Part shown: piece by piece, positions 1 to 64,000 of the stretch
Layout: each line of letters begins with the position of its first letter
Position numbering within the stretch: the stretch's first letter is position 1
From: Streptomyces sp. HNM0575
Lineage (GTDB): Bacteria > Actinomycetota > Actinomycetes > Streptomycetales > Streptomycetaceae
Assembly: GCF_012726265.1 (NCBI RefSeq)
Contig: NZ_JAASAG010000008.1
Location: forward strand, 124,001 to 188,000
Direction: 5' to 3'
Length of the DNA stretch: 64,000 nt
Program-made: the position numbers and the translations under genes
Notes under the pieces: generated by a model
Seen by the model: only the letters and a program-made list of their open reading frames with translations
Databases searched by the model: none
What the model was told of the DNA's origin: nothing

Positions 1-1
1 G

Positions 2-127
2 GGCGACGTGATCACCGTGAAGAACTCCGGCGAGCGCACGGTCGCACCCGGCAACGGCCTCAGCGGCTGGAACATGGGCTGGAGCCAGTGGACGGCGGGC
101 TCGGCGCTGCCCGCGGCGGCGCACTGA
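2..127 (+). CDS. L,D-transpeptidase, C-terminal fragment (5' end outside window)
   Basis: Only the last 41 codons are present. The reading frame ends in GNGLSGWNMGWSQW followed by a short Ala-rich tail. This closely matches the last residues of the complete L,D-transpeptidase at 513-1826 (NGLNGWNMDWDEW), which follows on the same strand. It is therefore read as the end of a paralogous YkuD-fold cell-wall cross-linking enzyme making 3-3 peptidoglycan bonds. The catalytic domain itself is not visible. Confidence 0.8.
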   Translation, partial: GDVITVKNSGERTVAPGNGLSGWNMGWSQWTAGSALPAAAH

Positions 128-164
128 GGCGCACTGAGGCGCACTGCGGCGTACTGCGGCGCTG
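121..164. repeat. Tandem 10-bp repeat after the first transpeptidase
   Basis: About four copies of a 10-base unit (gcactgaggc and variants gcactgcggc, gtactgcggc) run from the stop codon region into the spacer. The first copy overlaps the stop codon, which suggests replication slippage at the gene end. Confidence 0.7.
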
Positions 165-190
165 ATCCACCCACGGATCCCGCACGGGCC

Positions 191-222
191 CCGGTACCGG
201 CCGGCTTCCCTTCCGGTACCGG
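191..222 (+). terminator. Probable terminator of the first L,D-transpeptidase
   Basis: A perfect 10-base inverted repeat (ccggtaccgg at 191-200 and again at 213-222) is separated by 12 bases. It lies about 65 bases after the stop codon. There is no T-run, as usual for this GC content. The rest of the 128-512 spacer holds no gene; its last 120 bases are less GC-rich and probably carry the promoter of the next gene. Confidence 0.55.
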
Positions 223-512
223 TCTGCTCACTGATTCGCGTACTGTTCCACGCGCTGCCTCACGCGCCGGTCCGCTCGGCGCCGGACGGGCTTCGCGAGC
301 GCCGTGCGTGCGCTGGACTGCGCGCTTTCCCCGGCGGGTACCGGAGGGGGGTTGACGACCGTCGCGGAAGGAAAGAAATCGCGACGGAACGGTGACACTC
401 TCGGGGATTCCATCTCCATCTCGGTGTGATTACCTAGCGCCTGCACAGTCGTATTTTTCGGCCCGGGGACCGCACGATGGTGCATGCAGCCGTGCGAGGG
501 GAGTAGCCCGCT

Positions 513-1826
513 GTGGATCTGAAGACCGTCGCCAGGGAAGCGAAGGAAAAGCTCAACCCGGAGGCGATACGGGGGGCTCTGCAAGGACTCAAGGGGTCCG
601 TGCAGGGAGACAGCAGGGTTCAGGTCATAGGCGGGTCCGCCGTGGGCCTCGTCGTTCTCGCGGTGGTGCTGCTGCTGACGCTGACGACGTGCGGCGGCGC
701 CGGAGCCGGCGGCAAGACGGGAGCCGGGAAGCCGCAGAAGTCCCGTGCGGTGGTGGAGATATCGCCGAAGGACGGCGCCCACGGCGTCGGCACCGAGGAC
801 GCCCTGAAGGTCACCGCAGACAAGGGCAAGCTTGTCAAGGTCGACGTCAAGGACGAGGACGGCAAGGCGGTCGACGGTGAGCTCGCGAAGGGCGCCAAGT
901 CCTGGACGCCCGCGAAGCACCTGACGACGAAGACGAAGTACACCGTCGAGGCCCTCGCCAAGGACTCCGAGGGCCGCAAGGCCACCAAGCGGGCACGCTT
1001 CACCACGCTCACCCCCGACAGCACCTACATAGGCCGCTTCACCCCGGAGGACGGCGCCAAGGTGGGCGTGGGGATGCCCGTCTCGATCAACTTCAACCAC
1101 GCCATCCAGGACCGTGAGGCCGTGGAGAAGGCCATCTCCGTCACCTCGGATCCGCAGGTCGACGTCGAGGGCCACTGGTTCGGGAACAACCGCCTCGACT
1201 TCCGGCCCGAGGACTACTGGAAGGCCGGCACGAAGGTCCGGCTCGACCTGGACCTCGACGGCGTGGAGGGCTACGACGGCGTCTACGGCCAGCAGGACAA
1301 GTCCGTGGACTTCACCATCGACCGCAGCCAGGTCAGCGTCGTCGACGCGAAGACGAAGAAGATGACCGTGAAGCGCGACGGCAAGACGCTCAGGAAGGTC
1401 GACATCAGCTCGGGCAGCGCGGAGCACCCCACGTACAACGGCCGCATGGTGATCAGCGAGCGTCACAAGGAGACGCGCATGGACGGCGACACCGTGGGCT
1501 TCGGGCGGGACGAGGAAGCCGGCGGCTACGACATCAAGGACGTGCCGCACGCGATGCGGCTGTCCACCTCCGGGACCTTCATCCACGGCAACTACTGGCT
1601 GACGCAGCAGCAGTTCGGCACGGTCAACGCCAGCCACGGATGCGTCGGGCTCTTCGACAAGAAGGGCGGCGGAGACAAGGGCACGCCGGGCGCCTGGTTC
1701 TTCAAGGAGTCGATCGTCGGCGACGTCGTCGAGATCAAGAACTCCAAGGACAAGACGGTCCAGCCGGACAACGGACTCAACGGCTGGAACATGGACTGGG
1801 ACGAGTGGAAGGCCCCGCAGAAGTAG
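513..1826 (+). CDS. L,D-transpeptidase (YkuD domain, membrane-anchored)
   Basis: 437 residues from a GTG preceded by a purine-rich stretch (gaggggagt). About 42 cytosolic residues are followed by a hydrophobic segment ending in LTTC, which acts as a membrane anchor and could be a lipobox. Next come Ig-like domains (about 80-270) and the YkuD domain. The signature HGNYW...SHGCVGL is intact, with catalytic Cys377. Enzymes of this family act outside the membrane and form 3-3 (mDap-mDap) cross-links in peptidoglycan. It lies in tandem with a paralogue ending at 127. Function is firm; whether the Cys in LTTC is lipidated is not. Confidence 0.93.
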   Translation: MDLKTVAREAKEKLNPEAIRGALQGLKGSVQGDSRVQVIGGSAVGLVVLAVVLLLTLTTCGGAGAGGKTGAGKPQKSRAVVEISPKDGAHGVGTEDALKVTADKGKLVKVDVKDEDGKAVDGELAKGAKSWTPAKHLTTKTKYTVEALAKDSEGRKATKRARFTTLTPDSTYIGRFTPEDGAKVGVGMPVSINFNHAIQDREAVEKAISVTSDPQVDVEGHWFGNNRLDFRPEDYWKAGTKVRLDLDLDGVEGYDGVYGQQDKSVDFTIDRSQVSVVDAKTKKMTVKRDGKTLRKVDISSGSAEHPTYNGRMVISERHKETRMDGDTVGFGRDEEAGGYDIKDVPHAMRLSTSGTFIHGNYWLTQQQFGTVNASHGCVGLFDKKGGGDKGTPGAWFFKESIVGDVVEIKNSKDKTVQPDNGLNGWNMDWDEWKAPQK

Positions 1827-1921
1827 GGCCCGTGCGGCCGAGACCCGTGCGGCCGGGAGGGGCGGGGATCCGCTGCGGCCGCGCCGTCGGCCCCGCGCGT
1901 AACGCCCGTTAACCTTCCCCC

Positions 1922-2689
1922 ATGACTGTGAATCTCGAAGTCGCCGACGGCGTCGGTACGATCCGCCTGGACCGTCCCCCGATGAACGCGCTGGACGTCG
2001 CCACCCAGGACCGGCTGCGCGAGCTGGCCGAGGAGGCCACGGCACGCGACGACGTACGGGCCGTCGTGATCTACGGAGGCGAGAAGGTCTTCGCCGCGGG
2101 AGCCGACATCAAGGAGATGCAGGCCATGGACCACGCGGCCATGGTCAAGCGCTCCAAGGGGCTCCAGGACTCCTTCACCGCGGTGGCGCGCATCCCCAAG
2201 CCCGTCGCCGCCGCCGTCACCGGCTACGCGCTGGGCGGCGGCTGCGAGTTGGCGCTGTGCGCGGACATCCGCGTCGCGGGTGAGGGGGCCAGGCTCGGGC
2301 AGCCGGAGATCCTGCTCGGCCTGATCCCCGGAGCGGGCGGCACCCAGCGGCTCGCCCGGCTCGTAGGGCCCGCCAAGGCCAAGGACATGATCTTCACCGG
2401 GCGGCAGGTCAAGGCACCCGAGGCGCTGGAGATGGGCCTGGTCGACCGGGTCGTGCCCGACGAGCAGGTCTACGAGGAGGCGCGGGCCTGGGCGGAGCGG
2501 CTGGCCAAGGGGCCGGCGATCGCGCTGCGTGCGGCGAAGGAGTCCGTCGACGCCGGTCTGGAGACCGACATCGACACGGGGCTCGCCGTCGAACGCAACT
2601 GGTTCGCGGGGCTGTTCGCGACCGAGGACCGTGCGACGGGCATGCGCAGCTTCGTCGAAGAGGGCCCGGGGAAGGCGAAGTTCGCCTGA
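1922..2689 (+). CDS. Enoyl-CoA hydratase/isomerase family protein
   Basis: 255 residues, the usual length for a single-domain crotonase-fold enzyme. The oxyanion-hole and active-site segments FAAGADIKEM and ALGGGCELAL are present, and the LIPGAGGTQRL motif carries the general-acid/base region. Such enzymes hydrate 2-trans-enoyl-CoA in fatty-acid beta-oxidation or related pathways in the cytosol. The ATG has no clear Shine-Dalgarno, so the message may be leaderless. There is no beta-oxidation partner beside it, so the substrate cannot be inferred from context. Confidence 0.92.
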   Translation: MTVNLEVADGVGTIRLDRPPMNALDVATQDRLRELAEEATARDDVRAVVIYGGEKVFAAGADIKEMQAMDHAAMVKRSKGLQDSFTAVARIPKPVAAAVTGYALGGGCELALCADIRVAGEGARLGQPEILLGLIPGAGGTQRLARLVGPAKAKDMIFTGRQVKAPEALEMGLVDRVVPDEQVYEEARAWAERLAKGPAIALRAAKESVDAGLETDIDTGLAVERNWFAGLFATEDRATGMRSFVEEGPGKAKFA

Positions 2690-3177
2690 CCTTCCGGATG
2701 GGCGGCTCCCGGAGGGGCGGCTCTTGGAGGGCGGGTGCGCCGGGCACGAAGGCGTGGTGGCACGGCGCGCCGCATCGGACCCCGGAACCGGGCACCGAAC
2801 GGTGCCCCGAACCGGGCACCGAACGGGCACCGCGGAGCCGGGCGCGGAGCCCGGCGCGGGGCGGGGCGGCCGGAACGACGCACCGCGCCGACGCCCTGGG
2901 CCCCGCCCTTGTGGGGGACCCGCCGCTCTTGTGGGGGACCACGGGCAGAAGTCCGCCCGGCGTCCCGCGCGCCCCCCGGCACGGGACCGGCCGCCCGCGC
3001 GCACGAGGTCGCGTACCAGGTCAGAGCGGTCCGCGCGCGCCCGTCGGGCAGCGGGTGCCCAACGTCGGGCAGTACCGGGCGAGTTGTCCGGGGAATCGGG
3101 ATCTGGCTGAACAGCCACACGCCCTCCCTGCTCGCGCCATGATGGTGGTCATGGCGGGACAGGGAGAAGTGGCGAGC
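2690..3177. repeat. 488-base non-coding spacer with short direct repeats
   Basis: No convincing gene. An 18-base direct repeat (gaaccgggcaccgaacgg) occurs at 2785-2802 and 2809-2826 with a 24-base period. A 13-base repeat (cttgtgggggacc) occurs at 2908-2920 and 2928-2940 with a 20-base period. Open frames through this stretch encode only Arg/Gly/Pro/Ala-rich sequence without domain character. Confidence 0.6.
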
Positions 3178-3645
3178 GTGAGCGAGCGAATGCCAGAGGT
3201 CCCCGGTGAACCGTCGAGCGACGACGAGCTCTCGGGCGGTGTTCTCGATCTCGTCGGCGACCCGACGATCGGTGAAGTACGTCTGCCCAACCGTCCCGAG
3301 TCGGCGAGACGCGCCCGCAGACTCGCCCGTACCGTGCTCGAGTCCCACTGGTCGCTGCCCGAATCGGTCACCGACGAGGCGGTGCTGCTCGTCTCGGAGC
3401 TCGTGGGCAACGCGGTCCGCCACACGGGCGCCCTCGTCTTCGGGCTGCGCATGATGCGCCGCCGGGGCTGGATCCGGGTCGAGGTGCGCGACCCCTCGCG
3501 CGGGCTGCCGTGCCTGCTGCCCGTGCACGGCCTCGACACCAGCGGACGCGGCCTGTTCCTCGTCGACACCCTCTCCGACCGGTGGGGCGTCGACCTGCTG
3601 CCCCGCGGCAAGACGACCTGGTTCGAGATGCGCATCGGCAACTGA
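3178..3645 (+). CDS. ATP-binding regulator, anti-sigma-factor kinase type (HATPase_c)
   Basis: 155 residues from GTG 3178, chosen because agggag at 3161-3166 sits upstream. ATGs at 3139 and 3151 are in frame but lack a ribosome site. A GHKL ATPase fold is visible: N-box in LLVSELVGNAVRHTG and G-box in SGRGLFLVD, without a His-phosphotransfer domain. These are traits of the RsbW/SpoIIAB-like single-domain proteins that are abundant in streptomycetes and bind or phosphorylate anti-anti-sigma factors. No sigma factor or antagonist gene is adjacent, so the partner is unknown. Confidence 0.85.
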   Translation: MSERMPEVPGEPSSDDELSGGVLDLVGDPTIGEVRLPNRPESARRARRLARTVLESHWSLPESVTDEAVLLVSELVGNAVRHTGALVFGLRMMRRRGWIRVEVRDPSRGLPCLLPVHGLDTSGRGLFLVDTLSDRWGVDLLPRGKTTWFEMRIGN

Positions 3646-3838
3646 CGGCCGGCCGACGGTCAGTGGCGGCCCGGAGCGTCGCCGCCGACGCGATGTCAGT
3701 CATGTCCGGCATACTGTGCGGCGTTGTACGGAAGGTCCGTCAGGTCCGTCCGTACGGACTTCCAGGACGGGGACGGGCGATGGCACTTCAGCGTGACGGC
3801 GCGCCCCGTCGGCACGACGAGCACGGGGGACGAGAAGC

Positions 3839-4453
3839 ATGCAGGCTGTGCGGCACGGGAGTTCCAGGCCCCGGAGGGCGCTGCTCTGTGCGTCGCTGCT
3901 GACGCTGGCTCTGCTCATGGGCGTGGCCGGCTGCGCGGACGACGACGGCGAAGGCGACGTGAGGAAGCCCGCGCCCCGGGAGCCTTCGTCGCACAAGTCG
4001 CCGGGGGACAGGGCCGGTTCACCGCCGTCGGCCTCCTCCTCGCCGGGCGCGGGGAAGGACGGCGAGGAATCCGGCGGCGAGGACTCGGACAAGGACGGAT
4101 CCGGAGCCGCAGCCGCCGCGGACGGCACCGACACCGGAGCCTGCGAGGACGCCGAGTGCGAGGTGGAGCTCTCCGCGGGCGACGAACTGCACCCGCGCTC
4201 GTCGCACGGCGTGGACGAGTTCACCGTCGAGAAGATCGAGGACCACGTGATCACGTGGACGGCGGCCTTCAGCGGCGGCCGCGTCTCGATGTCGGCCAAG
4301 GGCGCGCAGGTGTCCTCCACTTCCTGCTCGAACGGGTCGTGCGGCGGACGCCTCGGCAGGACCAGGGGCTCGCTCGAAATGAACGGTGTGACCATGGAGT
4401 TCACGTCCATCGGCGAGGACAGCGCCGTCGCGAGGATCTCCGCGGAGAAGTGA
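3839..4453 (+). CDS. Putative lipoprotein of unknown function
   Basis: 204 residues. A basic N-terminus and a hydrophobic segment lead to the lipobox GVAGC (Cys about 32), so it is probably a membrane-attached lipoprotein. Residues 33-100 are a low-complexity Asp/Glu/Ser/Lys/Pro linker. The C-terminal half is a small beta-rich domain with four cysteines (ACEDAECE and SCSNGSC), possibly two disulfides. The ATG is preceded by gggggacgag. I do not recognise the family. The glycoside hydrolase gene follows 104 bases downstream on the same strand. Confidence 0.85.
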   Translation: MQAVRHGSSRPRRALLCASLLTLALLMGVAGCADDDGEGDVRKPAPREPSSHKSPGDRAGSPPSASSSPGAGKDGEESGGEDSDKDGSGAAAAADGTDTGACEDAECEVELSAGDELHPRSSHGVDEFTVEKIEDHVITWTAAFSGGRVSMSAKGAQVSSTSCSNGSCGGRLGRTRGSLEMNGVTMEFTSIGEDSAVARISAEK

Positions 4454-4557
4454 CGAGCGGGGGCAGGACCCGCCCCCTTGCCCTTGATCGCCCCGCGGCG
4501 GAGGGTGGACCGCCGGAGCGGCGGTGCACCGGCCGCCTCGTAGAGGAAGGGCAGGCC

Positions 4558-6516
4558 ATGCAGCGCCACTTCGCGAAACTCCGCACCCCCGACGGGACGC
4601 CGCTGCTGTGGGTCGGCGTCAACTACTGGTCGCGCACCGGCGGTCCGCTGATGTGGCGGCACTACGACGCCGCGGTGGTCGACGAGGAGCTGCGCACCAT
4701 GCGCGACCACGGCGTCACCCTGACCCGGAGCTTCCTCTACTGGCCGGACTTCATGCCCGAGGAGAACACCCTCGATCCGGTGATGCTGGAGCGCTTCGAC
4801 GACTTCCTGGAGCGGCACGCGGCCCTCGGCATGCACACCGTCCCCACCTACCTCGTCGGCCACATGTCCGGGCAGAACTGGGACCCGGCCTGGCGCGACG
4901 GCCGCGACGTCTTCGGTGACGCGTCGTTCGTCGCCCAGCAGGAGTGGTACGTACGGGAGACGACGGCACGCTGGAAGGACCACCCGGCCGTGGCGGGCTG
5001 GCTGCTGACGAACGAGATCCCCATCTACGCCGACTGGCCCTCGCGGGGCATCGGCACCCTCGACGCCCCCACGGTCACCGACTGGGCCAAGACCCTGACA
5101 GACGCGGTCCGTTCGACCGGCGCGGCCCAGCCGGTCTCCATCGGCGACGGCGCCTGGGGCGTGGAGACCTCCGGCGCCGACAACGGCTTCCGCATCCGCG
5201 AACTGTCCGCGCTCGTCGACTTCCACGGGCCGCACGTCTACAACATGGAGAACGACGTCGTGCGCCAGCACCTGGGCGCGGCGTTCGTCTGCGAGCTGCT
5301 CGACATCGGCGGAAAGCCCGTGATCATGGAGGAGTTCGGGCTCACCTCCGACTACGCCTCCGAGGAGAACGCCGCGCACTACTACCGGCAGGTCCTCCAC
5401 AACACCCTCCTCGCGGGCGCCACCGGCTGGATCGCCTGGAACAACACCGACTACGACGCGCTGGAGGAGCAGGAGCCCTACAGCCACCACCCGTTCGAGA
5501 TGCACTTCGGCATCACGGACAGCGAGGGCCGCCCCAAGGAGCAGCTGCGGGAGATCCGGCGCTTCACCGAGGTGCTGGGCCGCACCGACGCCCCGCGGCT
5601 GCGCCGACCCGACGCCCGGGTCGCGATCGTCGTCTCGTCGTTCCTGGAGAAGATGTATCCCTTCACCCAGCCCGACGACCGCACCGCCGTCTTCACCAAC
5701 ACCCGCCAGTCGTACGTCGCCGCACGAGAGGCCGATCTGGGCGCGGGCCTCGCCAGGGAGGCCGACGGGATCCCCGGCGACTGCGCCCTGTACCTGCTGC
5801 CGTCGGCGAAGCAGCTCACCGCGCCCGGCTGGACGCGGCTGCGGCGGCTCGCGGAGTCGGGCGCGACCGTCTACGCCTCGTACTACGCGGGCGAGCACGC
5901 GCACCAGCGCGGCGCGTGGTGGCCGAAGCTCGACGAGACCTTCGGTGTGCGCAAGCAGCTGCGCTACGGGCTCGCGGACCCCGTCGACGACGACGAGCTG
6001 CGCATGGTCTTCCGGCGGGACTTCGGCGGCATCGCCGCGGGCGAGGAGCTGGTCCTCCCCGTCGGCGGCACGGAGAACTCGCGCTCGTACCTGCCCGTCG
6101 AGCCCGACGGCGCCGACGTCCTCGCGACCGACGCGCACGGCCGCCCGGCGCTGCTGCGCCGCCGCACCGGCGCGGGCGCGTTCGTGCTGTGCACGTATCC
6201 CGTGGAGCACATGGCGGCCCGTACGCCGCGGGTCAACCCGGAGCCGACGTGGCGGCTGTACGCGGCGCTCGCGGCCGAGTCCGGGGCGGCACCGGAGGTG
6301 TCGGTCGCCGATCCGCGGGTGATGACGTCGCTGATGGAGCACGAGGACGGCCGCCGCTTCGTGTGGTTCGTGAGCCAGCACGACGAGCCGCTGACGGTGC
6401 GGCCGGTGCTCTCCGGCGGTGCCGCCGGGGCGGGGCTCACCGGCCCCGGCGGCGAGGAGCTGCGCGAATTCGAGCTGCCCCCCTTCCAGGTGGTCGTGGG
6501 GGAGATGGCACCGTGA
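4558..6516 (+). CDS. Clan-A glycoside hydrolase (GH5/GH42-like), likely cytosolic
   Basis: 652 residues from ATG 4558, preceded by gaggaagggcagg. No signal peptide is visible. The N-terminal TIM-barrel begins GVNYWSRTGGPLMW. The probable acid/base Glu153 lies in LLTNEIP, and the probable nucleophile Glu259 lies in IMEEFG. A second domain (about 350-480) resembles the glutamine-amidotransferase-like trimerisation domain of GH42-type beta-galactosidases, followed by a beta-sandwich. It is followed by a ManD-type dehydratase, so an oligosaccharide or glycoside feeding a sugar-acid pathway is plausible. The precise substrate (mannoside, galactoside or glucuronide) cannot be read from sequence. 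Confidence 0.85.
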   Translation: MQRHFAKLRTPDGTPLLWVGVNYWSRTGGPLMWRHYDAAVVDEELRTMRDHGVTLTRSFLYWPDFMPEENTLDPVMLERFDDFLERHAALGMHTVPTYLVGHMSGQNWDPAWRDGRDVFGDASFVAQQEWYVRETTARWKDHPAVAGWLLTNEIPIYADWPSRGIGTLDAPTVTDWAKTLTDAVRSTGAAQPVSIGDGAWGVETSGADNGFRIRELSALVDFHGPHVYNMENDVVRQHLGAAFVCELLDIGGKPVIMEEFGLTSDYASEENAAHYYRQVLHNTLLAGATGWIAWNNTDYDALEEQEPYSHHPFEMHFGITDSEGRPKEQLREIRRFTEVLGRTDAPRLRRPDARVAIVVSSFLEKMYPFTQPDDRTAVFTNTRQSYVAAREADLGAGLAREADGIPGDCALYLLPSAKQLTAPGWTRLRRLAESGATVYASYYAGEHAHQRGAWWPKLDETFGVRKQLRYGLADPVDDDELRMVFRRDFGGIAAGEELVLPVGGTENSRSYLPVEPDGADVLATDAHGRPALLRRRTGAGAFVLCTYPVEHMAARTPRVNPEPTWRLYAALAAESGAAPEVSVADPRVMTSLMEHEDGRRFVWFVSQHDEPLTVRPVLSGGAAGAGLTGPGGEELREFELPPFQVVVGEMAP

Positions 6517-6518
6517 GC

Positions 6519-6538
6519 ACCGTGCCGTACCGCACGGT
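6519..6538 (+). terminator. Small inverted repeat after the glycoside hydrolase
   Basis: accgtgc and gcacggt (7-base arms, 6-base loop) lie immediately after the stop codon. It could be an attenuator or an operator between the hydrolase and the ManD gene. It is short, so the call is weak. Confidence 0.3.
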
Positions 6539-6670
6539 GTGGGCACGCTGACCGTTGTGCGCAGCACACGGCCCGAACGGGGATCCCGGACAAGGGCCGC
6601 GGTGAGGACTGCGGTCACGACCGCTTCGAGGTCCCCGCGAGGGCCGTGACGAGGAGAGGAACAGCGCCAG

Positions 6671-7912
6671 ATGAGGATCGAGTCCGCCGAGACGGTCGTC
6701 ACCAGCCCCGGCCGCAACTTCGTCACCCTGCGTCTGGTGACCGACGACGGCGTCACCGGCCTCGGCGACGCCACGCTCAACGGCCGTGAGCTGGCCGTCG
6801 CCTCGTATCTGCGCGACCATGTCGCGCCGCTGCTGACGGGCCGGGACGCCCGCAACATCGAGGACACCTGGCAGTACCTCTACCGCGGCGCCTACTGGCG
6901 GCGGGGCCCGGTCACCATGGCCGCGATCGCCGCCGTCGACACCGCCCTGTGGGACATCAAGGCGAAGGCGGCGGGCATGCCGCTGTACCAGCTGCTCGGC
7001 GGTGCCAGCCGCCGCGGCGCCCTCGCCTACGGGCACGCCTCCGGGCGCGACATCCCCGAGCTCCTCGACTCCGTACGGGCACATCTCGACGACGGCTACC
7101 GCGCGATCCGCGTCCAGACCGGCGTCCCCGGCCTCGACTCGGTCTACGGGGTGGCCGCCTCCAGCGCCGGCTCCGGCGAGCGCTACGACTACGAGCCGGC
7201 CCGCCGCACCGCCGGCGGACCGGCCCTGCCGGTGGAGGAGACCTGGGACACCCGGGCCTATCTGCGCCATGTGCCGCGGGTCTTCGAGGCCGTGAGGGAG
7301 GAGTTCGGTCCGGAGCTGCCGCTGCTGCACGACGGGCACCACAGGATGACGCCGATCCAGGCGGCGAAGCTGGGCAAGTCCCTTGAGCCGTATGACCTGT
7401 TCTGGCTGGAGGACGTCACGCCCGGCGAGGACCAGGCCGCCCTGCGGCTGATCCGTCAGCACACCACCACGCCGCTGGCCATCGGCGAGGTCTTCAACTC
7501 GGTGCACGACTACACGACTCTGCTGAGCGAGCGGCTCATCGACTACGTGCGCTCGGCCGTCACCCACACCGGCGGCGTCACGGCGATGAAGAAGCTGCTC
7601 GACTTCGCGGCCGTCTACGGCATCCGCTCCGGCCTGCACGGGCCGACCGACATCTCGCCCGTGGGGATGGCCGCCGCCCTCCATCTCGACCTGGCGGTGC
7701 ACAACTTCGGCATCCAGGAGTACATGCGGCACTCCGCCGACACCCTGGAGGTCTTCCGTACGTCCTACACCTTCGAGGACGGGCTGCTGCATCCGTCCGC
7801 GACCCCGGGCCTCGGCGTCGAGCTCGATACGGACGCGGCGGCCCGCTTCCCGTACGAACCGGCCTATCTGCCCGTCAACCGCCTCGCCGACGGGACCGTC
7901 CACGACTGGTGA
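6671..7912 (+). CDS. manD: D-mannonate dehydratase family protein (enolase superfamily, ManD type)
   Basis: 413 residues. The enolase-superfamily metal ligands are Asp221 in LLHDGHH, Glu247 in WLEDVTP and Glu273 in AIGEVFNS. His223 and the segment RVQTGVPG match the ManD/RspA group rather than ordinary mandelate racemases. The known reaction dehydrates D-mannonate (some members D-gluconate) to 2-keto-3-deoxy-gluconate in the cytosol. Many members are nearly inactive on these acids, so the substrate is inferred. It lies 154 bases after the glycoside hydrolase and was probably co-acquired for the same carbohydrate. Confidence 0.88.
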
Positions 7913-7944
7913 ACCGGCCGCGGCCCGTCCCGCCTGGAAGCACG

Positions 7945-7998
7945 GCCGGTCCCGCCCGGAGGACCGCCGAGTGCGGCGCTCCGGGCGGCGGGACCGGC
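7945..7998. terminator. Bidirectional terminator between convergent genes
   Basis: An imperfect inverted repeat of about 16 bases (gccggtcccgcccgga against its complement at 7980-7998, with a 3-base bulge) lies between the convergent ManD and solute-binding genes. Confidence 0.6.
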
Positions 7999-8014
7999 AC
8001 GCACGGGCCGATCC

Positions 8015-9388
8015 TCAGCGCGTCTGGTACTTCGCCCCGACCCGCCACGCGGCGGTCTGCGACTTGCGGAGCGCGGTGGCCACGGACTGTTCCCCCTTGA
8101 TGGCAGCGCTCAGCTCCCGCGAGACGCTGTCACCGAGGCCCGTGAACTCCGGTATCCCGACGAACTGGATGCCGAGCGTCGGCCGCCTCTGCACGCCCGG
8201 CCTGCGCGGATCGGCTTCCCTTATGGCCTTCTCCATGGCGTCGTCGAAGGCGCCGGCCGCCTTCTTGTACGCGGGCTGGTCGAACGTCGACTCCCGCTTC
8301 CCGGCGGGTACGTTGGCCCAGCCGATCTCACGTCCGACCAGCTTCTCGTACTCCTTGCTCGACGCCCACGACATGAACTTCCACGCCGAACGGGGCTGTT
8401 CCGTGGACTTCTGCATCCCCCACGCCCAGGTGTACAGCCATCCCGAGGAGCTGGTCTTCTCTATCGGCGCCGGCACGTAACCGATCTTGTCCTTCACAGG
8501 CGACCCCTCGGCCTCCAGGGACCCGGCGCCGGCGGTCGCGTCGTACCACATGGCGGACTTGCCGTTCTTCATGTTGCGCAGGCAGCCCGCGTAGCCGGAC
8601 TTCTCCGGGTGGTCCTCCCCGTGGTCGCGTACGAGATCGACGTAGAACTGCGCGGCGTCGGCGAAGGCCGGGTCGGTGAGCCTGGCGTTCCAGTCCTTGT
8701 CGAACCAGGTGCCGCCGAAGGTGTTGACGACGGTGGTCAGCGTCGCGGTCATCTCGCCCCAGCCCGGCTGGCCGCGCAGGCAGATGCCGCTCATGTCCTT
8801 CTTCGGGCGGTCGGCGCGGTCGGCGAGTTCCGCTATCTGGCCCCAGGTCGGCTTCTTCGGCATCTCAAGGCCGAGCTTGTCGAACACGTCCTTGCGGTAC
8901 ATCAGGAACGAGGACTCGCCGTAGAACGGCTCCGCGTACATCTTCCCGTTCGCGCCGCTGAGGGAGAGCTGGATCGGCAGCAGGATGTCGCTCTGGTCGA
9001 ACCCCCGGTCCTTGGTGATGAACGTGTCCAGCGGCCTGAGCCAGCCGCGGGCAGCGTAGTTCCGCGTCTCGAAGTTGCTGATGGTCGCCAGGTCGTAGCG
9101 GCCGGACTGGGTGGCGAAGTCCGAGTGGACCTCCTTGCGCACCTCGTTCTCCGGCAGCGCGGTGAAGTCGACCTTGATGCCCGTCTTCTTGGTGAAGTGC
9201 TCGGCGGTGAGCTTCTTCAGCTCCAGCATCTGAGGGTTGTCGACCATCAGGACCTTGATGGACTTCTTCTCCGGAGGGGTCTTGTCCTGCGAGGTGCAAG
9301 CCGTGAGCAGACTCGCCGTGACGGCCGCGGCCATCACGACTCTTACCGTCCTCCCTCTGCATCCGGATTCGAACCGGGACTTGAACAC
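8015..9388 (-). CDS. Extracellular solute-binding lipoprotein (sugar/polyol ABC type), orphan
   Basis: 457 residues from a GTG with aggaga six bases upstream. A signal peptide leads to the lipobox LLTAC. The mature part is a family-1 sugar-binding fold; segments such as DLATISNFETRNYAARGWLRP and GKSAMWYDATAGAGS resemble mannitol/maltose-type receptors. It would capture a carbohydrate outside the membrane for an ABC importer. No permease or ATPase genes lie beside it, so it must share a transporter encoded elsewhere or be a relic. The glycoside hydrolase and ManD genes are convergent neighbours. Confidence 0.88.
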   Translation of the reverse strand: MFKSRFESGCRGRTVRVVMAAAVTASLLTACTSQDKTPPEKKSIKVLMVDNPQMLELKKLTAEHFTKKTGIKVDFTALPENEVRKEVHSDFATQSGRYDLATISNFETRNYAARGWLRPLDTFITKDRGFDQSDILLPIQLSLSGANGKMYAEPFYGESSFLMYRKDVFDKLGLEMPKKPTWGQIAELADRADRPKKDMSGICLRGQPGWGEMTATLTTVVNTFGGTWFDKDWNARLTDPAFADAAQFYVDLVRDHGEDHPEKSGYAGCLRNMKNGKSAMWYDATAGAGSLEAEGSPVKDKIGYVPAPIEKTSSSGWLYTWAWGMQKSTEQPRSAWKFMSWASSKEYEKLVGREIGWANVPAGKRESTFDQPAYKKAAGAFDDAMEKAIREADPRRPGVQRRPTLGIQFVGIPEFTGLGDSVSRELSAAIKGEQSVATALRKSQTAAWRVGAKYQTR

Positions 9389-9699
9389 AGGGCTCTCCTA
9401 GTCGTGGTTCTTGCGCAGCCCTGCGTAGGGGTGTGGTCGGCACCCGTACGCAGTGTGACGCCGATCGTGCGGAGAGTTCTACATGCCCGTGATACCGGAG
9501 AAAAAGCCCGAATAGCCGTCAATCCTGCCTGCTTTTGCCCGAGTTGAGGCTGGGTTCGACTTCGCTCACCAGTGAAGAAGTCATTACGGAGCGGTAGGGC
9601 GTGCCCGTTTCCCGCTCTGGCGGCGCCCGTTCCGCTTCCGTCGGCCCAGACCAACCCGCTTCGCTACGCGGGTAGTTGGGACCCAAGCGTGATGGACAT
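9389..9699. promoter_or_regulatory. Promoter-side spacer of the solute-binding gene
   Basis: No gene. The ribosome site of the binding protein is at its left end. An acccgc/gcgggt hairpin lies near 9655-9675. I could not identify a convincing operator. The inferred promoter for the minus-strand gene lies here. Confidence 0.4.
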
Positions 9700-9732
9700 A
9701 TGACGGGGGGCCTTTCACAGGCCCCCCGTCAT
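9700..9732 (-). terminator. Strong terminator of the methyltransferase gene
   Basis: A perfect 14-base stem (atgacggggggcct with its complement) and a 5-base loop lie 34 bases beyond the methyltransferase stop. Confidence 0.8.
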
Positions 9733-9765
9733 GCCACCTCTGTTCCTTCACGGAAGCAGGGAAGT

Positions 9766-10431
9766 TCACCGCACCGATGTCGGATCCGGGACGCCCGCCG
9801 GGTACCGGCGCGACGGCACCGTGGCGATGCCGCGGGACGCGAACGCCCGCGGCCGGCGGGCGTGGTAGACCAGCGCGGGCGGCAGGTTCCGCCACACGGT
9901 GCGTCCCGGCACCACCTCTTCGAAGGTGGTGTGCAGCAGGTCGCGGAAGCGGAGAGCCGACGAGAGCCGCAGGGCGTGGATGTACCCGAACGTGGTGAAC
10001 GCCCCGTCCGGCGCGAGCACATCGCTCACGGCCGAGAGGATCTCGCGCTGCACGTCGTCGGAGAAGGACGCCCAGGGAAGGCCGCTGACGACCACGTCCG
10101 CCTTGTCCAGGCCGCGCTCGGCGAGCAGCCCCGGCAGCTTGGAGGCGTCGGCGTTCAGCACCTCCACGCGACGGCAGCGGTCGCGCAGCTGGTCGGCCAG
10201 CCGCGGATTGGCCTCCACGGCGAGCTGGTGTCCGCGGCCGCTCAGCTGCTCCTCGATGATGCTGGTGACCACTCCGGTCCCGGGGCCGAGTTCGACCACC
10301 ACCGGGTCGCCGAGCTCCGGCACCGGGGCGGTGACTGCTTCGGCCAATCTGGGGGAGCTGGGGGCCACCGCGCCGATTTCGGCCGGTGATCGCAGGAACT
10401 CGCGCAGCATCGTGCCGGTCTCGCTCGTCAA
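9766..10431 (-). CDS. SAM-dependent methyltransferase (phospholipid/rRNA-adenine type)
   Basis: 221 residues from a TTG preceded by gagagg; ATG 10410 is an alternative. The SAM-binding motif VELGPGTGVVT is clear. The second motif SGLPW, in the place of the NPPY/NLPY motif of KsgA-like enzymes, is typical of the phosphatidylethanolamine N-methyltransferase (COG3963) subgroup. The opening LREFLRSPAEIGAVAPSS also fits that group, which acts on membrane lipid head groups. An rRNA target is less likely. It is monocistronic, with a strong terminator. Confidence 0.8.
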   Translation of the reverse strand: MTSETGTMLREFLRSPAEIGAVAPSSPRLAEAVTAPVPELGDPVVVELGPGTGVVTSIIEEQLSGRGHQLAVEANPRLADQLRDRCRRVEVLNADASKLPGLLAERGLDKADVVVSGLPWASFSDDVQREILSAVSDVLAPDGAFTTFGYIHALRLSSALRFRDLLHTTFEEVVPGRTVWRNLPPALVYHARRPRAFASRGIATVPSRRYPAGVPDPTSVR

Positions 10432-10788
10432 CGCTCTTGCCTCTCGGGGACGTCAAGGGCTCGAGACCGGCCAGGAGCGCAGCGCCTCTGATGGCTGACT
10501 TGAGGGGCTGCGGCGGGGACGGCGCGACCTCGCGAGGACCACCGTACCCATGGATCCGGGGATCACGGGCACACCCGTGGGGCTAATGGCCGGTAACCCG
10601 CTGACCTGTGAATTCGCGTGCCGTGCAAGGCACTGGCGTATGTGGAGCATCTCCCCGAAACCTCCCGGCTGCCCGCCGATGCCGCAGGTGCGAGCGCAAC
10701 GGGACGGAAGCGGGCGAAGCCGACCAGTCGGGGTGTGATTCCAGCCACGATCGCGAACGCGGGCCCGGCGTATCGGAAAAATTTCGCG
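10432..10788. other. Intergenic region between divergent methyltransferase and TetR genes
   Basis: No gene is seen. It should contain both promoters. The right end (10760-10820) is markedly richer in A/T than the surroundings. Confidence 0.4.
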
Positions 10789-10802
10789 GCAAGAAAACTT
10801 GC
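10789..10802. promoter_or_regulatory. Candidate TetR autoregulatory operator
   Basis: gcaag and cttgc arms flank aaaa, with a near-symmetric cgcg extension on both sides. The site is about 33 bases before the TetR start, in an A/T-rich promoter-like stretch. TetR proteins usually bind such palindromes over their own promoter. Confidence 0.5.
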
Positions 10803-10834
10803 GCGCTCCGAAAAAAGTGGCCATGCTGTTTCCC

Positions 10835-11464
10835 ATGACGACCCAGGACGACGCCCGCACGGGATTGCGGGAACGCAAGAAGCAGGAGACCCGCATCGCG
10901 CTGAGCTGGGCCGCCATCCGCCTCGCGGTCGAGCGCGGGTTCGCCAACGTACGGGTGGAGGACATCGCCGCCGAAGTCGGCGTCACAGCGCGTACGTTCA
11001 ACAACTACTTCTCCGGCAAGGCCGAGGCCGTCGCCACCCGGCAGCTCGACCGTGCCCGGCGGATCGCGGGGGAGCTGCGCGACCGGCCGGCGTCGGAGCC
11101 GCTGTGGGAGGCGATCGAGCAGGCGGTCCTGGCGCAGTTGAGCCTGGGCCAGGGCGGCAACGGGCGGGGCGCCCCCGACGAGCACTGGGTCGCCGGGATC
11201 CGCCTGATGCTCACCGAGCCCGCCGTGCGGGGCGAGCTGGCCCGGATCGGGGTCGCCGAGGAGGCCGAGCTGGCCGCCGCGATCGCGGACCGTACGGGCA
11301 CCGACCTCGACCGCGACATGTATCCGCATCTGGTGGCCGCCGCCGTCAGCGGGGCGTTTCGTTGCGCCACGCTGCACTGGGTGCACACCGATGCGCCGGG
11401 TCCGGTCGCGCCGAAGCTCCAGGACGCGATCCGTCAACTCGCGGCGGGGCTGCCCGTCCCGTAG
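10835..11464 (+). CDS. TetR-family transcriptional regulator
   Basis: 209 residues from ATG 10835; ATG 10823 adds four residues. The N-terminal TetR helix-turn-helix is textbook: RKKQETRIALSWAAIRLA, then VEDIAAEVGVTARTFNNYFSGKAEA. The C-terminal ligand domain is all-helical. It precedes a membrane-protein gene on the same strand by 117 bases, which is probably its target. The 14-base palindrome just upstream suggests autoregulation. The effector is unknown. Confidence 0.92.
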   Translation: MTTQDDARTGLRERKKQETRIALSWAAIRLAVERGFANVRVEDIAAEVGVTARTFNNYFSGKAEAVATRQLDRARRIAGELRDRPASEPLWEAIEQAVLAQLSLGQGGNGRGAPDEHWVAGIRLMLTEPAVRGELARIGVAEEAELAAAIADRTGTDLDRDMYPHLVAAAVSGAFRCATLHWVHTDAPGPVAPKLQDAIRQLAAGLPVP

Positions 11465-11581
11465 CCCGCCCGCGAACCGCACCCTCCCCCGAACGCACCT
11501 CGCACCTCGCACCTTCGCAGACACCGGCGCCGATGCCGGCTTGGCCGGCGCCGCGAACACCCATGTCCCCAGGAGGACTTC

Positions 11582-12685
11582 ATGCGCCGCATCCTGCCCG
11601 CGATCGGGCTGTTCTTACTGTCGCCGCTGGTGGCGGAGTACCTGCTCGGCGACCTTCCCGTCACCGCGCTGTTCGCGCTCGTCGTGCTCGCCCCGATGTA
11701 CGGCGGCGCAGCGCTGCTGATCCGCGAGGTCTGCCGCCGCTTCGGGTGGGGCTGGCCGAGCATGCTCATCCTGGCGCTGGCGTACAGCATCCTGGAGGAG
11801 ACGATCGTCACCCAGTCGCTGTTCGACCCCGACTGGGGCGGCAGGCATCTCCATCTGCTCGACCGGGGCTACGTACCGGCGCTCGGCATCGCATTGCCGT
11901 ACACGCTGTTCGTCCTCTCCCTGCACGTCGTGTGGAGCATCTCGGTGCCGATCGTGCTGGTGGAGTCGATCGTCCACGAGCGCCGCGGCACTCCGTGGCT
12001 CGGGCGGATCGGCCTCGCGGTCGTCGCGGTCGTCTGCGCGGCCGGAGTGTCCGTGAACTTCTTCCAGTCGCGCCCACAGGGCGGGTTCACCGCCTCGACC
12101 GCCCAACTGACGGTGAGCGCACTGGTGTTGGTCGCGCTGACCGGGCTGGCGGTCTTCCTGGGGCGTCGGGCCGGCCGGAGGCGGGCGGACGGCGAGCCGT
12201 CGCGGTCGGTCGCCGGTCGGTCGGCCGCGGGGTCGTCGGCCGCCGGGCGGGTGCCGGCTCCGCTGCTGCTGGGCACGGAGTCGCTGATCCTCACCTCCGC
12301 TTTCGTCATCGCGTGGTACGGGGGCCGGCCCTCGATCCAGCCGTGGGTGTTCGCCGGTGCCGTACTCGTCGCCTGGCTCGCCGCCGTACTGCTGGTCGCC
12401 CGCTGGTCGGCCCGTACGGGCTGGACGCGGGGACACCAACTCGCCCTCGCCGGCGGCGCACTGCTGACCTACGCCTGGCACGGGTTCCAGACCAGGCCGT
12501 TCGTGCCCGCGACGCACGCGGTCCAGCTGCTGAGCCACATCGTGCTGGCGCTCGGTGCGTTGCTCGTGCTCGCGGTGGCGGCCGTACGGCTGCGTGCCGG
12601 CGAATCGCACCCGCCTCGGCCCACTGAATCCAGGGAATCCACGGAATCCGCGCCGACGTCGGCGACCGCGCACCCGGCCCGCTGA
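11582..12685 (+). CDS. Multi-spanning membrane protein with an early TTA codon
   Basis: 367 residues; the ATG is preceded by a perfect AGGAGG. About eight to nine hydrophobic segments are predicted by eye. A conserved-looking SILEETIVTQSLFDPDW stretch with adjacent glutamates lies near the third segment. The last 35 residues are a Ser/Thr/Glu/Pro tail. Codon 12 (11615-11617) is TTA, so translation should depend on bldA tRNA if this is a Streptomyces. No known family is assigned. Its position after a TetR gene suggests a regulated transporter- or sensor-like role. Confidence 0.85.
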   Translation: MRRILPAIGLFLLSPLVAEYLLGDLPVTALFALVVLAPMYGGAALLIREVCRRFGWGWPSMLILALAYSILEETIVTQSLFDPDWGGRHLHLLDRGYVPALGIALPYTLFVLSLHVVWSISVPIVLVESIVHERRGTPWLGRIGLAVVAVVCAAGVSVNFFQSRPQGGFTASTAQLTVSALVLVALTGLAVFLGRRAGRRRADGEPSRSVAGRSAAGSSAAGRVPAPLLLGTESLILTSAFVIAWYGGRPSIQPWVFAGAVLVAWLAAVLLVARWSARTGWTRGHQLALAGGALLTYAWHGFQTRPFVPATHAVQLLSHIVLALGALLVLAVAAVRLRAGESHPPRPTESRESTESAPTSATAHPAR

Positions 12686-12775
12686 CCCGCCTCACCGATC
12701 CGTCGCCTCACCGATCCGTCGGCCCCTGGCCTCGCAGGACCCCGGCGGCCCTGCCGCCGCCCGCGCGCGGGATGC

Positions 12776-14002
12776 TCAGCAACCACGCGAGCGGGCAAGG
12801 TGATCCGCCACCGTCCGGGACGGGTGGACGGAGAGCTGCACGCCGTCGGCGAGCCGGTAGGGCCGGGTGGCCACGACGGCGCCGAGCAGGCGGCGGAGCC
12901 GGCTGACCTCCGCCCGCACGGTGACGAGGTGGTCGGGGTCGCCGAACAGGGCCCGGCTCAGCGCGGCCGCGGTCAGTCCGTCCGGTCCGGCCGCGTGCAG
13001 CAGAAGCAGGATCTCGGCGTGGCGCCGGGTGATGCTCCGGCGCCAGCCGGCGTCGCCTGAACTCGCCCGCAGCACCGGCGTCCTGGACAGATCGAGGCCG
13101 AGCAGCACGGTACGGGCGCGGCCCAGCGGGCGTACGAGCCAGCCGTGTGCCAGCTTCTCCGGCAGCCAAGTGCCCAGGCCGGGCACGGCGATCGCCTGCC
13201 CGGCCCGCGGCGCGGCGATCCGGTCGCCCACGGCAACGCCCGTGCGGTGCGCGACCCAGCCGTCGTCGTCCACCACCATGGACGGTTCCGTGCTCCCGGC
13301 CAGCAGCGGTTCGGCGAGCTGCCTCAGCGCGTCCAGCCGTTTCTGGTGCGACAGCCACAACTCCGCCTGGGCCAGCCGCGTCGCCGTCTCGACCAGCACA
13401 CCGACCGCGGGGTGCAGGGCCAGCGCGGGACCGCTGACGTCGATGACTCCGAGCACGTCACCGGTGCGCGGGTCGTGGATCGGTGAGGCGCTGCAATACC
13501 AGGCGTGCTGGCCCTGTTCGAAGTGCTCGCCGGCGAGGAGTTCGACGGGTGCGGCCTCGGCGAGCGCGGTTCCGATCGCGTTCGTGCCGACCTTGGCCTC
13601 GGTCCAGTCCGCGCCCTCGGTGAACTCGAGCTCGTCGGCCCGGCGGCGGACGGCGGAAGTGCCCGCCCGCCACAGGACGGCGCCGTCGGCGTCGGTCACG
13701 ACGAGCATCATGGTCGCCGCGTCCGAGGAGGCGTTGAACATCTTGGCGATGCGGTCGACGACGTCGCGCAGCGGCGAGTCGTGACGCCGGCGTGCGACCT
13801 CGTCCTCCGAGAAGAAGTCGCGCTTGTTCACGCGGTCCGCGGTCAGGCCGAGTTGCAGCATCCGCGACCAGGAGTGGGAGACGACGTCGCGCGGACGCAC
13901 CGGCGGGGGCGTGCCGGACATGACCGCCTCATGCATCCGGACCAGGTCCCTGGCATGGGTCGGGAGGTTCCGGCCCTGTGGGACGGCACCGCGCACGCGC
14001 AC
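12776..14002 (-). CDS. GAF-domain transcriptional regulator with C-terminal winged helix
   Basis: 408 residues from a GTG at 14002 with GGAGG five bases upstream. An upstream TTG at 14065 is open but has no ribosome site. The N-terminal helical part and GAF domain include FTEGADWTEAKVGTNAIGTAL and SASPIHDPRTGDVLGVIDVSG, as in AcoR/LuxR-type GAF activators. The C-terminus (WRRSITRRHAEILLLLHAAG...RAEVSRLRRLLGAVV) is a winged-helix DNA-binding domain. It has no sigma-54 AAA domain. It is divergent from the flavin monooxygenase at 14172 and is a plausible activator of it. Confidence 0.85.
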   Translation of the reverse strand: MRVRGAVPQGRNLPTHARDLVRMHEAVMSGTPPPVRPRDVVSHSWSRMLQLGLTADRVNKRDFFSEDEVARRRHDSPLRDVVDRIAKMFNASSDAATMMLVVTDADGAVLWRAGTSAVRRRADELEFTEGADWTEAKVGTNAIGTALAEAAPVELLAGEHFEQGQHAWYCSASPIHDPRTGDVLGVIDVSGPALALHPAVGVLVETATRLAQAELWLSHQKRLDALRQLAEPLLAGSTEPSMVVDDDGWVAHRTGVAVGDRIAAPRAGQAIAVPGLGTWLPEKLAHGWLVRPLGRARTVLLGLDLSRTPVLRASSGDAGWRRSITRRHAEILLLLHAAGPDGLTAAALSRALFGDPDHLVTVRAEVSRLRRLLGAVVATRPYRLADGVQLSVHPSRTVADHLARSRGC

Positions 14003-14171
14003 CACCACCTCCGGGCTACCGCACCATCGCGTCAGCCGCTTCAGGATAGGAGCGGGCCGGGCCAATAACCACGGCCGTGCGCGCGTGCAATTCGATGCAA
14101 CCCTTGTCGACGGATCCCCGGTCGGCGTGTGATCGGCACTACGGCATGAGCGCCGATCGGAGGGAGTCGCG

Positions 14172-15989
14172 ATGACACAGACGATGGACGCGGCGCAGCA
14201 GGAGCGTTCCCCTCAGACGCGTGCGGACGACTGGCTCGCCCGGTTCGAGTCCGCACTCGTGGCCCGCGATGTGGAGGCCGCAGCCTCGCTGTTCGCCGTC
14301 GACAGCTACTGGCGGGACCTGGTGGCCTTCACCTGGAACATCAAGACCGTGGAGGGGCGGGCCGGAGTCGCGGACCTGCTCACGGCATGCCTCGGCAACA
14401 CCGATCCGTCCGGTTTCCGTACCACCGAGACGCCGGCGGAGGCGGACGGCGTCGTCGAGGCGTGGATCGAGTTCGAGACCGCGGCCGGTCGGGCGACGGG
14501 CCATCTGCGGCTCAAGGACGAGGGCGCGTGGACGCTGCTGACCAGCCTTCGCGAGCTGAAGGACTTCCCCGAGCCACGCGGCGACCTGCGGCCCACGGGC
14601 ACGCGGCACGGAGCGGTCGAGAACCGCCTGTCCTGGTCCGAGGAGCGTGAACTGGAGCAGGAGGAACTGGGTTACGGCCGGCAGCCGTTCACGGTCGTCA
14701 TCGGCGGTGGCCAGGGCGGGATCGCACTCGGCGCCCGGTTGCGTCAGCTGGGCGTGCCGGCCCTGGTCGTGGAGCGCAACGACCGGCCGGGCGACTCCTG
14801 GCGGAAGCGCTACAAGAGCCTGTGCCTGCACGACCCCGTCTGGTACGACCACCTTCCCTACCTGCCCTTCCCGGACAACTGGCCGGTGTTCGCGCCGAAG
14901 GACAAGATCGCGGACTGGCTCGAGATGTACACCCGGGTCATGGACGTGCCGTACTGGACGCGTTCGGAGGTCACTTCGGCCGCGTACGACGAGACGACCG
15001 GGACCTGGACGGTCGTGGTCGACAGGGACGGCGAGGAAGTCGTGCTCACGCCCCGCCACCTCGTGTTCGCCACCGGCATGTCCGGCAAGCCCAACGTGCC
15101 CTCGTTTCCCGGCGCGGACGAGTTCGAGGGGGACCAGCACCACTCGTCGCAGCACCCGGGCCCGGACCGGTACGCCGGTAAGAAGGCGGTCGTGATCGGC
15201 TCCAACAACTCCGCGCACGACATCTGCGCGGCGCTGTGGGAACACGGTGCCGACGTGACGATGGTCCAGCGTTCCTCGACGCACATCGTGAAGTCGGACT
15301 CGCTGATGGACCTGGGCCTCGGGGATCTCTATTCCGAACGCGCCGTACGCGCGGGCATGACCACCGACAAGGCCGACATGGTCTTCGCGTCGCTGCCCTA
15401 CCGGATCATGCACGAGTTCCAGACACCGATCTACGACAGGATCCGCGAGCGCGACGCCGACTTCTACGAGCGCCTCGCCGAGGCCGGCTTCGAGCACGAC
15501 TGGGGCGACGACGGGTCGGGCCTGTTCATGAAGTACCTGCGCCGCGGCTCGGGTTACTACATCGACGTTGGCGCGGCCGAGCTCGTGGCCGACGGCAGCA
15601 TCAAGCTCGCCCACGGACAGGTCGACCGCCTGACCCGGACCGGTGTCGTGCTCGCCGACGGCACCGAACTGGACGCCGACCTCGTCGTGTACGCCACCGG
15701 GTACGGCTCCATGAACGGCTGGGTCGCCGACCTGTGCGGCCAGGAGATGGCGGACCGGGTCGGCAAGTGCTGGGGACTCGGCTCCGACACCACCAAGGAC
15801 CCCGGCCCTTGGGAAGGCGAGCAGCGCAACATGTGGAAGCCCACCCAGCAGCCGGGCCTGTGGTTCCACGGCGGCAACCTGCACCAGTCCCGGCACTATT
15901 CGCTGTATCTCGCCCTACAGCTCAAGGCGCGCTACGAAGGCGTCCCCACCCCGGTCCACGGCCTCCAGGAGGTCCATCACCTCGCCTGA
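14172..15989 (+). CDS. Flavin-containing monooxygenase with N-terminal NTF2/SnoaL-like domain
   Basis: 605 residues; the ATG is preceded by cggaggg. Residues about 15-135 look like a SnoaL/NTF2 fold (WLARFESALVARDVEAAASLF). An FAD Rossmann site starts near 174 (VVIGGGQGGIALG), and an NADPH site appears later as VVIGSNNSAHD. Together these define a class-B flavin monooxygenase; the usual FMO fingerprint His is present in FEGDQHHSSQH. Such enzymes oxygenate N, S or carbonyl groups using NADPH and O2. The substrate is unknown. The GAF regulator is transcribed divergently. Confidence 0.9.
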   Translation: MTQTMDAAQQERSPQTRADDWLARFESALVARDVEAAASLFAVDSYWRDLVAFTWNIKTVEGRAGVADLLTACLGNTDPSGFRTTETPAEADGVVEAWIEFETAAGRATGHLRLKDEGAWTLLTSLRELKDFPEPRGDLRPTGTRHGAVENRLSWSEERELEQEELGYGRQPFTVVIGGGQGGIALGARLRQLGVPALVVERNDRPGDSWRKRYKSLCLHDPVWYDHLPYLPFPDNWPVFAPKDKIADWLEMYTRVMDVPYWTRSEVTSAAYDETTGTWTVVVDRDGEEVVLTPRHLVFATGMSGKPNVPSFPGADEFEGDQHHSSQHPGPDRYAGKKAVVIGSNNSAHDICAALWEHGADVTMVQRSSTHIVKSDSLMDLGLGDLYSERAVRAGMTTDKADMVFASLPYRIMHEFQTPIYDRIRERDADFYERLAEAGFEHDWGDDGSGLFMKYLRRGSGYYIDVGAAELVADGSIKLAHGQVDRLTRTGVVLADGTELDADLVVYATGYGSMNGWVADLCGQEMADRVGKCWGLGSDTTKDPGPWEGEQRNMWKPTQQPGLWFHGGNLHQSRHYSLYLALQLKARYEGVPTPVHGLQEVHHLA

Positions 15990-15996
15990 GCCGGAC

Positions 15997-16031
15997 GGCC
16001 GGGCCCGGGCCGGACCGGCGCGGGCCCGGCC
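15997..16031. terminator. Bidirectional terminator, monooxygenase/serine deaminase
   Basis: Perfect 10-base arms ggccgggccc and gggcccggcc with a 15-base loop lie between two convergent genes. Confidence 0.65.
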
Positions 16032-16053
16032 GACCTGGCAGGAGGCGGCCGGC

Positions 16054-17451
16054 TCAGCACTCGATGACGTTGACCGCGAGGCCGCCGCGGGCCGTCTCCT
16101 TGTACTTGACCTTCATGTCGGCCCCGGTGTCCTTCATCGTCTTGATCGCCTTGTCCAGGGACACGTGATGCCGGCCGTCGCCGCGCAGCGCCATGCGGGC
16201 GGCGGTCACGGCCTTCACGGCCGCCATGCCGTTGCGCTCGATGCACGGGATCTGCACCAGCCCGCCGATCGGATCGCAGGTCAGTCCGAGGTTGTGCTCG
16301 ATGCCGATCTCCGCGGCGTTCTCCACCTTCTCCGGGCCGCCGCCCAGCACCTCGGCGAGGCCGCCCGCCGCCATCGAGCAGGCCGAGCCGACCTCGCCCT
16401 GGCAGCCCACCTCGGCGCCGGAGATCGAGGCGTTCTCCTTGAAGAGCAGTCCGACGGCCCCGGCGGCCAGCAGGAAACGCACGATGCCGTCCTCGTCGGC
16501 ACCGGGCACGAACTCGGTGTAGTAGTGCAGCACCGCCGGGATGATGCCCGCCGCTCCGTTGGTCGGCGCGGTGACGACGCGCCCGCCCGCCGCGTTCTCC
16601 TCGTTCACCGCCATCGCGTAGAGCGTCAGCCACTCCGTGGCGTGAGCCGCGCGGTCGCCCTCGGACCTCAGCTGGCGTGCGGCGGTAGCCGCCCTGCGGC
16701 GCACCTTCAGGCCGCCCGGCAGGATGCCCTCACGGCTCAGCCCGCGCGCGACGCACGCCCGCATGACCTCCCAGATCTCCAGCAGCCCGGCGCGGATCTC
16801 CTCCTCGGAGCGCCACGCCTTCTCGTTCCGGAGCATCAGCTCGGAGACGGACAGCCCGGTCTCCCGGGTGAGCCGCAGCAGTTCGTCACCGGTGCGGAAG
16901 GAGTGCCGCAGCACGGTGTCGTCGGGCTTGATGCGGGCGCCGGCCTCGTCCCCCTCGCCGAGCACGGTCTCGTCGACGACGAAGCCGCCGCCCACCGAGT
17001 AGTACGTCTTCTCCAGCAGCGCGGCGCCGGAGGCGTCGCGGGCGAGGAGCGTCATGCCGTTCGCGTGGTACGGCAGCGAGCGGCGCCGGTGCAGGATCAG
17101 CTGGGACGCCTCGTCGAAGCCGATCTCATGGGCGTCCCCTATGTCCGCGGCCAGCAGCCGCAGCCGCTTCGAGGAACGGATCCGCTCCACCCTGTCGTCG
17201 GCGCCCTCGACGTCGACGGTGCGCGGCGACTCGCCCTCCAGCCCCAGCATCACGGCCTTCGCGGTGCCGTGCCCGTGGCCGGTCGCGCCGAGCGAGCCGT
17301 ACAGCTCGGCACGTACGGACGCGGTGTGGGCCAGCACGCCCTCGTTCTTCAGGCGGCGGGCGAACATGCGGGCTGCGCGCATCGGGCCGACCGTGTGGGA
17401 GCTGGACGGGCCGATGCCGATGGAGAAGAGGTCGAAGACGGAGACCGCCAT
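16054..17451 (-). CDS. sdaA: L-serine ammonia-lyase (serine deaminase)
   Basis: 465 residues; the ATG has GGAGGC upstream. It opens with [27 protein letters not shown], the start of single-chain bacterial serine dehydratases. The 4Fe-4S ligand cysteines lie in the [16 protein letters not shown] and LTCDPIGG stretches. It converts L-serine to pyruvate and ammonia in the cytosol. It is the last gene of the gcvT-gcvH-glyA-sdaA block, 75 bases after glyA, so serine made from glycine can be drained to pyruvate. The enzyme is oxygen-labile in this family. Confidence 0.95.
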
Positions 17452-17526
17452 GGCAGGCGCCTCCTTTCCGTGCGGGGCCGTGCCGCCGCGGCGCGGAGCG
17501 TCCGCGCCGCGGCGGCAGGGGGCGTG

Positions 17527-18801
17527 CTACTCGCCCAGGCCGGGGTAGAGGGGGTGCTTCTCGGTGAGCGCGGTGACGCGGGCGCTCAGCGACTTCGCCT
17601 TGTCCTCGTCGAAACCGGGGAGCAGCGCCTCGGCGATGACGTCGGCGACCTCGCGGAAATCCTCCTCCTGGAAGCCGCGGGTGGCCAGCGCAGGAGTGCC
17701 GATGCGCAGCCCGGAGGTGACCATGGGCGGGCGCGGGTCGTTCGGGACGGCATTCCGGTTGACCGTGATGCCGATCTCGTGGAGGCGGTCCTCGGCCTGC
17801 TGGCCGTCCAGGTCGCTGTCGCGCAGGTCGACGAGGATCAGATGGACGTCCGTGCCGCCGGAGAGCACGGAGACGCCCGCGTCCACCGTGTCCTGCTTCA
17901 GCAGCCGCTCGGCCAGCAGCCGGGCGCCGTCCACGGTGCGCTGCTGGCGCTCCTTGAACTCCTCCGACGCCGCGATCTTGAACGAGACCGCCTTCGCCGC
18001 GATGACGTGCTCCAGCGGGCCGCCCTGCTGGCCGGGGAAGACCGCGGAGTTGATCTTCTTGGCGTGCTCCTTCCTGGAGAGGATCACGCCGCCGCGCGGC
18101 CCGCCGAGGGTCTTGTGCGTCGTGGTGGTGACCACGTCGGCGTACGGCACGGGGGACGGGTGCAGTCCGGCCGCGACCAGGCCCGCGAAGTGCGCCATGT
18201 CGACCATGAGCAGGGCGCCGACCTCGTCCGCGATGCGGCGGAAGGCGGCGAAGTCGAGCTGCCGGGGGTACGCGGACCAGCCGGCGATGATCATCTGCGG
18301 ACGGTGCTCGCGTGCGAGCCGCTCGACCTCGTCCATGTCGACCCGGCTGGTCTCCTCGTCCACGCGGTAGGCGACGACGTTGTAGAGCTTGCCGGAGAAG
18401 TTGATCTTCATGCCGTGCGTGAGGTGACCGCCGTGGGCCAGGTCCAGGCCCATGATCGTGTCGCCGGGCTTGAGCAGGGCGAACATGGCCGCGGCGTTGG
18501 CGGAGGCGCCGGAGTGCGGCTGCACGTTCGCGGCGTCCGCGCCGAAGAGGGCCTTGATGCGCTCGCGGGCGATGTCCTCGATGACGTCTACGTGTTCGCA
18601 GCCGCCGTAGTAGCGGCGCCCCGGGTAGCCCTCGGCGTACTTGTTGGTGAGGACGGAGCCCTGGGCCTCCAGGGACGCCACGGGGGCGAAGTTCTCCGAC
18701 GCGATCATTTCGAGGGTGGACTGCTGGCGGTGGAGTTCGGCGTCGACGGCGGCGGCGACGTCCGGGTCGACCTCGTGGAGAGAGCTGTTCAGAAGCGACA
18801 T
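17527..18801 (-). CDS. glyA: Serine hydroxymethyltransferase
   Basis: 424 residues from the ATG at 18801, which has AGGGATGG upstream and gives the normal [13 protein letters not shown] start; an in-frame ATG 45 bases further out adds an atypical tail. PLP-binding Lys lies in [22 protein letters not shown]-type ([10 protein letters not shown]) and [13 protein letters not shown] motifs are present. It interconverts serine and glycine with tetrahydrofolate. Co-directional with gcvT and gcvH behind a glycine riboswitch, it makes the block a glycine-to-serine route, completed by serine deaminase. Confidence 0.97.
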
Positions 18802-18936
18802 GGAACCATCCCTGGTGGCAGGCCGGTCGGGCACATTGGCGGACATACGGGCGGGCGTGCGTCCGAGCGCGTAAGCGAGCGGTCGCGGGTCGTCGGGCGT
18901 ACGGCGTGCGGCGTGCGGATCCTGAGCGGCCGGGCG

Positions 18937-19317
18937 TCAGCTCCCCGCGGTGAACGAGGCGTACTCGTCGGCGGACAGCAGGCCGTCCGGCTCGTCCGAG
19001 ACGCGCACCTTGAACAGCCAGCCGCCCTCGAACGGGGCGGAGTTGACCAGCGCCGGATCGTCCACGACGTCCTGGTTGATCTCCGTGATCTCGCCGGAGA
19101 CCGGCGCGTACAGATCGCTGACCGACTTGGTCGACTCCAGTTCGCCGCAGGGCTCGCCCGCGGTGACCGTGTCCCCGGTCTCGGGGAGCTGTACGAAGAC
19201 GACGTCGCCGAGGGCGTCGGCGGCGTGGGCCGTGATCCCGACCGTCGAGACGCCGTCCTCGGCGTCCGACAGCCACTCGTGCTCCTTGCTGTAGCGCAGC
19301 TGCTGGGGGTTGCTCAT
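18937..19317 (-). CDS. gcvH: Glycine cleavage system H protein (lipoyl carrier)
   Basis: 126 residues, standard length; AGGAG lies nine bases before the ATG. The lipoylated Lys lies in [14 protein letters not shown]. GcvH shuttles the aminomethyl group from the P protein to the T protein in the cytosol. It sits between gcvT and glyA with 135-200-base spacers. The decarboxylase gene gcvP is not in this window. Confidence 0.97.
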
Positions 19318-19515
19318 GGTGAGGATTCTCCTGGATGAGAGGGGGACGGAGGGAACCGGTCTTGGTCAGTGGGACGGATGACACGTCGGGGGACGCGGAC
19401 CCCGGGGCGGCAGGCGCCTCGCACGGGCCGCCTCACCGGCCGCGTCACGGGCACGTCACCGGGCCCGCACCGGCGGCGGCGCGCGGGCGGTCCGGCTGCC
19501 GCCCGTACGGCGAAC

Positions 19516-20670
19516 TCAGCGCTGCCGCTTGTAGAAGGGAAGGGCCACGACCTCGTACGGCTCGTGCTTCCCGCGGATGTTCACGGCGACGCCCTCGGTG
19601 CCGGGCCCCGCGAACTCGGGCTCCACGTACGCGATGGCGACCGGCCTGCCGAGCGTCGGCGACGGCGCGCCCGACGTCACCTCGCCGATCACCGAACCGT
19701 CCGCCGCCGAGACCACCGCGTATCCCGCGCGCGGCACGCGGCGGCCCTCCGCGATCAGGCCGACCAGCTTGCGCGGCGGCGCCGTCTCCGCCCGTGCCGC
19801 AGCCGCCTCCAGCGGCTCACGCCCGACGAACGCGCCGTCGTTGGCGGTCTTCCCGAACTTCACGATGCGGCCCATGCCGGCGTCGAACGGCGTTGTACGC
19901 GTGGTCAGTTCGTGCCCGTACAGCGGCATGCCCGCCTCGAGGCGCAGGGTGTCGCGGCAGCTCAGCCCGCACGGCACGAGACCCGCGGGCGTGCCCGCCT
20001 CGGTGAGCGCCTCCCATACGGCGACCGCGTCGGCAGGGGAGACGAACAGCTCGAAGCCGTCCTCGCCGGTGTATCCCGTACGGGCGATGAGGGCGTCGCG
20101 CCCGGCGACGGTGCCCGGCAGCCCGGCGTAGTACTTCAGCCCGTCCAGGTCGGCGTCCGTGAGGCCCTTCAGGATGCCGCCGGCCTCGGGGCCCTGCACG
20201 GCGATCAGCGCGTAGGCGTCCCGGTCGTCGCGCACCTCGGCGGCGCCGAAGCCGGCGCCGCGCTCGCGGAGGGCGTCGAGCACGGTCTGCGCGTTCGCGG
20301 CGTTGGCGACGACCATGTACGTCTCCTCGCCGGTGCGGTAGACGATCAGGTCGTCGAGGATGCCGCCCGAGGCGTCGCAGATCATGGTGTAGCGGGCGCG
20401 CCCCGCGGACAGCCGCGAGAGCTCGCCCACGAGCGCGTAGTCCAGCAGCTCGCCCGCCTGTGGCCCGGTGACCGTGATCTCGCCCATGTGGGAGAGGTCG
20501 AAGAGGCCCGCACGCGTCCGTACGGCGATGTGCTCGTCCCGCTCGCTGGCGTAGCGCAGCGGCATGTCCCAGCCGGCGAAGTCCGTCATCGTCGCGCCGA
20601 GCGCGCGGTGTACGGCGTCCAGCGCGGTGGTGCGCGGGCCGTCGGCGGCGCCGCTGTGGATGTCGCTCAT
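19516..20670 (-). CDS. gcvT: Glycine cleavage system T protein (aminomethyltransferase)
   Basis: 384 residues from the ATG at 20670, chosen because it gives a normal N-terminus (about 20 residues before DFAGWDMPLRY) and lies just downstream of the riboswitch; the frame stays open upstream through the leader. YTGEDGFELF and GLSCRDTLRLEAGMPLYGHEL are typical of GcvT. It releases ammonia and forms 5,10-methylene-THF from the aminomethyl-lipoyl H protein. As the first gene of the operon it is directly controlled by the tandem glycine aptamers. Confidence 0.96.
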   Translation of the reverse strand: MSDIHSGAADGPRTTALDAVHRALGATMTDFAGWDMPLRYASERDEHIAVRTRAGLFDLSHMGEITVTGPQAGELLDYALVGELSRLSAGRARYTMICDASGGILDDLIVYRTGEETYMVVANAANAQTVLDALRERGAGFGAAEVRDDRDAYALIAVQGPEAGGILKGLTDADLDGLKYYAGLPGTVAGRDALIARTGYTGEDGFELFVSPADAVAVWEALTEAGTPAGLVPCGLSCRDTLRLEAGMPLYGHELTTRTTPFDAGMGRIVKFGKTANDGAFVGREPLEAAAARAETAPPRKLVGLIAEGRRVPRAGYAVVSAADGSVIGEVTSGAPSPTLGRPVAIAYVEPEFAGPGTEGVAVNIRGKHEPYEVVALPFYKRQR

Positions 20671-20702
20671 GTCAGGCTCCCGTGACTCGGTGACGCGGAT
20701 GT

Positions 20703-20915
20703 CCTCCCCATCTGTCATCGGAACCTGAGAGGTTCGCCACGAGCCCCCTCGCAGAGGCTGCGGCTTGCACCGTGGGTGGAGCCGCCCCGTGGCGGCCCGC
20801 TTTTCAGATCTGCCTCGTCCTGCGCGGTATCGGTGCCTGAGAGATTCAAGGGAGGACTTGCTCCTTCGGCGCCCCGGCATGCCGCGCGCTGCGCGCGCCC
20901 GGGGACTCTCCCGCG
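20703..20915 (-). promoter_or_regulatory. Tandem glycine riboswitch upstream of gcvT
   Basis: Read on the minus strand, two aptamer halves follow each other. The first (about 20825-20913) has gggagagtcccc, gcgccgaaggagcaagtc and tctctcaggcaccgatac. The second (about 20703-20823) has gcgggccgcc, ggtgcaagcc and cgaacctctcaggttccgat. These are hallmark glycine-aptamer core sequences in the expected order and spacing. The element ends about 33 bases before the gcvT start. In this class, glycine binding turns on degradation genes; no clear terminator is seen between it and gcvT, so control may be translational. Confidence 0.93.
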
Positions 20916-21003
20916 TGGATTCAAACGGCCGGTATCCAGTTGACTGGCCCGCTCATCATGGCATGGCGGGACAGGGGCGTCGACGGTGCGTTTCCCGCCC
21001 GTG

Positions 21004-21067
21004 CGACGGCCGTACGACGTCCCCTGCGACCGCCCGTACGACTGCCCGTACGACTGCCCGTACGACT
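21004..21067. repeat. 12-bp tandem repeat (gcccgtacgact)n
   Basis: Three perfect copies of gcccgtacgact run from 21032 to 21067, with degenerate copies just before. The array sits between the riboswitch operon and the divergent P-loop ATPase gene and is in no convincing gene. The rest of this spacer (20916-21185) shows only a ccagt/actgg palindrome near 20936-20947. Confidence 0.75.
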
Positions 21068-21185
21068 GCACTCAACCCGGGAGAGCCCTCCGGGGAGCGA
21101 TGCCGCCTTGCTGCGCATTACCTTTCCTTGACACTCTCGGGGGCGAGCCGCCGGGACGGCGGCAGGATCCGGGGAGGGCGATCAG

Positions 21186-22079
21186 GTGGGCAGCCTGCGC
21201 AGTGCGTACGCGACCGTGACGGGCTGGGGGGCTCCGGTCTCCGGCCAGCGCAGAGACGCGGCCGGCGCCACTGCGGACGCGGGCGCGGACACGGCTGCGG
21301 ACGCCACTGCGGACACGGACACGCTGACGGACGGCGTCACGGGGGCCGTCACTGAGGCCGCGGCACCGTCCGCCGCGCCCGGCCGGAAGACCGGGCACGT
21401 CGCCGTACCGCCCGCCGCGTCGACGCCCGCCGCGTCAACGTCCGCTCATGTGCCCGCGATTGGCGCCGTGCCCGCCGCCGTGCCCGCGCCGGACGGCGGC
21501 TCCGCGCCGTGGCAGGACCTGCGCGGCACCTCCGCCCGGCGCACCCTGCGCTTCCCCACCGGTGACCGGGTCGTCGTCTCCGGCCTCCCGGGCAGCGGCA
21601 AGTCGACGCTGATCCGCCGCGTGCTCGCGCTGGAGGACGCGGTGCGCCGCATCGACTCGCAGGACGTGCGGGAGGGGTGGGCCGCCGCGCTGCCCCGCCG
21701 CCTCCCGTACGCCGTCTACCGGCCCCTCGTGCGCATCGCGCACTACGCGGGGCTGCGGCGCGCCCTCGCCTCCGGTGCGAGCGTCGTCGTACACGACTGC
21801 GGCAGCCAGGCGTGGGTGCGCAACTGGCTCGCCCGCGACGCGCGCGTACGCGGACGCGGCCTCCATCTGGTCCTGCTCGACGTGCCGCCCGCGACGGCGC
21901 TGCGCAGCCAGGCCGAGCGCGGGCGCACGGTCTCCGGCTACGCCTTCGCGCGTCACCGCCGAGCCGTGCGCCGGCTCATCGCCGACGCCGAGGCCGGGCG
22001 GCTGCCTCCCGGGATCGAGTCGGTGGTGCTCCTCGACCGCGGCGCCGCCGGGGCGCTCGCCGGGATGGCCTTCGAGTAG
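21186..22079 (+). CDS. AAA-family P-loop ATPase / small-molecule-kinase-like protein
   Basis: 297 residues from a GTG with gggagggcgatcag upstream. The first 115 residues are Ala/Asp/Thr/Pro low-complexity sequence (ADTAADATADTDT). The catalytic part begins near residue 117, with Walker A in SGLPGSGKSTLIRR. A kinase-like layout follows (DVREGW, then VVVHDCGSQAWVRNWLARDA, then LVLLDVPPATALRSQAERG). It resembles the zeta-toxin/gluconate-kinase-like P-loop superfamily, but no antitoxin is adjacent and the substrate is unknown. It is transcribed divergently from the glycine operon, with sseB-like genes following. Confidence 0.82.
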   Translation: MGSLRSAYATVTGWGAPVSGQRRDAAGATADAGADTAADATADTDTLTDGVTGAVTEAAAPSAAPGRKTGHVAVPPAASTPAASTSAHVPAIGAVPAAVPAPDGGSAPWQDLRGTSARRTLRFPTGDRVVVSGLPGSGKSTLIRRVLALEDAVRRIDSQDVREGWAAALPRRLPYAVYRPLVRIAHYAGLRRALASGASVVVHDCGSQAWVRNWLARDARVRGRGLHLVLLDVPPATALRSQAERGRTVSGYAFARHRRAVRRLIADAEAGRLPPGIESVVLLDRGAAGALAGMAFE

Positions 22080-22113
22080 CGGTCCCGGGCCCGGCATTCC
22101 CGGATGCGATGCG

Positions 22114-22146
22114 ACCTCGCGGGTCGCGGGTCGCGGGTCGCGGGTG
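22114..22146. repeat. Short tandem gcgggtc repeat
   Basis: Four near-perfect copies of the 7-base unit gcgggtc lie just after the ATPase gene, in the spacer before the first SseB gene. Confidence 0.6.
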
Positions 22147-22316
22147 GTGGGGCGCGCGGCCGTGGGTCGCGGGAGCCGGTCGTCGCCCGGCCGCGGGCCC
22201 GTCCGTTCCCCTTCGTCCCCGTCCGTTCCGATCGTTCCGGACGTGCCGGCGTGAGGCCCCGCCGCAGCGGCAGGACCGCCCGCGACCCCCTGTGACCACC
22301 GCACTAGGGTTGGCCC

Positions 22317-23087
22317 ATGACCATTCCTCAGCAGTACGGACCGGGCCACGGCGGAGGCTGGCCCGGCAACGAGCTGGAGGAGGCCCTCGCCGCCTCCCTC
22401 GAAGTGCCCGGCGCGGGCGCCCGGCTGCTGGAGGTGCTGGGGCGCAGCAGTCTCTGGGTCCCGCTGCCCGAGGGCGGTGGCCCGCAGAGCCCCGACCTCG
22501 ACCTGCCGACCGTCGAGTTGAACGGCGGTGTGTACGTGCCGGTCTTCAGCTCCGAGCAGCAGTTCCTGCACGTCGTCGGCGCCCATATGTCGTTCACGGT
22601 CGCGCCCGCGCGGGAGTTCGCCCGCGGACTGCCGCCGCAGGTCGGCATCGCCGTCAACCCGGAGGGCACCGTGGGCATGCCGCTTCCGCCCGAGGCGGTC
22701 GCCGAGCTGTGCGCCAACACCCCCGGCGAGCAGGCGGCTTGGGGAGTGGCGCGGGGCGCGCGGGTGCGGCTCTTCGAGCCGAACTGGCAGGAGGAGCCGG
22801 TCGACTTCCTCGCCGCGGCGGCCGGTGAGTTCTCCGCGCTGCCGTGGCTGCGTACGGCACGCCGCGCGCTCGCCAGCTCCGAGGGCGACGCTCCCGCGCT
22901 CTTCGTCGGCATCGAGCTGGACCGGCTCGACCCGGAGATCCGGCAGGCGGTCCACGACGCGCTCGCCCGCGCCCTGGGTCTCGTACCCGTGGAGTGGCTG
23001 GTGCAGCTGGTGATGATGGACGCCGCTCAGGATCCGGTCGTCGACTGGATGCGCCACTGCGTGCGGCCCTTCTATACGCGGGACTGA
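22317..23087 (+). CDS. SseB-family protein (enhanced serine sensitivity), copy 1
   Basis: 256 residues. It has the SseB N-terminal domain (LEVLGRSSLWVPLPEG, VYVPVFSSEQQFLHVVG) and the C-terminal SseB_C-like domain (ALFVGIELDRLDPEIRQAVHDAL). SseB was named in E. coli for a serine-sensitivity phenotype; its molecular role is unknown. The ATG has no strong ribosome site. Its proximity to glyA/sdaA and the glycine riboswitch is suggestive. A shorter paralogue follows at 23524. Confidence 0.88.
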   Translation: MTIPQQYGPGHGGGWPGNELEEALAASLEVPGAGARLLEVLGRSSLWVPLPEGGGPQSPDLDLPTVELNGGVYVPVFSSEQQFLHVVGAHMSFTVAPAREFARGLPPQVGIAVNPEGTVGMPLPPEAVAELCANTPGEQAAWGVARGARVRLFEPNWQEEPVDFLAAAAGEFSALPWLRTARRALASSEGDAPALFVGIELDRLDPEIRQAVHDALARALGLVPVEWLVQLVMMDAAQDPVVDWMRHCVRPFYTRD

Positions 23088-23131
23088 CGGGCTCCATACG
23101 CGGGACTGACGGCTCTGTACGCGGGACTCGC
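23073..23131. repeat. Tandem repeat duplicating the end of the first SseB gene
   Basis: The unit tacgcgggactgacgg occurs about three times. The first copy contains the stop codon of the SseB gene, so the repeat looks like a slippage duplication of the gene terminus. The remaining spacer to 23523 contains no gene that I can support, though a promoter for the second SseB gene is likely. Confidence 0.65.
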
Positions 23132-23523
23132 TGACGGCGCCGGGGGCCGCCGGGCGCCCGCGACGGGCCGCACCCGGAAGCGCCGGACGGCACCCGCGGC
23201 CGGCCGCCGTCCGCGACCGGGGCCGGGCGCCGCCCCGCGCCGCTCCGCCCCAGGACGTAGCGCTTCAGCAGGACGCACCGTGTCGGTGCCTGCTCGTAAG
23301 CTGGTTGGATGACGGGGACGACGGGGAGGGCCGCGTTCGCCGGCCCTGTAAGGATCATGGTGGGATACCGCTCCCTCACCGGCCTCGCGGCCGGGGGGTA
23401 CGCTCCCTGGCTGCTCCTCCTGGCTTCGCCGGGTGGCGCCCCCACGGGGGGCCGGCACCCGGGGCGGAGGCCCTGGGGGAGGCCGGCGAGGTGCGGGAGC
23501 GTTTACGCAGGAAGGGCGGCCAG

Positions 23524-24282
23524 GTGAGCGCGGGTGCAGGCGTCGAGCAGCTGCTGGGGCAGGTGTCCCCGGCGAGGTACGACACCTATGAGGCGCTGCT
23601 CGATGCGCTCACCGACGGCGAGGTGTGGATGCTGTTGTGGAACGGCCGCCCGGGAGCGCCCGACGCGCAGTATGGGAACATGGAGGTCGACGGGTACGGC
23701 TATGCGCCCTGCGTGACCTCCGCCCAGGAGCTCGCCGCCTCCGGCTGGGACCGTTCGCACGAGATCGTCACGGGCCGCGAGATCGCGTCCGCGCTCTTCC
23801 CGGAGCGCTGGGGGATCTGGCTCAATCCGCACGCGCCGGGCGGCGGCGTCGGCATTCCGTGGCTCGATCTGCGGCGCATCGCCCTGGGCCTGGGCCAGTT
23901 GCCCGCCGGACCGCTGCGCATCAGCGAACCGAGCCTGGACGTCGCGCAGTTCTACGCACAGCTGAGCCAGAACGCCCACCGCACCCCGGCCGTGCGCTCG
24001 TTGCGCCGCGCCTGGGTGCAGCCCGCGCTGGGCGCCGGCTATCTCGCGATCGGCCTTGATCTGTACGACACGGGGCAGCAGGCGGTCGAGTCGGCGCAGC
24101 AGATGATGCGTCAGTCCGTGGCCGCGGTGCCGGACGGGCTGCCGGTCTCCAGCGTCGCCATGTCCGACGACTACGACCCGGTGGCGATGTGGCTGCGGCG
24201 CAACTCGCGGCCGTTCTTCGACCGTGACGTGACGACGGCACCGGCCGCGCCGCAGCACGGCTACGGCTATCCGCGTTCCTGA
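23524..24282 (+). CDS. SseB-family protein, copy 2
   Basis: 252 residues from a GTG with ggaagggcggcc upstream; the open frame extends further left without protein-like sequence. The N-terminal half is SseB-like (YEALLDALTDGEVWMLLWNG). The C-terminal half has LRRAWVQPALGAGYLAIGLDL and ends in a PVAMWLRRNSRPFF segment, matching the VVDWMRHCVRPFY end of copy 1. The two proteins are therefore diverged paralogues. Function is unknown; possible coupling to serine metabolism rests on the family name and location only. Confidence 0.85.
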   Translation: MSAGAGVEQLLGQVSPARYDTYEALLDALTDGEVWMLLWNGRPGAPDAQYGNMEVDGYGYAPCVTSAQELAASGWDRSHEIVTGREIASALFPERWGIWLNPHAPGGGVGIPWLDLRRIALGLGQLPAGPLRISEPSLDVAQFYAQLSQNAHRTPAVRSLRRAWVQPALGAGYLAIGLDLYDTGQQAVESAQQMMRQSVAAVPDGLPVSSVAMSDDYDPVAMWLRRNSRPFFDRDVTTAPAAPQHGYGYPRS

Positions 24283-24480
24283 CGTACGGGGCGACTCGTA
24301 TCCGCGTGCACGTACACGTACGCGTCCGGTCGTATCCGCGTACATGCACGCGTCCGTCCACGTCCGGTCCGTCCGTGTACGAACCCGCGTGTGCGGTCCA
24401 CGTCCGATGCGTGTCCGGTACGCATCGGATCCGCATCCGATACGCATCAGAATCCGCGTCGGATCCGCGTCCGAACCCCG
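24283..24480. repeat. Degenerate tccgcgt/cgtacg simple-sequence tract
   Basis: About 190 bases are built from imperfect hexamer-like units (tccgcgt, cgtacac, cgtccgg, tccgata). The tract follows the second SseB gene and belongs to no convincing gene. It looks like an expanded and decayed microsatellite. Confidence 0.65.
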
Positions 24481-24888
24481 CCCCGATTCCGTCGGATTGC
24501 CGGTCGGTTTCCGCCCGGTTTCCCGCTCGGCTCATGACTGCCGCACGCATCCGCGGGGCGGCCGCGCGCATTTCCGCCCGTCCGGCCGGTCGGCTCCCAA
24601 CGGGCTCCGGGCCGGGGGAGGGTGGCGGAAGGAACCGCAGGTGGGCGGTCGTCCACGCGCATTGATGCCGATCCGATAGTCGCCGGTTCCCGTTCGTATA
24701 ACGGAATCTGACGTGTCACATCACAGTTAGGCATCCTTTCCAGATGGGGACTGGCGGGTGATCGCGGGGCCGATGAAGACTCCCGACCGTCGAGTGCACT
24801 CGGCCCTGTGAACGCATTACCTGCGAACTGGCCGCTACAGCGGCGGACGTGGCTGGTCACCCCCCGGCCGAGAGAGGGTTCCCCCACG
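24481..24888 (+). promoter_or_regulatory. Promoter region of the peptide ABC operon
   Basis: No gene. A less GC-rich patch (about 24690-24745) holds ccgttcgtataacgg, a short palindrome containing a tataac -10-like hexamer. This makes it the best promoter candidate for the downstream operon. The assignment is by eye. Confidence 0.4.
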
Positions 24889-25890
24889 ATGACGGCACCA
24901 CTGCACGACACGACCGCGGAGACCGCGCCTGTCGATCCTGCTCTCGGTGACGGCAAGGACAGCAAGTCCATCGAGGGGCGCTCTCTCGGACGCATCGCGT
25001 GGAACCGCCTCAAGCGCGACAAGGTGGCCCTCGCCGGCGGCGCGGTCGTACTCGTGCTGATCGTGGTCGCGGTGTGCGCGCCGCTCATCGTCAGCCTGCT
25101 GGGACATCCGCCGGACCAGCACAACGAGGACGCGATCGATCCCCTCTTCCAGGTGCCGAAGGGCGCGCTCGGCGGCATCGGCCCCGACCATCTCCTCGGC
25201 GTCGAACCGGGCAACGGACGCGACGTCTTCAGCCGCATCGTCTACGGCGCGCGCGTCTCGCTGCTCGTCGGCTTCCTCTCCGCGGTGGTCGCCGTGGTGG
25301 TCGGCACCGTACTGGGCGCTCTCGCGGGCTACTTCGGCGGCTGGCTGGACGCGGTGATCAGCCGCGTGATGGACATGCTGCTGGCCTTCCCGCAACTGCT
25401 GTTCATCATCTCGCTGATCTCCGTCGTGCCGAACTCGATGTTCGGGCTCACGGGTACGGGCGTGCGCCTGACCGTGATGATCCTGGTGATCGGCTTCTTC
25501 GGCTGGCCGTACATCGGCCGCATCGTCCGCGGGCAGACGCTCTCGCTGCGCGAGCGGGAGTACGTCGAGGCGGCGCGCAGTCTCGGTGCGGGGCGGCGCT
25601 ACATCCTCTTCAAGGAGCTGCTGCCCAACCTCATCGCGCCCATCACCGTCTACACGACGCTGATGATCCCCACCAACATCCTCACCGAGGCGGCGCTCAG
25701 CTTCCTCGGCGTGGGAGTCAAGCCGCCGACGGCGTCCTGGGGGCAGATGCTCTCGCAGGCCGTCCACTACTACGAGGCGGACCCGATGTACATGGTGGTG
25801 CCGGGTGTGGCCATCTTCATCACCGTTCTCTCCTTCAACCTCTTCGGCGACGGAGTGCGCGACGCGCTCGACCCCAAGGGTTCCCGATGA
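24889..25890 (+). CDS. Peptide ABC transporter permease (DppC/OppC type)
   Basis: 333 residues from ATG 24889, with gagaggg upstream; a GTG 81 bases earlier is open but lacks a ribosome site. About 65 cytosolic residues are followed by six membrane segments. The permease signature EYVEAARSLGAGRRYILFKELLPN (EAA motif) is clear. The N-terminal OppC_N segment (WNRLKRDKVALAGGAVVL) assigns it to the C-type subunit. It forms the channel for oligo/dipeptide import with the B subunit at 27885. It is the first gene of the operon, which is an unusual order. Confidence 0.95.
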   Translation: MTAPLHDTTAETAPVDPALGDGKDSKSIEGRSLGRIAWNRLKRDKVALAGGAVVLVLIVVAVCAPLIVSLLGHPPDQHNEDAIDPLFQVPKGALGGIGPDHLLGVEPGNGRDVFSRIVYGARVSLLVGFLSAVVAVVVGTVLGALAGYFGGWLDAVISRVMDMLLAFPQLLFIISLISVVPNSMFGLTGTGVRLTVMILVIGFFGWPYIGRIVRGQTLSLREREYVEAARSLGAGRRYILFKELLPNLIAPITVYTTLMIPTNILTEAALSFLGVGVKPPTASWGQMLSQAVHYYEADPMYMVVPGVAIFITVLSFNLFGDGVRDALDPKGSR

Positions 25891-25993
25891 CGCCGACGAC
25901 CCCCCACACCACCCATCGCCAGGTCCGTCCTGGTTCTGGACCCCGGCCCGGCGAAGCCGTCCGGGCCGTGACTCACAACGGAGGATGCGAATC

Positions 25994-27760
25994 GTGACAA
26001 CCCAACGCTCATCGAGGCGCAGGATCGCCGCATCGGCCGTCGCGGTCGCGGCCCTCCTGTCCACCGCCGCCTGTGGCGGCGGCAGCGACGACGACGCAGA
26101 CGGCAAGGCGCCCGGATTCAACGCGGCCAAGGGCAAGTTGGCCAACGCGTCGGACAAGAAGGGCGGGACGCTGAAGTTCATCGGCACCCAGGACGCCGAC
26201 TCCTGGGACACCACGCGCGGCTACTACGGCTTCGCCTGGGACTTCATGCGCTACTACAGCCGCACGCTGATGACCAGCAAGCCCGTCGCCGGCAAGGAGA
26301 GCGCGGACCTCGTCCCCGACCTCGCCAAGTCCAAGGCGAAGATCTCGGACGACGGCAAGACCTACTCCTACGAGCTGCGTGACGGCATCACCTGGGAGGA
26401 CGGCAAGCCCGTCACCTCCAAGGACATCAAGTACGGCATCGAGCGTCAGTGGGCGCAGGACGTGCTGTCCGGCGGTCCCGTCTACCTCAAGGACGTGCTC
26501 GACCCCGACGACAAGTACAAGGGCCCCTACAAGGACAAGGCCAAGGACAAGCTCGGCCTGGACGCGATCGAGACGCCCAGCGACAACAAGATCGTCTTCC
26601 ATCTGCCCAAGCGGAACGGCGACTTCGAGCAGATGCTCGCGATGCCGGCGGCGGCCCCGGTGCGGCAGGACAAGGACACCAAGTCCAAGTACGGCCTGAA
26701 GCCCTTCTCCAACGGCCCGTACAAGTTCCAGTCGTACACGCCGAACAAGAAGCTCACGCTCGTCCGCAACCCGGAGTGGAAGAAGTCCTCGGACGACGTC
26801 CGCAAGGCACTGCCGGACAAGATCACGCTGACGCTGCTGACCAACTCCGACGAGATGGACAAGCGCCTCATCGCCGGCGACTACGACCTGGACATCAACG
26901 CCACCGGCATGGAGGCGGCGGGCCGGCAGAAGGCCCTCAAGGAGAACAAGGACAACATCGACAACCCGAGCACGGGTTACATCCGTTACGCGGTCTTCCC
27001 GCAGACGGTGAAGCCCTTCGACAACATCCACTGCCGCAAGGCGATGATCTACGGCTCGGACCACAAGTCGATCCAGAACGCCCGCGGCGGCCCGCTCGCC
27101 GGCGGCGACATCGGCACCAACATGCTGCCGGCCCTCGTCCCGGGCTCGGACCTGAAGTTCGACCCGTACGGCATCGCCAAGAACGACGGCGCCGCCGACG
27201 AGAAGATGGCCAAGGCCGAGCTGAAGAAGTGCGGCAAGCCGAACGGCTTCAAGACGACCATCGCGGTCCGCAACAACAAGCAGGTCGAGATCGCCTCGGC
27301 GGAGGCCATGCAGGCGTCGCTGAAGAAGATCGGCATCGACGCCGAGGTCGACGAGTACGACGGCGCGCAGACCACCGGGATCATCGGCAACCCGGACTAC
27401 GTCAAGAAGCACGACTACGGGATCATCATCATGGGCTGGGGCCCGGACTTCCCGTCCGGCCAGGGCTACGGAATGCCGCTGTGGCACAGCAAGTACATCC
27501 TGCCCAACGGCAACAACAACTACGCCATGATCGACGACCCGAAGATCGACAAGATGTTCGCCGGCGCCATCGCGGAACTCGACAAGAACAAGGCGGCCAA
27601 GAAGTACGCCGACATCAACGCCGAGGTCATGAAGGGCGCTTACTACCTGCCCTTCACGTTCGAGAAGAACATCATCTGGCGCTCCAGCAGGCTGACCAAC
27701 GTCGGCACGGCGGACGCGTGGAGCGGCCGCTACGACTACGCCCTGCTGGGCGTCAAGTGA
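25994..27760 (+). CDS. Peptide ABC transporter substrate-binding lipoprotein (family 5)
   Basis: 588 residues from GTG 25994 (ggagg nine bases upstream); ATG 25985 is possible but too close to the ribosome site. The signal peptide ends in lipobox STAAC. The SBP_bac_5 domain shows YSYELRDGITWEDGKPVTSKDI, FSNGPYKFQSY and MGWGPDFPSGQGYGMPLW. It binds oligo- or dipeptides outside the membrane and delivers them to the B/C permeases. It lies second in the operon and is followed by a very strong stem-loop. Confidence 0.95.
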   Translation: MTTQRSSRRRIAASAVAVAALLSTAACGGGSDDDADGKAPGFNAAKGKLANASDKKGGTLKFIGTQDADSWDTTRGYYGFAWDFMRYYSRTLMTSKPVAGKESADLVPDLAKSKAKISDDGKTYSYELRDGITWEDGKPVTSKDIKYGIERQWAQDVLSGGPVYLKDVLDPDDKYKGPYKDKAKDKLGLDAIETPSDNKIVFHLPKRNGDFEQMLAMPAAAPVRQDKDTKSKYGLKPFSNGPYKFQSYTPNKKLTLVRNPEWKKSSDDVRKALPDKITLTLLTNSDEMDKRLIAGDYDLDINATGMEAAGRQKALKENKDNIDNPSTGYIRYAVFPQTVKPFDNIHCRKAMIYGSDHKSIQNARGGPLAGGDIGTNMLPALVPGSDLKFDPYGIAKNDGAADEKMAKAELKKCGKPNGFKTTIAVRNNKQVEIASAEAMQASLKKIGIDAEVDEYDGAQTTGIIGNPDYVKKHDYGIIIMGWGPDFPSGQGYGMPLWHSKYILPNGNNNYAMIDDPKIDKMFAGAIAELDKNKAAKKYADINAEVMKGAYYLPFTFEKNIIWRSSRLTNVGTADAWSGRYDYALLGVK

Positions 27761-27823
27761 CCCGTCCGAACCTGTCGGCGCACCCGCCGCCAGTCACGAA
27801 GGGCAGGTGAGGGCCGCAGTGGT

Positions 27824-27868
27824 GGGCCCGGTGAACTCCCCGTGATCCGGGGCGTGTTCACCGGGCCC
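27824..27868 (+). terminator. Strong internal stem-loop after the binding-protein gene
   Basis: A perfect 13-base stem (gggcccggtgaac with gttcaccgggccc) carries an inner ccccg/ccgggg pairing. It lies between the binding-protein and B-permease genes of one operon. Such hairpins elsewhere protect the upstream message and lower permease expression, so a partial terminator or mRNA stabiliser is inferred. Confidence 0.75.
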
Positions 27869-27884
27869 CTCCGGGCCGGAAGCA

Positions 27885-28883
27885 GTGCTCACTTATCTCA
27901 TCAGGCGGCTCATCGCCGTCATCGTGATGCTGATCGTCGTCATGCTGGCGGTGTTCGCCATCTTCTTCCTGATCCCGAAGTGGTCCGGGGTCGACCCCGC
28001 CACGATGTTCGCCGGCAAGAACACCGACGCGGAGGCGCTGGAGGGCATCCGGCAGAAGCTCGGCCTGGACGATCCGATCCTCGTCCAGCTCTTCGACTTC
28101 TTCAAAGGCGTCCTCGTCGGCCGTGACTACACCAGCGCCGGCGACACCCTCCACTGCCCGGCGCCGTGCTTCGGCTACTCGTTCAAGACCGAGCAGGCCG
28201 TGTGGACGATCCTCGCCGACCGGCTGCCCGTCACCCTGGGCCTCGCGATCGGTGCCGCGATCATCTGGCTGGTCATCGGTCTCTCCGCCGGCGTCGTCTC
28301 CGCGCTGCGCCGCGGTACCTTCTGGGACCGCGCGGCGATGAGCATCGCCCTCGGCGGGGTCTCCCTGCCGATCTACTTCACCGGTCTGCTGTCGCTGGCG
28401 GTCTTCTCCTACGGACTGAACCTGGTCAGCAACGAGTACACGCCCATGGAGGAGAGTTTCCCGCAGTGGTTCAGCGGGATGATCCTGCCCTGGCTGACCC
28501 TCGCGTTCCTCTTCGGCGCCATGTACGCGCGGCTCACCCGGGCCACCATGCTCGAAGTGATGGGCGAGGACTACATCCGTACCGCCCGTGCCAAGGGCGT
28601 ACGCGAGCCGGTAGTCATCCGCAAGCACGCCATGCGCTCCACGATGACCCCCGTCATCACCCTCCTCGGTGTCGACCTCGGCGCCATGATGGGCGGCGCG
28701 ATCCTCACCGAGACCACCTTCAGCCTCCCGGGCCTCGGCCAGGCCGTGCTGAAGGCCATCGGTGAGAAGGACCTGCCGGTGATCCTCGGCGTCACGCTGA
28801 TCACCGCTTCCGCGGTCGTCGTGGCGAACCTCGTCGTGGACCTGCTGTACGGCGTGATCGATCCCCGAGTGAGGCTCGCATGA
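27885..28883 (+). CDS. Peptide ABC transporter permease (DppB/OppB type)
   Basis: 332 residues from a GTG with ccggaagca upstream. It opens LTYLIRRLIAVIVMLIVVML, the usual first segment of B-type permeases. The EAA loop EDYIRTARAKGVREPVVIRKHAMR is intact. It has six membrane segments and an extended periplasm-side loop with two cysteines (LHCPAPCF). It pairs with the C-type subunit at 24889. Its stop overlaps the start of the ATPase gene by four bases. Confidence 0.95.
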   Translation: MLTYLIRRLIAVIVMLIVVMLAVFAIFFLIPKWSGVDPATMFAGKNTDAEALEGIRQKLGLDDPILVQLFDFFKGVLVGRDYTSAGDTLHCPAPCFGYSFKTEQAVWTILADRLPVTLGLAIGAAIIWLVIGLSAGVVSALRRGTFWDRAAMSIALGGVSLPIYFTGLLSLAVFSYGLNLVSNEYTPMEESFPQWFSGMILPWLTLAFLFGAMYARLTRATMLEVMGEDYIRTARAKGVREPVVIRKHAMRSTMTPVITLLGVDLGAMMGGAILTETTFSLPGLGQAVLKAIGEKDLPVILGVTLITASAVVVANLVVDLLYGVIDPRVRLA

Positions 28884-29977
28884 CGGAATCCCACAAGACG
28901 GGTGCTTCGGCTGTCGACGAGCCCGCCGTCGGCCGCCCCGCCCGCTCGTTCCTCGAAGTGCGCGATCTGCGCGTGCACTTCCCCACCGAGGACGGCCTGG
29001 TGAAGTCCGTCGACGGGCTCTCCTTCCAGCTGGAGAAGGGCAAAACCCTCGGCATCGTCGGCGAGTCCGGGTCGGGCAAGTCCGTGACGTCGCTGGGCGT
29101 GATGGGCCTGCACACCGTCGGGCAGTACGGGAAGCGCAAGGCGCAGCTGTCCGGTGAGATCTGGCTCGACGGGAAGGAACTCCTCTCCGCCGACCCGGAC
29201 TCGGTGCGCAGGCTGCGCGGGCGCGAGATGGCGATGATCTTCCAGGACCCGCTCTCCGCGCTGCACCCGTACTTCACCATCGGGCACCAGATCGTCGAGG
29301 CGTACCGCGTCCACAACGACGTCGACAAGGCGACCGCCAAGAAGCGCGCCGTCGAACTCCTCGACCGCGTCGGCATTCCACAGCCCGACCAGCGCTTCGG
29401 CAGCTATCCGCACGAGTTCTCCGGCGGCATGCGGCAGCGCGCCATGATCGCCATGTCGCTGGTGAACAACCCCGAGCTGCTGATCGCCGACGAGCCGACG
29501 ACCGCGCTCGACGTCACCGTGCAGGCGCAGATCCTCGACCTGATCAGGGACCTCCAGAAGGAGTTCGGTTCCGCGGTCATCATCATCACCCACGACCTCG
29601 GGGTGGTCGCCGAGCTCGCGGACGACATCCTCGTGATGTACGGGGGCCGCTGCGTCGAGTACGGCACCGCCGAGAGCGTCTTCTACGAACCGCAGCACCC
29701 CTACACCTGGGGCCTGCTGGGCTCGATGCCGCGCATCGACCGCGCCCAGAGCGAACGGCTCATCCCCGTCAAGGGCTCGCCGCCCAGCCTGATCAACATC
29801 CCCGCCGGCTGCGCCTTCAACCCGCGCTGCCCGTACGCGGATGTGCCCAAGGGCAATGTCACACGTACCGAACGTCCCGAACTGCGGGACGTGGGCGCCG
29901 GCCATCTCTCCGCCTGCCACATGGACAAGACGGACCGGGACCGCATCTGGAACGAAGAGATTGCCCCGAAGCTGTGA
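28880..29977 (+). CDS. Peptide ABC transporter ATP-binding protein (DppD/OppD type)
   Basis: 365 residues; the ATG overlaps the permease stop. Walker [12 protein letters not shown], signature [12 protein letters not shown] and Walker [14 protein letters not shown] are all intact. The C-terminal oligopeptide-transporter extension includes [13 protein letters not shown]...CHMD, whose cysteines are characteristic of the OppD/DppD cluster. It energises peptide import. It is translationally coupled to both neighbours (the next GTG overlaps its stop). Confidence 0.96.
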
Positions 29978-31110
29978 GTGAGGACGAGCAGATGACGATC
30001 CCGTCCCAGCGCGCGAACGGCGCCGGCGCTGCCGCCGGGGCCGAGACGGCCGCCGGCACCGTGCAGACGAAGGCCGACCCGGAGCCCGGCGAGTCGCTGC
30101 TGCGGGTCTCGGGCCTGAAGAAGCACTTCCCGATCACCAAGGGGATCCTCAAGCGGCAGGTCGGCGCGGTCAAAGCCGTCGACGGCATCGACTTCGACGT
30201 GCGGGCGGGGGAGACCCTCGGCGTCGTGGGCGAGTCCGGCTGCGGCAAGTCCACAATGGGACGGCTGATCACGCGGCTGCTCGAACCGAGCGCGGGCACC
30301 GTCGAGTTCGAGGGCCGGGACATCACGCACCTCGGCGTGAGCGGGATGCGCCCGCTGCGGCGCGACGTCCAGATGATCTTCCAGGACCCGTACTCGTCGC
30401 TGAATCCGCGGCACACCGTCGGCGCGATCGTCAGCGCTCCCTTCAAGCTCCAGGGCGTCACGCCCGAGGGCGGCGTGAAGAAGGCGGTGCAGCGGCTGCT
30501 GGGGACCGTCGGTCTCAACCCGGAGCACTACAACCGCTATCCGCACGAGTTCTCCGGCGGCCAGCGGCAGCGCATCGGCATCGCACGCGCGCTGGCCCTC
30601 AGCCCCAAGCTCGTCGTCGCGGACGAGCCCGTCTCGGCCCTGGACGTGTCGATCCAGGCGCAGGTCATCAACCTCCTCGACGACCTTCAGGACGAGCTCG
30701 GCCTCACGTACGTGATCATCGCGCACGACCTCTCGGTGATCCGGCACGTCTCGGACCGGATCGCGGTCATGTACCTGGGGAAGATCGTGGAGTTGACCGA
30801 CCGGCGGTCGCTGTACGAGTCGCCCATGCACCCGTACACGCGGGCGCTGCTGTCCGCCGTGCCGGTCCCCGACCCGCGGCGCCGGGCGGAGGGCGGCCGG
30901 GAGCGGATCCTGCTCCAGGGCGACGTGCCCTCGCCGATCAAGCCGCCGAGCGGCTGCCGCTTCCACACCCGGTGCTGGAAGGCGACGGAGATCTGCAAGA
31001 CGGCCGAGCCGCCGCTGGTCTCCATGGCGCCCGGTCACGAGGCCGCCTGCCACCACCCGGAGAACGCGCCGGACCGGCACCCGGAGGACAGCAGGCCGGC
31101 GGCGAGCTGA
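29974..31110 (+). CDS. Peptide ABC transporter ATP-binding protein (DppF/OppF type)
   Basis: 378 residues from GTG 29974, which overlaps the previous stop; ATG 29992 is an alternative. It has about 45 Ala/Gly/Glu-rich leading residues. Walker A is [11 protein letters not shown], the signature is [14 protein letters not shown] and Walker B is [12 protein letters not shown]. The C-terminal [14 protein letters not shown] motif carries the conserved cysteines. It is the last gene of the five-gene operon and is followed by a strong terminator. Confidence 0.96.
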
Positions 31111-31124
31111 AGCACGGCCGCGGG

Positions 31125-31212
31125 GGACCTGCTGAACGAGCCGGCTGAACGGACGGGTTGAACGGTCGGGCTGAACGGGCTGACCGAACGGACGGGCTGA
31201 ACGGGCCGGGCC
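31125..31212. repeat. Tandem gaacggacgggct-type repeat
   Basis: About five imperfect copies of a 15-18-base unit (ctgaacggacggg, tgaacggtcgggc, tgaacgggctgac) fill the space between the last ABC gene and its terminator. Confidence 0.6.
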
Positions 31213-31228
31213 GCGGGCCGAGGCGCGA

Positions 31229-31263
31229 AGAAGGGCGGCCGCGTGAGCCGCGACCGCCCTTCT
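31229..31263. terminator. Bidirectional terminator after the peptide ABC operon
   Basis: agaagggcggccgcg pairs with cgcgaccgcccttct (15-base arms with one mismatch and a bulge) around a tgagc loop, between convergent genes. The flanks tctcgt on one side and a short T/C stretch fit a factor-independent terminator. Confidence 0.75.
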
Positions 31264-31341
31264 CGTAGCCGTTCTGTGCTGTTGTCCGCTGTTGTCTCTT
31301 CTGCTGTCTGTCCTGTTGTGGTGCTCATCCCCCGCGCCGGA

Positions 31342-32088
31342 TCAGTACGCGGAGTTCACGTTGTCCATCGAGCCGTACTTGTCCTGCGCGTAGTTGCAGG
31401 CGGCCACGATGTTCGCGACGGGGTCGGTCAGGTCATGCTTGGTGCCCTTGACGTGGTACTGGTCGAACGTCGGCTGAATGGTCTGGAGCAGGCCCTTGGA
31501 GGGCGTGCCCTTCTGCGCGTTGACGTCCCAGTCGTTCATCGCGTTGGGGTCACCGCCCGACTCGCGCATGATGTTCTTCTTGATGCCGTGGTACGAGCCG
31601 GGGATGCCCTCCTCCTTCATGATGGAGCGGGCCTGCTTGATCCAGCCGTCCAGATTGTCGCCCTTGGTGGCGCGCTCGGCGCTCAGGCTGCTGCGACCGC
31701 TGCGGTCGGCCTTGTCACCGCGGGCCTCCTTGGCCTTCTCTGCCTGCTCGGCCTTGTCGCCCTTGTCGGTCGTGGAGACCGGCTTGGCGGCGGAGACCTG
31801 CTTGGTCTGCTCACCCTTGACCAGCGGCTTGGCCGGGAGGTGGCTGCGCGTGTTGTCGGTGGCGTGGTCGCCCGCACCCGTGGCCAGATTGGCCGCCTTC
31901 GTCGAGGGGTGGCCGGCGACGTTCACCGAGTGTCCGGCAACCGGCTTGGCCGGGCCGCGGTCCTGGGCGTCCGCGTGGGCACCGGGCGCTGCGCCGGCGG
32001 TCAGGGCGACCGCTCCTGCGGCGGCCGCGAGGCCGACGGCGGCGGACTTCTGGGTCCTGGTCAGGCGGTTGATAGCGGAAATGCGCAT
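31342..32088 (-). CDS. Secreted transglycosylase/lysozyme-fold (SLT) protein
   Basis: 248 residues from the ATG at 32088. A Sec signal peptide ends near AGAAPGAHADA. Residues 40-145 are an Ala/Lys/Asp-rich linker with charged repeats (DKGDKAEQAEKAKEARGDKADR). The C-terminal SLT-like domain carries the catalytic-type Glu in IMRESGGDPNAMNDWDVNA, followed by GLLQTIQPTFDQYHVKG. It probably cleaves or remodels peptidoglycan outside the cell, as related actinobacterial lysozyme-fold proteins do. It is monocistronic with a long upstream leader. Confidence 0.88.
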   Translation of the reverse strand: MRISAINRLTRTQKSAAVGLAAAAGAVALTAGAAPGAHADAQDRGPAKPVAGHSVNVAGHPSTKAANLATGAGDHATDNTRSHLPAKPLVKGEQTKQVSAAKPVSTTDKGDKAEQAEKAKEARGDKADRSGRSSLSAERATKGDNLDGWIKQARSIMKEEGIPGSYHGIKKNIMRESGGDPNAMNDWDVNAQKGTPSKGLLQTIQPTFDQYHVKGTKHDLTDPVANIVAACNYAQDKYGSMDNVNSAY

Positions 32089-32516
32089 GGAAGAGCGAAT
32101 ACCTTTCGATTGCCTTCGTCGCGTGAGAGCCGGATTCCGGCGGGAGCGCCGAGTTCGGTCTTCGGCGCGAAGCGACGCTGACATTGGTAAAGGCAGGCGC
32201 CACCCGGGCCCAAATATGTGACGTACTAAGCGGCTACGGATTGATATGCCGGTATTGAGCGGATTGCCGGAGTTGAGGGCTGCCTTATGCCGTGGCAAGA
32301 GGAAAGGTGGTGCGGTCCCGCTACTAAACGGGTTCATATGTGACGTGGGTCTTATGCGCCGCCTCACACGGGGCGCCTTCCGTATCGACGCCCCGTGCTC
32401 GCCGGAACACATATGGGCACGCTCCCGTGGTGCTTTGTCCGTATTCATGGCGAAGCATCATCGCCCCAGGTCGTGGGGGTGCGGCGGCCCCCGGAGCCGG
32501 GGGAAGAATGGGCCGC
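32089..32516. promoter_or_regulatory. Divergent promoter region with a repeated tatgtgacgt site
   Basis: No gene. This 428-base region is notably A/T-richer than its surroundings. The 10-mer tatgtgacgt occurs at 32215-32224 and 32337-32346 in the same orientation. A gccgga/tccggc hairpin lies in the leader of the SLT gene (about 32130-32141). It should hold the promoters of both divergent genes. Confidence 0.5.
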
Positions 32517-33188
32517 GTGAATCAGCAACTGCTCGACCCGGACGTGCAGCACTGGCTGGACATCGCCGGGATCTTCGTCTTCGCGATATCCGGCGCCCTG
32601 CTCGCCGTGCGGAAGAACTTCGACGTCTTCGGCATGGCCGTACTGGCCGAGGTGACCGGGCTCGGCGGCGGGCTCTTCCGGGACGTGGTGATCGGCGCCG
32701 TGCCGCCCGCTGCTTTCACGGACCTCGGCTACTTCCACGCACCGCTGATCGCGACCGTTTTCGTCTTCTTTCTGCATCCGCACGTGGAGCGGATCAACAA
32801 GGCGATCAACGTCTTCGACGCCGCCGGCCTCGGGCTCTTCTGCGTCGCCGGCACCGTGAAAGCCCATGAATACGGGCTCGGCCTGTCCGCCTCCGCCGTC
32901 CTCGGCCTCGCCACCGCGGCGGGCGGCGGTGTGCTGCGCGACGTGCTCGCCAACGAGGTCCCCTCGCTGCTGCGCTGGGACCGGGACCTCTATGCCGTGC
33001 CCGCGATCGTGGGCGCCAGCGTGACGGCCCTGCTGCTGGGCTCGGGGACCCTCAACGCCGTGACGATGCTGCTGGCCGCGACCCTGGCGTTCGTCGTGCG
33101 GCTGCTGGCGCTGCGCTTCGGGTGGCGCGCACCGCGTGCGTGGCACCGGCGCTCCACGGTGGAGGATCCGGAGCCGGGCAGCACGTGA
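32517..33188 (+). CDS. TRIC/UPF0126 family cation-channel membrane protein
   Basis: 223 residues from GTG 32517 (gggggaag upstream); ATG 32508 would add three residues. Two internally repeated UPF0126/TRIC units are visible, with the matching motifs VTGLGGGLFRDVVIGAVPP and ATAAGGGVLRDVLANEVPS. Seven membrane segments fit the family. Prokaryotic TRIC proteins form trimeric, K+-permeable channels; some relatives have been linked to glycine transport. The physiological ion here is unproven. Confidence 0.9.
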   Translation: MNQQLLDPDVQHWLDIAGIFVFAISGALLAVRKNFDVFGMAVLAEVTGLGGGLFRDVVIGAVPPAAFTDLGYFHAPLIATVFVFFLHPHVERINKAINVFDAAGLGLFCVAGTVKAHEYGLGLSASAVLGLATAAGGGVLRDVLANEVPSLLRWDRDLYAVPAIVGASVTALLLGSGTLNAVTMLLAATLAFVVRLLALRFGWRAPRAWHRRSTVEDPEPGST

Positions 33189-33199
33189 GCCGGGCCTCT

Positions 33200-33262
33200 T
33201 GGGGCCGGGCTGCCGGGGCCGGATCGGGACCGGATCAGGGCCGGATCGGGGCCGGGGGGAGC
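33200..33262. repeat. ggatcgggaccggatcagggcc-type repeats
   Basis: Three to four imperfect copies of an 11-12-base unit (gccggatcgggg and variants) lie between the TRIC and thioesterase genes. Confidence 0.5.
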
Positions 33263-33338
33263 CCGGTCGGAGCGCCCGGGACGGGCGCCGCCCGTGACGT
33301 GACTACCCGTGGGTAACTTCTCCGTGTACGGTGCTCAC

Positions 33339-34175
33339 ATGTCCGGAACCATCTCCGAAGCCACCCTCAGCGAGTTCGACCGCGACACCTCCGTACGGCT
33401 GCGCCGGCCCGGTGTCCACGACGCCTGCCTCTCCCCGGGCTGGGCGATCGGCCACGCCCTCAACGGGGGCTATCTCCTGGCGACCGTCGCCCGCGCCCTC
33501 GGCGAGACGCTGCCGCACCCAGACCCCTTCACGATCACGGCCCACTACCTCTCGGCCACCACCCACGGTCCAGCCGTCATCCGCAGCGAGACCGTGCGCA
33601 CCGGGCGCACCCTGTCCACCGGCTCGGCGAGCCTCCTCCAGACCGGCGCGGACGGCCAGGAGACCGAGCGTATCCGCGTCCTCGCCTCGTACGGGGATCT
33701 GGACACCGTCGAAGGCGACGTCCGTACGAGCGCCGAGCCGCCCGCCATGCCGCCCCGTGAGCGGTGCTTCAGCACTAAGGACAACCCGGCGGGGCCGGAC
33801 GCGGGCCCGGAGATGGGCAAGCGCCTCGATCTGCGGCTCGACCCCGCGACGTGCGGCTGGGCGGTCGGGGCGCCCAGCGGACGCGGTGAGATGCGCGCCT
33901 GGTTCGGCCTGGCCGACGGCCGCGACGCGGATCCCCTCTCGCTGCTGATGGCCGTGGACGCGCTGCCGCCCACCGCCTTCGAGCTGGGCCTCAGCGGCTG
34001 GGTGCCGACCGTCGAGCTGACCGTGCACGTGCGCGCCCGCCCGGCTCCGGGACCGCTGCGGATCTCCGTCACCACCGTCAATCTCGCCGGGGGCTTCCTG
34101 GAGGAGGACGTCGAGATCTGGGACAGCGCAGGACGGCTGGTCACCCAGTCCCGGCAGCTGGCCCGGGCGAGTTGA
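33339..34175 (+). CDS. Acyl-CoA thioesterase family protein (double hotdog)
   Basis: 278 residues from ATG 33339. No ribosome site is visible, so the message may be leaderless. The N-terminal hotdog half has WAIGHALNGGYLLATVARALG and the C-terminal half WVPTVELTVHVRARPAPGPL, matching TesB-like thioesterases used in actinobacteria. Such enzymes hydrolyse acyl-CoAs in the cytosol. The specific acyl chain is unknown and there are no fatty-acid genes beside it. Confidence 0.87.
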   Translation: MSGTISEATLSEFDRDTSVRLRRPGVHDACLSPGWAIGHALNGGYLLATVARALGETLPHPDPFTITAHYLSATTHGPAVIRSETVRTGRTLSTGSASLLQTGADGQETERIRVLASYGDLDTVEGDVRTSAEPPAMPPRERCFSTKDNPAGPDAGPEMGKRLDLRLDPATCGWAVGAPSGRGEMRAWFGLADGRDADPLSLLMAVDALPPTAFELGLSGWVPTVELTVHVRARPAPGPLRISVTTVNLAGGFLEEDVEIWDSAGRLVTQSRQLARAS

Positions 34176-34543
34176 AACGAGCCTGGCGCAGCGGGGTGCA
34201 GCCGGGCGCGGCCGGGTGCCGGACTCCGGTGACGGCCTCCTCTGCGTCCCGGCCGCCCGCGCTTCCCTGATCGCCGTCAACTGACCGCCGTCAACTGACC
34301 CTTGCCGTCCGGCAACCGGCCCCCGCCGCCTGGCACCAGTCGCAGGCGGCCCGCGCCGGCAGCCGGCACCACCGCTGCCGACCGGTGCCACAGGGCGGCC
34401 ATCATGCTGGTCGCCCCCGGCCTGTCCCCCGTGCGAGCTACGCGCAGGTGTCCACTCCGAGGTGACGATTCCGGGCCGCCGGCTCCCTAGCGTGTGGGCA
34501 CAGCCGCGGCCGTCCGGGCCGCGGATCAGGCGAAGGAGCACTC
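34176..34543. other. 368-base spacer without a recognisable gene
   Basis: Contains a direct repeat of ctgaccgccgtcaa near 34270-34300. No supported coding sequence is seen. The promoter of the protease-kinase-regulator operon should lie at its right end, where a ggagcactc ribosome site precedes the first gene. Confidence 0.4.
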
Positions 34544-35380
34544 ATGAGACTGGTCTGGCAGCTCGCGGCCGTGGCGGCGGTCGCCTTCATCGGCGGCCGG
34601 TCCGTGGCCGCGGTGCAGGGAAACCCGTGGCTGACGCTCGTCCTCGGCACACTGACCGCGGTGCTCTCGGTGGCCGTGTACAGGAAGGTGGTGCGGCGGA
34701 CCGAGCAGCGCCCGGTCACCGAACTGGCCCGCGAGGGCGCGGTGTCCGCGGCCGGCCGTGGGCTGCTGACGGGCGCCGCGATATTCGGCGCCGTCATCGC
34801 GAACCTCGCCTTCCTCGGGAGCTACGAGGTCAAGGGAGCGGGATCGGCGACGGGCGCGGTGGGGCTGATCGGCTTCATGGCCGCCGCCGCGGCGACGGAG
34901 GAACTGATCTTCCGCGGCGTCCTGTTCCGGATCATCGAGGAACGCACCGGCACATGGATCGCTTTGACGCTGACAGGCGTGCTGTTCGGCATGGTGCACC
35001 TGTTCAATCCGCACGCCGACCTGTGGGGCGCCGTCGCCATCGCGATCGAGGCCGGGGCCATGCTCGCCGCCGCGTACGCCGCCACCCGCAGCCTGTGGCT
35101 CCCCATCGGACTGCACTTCGGCTGGAACTTCGCCGCCTCCGCCATCTTCAGCACCGAGGTCTCCGGCAACGGCACCCCGCAGGGACTGCTGGACGCCTCG
35201 ACCTCCGGGCCCGTCCTGATCACCGGCGGCGACTTCGGGCCTGAGGGAAGCGTGTACTCGGTGCTGTTCGGCGTGCTGGCGACGGCCGTGTTCCTGCGGC
35301 TGGCACACCGTCGCGGCCGGCTGCTGCCCCGCCGGCGCCCGGCCGACCGGGCCGACGCGCCCACTACAATCCCCCGGTGA
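34544..35380 (+). CDS. CPBP-family intramembrane metalloprotease
   Basis: 278 residues; the ATG is preceded by gaaggagcac. Membrane segments enclose the Abi/CPBP motifs: EExxxR (Glu119, Glu120 in ATEELIFRG), FxxxH (His152 in FGMVHL) and a later HFGWN. These define the glutamic-type intramembrane protease family related to CAAX-processing Rce1. The stop overlaps the sensor-kinase start by four bases, so it forms one operon with a two-component system. A role in processing a membrane signal for that kinase is inferred. Confidence 0.92.
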   Translation: MRLVWQLAAVAAVAFIGGRSVAAVQGNPWLTLVLGTLTAVLSVAVYRKVVRRTEQRPVTELAREGAVSAAGRGLLTGAAIFGAVIANLAFLGSYEVKGAGSATGAVGLIGFMAAAAATEELIFRGVLFRIIEERTGTWIALTLTGVLFGMVHLFNPHADLWGAVAIAIEAGAMLAAAYAATRSLWLPIGLHFGWNFAASAIFSTEVSGNGTPQGLLDASTSGPVLITGGDFGPEGSVYSVLFGVLATAVFLRLAHRRGRLLPRRRPADRADAPTTIPR

Positions 35381-36609
35381 CCGAACTTCGGCGGGTCCCG
35401 GAACTGTGGCGGCGGTCGGACGTCACGCTCCGGGACCTCCCGCTGGGACTGCTCTTCCTCGCCCTGTCGTTCCTGCCGGCGTTCCAGAGCCACGGGACGC
35501 AGCTCGGCGGCGTCCCCGCCCGCCCCTTCGACACGGCGGCCCTCGCGGCCGTCGCCCTCCAGTGCCTTCCGCTCGCCATGCGCCGGCGTCGGCCCGTCGT
35601 CTGTCTCGCCCTCGTCTCGCTCGGCTTCGCCGCCGACCAGCTCGGCGGCTACCACTCGGTCGCGGGCGCCGCGCTGCCCGTCGCGCTGCTGAGCGCCGGC
35701 GCTCACCTGGAACGGCACAGGCGGGCCACCGCCCTCCTCTTCTCCGCCGCCTACGTGCCGCTGGCGGTCACGCTCTTCCGGCTCGGCTCGGGCGAACCGG
35801 TGGAAGAGTTCGTGACCTTCTACCTGGCGCTGGCCCTCGCCTGGGGCGGCGGGGCCTGGCTGCGCTCCACGCGTGCCGCCGAGGCCGAGCGCCGCCGCCG
35901 CGTTGCGGAGGACACCCGCGCCGCGGAACGCACCCGTATCGCCCGCGAGTTGCACGACGTCGTAACCCACCACGTGACGGCGATGGTCGTGCAGGCCGAG
36001 GCCGCGCGGTATCTCACCGGCGCACCCGACCGCCTCGACACGGCCCTGACCGCAGTCACCGACACCGGCCGCCAGGCCATCACCGACCTGCGGAACCTGC
36101 TCGACCTGCTCGACCCCGGCCACGACGGCGACGGCGACGGTGATGGCGACAGCGAGGCAAGGACGCCACCGGCCGGCAGGCTGAGCGCGCTCGTCGAGCA
36201 GACCCGGCGGGCCGGGCAGCCGGTCGAGTTCACCGAGGAGGGCACGCCCGCGGAGTCCGCAGGAAGCGCCGACCTCGTCGCCTACCGGGTCCTACAGGAG
36301 GCACTGACCAACGCCCTCAAGCACGCGCACGGCAGCCGTACGTCGGTCCATGTGCACCACGGCGAACGGGAGATCACGGTGGAGGTCGGCACGGACGGCC
36401 CCGGGCCCGGCTCGGGTTCCGGTTCCGGCTCGGACTCCGGTTCCGGCTCGGGGGAAGGATCGCGGCGCGGGTCGCCCGGCGGTGGCGGGCGGGGCCTCGC
36501 CGGTCTCGGGGAGCGGGTCGAGGTCCTGGGCGGCGACTTCAGCGCGGGCCGGGGGAGCGGCGGCGGCTTCCTCGTACGGGCCCGCATACCGGCCGGGAAC
36601 CCGTCGTGA
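35377..36609 (+). CDS. Two-component sensor histidine kinase (NarL-partner type)
   Basis: 410 residues from a GTG overlapping the protease stop. About five N-terminal membrane segments are followed by a HisKA_3 dimerisation domain. The phospho-acceptor His193 lies in IARELHDVVTHHVTAM. The ATPase N-box VLQEALTNALKHA and G-box GRGLAGLGERV are intact. Residues about 345-373 are an unusual Gly/Ser run (GPGSGSGSGSDSGSGSGEGS) in the ATP-lid region. Its stop overlaps the response regulator start by four bases. The signal sensed is unknown. Confidence 0.94.
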   Translation: MTELRRVPELWRRSDVTLRDLPLGLLFLALSFLPAFQSHGTQLGGVPARPFDTAALAAVALQCLPLAMRRRRPVVCLALVSLGFAADQLGGYHSVAGAALPVALLSAGAHLERHRRATALLFSAAYVPLAVTLFRLGSGEPVEEFVTFYLALALAWGGGAWLRSTRAAEAERRRRVAEDTRAAERTRIARELHDVVTHHVTAMVVQAEAARYLTGAPDRLDTALTAVTDTGRQAITDLRNLLDLLDPGHDGDGDGDGDSEARTPPAGRLSALVEQTRRAGQPVEFTEEGTPAESAGSADLVAYRVLQEALTNALKHAHGSRTSVHVHHGEREITVEVGTDGPGPGSGSGSGSDSGSGSGEGSRRGSPGGGGRGLAGLGERVEVLGGDFSAGRGSGGGFLVRARIPAGNPS

Positions 36610-37265
36610 CCGCGCCGGTACGGGTCCTGATCTGCGACGACCAGATGCTGGTCCGCACCGGCCTCGTGACGATCGTCGACGCTCAGCCCGACCTGGAGGT
36701 GGCGGGGGAGTGCGGGGACGGGCAGGCCGCGGTCGAACTCGCCGCCCGGCTGCGCCCCGACGTCGTCGTGATGGACGTGCGCATGCCGGTGCTCGACGGC
36801 ATCGAGGCCACCCGCCGGCTGGCCGGTGCCGGGGTTCCGCATCCGGTGAAGGTGCTCGTGGTGACCACGTTCAACCTGGACAAGTACGTATACGAGGCGC
36901 TGCGCGCCGGAGCGAGCGGGTTCCTGCTCAAGGACGCGCCGCCGGACCGGCTGCTGAACGGGATCAGGACCGTGGCCACGGGCGCGGCACTGCTGGCCCC
37001 GGAGGTGACGCGCCGGCTGGTGGGCATGTACGCCGCCCGGATCCGGCCCGCCGAGGGCAGCACGGACGACATTCCGCTGACCCCGCGCGAACTGGAGGTC
37101 CTGCGTCTCATCGCTGACGGCCTCTCCAACAGCGAGATCGCTGCGACCCTCGTGATCAGCCAGGAGACCGTGAAGACGTTCGTGTCGCGCGTCCTCGCCA
37201 AGCTCGGGCTCCGCGATCGCGTACAGGCCGTCGTCTACGCGTACCGCCACGGGCTTGTGACCTGA
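36606..37265 (+). CDS. Two-component response regulator, NarL/LuxR family
   Basis: 219 residues. The receiver domain has phospho-acceptor Asp57 in VVVMDVRMPVLDG and the switch residues in VLVVTTFNLDKYVYEALRAGASGFLLKD. The C-terminal LuxR helix-turn-helix is ELEVLRLIADGLSNSEIA and then VKTFVSRVLAKLGLRDR. It is coupled to the kinase and should be phosphorylated by it. Its targets may include the CPBP operon; no obvious binding palindrome was found upstream. Confidence 0.96.
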   Translation: MTAPVRVLICDDQMLVRTGLVTIVDAQPDLEVAGECGDGQAAVELAARLRPDVVVMDVRMPVLDGIEATRRLAGAGVPHPVKVLVVTTFNLDKYVYEALRAGASGFLLKDAPPDRLLNGIRTVATGAALLAPEVTRRLVGMYAARIRPAEGSTDDIPLTPRELEVLRLIADGLSNSEIAATLVISQETVKTFVSRVLAKLGLRDRVQAVVYAYRHGLVT

Positions 37266-37394
37266 CGCGGTCGGTGACCCGAGGCGCCCGGTGAGCTGCG
37301 ACATCCGGTGAGCTGCCGCCCCGCAGGTAGGGCGCGCGCGGCAGGCCGGGAAGCCGGGTTCCCGGTCCCGATCCCCGGACCGGCGGTGCCCGGT

Positions 37395-38831
37395 CTACGT
37401 CCCGCCGCCTGCGGAGGCGCCGTGGGCACCGGCAGGCCCGCCGCCTGCGGAGGCGCCGCCGGTGCCGCCGACACCGCCGTTGCCCGGACCTTCCGCCTCT
37501 ACCGCGCCCTCCGTCTCCGGACCGGTGAAGGAGGACCGCGGGGGCGCCGGCGCCGGTTGCAGCTCCGGCGCACCCGCGCCCGTGGCGTTCGGCAGCCGGG
37601 GAGCGCCCACGGCCGGGACGCCCGGGCCCGCCGCCTCGGGAGCCGCTGCCGGGCCGGAGTTCGCCTCAGGTGTGAAGAACCAGCGCAGCCTCGGCTCCAC
37701 CACGAAGCGGAGCGCCCGCCGCACCGGCCGCGTGCACAGCAGCGTCATCATCCCCGCGGCGAGCACCGTGATCGCGAAGCGGTCCAGCGGATGGCTGGCC
37801 CCGTCGGCCTCGAACCAGCCCATCTCCTTGGCGTACTCGATGGGATAGACGTGCAGCAGATAGGCGCCGAGCGTGCCCGCGCCGAGCGACGTGAACCACA
37901 TGCCGCGCTGCGGCACCCAGGCCAGGAAGCACACGGTCATCACCAGCGCACAGCCGTATGAGGTGAGCGTCATGGCCGCTCCCAGCCACGCCGGAAGCCC
38001 CAGGCTCTGTGCGTCCTTGTCGTGCAGGAACGGGGCGCCGGAGATGTACGGGACCGCCGCGTACGACACCGCGAGCGCGACGGCGGCGACGGGCACGGCC
38101 AGTATCCGCACGGCGCGGCGCCGCACCATCTCGAAGTGCTCCGGGCGCAGCCGCAGACCCAGCACGAAGAACGGCAGGAACTGCGCCACCCGCATCATCC
38201 CGAGGTCGTCGCTCATCGTCGGCGTCACGCTCGCGGCGACGCCGACGGCCACGGACACGGGCAGCGGCCACCTCAACTGCTGCCAGATCGGCGTGGTCAC
38301 CCGCCAAAGGAAGAGCGCCACCAGGAACCAGAGCGCGAACGCGGGCTCCTGGAAGCTCCATTCACGCTCCGGATCGTCGCCGGCCCACCGCATGAAGAGG
38401 GTGAAGACCGCCTGGAAGACGAGGTACGGCACGACGAGGCCGGTCAGCAGCCGCTTGATCTGCCGCGGCCTGCACTCGAAACGGCGGGAGAGATAGCCGG
38501 AGACGATGATGAAGGTCGGCATGTGAAACGTGTACAGGAAGTAGTACAGCGCGCTGGTTGAACGGCTGCCGAGCGTGAGCGGCGCCCACGCGTGCCCGAC
38601 GGCGACGAGCACGATGGTCAGGTACTTCGCGTTGTCCAGGTACGGGTCGCGCGGCTTGCCGCCGTCCCGCTCGTCCCGCACGCCGCGCGTCTCCCGCGCC
38701 GCGGCGGGGCCCGCACGGTCCGTCTCGCCCGTACCGTCCCGGTCCGGCACCACCGGTAAGTCACGGGCACCGGGGGCGGGTTCAGCACGCAGTGGGGGGA
38801 GCGGAGCCCGTTCGATGCCTGCATGGAGCAT
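37395..38831 (-). CDS. Acyltransferase family membrane protein (OafA/YrhL or fucose-4-O-acetylase-like)
   Basis: 478 residues from the ATG at 38831. About 65 charged residues are followed by the Acyl_transf_3 core: DNAKYLTIVLVAVGHAWAPL, then YTFHMPTFIIVSGYLSRRF, with about ten membrane segments. The last 110 residues are a Pro/Ala/Gly-rich tail that is outside the family domain. The enzyme class transfers acetyl or other acyl groups to sugars or lipids at the membrane. Codon 25 (38757-38759 on the plus strand reads taa) is TTA, implying bldA dependence if the start is right. Substrate unknown. Confidence 0.86.
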   Translation of the reverse strand: MLHAGIERAPLPPLRAEPAPGARDLPVVPDRDGTGETDRAGPAAARETRGVRDERDGGKPRDPYLDNAKYLTIVLVAVGHAWAPLTLGSRSTSALYYFLYTFHMPTFIIVSGYLSRRFECRPRQIKRLLTGLVVPYLVFQAVFTLFMRWAGDDPEREWSFQEPAFALWFLVALFLWRVTTPIWQQLRWPLPVSVAVGVAASVTPTMSDDLGMMRVAQFLPFFVLGLRLRPEHFEMVRRRAVRILAVPVAAVALAVSYAAVPYISGAPFLHDKDAQSLGLPAWLGAAMTLTSYGCALVMTVCFLAWVPQRGMWFTSLGAGTLGAYLLHVYPIEYAKEMGWFEADGASHPLDRFAITVLAAGMMTLLCTRPVRRALRFVVEPRLRWFFTPEANSGPAAAPEAAGPGVPAVGAPRLPNATGAGAPELQPAPAPPRSSFTGPETEGAVEAEGPGNGGVGGTGGASAGGGPAGAHGASAGGGT

Positions 38832-38964
38832 CTGCCGCACGCTAGGAGCGGAAGCCCGCCTTCGAATTTTTTCTGTACGATGCAGCGATTTTGCAAAGAT
38901 CGAGGGGGAGTTGCGGGTACCTTCTGCCTTGCGCGGCCCGCCCGGCCACCGTTGCGACGAGCGG

Positions 38965-39855
38965 CTACCGCGCGCTGCCGTGCAGGAACTCCAGTAGGAC
39001 AGCGGCCAGTTGAGCCGGTGCGTCCTCTTGTACGAGATGGCCGGCACCCTCGATCAGCTCCAGCCGTGCCCCGGGGATCAGCCCGGCCAGCCGGTGCGCG
39101 CGGTCGACGGGGATCCAGGTGTCCGCCGTGCCCCAGCACACGAGGACGGGGGCTTCGACCTCGCCGTAGCGTCCCTCGATCTCGTCCGTGAACCGCTGGT
39201 CGTTCTGCTGGATCTGCCGGTAGAACGCGCCCTGCCCCGCCTCGCCCAGCCAGGGCTCCGCGAGCGCGTCCAGCACCCGCGGGTCCAGGCCCCGCGCGCT
39301 CGCCGAGGCGACGTACTCACGTACCAGCGCCTCGTGCAGTGCGGGCGGCAACTGCCGGAAGACTTCCGCCTGTTGGCCCAGCAGCCGGTACGCGGGCGAC
39401 CCCCAGGGGGCGAGCGCCACCACGTCGACGAGCGCCAGGCGCGCGTATCGGGCCCCGTGCAGCAGATGTGCGCGCAGGGCGACACAGCCGCCGAAGTCGT
39501 GGGCCACGACGGCCGGTTGGTGTGCCGCGTCCGCTCCGAGGCCCCAGTGGCCCAGGAGTTCGGCGAAGATCCGGCCCTGTGCGGCGAGCGAGACGTCCTG
39601 GCCGTCGGACATCGCCGACGTGCCGTATCCGGGCATGTCCCACACGTGGACCCGGAATCGCTGTGCGAGGGCCCTCGCGATCTCCCGCCACGTGTAGGAC
39701 GACCAGGGCGTCCCGTGCAGCAGTACCAGGGGAGGCCCGTCGTCGGGGCCCAGCCGGCCCCACCGGACCGTGCCGGACGAGCTCTCGTACGTCTGGTCCA
39801 GGGTCCCGGCCCAGCTCTCCCAGGCTCCGGGGGCCCCGGCGTTCCGCACCGTCAT
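38965..39855 (-). CDS. Alpha/beta hydrolase with Asp nucleophile (dehalogenase/epoxide-hydrolase type)
   Basis: 296 residues from the ATG at 39855. HGTPWSSYTWREIA forms the oxyanion region. The nucleophile elbow is VVAHDFGGCVALRAH, with Asp in place of Ser, as in haloalkane dehalogenases and epoxide hydrolases. The acid Asp is in CWGTADTWIP and the catalytic His in EGAGHLVQEDAP. It probably opens C-O or C-halogen bonds rather than acting as an esterase. It is followed by the acyltransferase gene on the same strand, separated by an A/T-rich 133-base spacer likely to hold a separate promoter. Confidence 0.87.
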   Translation of the reverse strand: MTVRNAGAPGAWESWAGTLDQTYESSSGTVRWGRLGPDDGPPLVLLHGTPWSSYTWREIARALAQRFRVHVWDMPGYGTSAMSDGQDVSLAAQGRIFAELLGHWGLGADAAHQPAVVAHDFGGCVALRAHLLHGARYARLALVDVVALAPWGSPAYRLLGQQAEVFRQLPPALHEALVREYVASASARGLDPRVLDALAEPWLGEAGQGAFYRQIQQNDQRFTDEIEGRYGEVEAPVLVCWGTADTWIPVDRAHRLAGLIPGARLELIEGAGHLVQEDAPAQLAAVLLEFLHGSAR

Positions 39856-40051
39856 CCGCCCAGTCTCGGCGAGCGGCAGGGGAGCCCGCACCCCGGTTTG
39901 CCTTGCGACGGCAGGTGTGGCTGTGCGCAAGCGGCCGGCGCCTGTGCGTGATGTCACGGCCCCCCGGTCCGGCGCACATGAATTGCGGTCGCTCGTCGGG
40001 TTACCCGAGGAGTGCGAAGTACAGGGCCGGCCGTCAGAAAGCGAGAAGGTT

Positions 40052-40528
40052 GTGACCTACGCAGTGAAGAGCACACTCCCGGACGACGACCTGAAGACCG
40101 TCGGCGAGGCCTTGCAGGGCGCGCTCGTCGACCTCGTCGATCTCTCGCTCGTCGCGAAGCAGATCCACTGGAACGTGATCGGGCCCCGCTTCCGGTCCAT
40201 CCACCTCCAGCTCGACGAGGTGGTCTCCACGGCACGCTCTTACTCGGACAGCGTCGCCGAGCGGGCCTCCGCGCTGGGCCTGCCCCCGGACGGCCGCTCG
40301 ACGACCGTGTCGGCCACGAGCGCGATCGACAGGGTCCCGGAGGGCTGGCAGAAGGACACCGACGCCGTACGGACGATGGTCCACGCGCTGGAGTCGGTCA
40401 TCGGCCGCTGCCGCGAGCGCATGGCCTCGGTGAGCGAGCCGGACCCGGTGACGGAGGACATCTTCATACAGCTCATCGGTGACCTCGAGAAGCACCACTG
40501 GATGTTCCAGGCAGAGAACGGCAGTTGA
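40052..40528 (+). CDS. dps: Dps-family ferritin-like DNA-protection protein
   Basis: 158 residues from GTG 40052 with gagaagg upstream. The ferroxidase-site residues are recognisable: His in AKQIHWNVIG and Asp/Glu in RSIHLQLDEV. The four-helix pattern and length match Dps. Dps dodecamers oxidise and store iron with peroxide and protect DNA during stress or stationary phase. There is no long Lys-rich tail, so DNA binding, if any, would rely on other surfaces. The gene stands alone. Confidence 0.93.
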   Translation: MTYAVKSTLPDDDLKTVGEALQGALVDLVDLSLVAKQIHWNVIGPRFRSIHLQLDEVVSTARSYSDSVAERASALGLPPDGRSTTVSATSAIDRVPEGWQKDTDAVRTMVHALESVIGRCRERMASVSEPDPVTEDIFIQLIGDLEKHHWMFQAENGS

Positions 40529-40575
40529 TCCCGGGGCAGCCGGGGGAGTCGGGGCGCTTCCGGCGACCCGTCTCA

Positions 40576-40606
40576 GGCGGGGCTCAGGCTGGACCTGGGC
40601 CCCGCC
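40576..40606. terminator. Terminator between convergent Dps and peptidase genes
   Basis: ggcggggc and gccccgcc arms (8 bases) flank a 15-base loop between the convergent stops. Confidence 0.5.
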
Positions 40607-40652
40607 CGCCCGTATCGGTCCGGAGGCCGCCGGCCCGCCGGACCCGCCTCCG

Positions 40653-41417
40653 TCACGTCGTGAGGCCGCCGAGGACGATGCCCGCCAGGGTGCCCGCCGC
40701 CAGGAAGGGGCCGAAGGGCACCGACGTCTTCCAGCTCGCTCGGCCTGCCAGCAGTAGCGTCACGCCGTAGCCCGCGGCGAAGAGGAAGGCGAGCAGCGTG
40801 CCGGCGAGGACCGTGTCCCAGCCGTACCAGCCGAGGGCGAGGCCGAGGGGCGCGGCCAGCTTCACGTCGCCGAAGCCCATGCCACGGGGGTTGATCAGGA
40901 AGAGCACGAAGAATCCGGCGGCGAGCACGGTCCCGCCGAGCAGTGCGCCCGTCCAGCTGCCGCCGGCGCCCGTCGCGAGGGCGGCGACGCCGAGCAGCGC
41001 CGCCGTGGCCGCGGTGAGCGGCAACGTCAGTATGTCCGGGAGGCGTTGAGCGCGGATGTCGACGGCCGTCAGCAGCAGCACGATGGGTGCGGCCGTCAGC
41101 CAGACCGCCAACTCCGGCCGTACGCCCACGGAAAGGGCCAGAGCCGCGCACGCCGAGGCGCAGATCCCGGCGAGCAGGCGCTCCGAAGTCCCGTAGGACG
41201 CCGGGACTTCGGGGGTCGCGCCCGCGCATGCCGGGCAGCGCGCGCGGCCGAGCCATCCATGCGCGGGGCCCGCGAGGCGATGGCCCGACGGGCACTGCCG
41301 CCGCCAGGGAGTCTCCGGCGGCACCGCCAACCGGTAGACGGCGCGCGGCAGAAGGGCGCCCGCGACCGCACCGTATGCCGCCGAGCACATCGCGAGTACG
41401 GGCACGATCACGGGCAT
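40653..41417 (-). CDS. Prepilin peptidase (A24 aspartic protease)
   Basis: 254 residues. The two catalytic aspartates lie in AVDIRAQRLPD and in the FGDVKLAAPLG motif, with about eight membrane segments. The N-terminal segment keeps a Cys-containing metal-like loop only partly (QCPSGH...RCPACAG). A24 peptidases cleave and sometimes N-methylate type-IV-like prepilins at the membrane. No pilin, Tad or secretion genes lie in the window, so its substrates are encoded elsewhere. Confidence 0.9.
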   Translation of the reverse strand: MPVIVPVLAMCSAAYGAVAGALLPRAVYRLAVPPETPWRRQCPSGHRLAGPAHGWLGRARCPACAGATPEVPASYGTSERLLAGICASACAALALSVGVRPELAVWLTAAPIVLLLTAVDIRAQRLPDILTLPLTAATAALLGVAALATGAGGSWTGALLGGTVLAAGFFVLFLINPRGMGFGDVKLAAPLGLALGWYGWDTVLAGTLLAFLFAAGYGVTLLLAGRASWKTSVPFGPFLAAGTLAGIVLGGLTT

Positions 41418-41589
41418 CGGCTACTCCCCCTGGAAGTCGAAGCGGGCGACCGCCCTCGGCGTCGGCATCCACATCGCCAACTGCCGGTGCCGGTGCGGGC
41501 GTTGGCCGGGCACCGGTGCCGGCGGTGCCGTACACCGCCGTTTCGTTCCCGCCGTCCGGCAAGTGTCTCAGCCGGCCGTCCCCGATAGT

Positions 41590-41634
41590 GTCAACCACGG
41601 GTTGACGAGACCTCGGTGTCAACCTAAGGTTGCC
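41590..41634 (+). promoter_or_regulatory. Tandem palindromic operators overlapping the Clp-N gene start
   Basis: Site 1 (41590-41606) is gtcaacc, 3 bases, ggttgac: a perfect 7-base palindrome. Site 2 (41618-41634) is gtcaacc, 3 bases, ggttgcc: one mismatch. The centres are 28 bases apart. Site 2 ends two bases before the ATG and covers the only candidate ribosome site (aagg). Binding would block both transcription and translation. Self-binding by the downstream HTH protein is inferred. Confidence 0.75.
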
Positions 41635-41636
41635 AT

Positions 41637-42380
41637 ATGACGGATCCTCTTCCCATCGCCGGTCGGGTACGCCTGGACGACCTGATCGAAGCCATAAAGA
41701 ACCAGCACTCCGACGCGCTCGACCAGCTCTCCGACGCCGTGATCGCGGCGGACCACCTCGGGGACGTCGCGGACCATCTCATCGGCCACTTCGTGGACCA
41801 GGCGCGCCGTTCCGGCGCCTCGTGGACGGATATCGGAAAGAGCATGGGCGTCACGAGGCAGGCCGCGCAGAAGCGGTTCGTGCCGAAGGCGTCCGGCGAG
41901 GGCCCGGACCTCGACGTCGCTCAGGGCTTCAACCGCTTCACCGACCGCGCCAGGAAAGTCGTGGTGCAGTCACAGGCGGAGGCCCGCCGGGCCGGCCACC
42001 ACCAGATCAGCACAGGCCACTTGGTGCTCGGACTCCTCGGCGAACCCGAAGCGCTCGCGGGGCGGGCGATCGTCTCCCAGAAGGTGTCGCTCGACTCGGT
42101 GCGCGAGGCGGTGAACGGGACGCTGCCCGAGCGCTCCGGCGAGGAGGCGCCCGAGCTCATCCCGTTCGACGGGCAGACGAAGAAGGCGCTGGAGCTCACC
42201 TTCCGGGAGGCCCTGCGCCTCGGGCACGACTACGTGGGCACGGAGCACATCCTCCTCGCGCTCCTGGAACTCGAGGACGGTGAGGGGACGCTGACGGGTC
42301 TGGGCATCGACAAGACCGTCACCGAGGCGGCCGTCACCGCCGCGCTCGCGGCCAAGGGCGAGTCCCGCGACGGCGGTTGA
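41637..42380 (+). CDS. HTH protein fused to a double Clp N-terminal domain
   Basis: 247 residues. Residues about 1-80 contain a helix-turn-helix-like segment (GASWTDIGKSMGVTRQAAQKRF). The rest is a pair of Clp-N repeats (FTDRARKVVVQSQAEARRAGHHQISTGHLVLGLL and LELTFREALRLGHDYVGTEHILLALL), as in ClpC, but no AAA ATPase follows. It could read substrate/adaptor state of the Clp system and regulate its own gene or others. It is preceded by two operator-like palindromes. Known relatives are annotated only as Clp-N-domain proteins. Confidence 0.9.
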   Translation: MTDPLPIAGRVRLDDLIEAIKNQHSDALDQLSDAVIAADHLGDVADHLIGHFVDQARRSGASWTDIGKSMGVTRQAAQKRFVPKASGEGPDLDVAQGFNRFTDRARKVVVQSQAEARRAGHHQISTGHLVLGLLGEPEALAGRAIVSQKVSLDSVREAVNGTLPERSGEEAPELIPFDGQTKKALELTFREALRLGHDYVGTEHILLALLELEDGEGTLTGLGIDKTVTEAAVTAALAAKGESRDGG

Positions 42381-42437
42381 CCCGGTCCCGGCACGCACCG
42401 CGCACGCTCCGGGGCCGTCCGTATGGTCAGTGGACCG

Positions 42438-44138
42438 TCAGTAGACCGGCGGAGGCCCGAACGTGCCGCCGGTGCCGGGCCGTTGGTCACCTTCCGGAGC
42501 GTCCGGGCCGTCGCTCGGGGCGCCTGAGGAGTCCGCGCCGTCCGGGCGGTCCGGGGCCTCGGCCGTCTCCTGGGAGGGAGGGGCGGCCGGAGGCGGTGGA
42601 GTCCCGGGCGGGGCACCAGGCGGCATCGCCGGGGGCGCGGCCGGGGGAGGTCCTGCCGGTGGCGGCCCCGCGGGCTGCGCGGGCGGTGCGTACCCGGGAC
42701 CGGCGGGTGCGGGTCCGGCGGGTGCCGGGCCCATAGGCCCCGGACCGGCGGGCACAGGGCCGGGACCCGCGGGTGCCGGGCCCGGCTGGGGCGGGAAGTA
42801 CGGCTGAGGCTGGGGCTGGCCCTGCGGCGGCTGCCCGGGCACCGGCGCCCCGAACGGCGCGGCGGCCCCCGGCGCCGGAGCCCCGGGCATCGGCGCCCCC
42901 GGCATTGGCGCCCCCGGCATCGGCCCGCCCGCCACGGGCCCGCCGGGGACGGGTGCCCCCGGCATCGGCGTCCCGAAGGGCTGGGCGGCCCCGAAGGGCT
43001 GCGCCGCTCCGAAGGGCTGAGCCGCCACCGGCCCGCTCCCCGGCTGTGCCGCGACCCCGGGCCGGAGCGTCAGCACGATCAGCGTCACCGACCCGGCCAG
43101 CACGATCAGCAGCTGGAGACGGCTGAACGCCCCGGACACGGGCGCCACGTCGCCCAGTTCGAAGAAGGTCCCGGCGTCGGCGTAGGCCCAGAGAGTCGTC
43201 ACGGCCTGCGGCAGCAGCGCCACGGCGAGGCCCATCGAGAAGCCGCGGGCGGAGAGCGCACGCGTCATGGCCAGCACGGCGGCGGTGCCGCCCGCGGCGA
43301 TCAGCGTCAGCCAGGACCAGCCCGGTGAGACGTCGAGAAGGGTGAAGACGGTGCCTTCGCCGGTGAAGAGGCGGAGCCAGTACCCTCCGCCGGCCGTCGA
43401 TACGGCCTGGATGTTCCAGCCGATGCTGAACAGCGCCACCACGCCGAAGAAGACCGCCGTCACGGCCGCATGCGCCCCCGTCGGCCGCTGCGGCGACTCG
43501 CTCGGCAGCGGCGGCTCGTACGGCTGGGGCTGGAGGTGGGGCTGGAACTGGGGCTGGGGCGGCTGGGCGAACTGCGGCGGGGGCGGGAACTGCGGTGGCT
43601 GTCCGTACGGCTGCGCCTGCGGGCCCGGTGATGCCGACCGTGCGGGCTGCCCCGTCCAGGGACGGTTGCCCGCCGCCAGCACGATCCCGAGCACCAGGCA
43701 GAAGAGCACGATCCCGACCGCTCCCGCCAACGCGCTGTCCATGGACGGGTCGTCGGCGAAGCCGGGCAGCGCGTAGTAGGGCGAGGACTCGGAGTGCAGC
43801 CCCGCGTGCCAGATCACGGGGAGCCGCCAGGCGAGGGTGAGCACCGTCGTGGCGGCCAGCAGGCCGCCCGCCGTCCAGGCGCGGGTGAAAGCGGCGAAGG
43901 CCGCCGCGAGCTGGAGCAGTCCGAGGCCGATGTCGTCCGGGGTCGTGGCGGGGATGTCGGTCAGCTGGCCGGCGCGGGCTCCGGCGCCGAACGCTCCCGT
44001 CCAGACGTCCCAGGTGGTGGCGAAGTCCAGTTCCTGGATGTCGCGCAGCACCCAGATCCACGTGTGCAGTGCGAAGAGGAGACAGAAGATCCCCCCGGTG
44101 ATCCGTGCGCCCTTGCCCAGCACCCGCACCTGTGGCAT
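42438..44138 (-). CDS. Multi-spanning membrane protein with Pro/Gly/Ala-rich tail
   Basis: 566 residues from the ATG at 44138 (agggggg seven bases upstream). Four N-terminal membrane segments (residues about 10-160) are followed by a Pro/Gln-rich linker (QFPPPPQFAQPPQPQF), then about four more segments (230-380). A 190-residue Gly/Ala/Pro tail contains repeated PMPGAP and FGAAQP units. Function is not recognised; the layout is that of many actinobacterial envelope proteins. It is divergent from the cysteine desulfurase gene. Confidence 0.82.
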   Translation of the reverse strand: MPQVRVLGKGARITGGIFCLLFALHTWIWVLRDIQELDFATTWDVWTGAFGAGARAGQLTDIPATTPDDIGLGLLQLAAAFAAFTRAWTAGGLLAATTVLTLAWRLPVIWHAGLHSESSPYYALPGFADDPSMDSALAGAVGIVLFCLVLGIVLAAGNRPWTGQPARSASPGPQAQPYGQPPQFPPPPQFAQPPQPQFQPHLQPQPYEPPLPSESPQRPTGAHAAVTAVFFGVVALFSIGWNIQAVSTAGGGYWLRLFTGEGTVFTLLDVSPGWSWLTLIAAGGTAAVLAMTRALSARGFSMGLAVALLPQAVTTLWAYADAGTFFELGDVAPVSGAFSRLQLLIVLAGSVTLIVLTLRPGVAAQPGSGPVAAQPFGAAQPFGAAQPFGTPMPGAPVPGGPVAGGPMPGAPMPGAPMPGAPAPGAAAPFGAPVPGQPPQGQPQPQPYFPPQPGPAPAGPGPVPAGPGPMGPAPAGPAPAGPGYAPPAQPAGPPPAGPPPAAPPAMPPGAPPGTPPPPAAPPSQETAEAPDRPDGADSSGAPSDGPDAPEGDQRPGTGGTFGPPPVY

Positions 44139-44460
44139 CGCCACACCCCCCTGACCCTCTTATTCTTCGGCCCCGCCGCCTTCCGCGGCCCGGCACATCT
44201 GTGGGATTCCGTGGACCTGCCGGACCTCTGGAAGCTCCGGAACCTGTGGAATAACCGCCGCACGCCCCGGTGTTGACACGGGCTGTGTCCGGACCCGCCG
44301 CCACGGTAGCGGCGCCTGGAACATTAACAGCAGGGGCGGACGGCGCGGCCGGTGAGTCCGGGCGCCGGGCGGAGCGTCCGCGCACGTGACGTTCGCCGCC
44401 GTAGGCCTCCGTAAGCCGCCGTAAGCGGGTGCAGACGTCCGTACGTAGAATCGAGGGATC
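44139..44460. promoter_or_regulatory. Divergent promoter region
   Basis: No gene. The 322 bases contain direct gccgtaagc/cctccgtaagccgccg repeats near 44400-44430 and should hold promoters for both the membrane-protein and cysteine-desulfurase genes. No clear -35/-10 pair was recognised. Confidence 0.4.
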
Positions 44461-45639
44461 ATGGCTCGCTCCGTCTACCTCGATCACGCCGCCACGACGC
44501 CCATGTATCCCGAGGCGGTGCGGACGATGACGGACCGTCTCGCCGTCACCGGGAACGCCTCCTCGCTGCACGGGTCGGGCCGCCGCGCCCGCCGCACGAT
44601 CGAGGAGGCGCGTGAGGCGCTCGCGGCGTCGCTGGGCGCGCGCCCCAGCGAGGTCGTCCTCACGGCCGGCGGCACCGAGGCCGACAATCTCGCGGTGAAG
44701 GGCCTGTACTGGGCGCGCAGGGACGCCGACCCCGCCCGTACGCGGATCGTCGCCAGCCCCGTCGAGCATCACGCCGTACTCGACACGGTGCACTGGCTGG
44801 CCGAGCACGAGGGCGCGGACGTCGAGTGGCTGCCCGTCGACGGATACGGCCGGGTGCACGCGCGGGCGCTGCGCGAAGCGATCGCGCGCGATCCCGGCAG
44901 CGTCGCCCTGGCCACCGTGATGTGGGCGAACAACGAGATCGGCACCACCATGCCGGTGCCCGAACTCGCCGAGGCAGCCGCCGAGTTCGACGTCCCGCTG
45001 CATTCGGACGCGGTGCAGGCCGTGGGCCAGGCGGAGGTGGACTTCGCCGCGTCCGGGCTGGCCGCGCTGACGCTGACCGGGCACAAGATCGGTGGCCCCT
45101 ACGGCGTGGGTGCGCTGCTGCTGCGGCGCGAGCAGACCCCCGTACCGCTGCTGCACGGCGGCGGGCAGGAGCGCGACGTGCGCTCCGGGACGCTGGACGT
45201 GCCGGCCGTCGCCGCGTTCGCGACCGCCGCCGAACTCGCCGCCGAGCGGCGCGCGGACTTCGAGCGGGACATCGGCGCGCTCCGGGACAAGCTGATCGAG
45301 CGCGTGCGTACGGAGGTGCCGGACGCGGTGCTCAACGGCGACCCCGACCCCGCCGGGCGGCTCCCGGGAAACGCGCACTTCTCCTTTCCCGGCTGCGAGG
45401 GCGACTCGCTGCTGCTGCTCCTGGACGCGCAGGGCATCGAGTGCTCGACCGGCTCCGCGTGTACGGCGGGGATCGCCCAGCCCAGCCACGTCCTCCTCGC
45501 CGCCGGCGCGGACCGCGATCTCGCGCGCGGGACGCTGCGCTTCTCGCTCGGGCACACCTCCACGGAGGCCGACGTGGAAGCGCTCGCGACGGCGATCGGG
45601 CCGGCGGTGGAGCGGGCGCGTGGCGCGGGGCTGAGCTGA
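44461..45639 (+). CDS. Cysteine desulfurase (IscS/NifS type)
   Basis: 392 residues. It opens [19 protein letters not shown]-binding Lys209 lies in [16 protein letters not shown]. The catalytic-loop STGSACTAG holds the persulfide Cys334. It takes sulfur from cysteine to form an enzyme persulfide and alanine in the cytosol. mnmA, which needs this sulfur for tRNA 2-thiouridine, lies 9 kb downstream on the same strand, separated by accessory-looking genes. A role as its donor is likely but iron-sulfur supply is also possible. Confidence 0.95.
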
Positions 45640-45946
45640 GCTGCCCTTCGGGGGAGCCGCCCTTCGAGCGAGCCGCCCGTCCCGCGAACCTCCCGCGACC
45701 GCTCTGCGCGACTCTCCGCTCTCCGCGACTCTCCAACGAACGCGCCCCCGCCGCTTCCTCCCCTCCTTTCTCCGAACGTCGGCTGTTTCCCCGAACGTTG
45801 CCGATCACCGTCTGGACGCCCGGCCCGTTGTGCCGTTGACTGGCGACCCCCGGCCCGTGCAGCCCGCACCCGGCCGGTGAGCGGCAGGGCCGCGCCGGAT
45901 CCCCGCGTTCCGCGACCGGCGTCCCGCGCTCGGCGAAGGAGGGGCA
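45640..45946. other. 307-base spacer before the transporter-lyase operon
   Basis: Contains a direct repeat of gcgactctcc (near 45718 and 45738) and a pyrimidine-rich tract; no gene is seen. The transporter ribosome site gaaggagggg lies at its right end. Confidence 0.45.
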
Positions 45947-47359
45947 GTGGGCGGTCCGACCCGGGATCAGGCGTACGCACCGGCGGACAGCGCGGGCCCG
46001 CCGCTGCCCGCCACCGTACGGATCGGATACGGCCTGGGCTCGCTGTGCACCGGGACCTTCCCCACCGTGCCCGGGCTGCTGCTGCTCTATTACCTGACCA
46101 ACGTGATGGCCGTGCCCGCGGCGCTCGCGGGCGTCGCCCTCTTCCTGCCCAAGGCGTGGGACGTACTGATCAATCCGGTCGTCGGCGTCGTCTGCGACCG
46201 CAGCCGGCTGCGCGGCGGACCGCGCCGCCCGTTCCTGCTGGCCGGAGCGTGCACGCTGCCGCCGCTGTTCGCGCTGCTCTTCGCGGCGCCCCCGGTGCGG
46301 GGTGCAGCGGCGGCGGCGTATGTCGCCGTGCTCTTCATGCTGGCCGCCACCGCCTACGCCGTCTTCCAGGTCCCGTACGTGGCGATGCCGGCGGAGATGA
46401 CCGACGAGACCGGCGAACGCGGCAGGCTGCTCGCCTGGCGCGTGGGCTTCCTCGGCGCGGCGATCCTGCTGTCCGGGGCCGTCGCACCGGCCATCGCGCA
46501 CGCGGGCGGGGACACGCCCGCGAGCTACCGGCTGATGGGGCTCTCCGTGGCGGCGCTGCTCGCGTGCGGGATGCTCGCCGCGTGGCGGGGCACGCGGCGG
46601 GCGCCCGGCGCCGCCCATACGACGGCAGAGCCCTCGCTGCGGGCCCAGCTCACGGCGGCGCGCAGCAACGTGCCCTTCCTGTATCTGGTGGGGATGTGGA
46701 TGGCGCAGGCCCTTGCCGTCGGCGTGATGCTGGCGGGAGTGCAGTACTTCGCCACCTACGTACTGGGCTCGGCGAGCGCCGTGACCCCGCTGTTCGCCTG
46801 CATGATCGGCCCGTTGGCGCTGGTGATGCCGCTGTGGAACCGGCTCGCGCGTGCGCGCGGCGTCAAGTACGCGCAGTTCTGCGCCAGTTGGGTGTTCCTC
46901 GGCGCCTCGCTCGTACTCGTGCTCACGCCGTGGGCGGGCGCGTGGCCCGCGTACGCGACGATCGCCGCGGTCGGAGTCGCATACGGCGGGCTTCAGTTGC
47001 TGCCGCTGCGGATGCTCGCCGACAACCTCGCCGCCGACGCGGTGCGTACGGGACGGCAGCGTGCCGCCACCTTCACCGGGCTGTGGACCGCGGCCGAGAC
47101 GCTGGCGTTCGCGCTGGGCGCGGGCGCCTTCGCGGCCGTACTCGCCGTGACCGGCTTCCGGTCCTCCGACGCGGCGCACGCGGTGGAGCAGCCCGGCTCG
47201 GCGCTTACCGGGATCACCTTCGGCATGAGCCTGGTGCCCGCCGCGTTCGCGGTGGTGAGCCTGTGGCTGCTGAGCAGGTACCGGGAGGAGCACGAGGAGC
47301 CGTCGCCTGCGGCGGCGGCCCCCGGCACCCTGGAGGACGAGACCCGCAGTGAGCACTGA
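45947..47359 (+). CDS. MFS_2/GPH-type transporter
   Basis: 470 residues from a GTG with ggagggg upstream. Twelve membrane segments are evident. IGYGLGSLCTGTFPTVPGLLLLYYLT and the cytoplasmic loop AWDVLINPVVGVVCDRSRLRGGPRRPFL are typical of the glycoside-pentoside-hexuronide:cation symporter (MFS_2) family. This family also contains the animal lysolipid and sphingosine-phosphate carriers MFSD2A/2B. The stop overlaps the start of the lyase gene, so the two are coupled. The substrate is inferred only from that neighbour. Confidence 0.9.
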   Translation: MGGPTRDQAYAPADSAGPPLPATVRIGYGLGSLCTGTFPTVPGLLLLYYLTNVMAVPAALAGVALFLPKAWDVLINPVVGVVCDRSRLRGGPRRPFLLAGACTLPPLFALLFAAPPVRGAAAAAYVAVLFMLAATAYAVFQVPYVAMPAEMTDETGERGRLLAWRVGFLGAAILLSGAVAPAIAHAGGDTPASYRLMGLSVAALLACGMLAAWRGTRRAPGAAHTTAEPSLRAQLTAARSNVPFLYLVGMWMAQALAVGVMLAGVQYFATYVLGSASAVTPLFACMIGPLALVMPLWNRLARARGVKYAQFCASWVFLGASLVLVLTPWAGAWPAYATIAAVGVAYGGLQLLPLRMLADNLAADAVRTGRQRAATFTGLWTAAETLAFALGAGAFAAVLAVTGFRSSDAAHAVEQPGSALTGITFGMSLVPAAFAVVSLWLLSRYREEHEEPSPAAAAPGTLEDETRSEH

Positions 47360-49172
47360 ATCCGCGCCCGGCCCGGACGGCCCGTCCGGCGCCTCCGGCA
47401 CCTCCGGCCCGTCCGGCACCTCCGGCCCGTCCGGCGCCTCCGGCCCGTCCGGCGCCTCCGGCCCGTCCGGCGCCTCCGGCACCTCGGGCCCTGCTCACCC
47501 CGCTCGCCCTGCCGGTTCGGCGGCCCGCCCCGACGGAGCCGCCCCGTTGCCGAAGGGGCGTCCCGCGGACGAGGTGCTCGCCGAACTGCGCGCGCTGCGC
47601 GGCCGGGACGCGCCCACCCGCGGCGGCCGCACCTTCGCCTACGTATACGACGCGGCGCTCGGCGGGCTCGACGAGCTTGCGTCCGCGGCCTATTCGTCGT
47701 ACGCCACCGTCAACGGCCTGGACATGACGGTCTTTCCGAGCGTCGCCCGGCTGGAGAACGACATCGTGCGCAGCGCCGCCGCACTGCTCGGCGCTCCCGG
47801 CACCCAGGGCACCTTCACCAGCGGCGGCACCGAGAGCATCCTGCTCGCCGTCAAGACGGCGCGGGATCACGCCCGTTCGGTGCGGGAGGTGACCGAGCCC
47901 CGGATGGTGCTGCCGTCCACGGCGCACGCGGCGTTCCACAAGGCGGCGGCGTATCTGGGGGTCGAGCCGGTGGTCGTGCCCGTCGACCCGGCGGACTACC
48001 GGGCCGACGCCGCGGCGATGGACGAGGCGACCGACGAGCGGACCGTGCTGGTGGTCGCCTCCGCTCCGTCCTATGCGCACGGCGTCGTCGACCCGGTGGA
48101 GCGCATCGCCTTCGCCGCGGCCGAGAAGGGAGTGCTGTGCCACGTCGACGCCTGCATCGGCGGCTGGCTGCTGCCGTACCTGCGCCGTGCGGGACGTGAA
48201 GTGCCCCCGTTCGGGATGGAGTTGAGGGGAGTCACCTCTCTCTCCGTGGATCTGCACAAGTACGGGTACGCGGACAAGGGCGCGTCCGTGGTGCTGTACC
48301 GGGACGCGGAGCTGCGCAGGTACCAGTTCTTCGCGCACGCCGGCTGGCCCGGCTATCCAGTGGTCAACCCGACCGTGCAGGGCACCAAGTCCGGCGGGCT
48401 GCTCGCGCAGGCGTGGGCGGTGCTGCGGCACGTGGGCGACGACGGGTACGAGGAGCTGGCGCGGCGGATCGCGGACGCGGCAGACCGGCTGCTGCCGGGG
48501 CTCGGGGAGCTGGAGGGCGTACGGGTGCTGGGGCGGCCGGAGGCCGGGCTGGTCGCGTTCACGCTCGACGGCGGCGCTGCGGCCGGGGGCGGCGAGCCCG
48601 GGGCCGCATCCGGAAGCGGTGACCCCGGCAGCGGTGACCACCCCGGCGGCGCTGACCACCCCGGCGGCAGCGGTGAACCCGGCGCGCCCCACGGCGACTT
48701 GAGCCTCGTGCTGCACCTCGCCGACGAGATGCGGATCCGCGGCTGGTACCTCCAGCCCCAGCTCGGCTTCGAAGGCATGCCGCCCAATCTGCATCTCACC
48801 CTGACCCCGGCGACGGCGGGCCAGGTCGACGCGCTGCTCGCCGATCTCCGCGAGGCGCTCACGGCCGCGCGGGCGCTCGCCCCCGTGGGCGTCGACCCGC
48901 AGCTCGCACGGCTCGCCAAGGGGCTCGACCCCTCCACCCTCGGCCCGGACGAGGTCGCCGCCGTGCTGTCGTACGCGGGCCTCGACGGCACCCTCGACGG
49001 CAGCGACGACAGCGGGAGCAGCGACAGCGCGGGCAGCGGCAGCGGGGCCGACGGCGGCGGCACGGCGGGCACGGTACGGATGGCTCCCGTCCTCGCCCTG
49101 CTCGACGCGCTGCCCGTGCCGCTCAAGGAGCGCCTGCTGACGGAGTACGTCGGCTCGGTCTTCCGGGTCTGA
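47349..49172 (+). CDS. PLP-dependent lyase, sphingosine-1-phosphate-lyase-like
   Basis: 607 residues from a GTG inside the transporter gene, with ggagg upstream. Residues 9-50 are a Gly/Ser/Pro tandem repeat (units like GTSGPSGASGPS). The enzyme follows: FTSGGTESILLAVKTARD, STAHAAFHKAAAYLG, HGVVDPVERIA, CHVDACIGGWLLP, then Lys304 (PLP) in SVDLHKYGYADKGASVVLY. This order and wording match eukaryotic sphingosine-1-phosphate lyase more than ordinary glutamate decarboxylase. The expected reaction splits a phosphorylated long-chain amino alcohol into an aldehyde and phosphoethanolamine. A second low-complexity insert lies at about 415-450. Confidence 0.88.
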   Translation: MSTESAPGPDGPSGASGTSGPSGTSGPSGASGPSGASGPSGASGTSGPAHPARPAGSAARPDGAAPLPKGRPADEVLAELRALRGRDAPTRGGRTFAYVYDAALGGLDELASAAYSSYATVNGLDMTVFPSVARLENDIVRSAAALLGAPGTQGTFTSGGTESILLAVKTARDHARSVREVTEPRMVLPSTAHAAFHKAAAYLGVEPVVVPVDPADYRADAAAMDEATDERTVLVVASAPSYAHGVVDPVERIAFAAAEKGVLCHVDACIGGWLLPYLRRAGREVPPFGMELRGVTSLSVDLHKYGYADKGASVVLYRDAELRRYQFFAHAGWPGYPVVNPTVQGTKSGGLLAQAWAVLRHVGDDGYEELARRIADAADRLLPGLGELEGVRVLGRPEAGLVAFTLDGGAAAGGGEPGAASGSGDPGSGDHPGGADHPGGSGEPGAPHGDLSLVLHLADEMRIRGWYLQPQLGFEGMPPNLHLTLTPATAGQVDALLADLREALTAARALAPVGVDPQLARLAKGLDPSTLGPDEVAAVLSYAGLDGTLDGSDDSGSSDSAGSGSGADGGGTAGTVRMAPVLALLDALPVPLKERLLTEYVGSVFRV

Positions 49173-49335
49173 CGGCCCGGCGCCCCCGGCGCCCCGGCGC
49201 CCCGACTGCAACCGGCGAACGGTCTCCTGTCGTCGTGTCAGATGACCGAACGGGGGAGCGTGCGTGACGGCGTGCACAAGCACGAGGCGGGAAAGCGGGG
49301 CCGCGCGCAAGACCACGTGATTCCAGAGGGAAAGC

Positions 49336-50583
49336 ATGAAACCGTTGCATCTCAAGGGTGCGGCCGCGCTCGCCGCCGCCGCACTGGTGGGAGTCGGGTA
49401 CCAGACCGCCTTCGGCAGTGAATCCGGGCCGCATCGCCAGTCGGGATCCACCTCCCCGGCGCCGGCCTCGATGGCGCCCAGCGCGCAGGCACCGGCCGCG
49501 CCGAAGCTGAAGGTCTCGTACTGGGGGAAGTCGCTGGAGGCCGAACTGACCGACATAGCCCCGGTCTCGGCAGACGAGGGCTGGGCCGTCGGCACGTCGC
49601 GGAACGACGACGGCAGCGGGGAGGCCAAGCAGATCCTGCTGCACCGCAAGGGCAAGGAGTGGAAGCCGAGCCCGGTCCCTGAGGGCGGCGAGAAGACCCT
49701 TCTCACCCGGGTCGACGCCTCCGGCCCGGACAACGTATGGGTCTTCGGCATGAAGACCGCCGGCGAGAAGCCGCCCGTCGCCTTCCGCTGGGACGGGAAG
49801 CAGTGGCACGAGATGAAGGTGCCCGTCGCGAACGACCGCTGGGAGGGCCCGCGTTCGACGGCCGTGCTCGCCGCCGACGATGTATGGCTGCTCGGCGGGG
49901 AACGGAACGCCTACCACTGGGACGGCAGGAAGTGGACCAAGTCCCAGCTTCCCGCCGTGGCGATGGACATCGCCGGCACCGGCGGCCGGGACGTGTGGGC
50001 CGTCGGCCTCCGCGACACGGGAGACGACGACGGTGGCGGCCCGATGAGCCAGCCGTCCGCCATGCACTGGGACGGGAAGAAGTGGAAGACCGCCGAGACC
50101 CCCGAGTACCACTTCCCGGACCCGCCGGCGGAGGAGGCCTCCAGCCTGGACGCCGTGGTCGCCGTCTCGGAGAACGAGGTGTGGGCCCTGGGCCGCCACG
50201 ACTACAACCACGGTGAGGGAGGCCCCGAACCGGAGGACGAGGTCATCCTGCTTCGCTGGGACGGGAACGCGTGGAAGGAGGCCCCCGAGAAGGCGGCGAA
50301 GAAGGCGGAGATGCTGGCCTCCGACGGCGACGGCGGACTGATGCTGGACACCGACCTGCACATGACCAAGGACGGCGCACTTCACAAGATCGCCAAGGCC
50401 GAGCCCGTGCCGGGCCGTTCGGGGAAGGTCGAACCGGTCGACAAGAAGCAGGGCTTCGTGAACGACAAGGCGGTCCTCGTGCCCGGTACGCGCCAGGTGT
50501 GGTGCGGGGGCACCATCACGCTCGGCTCGCACGGCGACGCCAACTTCCGCCGGGCCGGGGTGGTGAGCTACGACGCGGGCTGA
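49336..50583 (+). CDS. Secreted protein with WDG beta-propeller-like repeats
   Basis: 415 residues; the ATG follows gagggaaagc. The N-terminus looks like a signal peptide (AALAAAALVGVGYQTAFG) and is followed by a Ser/Pro/Ala linker. About five blade-like repeats carry a WDGKxW core (RWDGKQWHEM, HWDGRKWTKS, HWDGKKWKTA, RWDGNAWKEA) alternating with DNVWVFG/DVWLLGG/DVWAVGL. The pattern fits a beta-propeller. There is no enzyme signature, so a binding or scaffold role outside the cell is inferred. A perfect terminator follows. Confidence 0.82.
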   Translation: MKPLHLKGAAALAAAALVGVGYQTAFGSESGPHRQSGSTSPAPASMAPSAQAPAAPKLKVSYWGKSLEAELTDIAPVSADEGWAVGTSRNDDGSGEAKQILLHRKGKEWKPSPVPEGGEKTLLTRVDASGPDNVWVFGMKTAGEKPPVAFRWDGKQWHEMKVPVANDRWEGPRSTAVLAADDVWLLGGERNAYHWDGRKWTKSQLPAVAMDIAGTGGRDVWAVGLRDTGDDDGGGPMSQPSAMHWDGKKWKTAETPEYHFPDPPAEEASSLDAVVAVSENEVWALGRHDYNHGEGGPEPEDEVILLRWDGNAWKEAPEKAAKKAEMLASDGDGGLMLDTDLHMTKDGALHKIAKAEPVPGRSGKVEPVDKKQGFVNDKAVLVPGTRQVWCGGTITLGSHGDANFRRAGVVSYDAG

Positions 50584-50601
50584 CCGAGCCCGGTGAACGG
50601 C

Positions 50602-50646
50602 CCGCTCCCCGCACCTGCGCTCCAGGTGCGGGGAGCGGCTGTTTTG
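50602..50646 (+). terminator. Very strong factor-independent terminator
   Basis: A perfect 16-base stem (50602-50617 with 50623-50638) has a 5-base loop, followed by ggctgttttg. It isolates the propeller gene from the acylase gene. Confidence 0.92.
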
Positions 50647-50746
50647 CGCCTTGTGTGAGTACCGCCGTCCGCGCATCTACCCAGGGGTAGTAACGAGGGT
50701 TAACGTTCGCCGCAAGCTGCCGCATCTCACCCCGCAGGAGATTCCG

Positions 50747-53638
50747 GTGATCAACTCCCGTGCTTCGTACGGAACATGGCGGACCCGGCGCACCTGGCGG
50801 ACCTCGCGGACCCGGCGCACCTGGGAGCCCCGGCTCACCCGGCGCACCCGGCTCACCGCGAAGAGGCTGCGCCGCACGGTGGTCGCCGTCGCCGCGGCCG
50901 CGCTTCTCGCACCCCTCGTGGGCGCTTCACCGGCGTACGCGGCCGGAGCCGCACACACGGCGCGGTCCGGGCCCGCATCCGGCGACCCCTGCCGGGGCCA
51001 GTGCCGCGACATCCTCCCCGCCGGGCAGAACGGCCACGCCACCCTCACCGAGATACTGCTGCACAAGGCCACCGGCCTGCGCCCGAAGCACTCGGCCGAC
51101 CAACTCGGCCCGTACGCGGACCTGTTGCACGACTACTCCGGCCTGAGCGACGACAAGCTCGGCGACTACTTCAACGACGCCTCCTTCGGCGTGCCCGCGG
51201 ACCAGGTGGAGAGCGCCGAGAAGCCACGTGCCGATGTGACCGTCACCCGCGACAAGGCCACGGGCACGCCGCACATCAAGGGCACGACCCGTGCCGGGAC
51301 GGAGTTCGGCGCCGGATACGCCGCGGGCCAGGACCGGTTGTGGCTCATCGACGTCCTCCGGCACGTCGGACGCGGCCGGCTGTCGTCCTTCGCGGGCGGT
51401 GCGGAGGGCAACCGGGAGCTGGAGCAGAGCCTTTGGGCCACCGCCCCGTACACCGAGAAGGACCTCGAACGGCAGGTCGCCCGGATCCGCGACTCGGGCG
51501 CACGCGGCGCCCTGGCCTACGACGACATCAAGAGCTACGTCGGCGGGCTCAACGCCTACATCGACGACAGCCGCGGTGCGCTGGACTACCCGGGCGAGTA
51601 CGTGCTCACCGGCCACGGCTCGAAGATCGAGGACTTCAAGGTCACCGACGTCGTCGCGATCGCCTCCGTCATCGGCGCGATCTTCGGCAACGGAGGCGGC
51701 GGCGAGGTCGGCAACGCCCTGGCCAGGCTGGCGTTCCGGCAGCAGTACGGGAAGACGGCCGGCGACGAGGCGTACACGGCGTGGCGTGCGCAGAACGACA
51801 CCGGGGCCACAACCACCGTGCACGGCAAGGAGTTTCCGTACGCCGGCTCCCCGAAGAAGCCGCGCGGCGTGGCCGCACCGGACGGCGGTTCCGTCACCGC
51901 ATACGACCACTCGCAGAACGAGGACGGCACGGACGCCGCCGCGCGGAGCACGGGCGTGCTGCCCGGCGACCTCATCAGCGCCAGGAAGGGCATGTCCAAC
52001 GCGCTGATGGTCTCCGGCAGGCACACCGCCTCCGGCAGTCCGATCGCCGTCTTCGGCCCGCAGACCGGCTACTTCTCTCCGCAGATCCTGATGGTGCAGG
52101 AGCTGGACGGGCCCGGACTGCGCTCTCGCGGCGCCTCCTTCCCCGGACTGGGCTTCTACGTGGAGCTCGGCCGCGGCCTCGACTACTCCTGGAGCGCCAC
52201 ATCCGCGGGCCAGGACATCACCGACACCTTCGCCGTCGAGCTCTGCGAGCAGTCCGGCGCGGAGCCCACCACGGCGTCGCAGAGCTACATGCTGCACGGC
52301 GAGTGCACGCCGTTCGACAGGCTCTCCAGGCACAACGAGTGGAAGCCGACCCTCGCCGACGGCACGAAGGCCGGCTCGTACGACGTGGTGACGCTCCGCT
52401 CCGCGTACGGCCTGGTCAGCCACACGGGGAAGGTCGACGGCAAGCCGGTTGCCTTCACCGCGCTGCGCTCCACGTACCTCCACGAAGCCGACTCGGTGAT
52501 CGGCTTCCAGAAGTTCAACGACCCTTCGGCGATCACCTCCGCGCGCAGCTTCCAGCGGGCGGCGCAGGACATCGGCTACACCTTCAACTGGTTCTATGCG
52601 GACGCCGATCACACCGCGTACTTCAACTCCGGTGACAATCCGGTGCGTTCGAAGGACACCGATCCCGACCAGCCGATACGGGCGGGCAAGGCGCAGGAGT
52701 GGAAGGACTGGGACCCGCAGACCAACACGTCCGCCGTGACGCCGCCCGCCGAGCATCCGAACTCCGTGGACCAGGACTACTTCGTCAACTGGAACAACAA
52801 GCAGGCCGACGGCTACTCCGCGGACTGGGCCAACGGCCCGGTGCACCGGGGAGACCTGCTCGACACCAGGGTCGCCGCACTGGTGAAACAGGGCTCCGTG
52901 ACGCGTACGAAGCTGGTACAGGCGATGGAGAACGCGGCGGCTGCGGACCTGCGGGCGGAGAAGGTGCTGCCCGAAGTCCTCGATGTCATCGGCTCGTCCA
53001 AGGTGACGGACTCCGAACTGGCCCGCACGGTCGGGGAGTTGCGTGCGTGGGTGAAGTCCGGTTCGCAGCGGCGCGAGGCCGCGCGGGACGACGGCGAGTA
53101 TGAACACGCGGAAGCCATAAGGGTGCTGGACGCCTGGTGGCCGCTGCTGGTGAAGGGCGAGTTCGAACCGGAGCTGGGCGAGAAGCTCTACCGGTCGCTG
53201 ACCTCGCTCGCGCCGGTGAACGAGTCGCCGTCCGGCGGCCAGAACGGCGGCGAAGGGAGCGGCGGTGTGGGAGCCGGCCAGCCGCACAAGGGCTCGGCGC
53301 TCCAGCACGGCTGGTGGTCGTTCGTGCAGAAGGATCTGCGCGCCGTGCAGGGCGAGGACGTCGAGTCCCCGCTCGACAGGCCCTACTGCGGCGGCGGTTC
53401 ACTCGCCGAGTGCCGCAGGATGCTGCTGACGACGCTGGCCGAGGCCGCCGCCGTCCCCGCCGAGAAGACCTATCCCGGCGACGAGGAGTGCGACGCGGGC
53501 GACCAGGTGTGCGCCGACTCGATCGTGCACCGGGCGATGGGCGGCATCACCGTGCCGCGGATCGCCTGGCAGAACCGGCCCACCTACCAGCAGGTCGTGG
53601 AGTTCCCCGCCCGGCGCGAGGGCGCGTCCGCGCGGTGA
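50747..53638 (+). CDS. Penicillin-acylase-family Ntn hydrolase, secreted
   Basis: 963 residues from a GTG with caggag six bases upstream; longer starts lack a ribosome site. Residues 5-40 are a tandem WRTRRT/SRTRRT-type repeat, followed by KRLRRTVVAVAAAALLAPLVG, a signal peptide (possibly Tat-like) ending near SPAYAA. The alpha part has DKATGTPHIKGTTRAGTEFGAGYAAGQDR. The presumed autocatalytic Ser417 lies in KGMSNALMVSGRH. This family hydrolyses amide bonds of acyl amides such as penicillins, acyl-homoserine lactones or lipid amides outside the membrane. The substrate here is unknown. Confidence 0.93.
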   Translation: MINSRASYGTWRTRRTWRTSRTRRTWEPRLTRRTRLTAKRLRRTVVAVAAAALLAPLVGASPAYAAGAAHTARSGPASGDPCRGQCRDILPAGQNGHATLTEILLHKATGLRPKHSADQLGPYADLLHDYSGLSDDKLGDYFNDASFGVPADQVESAEKPRADVTVTRDKATGTPHIKGTTRAGTEFGAGYAAGQDRLWLIDVLRHVGRGRLSSFAGGAEGNRELEQSLWATAPYTEKDLERQVARIRDSGARGALAYDDIKSYVGGLNAYIDDSRGALDYPGEYVLTGHGSKIEDFKVTDVVAIASVIGAIFGNGGGGEVGNALARLAFRQQYGKTAGDEAYTAWRAQNDTGATTTVHGKEFPYAGSPKKPRGVAAPDGGSVTAYDHSQNEDGTDAAARSTGVLPGDLISARKGMSNALMVSGRHTASGSPIAVFGPQTGYFSPQILMVQELDGPGLRSRGASFPGLGFYVELGRGLDYSWSATSAGQDITDTFAVELCEQSGAEPTTASQSYMLHGECTPFDRLSRHNEWKPTLADGTKAGSYDVVTLRSAYGLVSHTGKVDGKPVAFTALRSTYLHEADSVIGFQKFNDPSAITSARSFQRAAQDIGYTFNWFYADADHTAYFNSGDNPVRSKDTDPDQPIRAGKAQEWKDWDPQTNTSAVTPPAEHPNSVDQDYFVNWNNKQADGYSADWANGPVHRGDLLDTRVAALVKQGSVTRTKLVQAMENAAAADLRAEKVLPEVLDVIGSSKVTDSELARTVGELRAWVKSGSQRREAARDDGEYEHAEAIRVLDAWWPLLVKGEFEPELGEKLYRSLTSLAPVNESPSGGQNGGEGSGGVGAGQPHKGSALQHGWWSFVQKDLRAVQGEDVESPLDRPYCGGGSLAECRRMLLTTLAEAAAVPAEKTYPGDEECDAGDQVCADSIVHRAMGGITVPRIAWQNRPTYQQVVEFPARREGASAR

Positions 53639-53665
53639 CCCCTCCCTCACGGTCTCGGCACCTTC

Positions 53666-53708
53666 GTCACGGCCCGGCGCCGGGCGGTCGGTCCTGCCGG
53701 GCCGTGAC
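53666..53708. terminator. Bidirectional terminator, acylase/amidase
   Basis: A perfect 12-base inverted repeat (gtcacggcccgg with ccgggccgtgac) lies between the convergent acylase and amidase genes. Confidence 0.75.
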
Positions 53709-53811
53709 GGTTGCCGGGCCGTGGCGGCCGGTCGTGGCCGCCGCCGGCTACTGACCCCGCCCGGCGGCTCACCGAGGGCCTGACCGCCCGGCGGCCCACC
53801 GCCCTGCCGCT

Positions 53812-54480
53812 TCACCGACGCGCGGCGGAGCCGCCCCGCGCCTCGGCCTCGCGAGCCTCGCGCACGTAGCCCATGTACCGCTTCCAGTCCCAGTGCGGCC
53901 CCGGATCGGTGTGGTCGGCGCCCGGCACCTCGTTGTGCCCGACGATGTGCTTCCGGTCGACGGGTATGGCGTACCGCTTGCATATACGGGCCGTGAGCCG
54001 CGCGGAGGACCGGTACATCGCCTCCGTGAAGTTCTGCGGACGGTCGACGAAGCCCTCGTGCTCGATGCCTATGCTGCGCTCGTTGTAGCCGCGGTTCCCC
54101 GCGTGGTAGGCGACGTCCAGCTCCCGCACCATCTGCACCGTCCGCCCGTCGCTCGCCCGCACCACATAGTGCGCGGCGGCCTCGTGCAGGGGATCGCGGA
54201 ACACCTTCACAGCCGTACGGAAGTCGCTCTCGGTCACGTGGATCACGACGCGGTCGATGACGTAGTCGGCGGGCCGGTCCGCGAAGCGCAGATTCCCCTC
54301 CGAGGCGGCGACCCAGTGCACGCCGGGCTCGTCGACCTCGCCCTCCTTGCGCTGCTTGTCGACCCCCGGTACGCGCCACCACAGGCGCGAGGCCGTGTCC
54401 CAGTTGAGGGCGGCGGCCGCGGCCAGTGCCACGCCGCTGCCGCCGCCGATGAGCCAAGTGCGCCGAGAGACCGATCCCAT
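53812..54480 (-). CDS. N-acetylmuramoyl-L-alanine amidase (Amidase_2), Tat-exported
   Basis: 222 residues. The twin-arginine signal is [20 protein letters not shown]. The amidase_2 (T7-lysozyme-like) fold has Zn-ligand histidines in [10 protein letters not shown] and in [12 protein letters not shown], with the RHIVGHNE-type segment ([11 protein letters not shown]). It cuts the bond between muramic acid and the stem peptide outside the membrane. It lies back-to-back with mnmA, whose start is only 82 bases away. Confidence 0.93.
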
Positions 54481-54562
54481 GACCGGTCAAACGCTCGCGC
54501 CCGCCGTCCCGGTTCCGCTCGCTTACGGGGACGCGGCCCGCTGCGTCTACCCTGGACGGGTT

Positions 54563-55729
54563 ATGACTGACGCTTCCCGCACCCACGGGCCGCCCGTCGG
54601 CGGCGCTCTCAGGCTGCGTGTCCTCGCCGCCATGTCCGGCGGCGTGGACTCCGCCGTCGCCGCCGCGCGCGCCGCCGAGGCGGGCCACGACGTCACGGGC
54701 GTGCACCTCGCCCTCTCCGAGAACCCGAAGTCGTTCCGCACCGGCGCCCGCGGCTGCTGCACGATCGAGGACTCCCGGGACGCCCGCCGCGCCGCGGACG
54801 TCATCGGGATCCCCTTCTACGTCTGGGACTTGGCCGAGCGCTTCCGTGAGGACGTCGTCGAGGACTTCGTCGCCGAGTACGAGGCGGGCCGTACGCCGAA
54901 CCCGTGCCTGCGCTGCAACGAGAAGATCAAGTTCGCGGCGCTGCTGGACAAGGCGCTGGCCCTGGGCTTCGACGCGGTGTGCACGGGCCACTACGCCACG
55001 GTGGTCACGCGCGACGACGGCACCCGCGAGCTGCACCGCGCGAGCGACGCCGCCAAGGACCAGAGCTATGTCCTCGGAGTGCTCGACGCCCGTCAGCTGG
55101 CGCACGCCATGTTCCCCCTCGGCGACACGCTCACCAGCAAGGACGAGATCAGGGAAGAGGCGGAGCGGCGCGGCCTCGCCGTCGCGAAGAAGCCCGACAG
55201 CCACGACATCTGCTTCATCGCGGACGGCGACACCCAGGGCTTCCTCGCCGGCCGCCTCGGCACCTCCGAGGGCGACATCCTCGACGAGGACGGCCACAAG
55301 CTCGGCACCCACGAGGGCGCCTACGGCTTCACCATCGGCCAGCGCAAGGGCCTGCGCATCGGGCACCCGGCGCCCGACGGCAAGCCGCGGTACGTGCTGG
55401 ACATCTCACCGGTGGACAACACGGTCACCGTCGGCCCCGCCGCCTCCCTCGACGTCGCGGCGCTGACCGCCGTCAAGCCCCGCTGGTGCGGCACCGGGCC
55501 CGCAGGACCCGGCACGTACACGGCCCAGCTGCGCGCCCACGGCGGCGAGGCGGAGGTCACCGCCGAACCGGCGGACGACGGGGCCGAGTTGAGGGTCCGC
55601 TTCACCGAACCGGTACGCGGCGTGGCCCCGGGCCAGGCAATCGTCCTCTACGACGGCACGCGCGTCATCGGCTCGGCGACGATCGCCACGACGGAGCGGA
55701 CCAGCCCCGCGGGCGTCAACAGCGCCTGA
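54563..55729 (+). CDS. mnmA: tRNA 2-thiouridylase MnmA
   Basis: 388 residues from ATG 54563. The PP-loop is [15 protein letters not shown]. The catalytic cysteine pair lies in [12 protein letters not shown] and [20 protein letters not shown] is also family-typical. It converts U34 of Glu, Gln and Lys tRNAs to 2-thiouridine using sulfur that originates from a cysteine desulfurase. The nearest such enzyme is at 44461 on the same strand. A clear terminator follows. Confidence 0.97.
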
Positions 55730-55744
55730 CGGAGAGACTTTTCA

Positions 55745-55775
55745 CGGCGGGCGGCCGCAACAGGGCCGCCCGCCG
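55745..55775 (+). terminator. Terminator after mnmA
   Basis: A perfect 12-base stem (cggcgggcggcc with ggccgcccgccg) and 7-base loop lie 16 bases after the mnmA stop. The convergent mreB-like gene ends 80 bases further on. Confidence 0.8.
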
Positions 55776-55854
55776 GGGGACTTGCGGAACGCCACCGCCC
55801 CGGGGGCCGCCCGCCGTGCCCGTGGCGCCCCGGCCGAAGCCGGGGGCCGGGCGC

Positions 55855-56868
<1,014 letters not shown>

Positions 56869-57164
56869 GTGTTCTCGCCGTGTTCGGTGCAGGGTGTGCC
56901 GAATTGTCGTGCTGGGCTTGCAGCATACCCAACTGTCCTGGTTTCGGGACAACTCGGCCTCCGGAAACCTGAGATCGCAAACGTGCTGGTGGGAGCGCGG
57001 TTCACGCTCGAACAAGGAGCCGACCGTTCGGTTAGGTGGCATAGACCCGGGCTTGGGTGGATAGCTATGCGCTGGAGTCCGAGCGCGCGGTGCCCGTGAC
57101 TGAAGCCTTGGCGTCCCGGGTCGGCCGCGCCGTAGGCCACCCTCTCAGCAATCGGAGGTACCCC
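56869..57164 (+). promoter_or_regulatory. Divergent promoter region of mreB-like and betaine-synthesis genes
   Basis: No gene. A weak promoter match (ttgtcg, 16 bases, taccca) is near 56905-56932. A tgtcc/ggaca palindrome lies at 56934-56951. The strong Shine-Dalgarno ggaggt at 57154-57159 belongs to the methyltransferase gene and is five bases before an ATT codon. Confidence 0.5.
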
Positions 57165-58826
57165 ATTACCGCGCGACCGACGCAGGAATTCGGAGAGAAC
57201 CCTGTCGACGTCCGGGAAACCGGTCACTACACGGAGGAATACGTCCCGAGCTTCGTCGACAAATGGGACTCTCTCATTGATTGGGAAAAGCGCTCACACA
57301 GTGAGGGCAATTTCTTCATAGACCTGCTGCGCAAGCGGGGCGTGAAGAGTGTGCTCGACGTCGCCACGGGGACCGGGTTCCACTCGGTGCGACTGCTCGA
57401 AGCAGGATTCGACGCCGTCAGTGCGGACGGCAGTGCCGACATGCTGTCGAAGGCATTCAAGAACGGAATGGAGAACGGAAGTCACATACTCCGCGTCGTC
57501 CAGGCGGACTGGCGCTGGCTCAACAGGGACGTGCACGGGGAGTACGACGCCATCGTCTGCCTCGGCAACTCCTTCACGCACCTGTTCTCGGAGCGCGACC
57601 GCCGCAAGGCGCTGGCCGAGTTCTACGCGATGCTGAAGCACGACGGAGTGCTCATCCTCGACCAGCGGAACTACGACGCGATGCTGGACCGCGGATTCTC
57701 CAGCAAGCACACGTACTACTACTGCGGCGAGGACGTGGCCGTCGAACCGGAGTATCTGGACGAGGGGTTGTGCCGCATGCGGTACAACTTCTCCGACAGC
57801 TCCGTGTATCACCTCAACATGTTTCCGCTGCGCAAGGATTACACGCGCCGGCTCATGTCCGAGGTGGGATTCCAGCACATCGAGACCTACGGCGACTTCC
57901 AGCACACCTACCGTGAGGAACAGCCGGACTTCTTTGTGCACGTCGCGGAGAAGGAGTACCGCATGGACGAGGAGGGCGAAGGTGCGTACTCGGCCGCCGT
58001 GAGCACGGCCCGCACGTACTACAACTCGTCCGACGCCGACGAGTTCTATGCATCCGTGTGGGGCGGCGAGGACATCCACATCGGTCTCTACGAGAGCTCC
58101 GAGGAGCCCATCGCCGACGCCAGCCGCCGCACCGTGCAGCGGATGGCGGAGAAGCTCGACCTCGACGAGTCGTCGGTGGTGCTCGACCTGGGTGCGGGCT
58201 TCGGCGGCTCGGCGCGGTACCTGGCCGAGACGTACGGCAGCCGCGTCATCGCGCTGAACCTCAGCGAGGTGGAGAACGAGCGGAACCGCGAACTCAACGC
58301 CCAGCGCGGCCTCACCGACAAGGTCGAGGTCGTGGACGGCTCGTTCGAGAGCATCCCCTACCCCGACGACAGCGTGGACGTCGTCTGGTCGCAGGACGCC
58401 TTCCTGCACAGCGGCAACCGCACACGGGTGCTGGAGGAGGTCACGCGCGTGCTGCGGCCGGGCGGACAGCTCGTCTTCACCGACCCGATGGCGGCGGACG
58501 GCACCTCCACGGCCGTACTGAAGCCGATCCTGGAGCGCATCCATCTCGACACGATGGGCTCGCCCGGCTTCTACCGGCGTGAGCTGGCGCGGCTCGGGTT
58601 CAGCTCGGCCAGCAGCGGAGGCTTCGAGGAGCACCGCGAGCAGCTCGTGAACCACTACGGGCGCGTGCTGGAGGAGACCGAGCGCCAGGAGGCGCTGGGG
58701 ATCGAAGGGCTTGCCGGGAAGGTGAGTTCGGAGTACCTCACCAACATGAAGAAGGGCCTGGGCCACTGGGTCAGCGGCGGCAATCAGCGTCAACTCACCT
58801 GGGGAATCTTCCACTTCAGGCTTTGA
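57165..58826 (+). CDS. Fused glycine-sarcosine-dimethylglycine N-methyltransferase (betaine synthesis)
   Basis: 553 residues if started at ATT 57165; the open frame begins at 57057. Two SAM-dependent domains are fused. The first (GSMT) has VLDVATGTGFHSVRLLE and ADWRWLNRDVHGEYDAI. The second (SDMT) has VLDLGAGFGGSARYLAE and WSQDAFLHSGNR. The whole protein closely resembles the fused enzyme I recall from the halophile Actinopolyspora halophila, which methylates glycine three times to glycine betaine with SAM. It gives the cell de novo osmoprotectant. No ATG/GTG start has a ribosome site; ggaggt points to the ATT. Confidence 0.93.
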   Translation: MTARPTQEFGENPVDVRETGHYTEEYVPSFVDKWDSLIDWEKRSHSEGNFFIDLLRKRGVKSVLDVATGTGFHSVRLLEAGFDAVSADGSADMLSKAFKNGMENGSHILRVVQADWRWLNRDVHGEYDAIVCLGNSFTHLFSERDRRKALAEFYAMLKHDGVLILDQRNYDAMLDRGFSSKHTYYYCGEDVAVEPEYLDEGLCRMRYNFSDSSVYHLNMFPLRKDYTRRLMSEVGFQHIETYGDFQHTYREEQPDFFVHVAEKEYRMDEEGEGAYSAAVSTARTYYNSSDADEFYASVWGGEDIHIGLYESSEEPIADASRRTVQRMAEKLDLDESSVVLDLGAGFGGSARYLAETYGSRVIALNLSEVENERNRELNAQRGLTDKVEVVDGSFESIPYPDDSVDVVWSQDAFLHSGNRTRVLEEVTRVLRPGGQLVFTDPMAADGTSTAVLKPILERIHLDTMGSPGFYRRELARLGFSSASSGGFEEHREQLVNHYGRVLEETERQEALGIEGLAGKVSSEYLTNMKKGLGHWVSGGNQRQLTWGIFHFRL

Positions 58827-58847
58827 GAAACGATTTTGCTGTCTGCT

Positions 58848-58903
58848 CCCGCCCCTCTCGTACGGGGGCGGGGCACGGTCCCCCTGGCGTGTTCGGGGGG
58901 ACC
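58848..58903. terminator. Double hairpin between convergent genes
   Basis: Two successive hairpins (cccgcccc/ggggcggg at 58848-58872 and ggtccccc/gggggacc at 58877-58903) follow the methyltransferase and face the convergent ion-channel gene. Confidence 0.65.
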
Positions 58904-58929
58904 CCCCAACGGGGTTCGGGCGTACGGGA

Positions 58930-58992
58930 TCACCGCGTACTGAACGCTGTGCACTGAACGCCGTGCACTGAACTCCCTGTACTGAAGGCCGC
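58930..58992. repeat. Tandem tgcactgaacgccg-type repeat
   Basis: Four imperfect copies of a 16-base unit (cgtactgaacgctgtg, cactgaacgccgtg, cactgaactccctg, tactgaaggccgcg) lie just beyond the end of the ion-channel gene. Confidence 0.65.
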
Positions 58993-59012
58993 GTACGGAC
59001 CCCGCGCACGGA

Positions 59013-61252
59013 TCAGGGCGTGCGCGGGTCCGGGAACCGGTGCTCCCCGGTGCCCGGGATGTGCGGCCTGCTGGGTGCGGGACCGGCCGCGAGCAGCCGG
59101 CTGAGACCGCGCCGGGTCGCGGCGACCACGACGCGGTCGCCCGCCTTGAGCACGTAACCGGGGTGCAGACGCCACTCCAGCTCGCTCGCGCCCGTGTACG
59201 TGACGGACGAGAGGTCCTGCTGCCGCTCGTCCTCCGAGGCCGTGTCCATGGCGACCACGCGCCAGGCCTCCGTCTGGAAGGCACGCTCGACCGTGAGGCC
59301 CTCCAGCAGCGGATTGCCCCGGACCTCCACGGCGGCGAAGACCAGCACCGGCGGCCCACCGAGATCGCGCCGAGCACCTGCCGGCCCATCATCGCCCCCG
59401 CGAACGCGGGGGCCGCGAGGGCCGAGACGCTGCGGCTGTGGGTCTGCGCCGCGGGATAGGTGTCGCGGAGGGTGCGGTACACGGTGGTGGCGAACGAGTC
59501 GTCGAACAGCCGCATCACCACGCGCAGTTCGGGCTTGATCTGGCGGGCGTTGAGCGAAGCCTCCAGATTGATGCCGTCGTTGCTGGTGAGGGCGAGGAGG
59601 GCGCGGCTGCGCTTGATCTTGGCGTCCTCCAGCACGCCGTCCTCCGTGACGTCGGCGATCAGCGTCGGCACCCGGTGCCTGCGGGCGAGCGCTATGCCGC
59701 GCGCCTCGTCGTTCTGCTCGATGCACACGACGGGGATGTTCAGCTCAAGCAGCCGCTCCAGCACGTGCTTTCCGACCTTGCCGAGACCCACCAGCACCAC
59801 GTGGCCGCCGAGGCCGCGCGGGGGAGTGGGCAGGGCGGCGGTCCTGCGGAACGAGCCGTAGCTCTCCAGGACCACGGCGAGCAGCAGCGGGAGCAGCGCC
59901 ATCCCGGTCAGCCCGGCGAGCAGTTGGAGGATCTGTTCGGCCGGTGGCTCCTCGAGGTTCGGCTCGTTGATGGCGAACAGGTCGAGAAGCGTCACGTATC
60001 CCGCGTGCAGGGGGGAGTCACGGCTGATCACCCAGTGCACCGCGGCGAGGGCGAGCACCACGCCGGCCATGGCCAGCAGGGAGTAGCGCAGCCGGCGCGA
60101 GAACAGCCGCTGCACGGCGGGCATCCGCGGCAGCCTCGACGACCGGGGGCCGGCCGCGTGGCTGGGCCTGCGGGTGATCGCCTCCAGCACGACCGCCTCG
60201 CGCGACGGCGGCAGCCCGCTCAACTCCTCGTCGTCCGGGAGCAGTACGGGACCGCGGCCGGGGGCGCCGCGGTGGCGGGGAGCGCGGCCGGGCGCATGGC
60301 CGGGCGCACGGCCCGGGGCGGTGCCGGAGCCCGGGGCGGGGACGGAGCCCGCGGCGGTGCCGGGGCCGTGGGAGCCGTGGGAACCCTGGGAGCCGCCGGG
60401 GCCGTGACCGGCGGGCGCGCCGCCGTTCCCGTGGGCCTCGCCCCGGTCGCCCCGGTCGCCCCGGTCTTCGCGGTCGCTCCGGTCGTCACGGGCGCCGCCC
60501 CCGTCGTCGGCGGTCTGAGCCCCGTCGCCGTCGCCACCCCCGTCGCCCGCGCCCTCCTGGTCGCTCTCGCTCTCGCTGTCGTCGGAGGCGCCCTCGCCGT
60601 TCTCGGTGTCCCCGGTGGCGGGCATCAGCGCGAGAGTGCACAGCGGATTGCGGCGGTCGACGGTGCGCAGGGTGCGCTCCTTGGCGCGCAGTAACAGCCC
60701 GTCCGCGTACAGCACCTTGGCGCTGCCGACGACGGCCGCCGCGACGATCGAGGGCGCGGCGGTGTCGGAGTCGGAGAGCACCGTCGTGGTGGCGTCCTCC
60801 GCGGAGGACGTCTGCCGACTGCCGCGACGGCGCGGGCTGTTGAGCCGCGCGGCCCGGTCCAGCAGATCCACGAGGTACTGCCCCAGGTTGCCGTTGAACA
60901 TGCGGATGACCAGCCGCACCCGCGGGTTGATCCGGCGGGCGCGCAGCGCGGTGTAGATGTTGAGCTGGTCGTCGCCCGAGGTGAGCGCGAGCGCGCTGGC
61001 CCGCTCGATGCCCGCCCGTACGAGCGCGTCGTCGTCGGGCACCCGGGTCTCGACGGCCTCCACCCACATCCCCGGCCTGTCGATGAGTCCGGCGATCTGC
61101 GGGCCGTGGCTGCCGCCGCGCAGCGACGGCAGCACGACCGTGACGTGCTGTCCGTAGACCGTGGCCAGCTCCCTGGTGACCCGCTGCGCGAGCGCGTTGT
61201 CACCGCAGACCACCATGTGCCCGCGCAGGCCCCGCCCTAGGCTGCTGTCCAT
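59013..61252 (-). CDS. Castor/Pollux-like RCK ion-channel protein, apparent frameshift near 59350
   Basis: About 746 residues if repaired. From the ATG at 61252: an NAD-binding RCK domain (HMVVCGDNALAQRVTREL), a second segment to about 230, then 150 residues of Asp/Glu/Gly/Ser-rich linker. Membrane segments follow (LRYSLLAMAGVVLALAAVHW, LLAGLTGMALLPLLLAVVLE) and a second RCK domain (GHVVLVGLGKVGKHVLERL). After GRQVLGAISVGRR the frame is lost; the next frame continues as VLVFAAVEVRGNPLLEGL to a natural stop at 59013. A single missing base near 59346-59357 explains it. A TTA codon lies at 60692-60694. Confidence 0.85.
61238..61243 (+). promoter_or_regulatory. Candidate -10 element for a leaderless LOG message
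   Basis: taggct lies seven bases before the ATG at 61251, and no Shine-Dalgarno precedes that ATG. This is the geometry of leaderless transcripts, common in streptomycetes. No good -35 was seen. Confidence 0.35.
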
Positions 61253-61799
61253 GGTCTCCAAGGACAGTTCCCCCTTGAACATCTGCGTCTTCTGCTCCGC
61301 GGCCGAACTCGCCCCCGTATACACGGAGTCGGCACGCGAATTCGCCGAGCTTATCGGCCGCCGGGGACATTCCCTGGTCTGGGGCGGATCGGACGTCGGA
61401 CTGATGAAGGTCGTCGCGGACGGCGTGCAGGGGGCCGGGGGACGGCTCGTGGGGATCTCGGTGGAGTTCCTTCAGAGCAAGGCCCGCGAGGACGCGGACG
61501 AGATGGTCGTCACGGCGAACCTCGCCGAGCGGAAGGCTCAACTCCTCGCCCGCGCCGACGCGTTCGTGATCATGGTGGGCGGTACCGGCACCCTGGACGA
61601 GGCCACCGAGATCCTTGAACTGAAGAAGCACGGGCTGCACGCCAAGCCCGTCGTGCTGCTGAACACCGCCGGCTACTACGACGGCCTGCGGCAGCAGCTC
61701 GCCCGCATGGAGGCGGAGGGCTTCCTGCCGCTGCCGCTGTCGGAGCTGGTCGCCTTCGCGGACGACGGGGCGAGCGCGCTGCGGCTGCTGGAGGCGTGA
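61251..61799 (+). CDS. LOG-family protein (possible nucleotide phosphoribohydrolase)
   Basis: 182 residues. It begins NICVFCSAAELAPVYTESARE and shows GGSDVGLMKVVADG, typical of the LOG Rossmann fold. The catalytic motif, normally PGGxGTxxE, reads VGGTGTLDEATE: the Glu and GG are kept but Pro is Val. Family members release free cytokinin-like bases from nucleoside 5'-monophosphates; in bacteria many act generally on nucleotides. The ATG overlaps the ATG of the divergent ion-channel gene (shared CATG). Confidence 0.9.
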   Translation: MVSKDSSPLNICVFCSAAELAPVYTESAREFAELIGRRGHSLVWGGSDVGLMKVVADGVQGAGGRLVGISVEFLQSKAREDADEMVVTANLAERKAQLLARADAFVIMVGGTGTLDEATEILELKKHGLHAKPVVLLNTAGYYDGLRQQLARMEAEGFLPLPLSELVAFADDGASALRLLEA

Positions 61800-61893
61800 C
61801 GGGGGCCTTACGGCTGGGGCGCGTGCCGGGCCGCGCAGGCGTCCGGGCAGGTGCCCGGTGCGGCGTCCGGCGCGGCGTCCGGCGCGGCGCCGT

Positions 61894-62778
61894 CTACTTG
61901 CGGTTGTAGAGCCGCATCGTCAGCGTCCCGAACACCGCGGCCAGCACGGCGGCCGCCGTGAGCGTCCAGCCGATCTCGGCGCCGGGCCACTCGCCCGCCA
62001 TCAACCCCCGTACCGCCGCGACGAGATGGGTGACCGGGTTGACCTCGACGAACGCCCGCAGCCACCCCGGCATGGTCGCCGGCTCCACGAGGATGTTGCT
62101 GAGGAAGGTGAGCGGGAAGAGCACCATCATGCTGACGCCCATCACCGACTTCTCCGTGCGCAGCAGCAGCCCGAACATCGTCCACAGCCACGAGAAGGCG
62201 AAGGAGAACACCACCAGCAGCGCGATCCCCGCCAGCACCCCGGTCACGCCGCCCGCCGGGCGGAAGCCGAGCAGCAGCCCCACGCCGAGGATCACCACCG
62301 AGGCCGTGGTGTAGCGGAAGGCGTCGCCGAGCAGATAGCCGACCATCGGGGCGGGCCGCCAGATCGGCAGCGTACGGAAGCGGTCGAACACCCCTTTCCC
62401 GATATCGGTGTTGACCGAGACCCCCGTGTACATCGTGGTCATCACGACGCTCATCACCATGATCCCCGGCAGCAGGAACTGGAGGTACTCGCCCGTCGAG
62501 CCAGCCAGCGCACCGCCGAAGAGGTACGTGAACATCAGCGTCATCATCACCGGGAACGCGGTGACGTCGAAGAGCTGCTCGGGCACGTGCTTGATCTTCA
62601 GCATCGCCCGGTGCCCGAACGCCATGCACACCGTTAGCGCGCCCGGACGGGGCGGCCGGCTGCCGGCCAGCAGCCCGGCGGGCAGTCCGGTCGCCGGCCC
62701 GGCCGGGGGCTGCGGCTGTGCCGCGGCACGAGGCGCGGGCGTACGGGGCTGTACGGACCGGCCGGCAGCGGTGCTCAT
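61894..62778 (-). CDS. ABC-2 type transporter permease (DrrB-like)
   Basis: 294 residues from the ATG at 62778, which overlaps the ATPase stop. About 50 Pro/Ala/Gly-rich residues are followed by six membrane segments. [31 protein letters not shown] and [26 protein letters not shown] are typical of daunorubicin-resistance-type DrrB permeases. Together with the ATPase it forms an exporter of a small hydrophobic compound or lipid. The substrate is unknown and no biosynthesis cluster is adjacent. Confidence 0.93.
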
Positions 62779-64000
62779 CGGGTCGCCTCCTCTGCCGAAG
62801 CGGTCGTCGCGGGTGCGGTCGTCGCGGGTGCGGTCGCGGCCGCCGCTGAGGCGGTCGTGTCCGTGCCGGTCGCGTTCGGGGTCGCGTCCGCCGTGGCGCC
62901 TGCCGTGGCGTGCGCCGGCCGGTCGGTGAGGGCCAGGAAGACCTCGTCGAGGCTGGGCTGGCCCAGGGAGAAGTGGTCGACGGTGATCCCTGCGCGCGCG
63001 AGTTCGGCCAGCGCCTGCGCGGCCTGTGCGGTCGCTCCGCCCCGCGTCCCGTCCCCCGGCACCCGCGCCGTCAGCGCCACCGGGTCGCTGTCCGGCTGCA
63101 CTTGAGCGGCGAGCGCCTTCGCGAGCACGCGCCGCGCCGCCTCGCGCTGCCCCGCGTCGCGCAGCCGCAGATGCACCGAGCCCGCCCCGACCGACGACTT
63201 GAGCTGTCCCGGCGTGCCCTCCGCGATGACCCGCCCGTGGTCGATCACGGCGATGCGGTCCGCGAGCTGGTCGGCCTCGTCCAGATACTGCGTGGTCAGC
63301 AGCACCGTGGTGCCCTGCGCGACGACCGCGCGCACGATGTCCCATACCTGGCTGCGGCTCCTGGGGTCGAGCCCGGTCGTCGGCTCGTCGAGGAAGAGCA
63401 GTTCGGGCGTGCCGAGGATGCTCGCGGCGATGTCGATGCGCCGGCGCATGCCGCCCGAGTAGTGCTTCACCTGGCGCCGTGCCGCGTCCGCCAGCCCGAA
63501 GGCGTCCAGCAGCCGGGCCGCGCGCTCGCGTGCGGCGGGCTTGGCGTGGCCGAGCAGCCGTGCCAGCAGTACGAGGTTCTCCGTACCGGTCAGGTCCTCG
63601 TCCACGGAGGCGTACTGGCCGGTGAGGCTGACCCTGGCGCGCACGGCGGCGGCCTCGCGCACCACGTCGTGCCCGAAGACGCGTGCCTGCCCGCCGTCCG
63701 GGCGCAGCAGCGTGGCCAGCATCCGCACGGTGGTGGTCTTCCCGGCGCCGTTCGGTCCGAGCACCCCGTAGACCGAACCGGCGGGCACGCGAAGGTCGAT
63801 GCCGTCGACCGCGCGGTCGACGCCGAAGACCTTCACCAGGCCGTGCGTCTCGGCGGCGGGCGTCTCCGCGGCCGCCCCGTGGTACGGGCCCGCGCCCGTG
63901 ACCGTGCCTTCGTCTCTGCCCGTGACTGTCTCCGTGACTGTCTCCGTGGCCGTGGCCGTGGCTGTGGCTGTGGCCGTGGCCGTCTCCGCGTCCGTGTCCG
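62775..64000 (-). CDS. ABC transporter ATPase (DrrA-like), start beyond the window
   Basis: At least 353 residues. Walker [15 protein letters not shown], signature [13 protein letters not shown] and Walker [16 protein letters not shown] are intact. It ends in an Ala/Thr repeat tail ([16 protein letters not shown]). The only in-frame start inside the window (GTG 63836) lacks a ribosome site and would leave too few residues before Walker A. The frame stays open to the window edge, through an Ala/Thr dipeptide-rich stretch. The gene therefore probably starts outside. Confidence 0.85.
63905..64000. repeat. gtggccgtggctgtg/gtgactgtctcc simple repeats at window edge
   Basis: Tandem hexamer and 12-base units run to the end of the window. 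They are in the reading frame of the ABC ATPase and encode Ala-Thr and Glu-Thr-Val-Thr runs at its N-terminus. Confidence 0.7.

Follow-up and report, generated by a model that had tools for sequence, protein, structure and literature searches.

The window analysed here, a stretch of 64,000 nucleotides from Streptomyces sp. HNM0575, carries at 41637..42380 on the forward strand a gene of the clpC2 type, whose 247-residue product is composed of dimerisation helices, a helix-turn-helix (HTH), a linker and two Clp_N repeats. The dimerisation helices (residues 13-58; 41673..41810, forward strand) are equivalent to part of the M. tuberculosis crystal structure 8ADA, the HTH occupies residues 63-81 (41823..41879, forward strand) and includes a predicted recognition helix, T73-F81 (TRQAAQKRF), and residues 98-240 (41928..42356, forward strand) comprise a ClpC-type docking domain with the two Clp_N repeats and the counterparts F98, F177 and E186 of the cyclomarin pocket. 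We read the gene as a single gene, as the long ORF downstream is convergent with it. This ORF (42438-44144, reverse strand) encodes hydrophobic stretches and a long Pro/Gly/Ala-rich repeat tail, while on the other side a gene for a type IV leader (prepilin) peptidase (PF01478; 40653-41417, reverse strand) is oriented divergently.

A preliminary description of this DNA had recognised an HTH-like segment and two Clp-N repeats in the protein and no ATPase. Pfam bears out the second and third of these: it reports Clp_N in two stretches (PF02861, E 1.5e-21) and does not detect an ATPase domain. No HTH model of Pfam matched the window protein, and this part of the description is upheld by way of relatives and predicted helices: relatives match the HTH_23 and AsnC models weakly, below the cut-off; the window protein itself matches RelI, which is named as an HTH protein in PMC13284704; and helices are predicted at residues 63-69 and 74-80/81, the second with low confidence in the full-length structure model, where pLDDT falls below 50 over residues 72-97. 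A fold search with a model of the N-domain (pTM 0.38) returned no match at E<=0.001, the best-ranked weak ones being mostly HTH proteins. A sequence search of the PDB retrieved the ClpC2 structures 9P2P, 8AD9 (residues 96-239) and 8ADA (residues 1-72), and the docking domain is 52% identical over residues 97-219 to the ClpC encoded in the same genome. Two other identities were considered and set aside: that of a ClpC-type AAA+ unfoldase, given a length of 247 residues and the lack of ATPase modules by Pfam, and that of a RelI-type antitoxin, a short protein encoded beside a RelS toxin gene, given the same length, the Clp_N repeats and the reading as a single gene.

Immediately upstream of the gene lie two palindromes, neither assigned to a strand. 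Operator 1 (41590..41606; GTCAACCACGGGTTGAC) is a perfect palindrome of the form GTCAACC-N3-GGTTGAC, and operator 2 (41618..41634; GTCAACCTAAGGTTGCC), of the form GTCAACC-N3-GGTTGCC, departs from symmetry at one arm base. They are set 28 bp apart, start to start, and only the two bases AT separate operator 2 from the ATG at 41637, an arrangement that had been described beforehand and that agrees with the sequence and exceeds chance: a scan of the window at up to 2 mismatches gave 6 strand-matches, 4 of them operators 1 and 2, compared with a mean of 0.71 in 100 shuffled windows, none of which (0/100) reached 6. In the genome scan that the preliminary description had proposed for the site, the two operators are the sole matches to the symmetric motif at 0-1 mismatch throughout the 7.38-Mb genome. 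When 2 mismatches are allowed, the genome count barely rises above background (22 per strand in total vs 15 for a reversed control), and a regulon extending beyond the clpC2-type gene was rejected on these counts.

The two operators also contain what is predicted to be the promoter. The right arm of operator 1 supplies a predicted -35 element, TTGACG (41602..41607, forward strand), and the centre of operator 2 a predicted -10 element, TAAGGT (41625..41630, forward strand), at a spacing of 17 bp and with the -10 only six bases before the ATG. Among the 53 related loci with 28-bp operator spacing (see below), the TTGAC of the -35 is invariant and is followed only by A or G, and the T, A and T of a TANNNT -10 are present in 53, 52 and 53 loci, respectively. 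In the same 53 loci, the left arms of the operators, which lie outside these hexamers, vary about as little as the right arms. As read from the sequence, then, the operators are the core promoter itself, and we predict that transcription begins on or close to the ATG, with a start site at about 41637 and a leaderless mRNA.

To gauge conservation, we assembled 81 loci from the window and the best 80 of 312 relatives found; these 80 are mostly from Streptomyces, with others from Actinomadura, Saccharopolyspora, Planotetraspora, Antrihabitans, Actinomycetospora and Amycolatopsis. The idea of paired operators would have been refuted had the palindromes been missing upstream of orthologues, and the opposite was found: both operators are present in 81/81 loci at 12 or more of the 14 defining positions, with a spacing of 28 bp in 53 loci and 29 bp in 28, and with operator 2 ending 2 nt (76 loci) or 3 nt (5 loci) before the ATG. 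In a class-wide sample of loci with a ClpC2-type helix, two exact GTCA-N9-TGAC sites were present in 17/19, one further locus (L169) having one and the last (L168) none, with only a near match. In the protein, residues 62-72, 75, 76 and 78-82 are invariant in 81/81 sequences, as are D46 and R57, the residues of the dimer salt bridge. The counterparts of the cyclomarin-contacting residues are present in the window protein as Q96, F98, F177 and E186 (aligned with M. tuberculosis Q94, F96, F172 and E181); across the family, F98 and E186 are found in 81/81 sequences and Q96 in 72/81, while position 177, a Phe in the window, is most often Tyr (47/81).

The window gene is one of three sister systems in its own genome, the others being a zinc-finger fusion and a split HTH/Clp_N operon. 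A genome search with the window protein yielded the first of these, a 141-residue paralogue (L005:1270-1695, on contig C5) in which a ClpX-type zinc finger (PF06689, E 1.8e-17) is followed by the same HTH, and upstream of which lies the palindrome TTTGTCAGGGTCACCCTGACAAA. Relatives of this fusion were detected in 41/345 genomes of the class, representing 19/126 genera and 42 matches, of which 30 were covered by the upstream analysis (L128-L156 among the relatives). At least one exact GTCA-N9-TGAC site occurs within 200 bp upstream of the match in 30/30 of these loci and two in 26/30, for a total of 56 sites against 0.0 after base shuffling; counts for the other spacers, 3 to 19, ranged from 0 to 3. 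The operators of the zinc-finger fusions are of the GTCA(G/A)G-type N9 form and mostly paired, and the ClpC2 operator likewise reads GTCA-N9-TGAC (GTCA-ACCNNNGGT-TGAC); the last site lies 3 nt before the start codon in 8 of the 30 loci, as in ClpC2, and 5-26 nt before it in the other 22. The HTH is the sole part seen to be common to the ClpC2-type and zinc-finger proteins. In the genome of the window, the site of the zinc-finger paralogue is the only exact match to itself, with 35 matches at up to 1 mismatch vs 21 for a control, and a regulon for this paralogue was rejected on these numbers. At the cut-off used, the full-length paralogue was found in 0/80 other genomes of the genus (81 were searched, the own genome being a match); the other 26 matches in the genus cover only the zinc-finger part (query residues 8-67), lie in frames of 401-740 residues and are read as ClpX itself. 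From its architecture, we hypothesise that the zinc-finger branch may also serve as a decoy. Separately, in the proteins of loci L224 and L249 a weak match to the HTH profile precedes a CSFC...ICD(R/K)C segment similar to the ClpX zinc finger; these proteins have the opposite order of parts and may belong to a different family.

The split form (L003, on contig C1, from about 2100 down to 1138 on the reverse strand) consists of a short HTH gene and, after a gap of 6 nt, a gene with two Clp_N repeats; two GTCA-N8-TGAC palindromes 28 bp apart precede the pair, and 3 nt separate the second palindrome from the first ATG. A Clp_N-like gene follows the short HTH gene in 4/4 loci checked, at gaps of 2-36 nt, and a Clp_N-like coding sequence is found in 13/40 loci fetched later (described below), several with weak E-values. 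Other fusion partners of the HTH recognised by Pfam are DUF3887, a fusion already noted in PMC13284704, and PASTA domains (PF03793; L199 and L200 by Pfam, L201 by eye). L200 and L201 have palindromes of a GTCAGG-type N8 form close to the start; none was found in L199. The HTH-PASTA fusion may sense cell-wall ligands or PASTA-targeting compounds.

A wider survey of the HTH matched 77/118 genomes of the class and gave 81 loci, reduced to 70 after removal of duplicates. Within 420 bp ahead of the HTH-coding segment, these 70 loci contain 98 GTCA/TGAC sites of spacer 9, 14 of spacer 8 and 3 of spacer 10; a further 12 of spacer 16 may be arms of neighbouring sites, and the downstream stretches of the same loci contain no sites of spacer 8, 9 or 10. 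Of the 70 loci, 63 contain one or more sites of spacer 8-10, and the remaining 7 (L168, L186, L192, L197, L199, L202 and L203) have none in the 420 bp searched, although L197 has two sites farther upstream. The bases of the operator follow residues of the recognition helix. Where Ser comes after a conserved Gln, operator base 5 is G in 82/86 half-sites (86/90 with L155 reassigned from V), and where Ala takes that place, base 5 is A in 120/140; base 6 follows the residue pair two on, being G in 116/120 half-sites with Trp-Glu and C in 70/70 with Gln-Lys, and is blurred for other pairs (C 8, G 5 and T 3 for Gln-Gln). Fisher tests of this correspondence ignore relatedness, and with half-sites and loci that are non-independent their p-values overstate the evidence. 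Among 40 loci fetched after the rule had been seen, the same correspondence was recovered (Ser with G in 13/16 half-sites, Ala with A in 48/52), these half-sites coming from the 20/40 loci that have a spacer 8-10 site within 600 bp, the other 20/40 having none. Some of the site-less loci in both sets (7/70 and 20/40) we take to be doubtful family members.

Taken together, these observations lead us to read the window gene as encoding a Streptomyces orthologue of ClpC2 that would act as an HTH-read autorepressor over its own leaderless promoter and as a ligand-released decoy of ClpC, a reading to which we assign a probability of about 0.88. One dimer would bind each palindrome, reading its GTCAAC half-sites through the recognition helices of the HTH, and the two dimers would cover the -35 and -10 of the leaderless promoter and keep transcription off. 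The C-terminal part would reproduce the docking domain found in the ClpC unfoldase, such that a molecule targeting this docking domain would also fill the pocket of the repressor, whereupon the dimer would release the DNA and the gene would be strongly induced; the excess protein would then serve as a sponge that shields ClpC. The pocket filler is cyclomarin in mycobacteria and in Streptomyces could possibly be another natural product, a phage protein or an unfolded client. The operator pair, its overlap with the promoter elements, the dedication of the site to one gene, the conservation and the covariation of helix and operator are features of the Streptomyces locus as read from sequence. Autorepression, operator binding, release by cyclomarin and protection were demonstrated by others for mycobacterial ClpC2 (PMC10030653), and by orthology the Streptomyces protein would be expected to behave alike. 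The preliminary description had likewise envisaged a self-controlled switch; one in which Clp_N is the sensor fits and has been established experimentally for the mycobacterial orthologue (PMC10030653). Its further suggestion that Clp substrates are sensed is a proposal also made in the literature (PMC12913811, PMC10030653), with no direct proof seen. McsB and arginine phosphorylation, which the description had listed among its checks, were set aside for want of a lead. The signal known for ClpC2 is a cyclic peptide that fills the ClpC-type docking pocket, heat stress being a weaker inducer (PMC10030653).

Which part of the protein reads the DNA is where our reading diverges from the published one. 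For M. tuberculosis ClpC2, DNA reading was assigned to the Clp_N domain, through R185 and R189, and the N-terminal domain was regarded as a dimeriser; an R185A/R189A mutant bound DNA more weakly, the equivalent pair of exchanges in M. smegmatis caused 2.0-fold derepression, and the proposed site of DNA contact is near that of the ligand (PMC10030653). The corresponding arginines, R190 and R194, are conserved in 81/81 sequences of the window family, and an autorepressor of this alternative kind, in which the conserved arginine helix reads the operator and the N-terminal domain only dimerises, nevertheless appears improbable to us. The crystal of the N-terminal domain on which the published view draws (8ADA; PMC10030653) ends at V72, just before the predicted recognition helix, and GTCA-type sites persist in loci that lack one or both arginines: L194, with R/D at these positions, keeps GTCAACC-type spacer-9 sites, and L195, with S/G, has GTCA sites of spacer 10. 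HTH proteins that lack Clp_N share the operator geometry, and the operator bases follow HTH residues, which together argue that the HTH is the DNA reader. We infer from these sequence comparisons that specificity is provided by the HTH and not by the Clp_N domain. The effects of the R185A/R189A mutant nonetheless indicate that the Clp_N part does contribute to DNA binding, and its surface probably adds general affinity; this division of labour agrees with the partial loss of binding in that mutant and with the weak, little-specific binding of clpC2 operator DNA by ClpC1 (PMC10030653). A more radical alternative, that the palindromes bind another regulator or simply constitute a conserved strong promoter while the HTH protein acts elsewhere, gains something from the fact that the right arm of operator 1 and the centre of operator 2 furnish the -35 and -10 and would be conserved on their own account, but it is set against the binding established for the mycobacterial orthologue (PMC10030653). 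It also sits poorly with left arms that are about as conserved outside the hexamers, with the confinement of the site at 0-1 mismatch to this one place in the genome and with sites that change along with the HTH helix, and we regard it as very improbable.

The last alternative retains the autorepressor and changes its signal: the switch would mainly sense unfolded clients or heat, through holdase activity or titration as in HspR or HrcA, and drug binding would be incidental. Most Streptomyces presumably never meet cyclomarin. In mycobacteria, heat is a milder inducer of clpC2 and a result with casein was read as holdase activity, yet cyclomarin raised clpC2 mRNA 263-fold in M. smegmatis (PMC10030653). 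Analogues of ilamycin and ecumicin are reported, in a 2026 paper, to bind ClpC2 without raising its level (PMC12913811), a result that counts against sensing of this kind; it also implies that occupancy alone is no general trigger and thereby limits the decoy reading too. On balance, we consider a switch devoted chiefly to heat or clients unlikely.

Extending this reading beyond the window, we tentatively propose, at a little under even odds, that Actinomycetes possess a modular family of 'sentinel decoys', in which an HTH with a helix-to-operator code is joined to a copy of an unfoldase docking domain and represses its own gene via GTCA-N8/9-TGAC until the docking copy is occupied, this copy being taken either from ClpC, fused as in the window or split in a two-gene operon, or from the ClpX zinc finger. 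If this is true, the ClpX branch predicts new natural products or phage proteins directed against the zinc domain of ClpX, and whatever induces this branch would represent a novel type of ClpX-targeting molecule. Screens for Clp-targeting antibiotics could additionally use the self-repressed promoters as reporters. A bounded search of the open-licence literature found no paper on ClpX-zinc-finger/HTH proteins among the titles listed, and a search of this literature found none combining Clp_N, helix-turn-helix, Streptomyces and ClpC. Within such bounds, the ClpX-type branch appears to be new, as does the covariation of HTH and operator as a correction of the part of the protein to which DNA reading was attributed. 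The comparison of loci supplies a helix-operator code and, for the DNA-binding model in print, a correction that is open to test, and the window locus would extend a drug-sensing, drug-sponging autorepressor from mycobacteria to antibiotic makers.

Among known systems, a repressor is likewise tied to the Clp system in the CtsR-McsB-ClpC control of Bacillus, whose proteins are to our knowledge unrelated to the window protein. The N-terminal domain of ClpC/ClpC1 is the docking domain that the window protein copies; unlike these unfoldases, the window protein has no ATPase modules. RelI (Rv2664), the antitoxin of RelS-RelI, resembles residues 11-86 of the window protein (PDB 9SDC, E 3.2e-6; HTH profile E 5.8e-11) and has been linked to the HTH region of ClpC2 (PMC13284704). 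It differs from the window protein in lacking Clp_N and in neutralising a toxin, and according to PMC13284704 there was no sign of DNA binding by RelI, nor were inverted repeats found upstream. The name ClpC2 itself requires care in Streptomyces, since in one Streptomyces paper it denotes a Clp ATPase (PMC12607617).

The closest counterpart is mycobacterial ClpC2 (Rv2667 and its M. smegmatis orthologue). It represses its own gene via CGTCAAC-n5-GTTGACG located 1-2 nt before the ORF, a second copy lies upstream in many organisms and overlaps the -35/-10, and the transcript was considered likely leaderless (PMC10030653). Cyclomarin in the Clp_N domain releases this autorepression, after which ClpC2 soaks up the drug as a protective sponge, and a dimer salt bridge of the D46/R57 type has been described (PMC10030653). 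The window system shares with it the domain order, the HTH region, the residues of the Clp_N pocket and two GTCAAC-N5-GTTGAC operators over the -35/-10 of a leaderless gene, the last being a prediction in the window; it differs in belonging to another genus and in that operator reading was placed there in Clp_N and is placed here in the HTH. The combination of DNA-binding and Clp-N domains without an ATPase, which the preliminary description called unusual, is so only in part, for the arrangement is widespread in Actinomycetes and had already been described. Judged by sequence comparison, the window gene is the Streptomyces counterpart, or orthologue, of mycobacterial ClpC2, and the type of switch that it represents is one already known.
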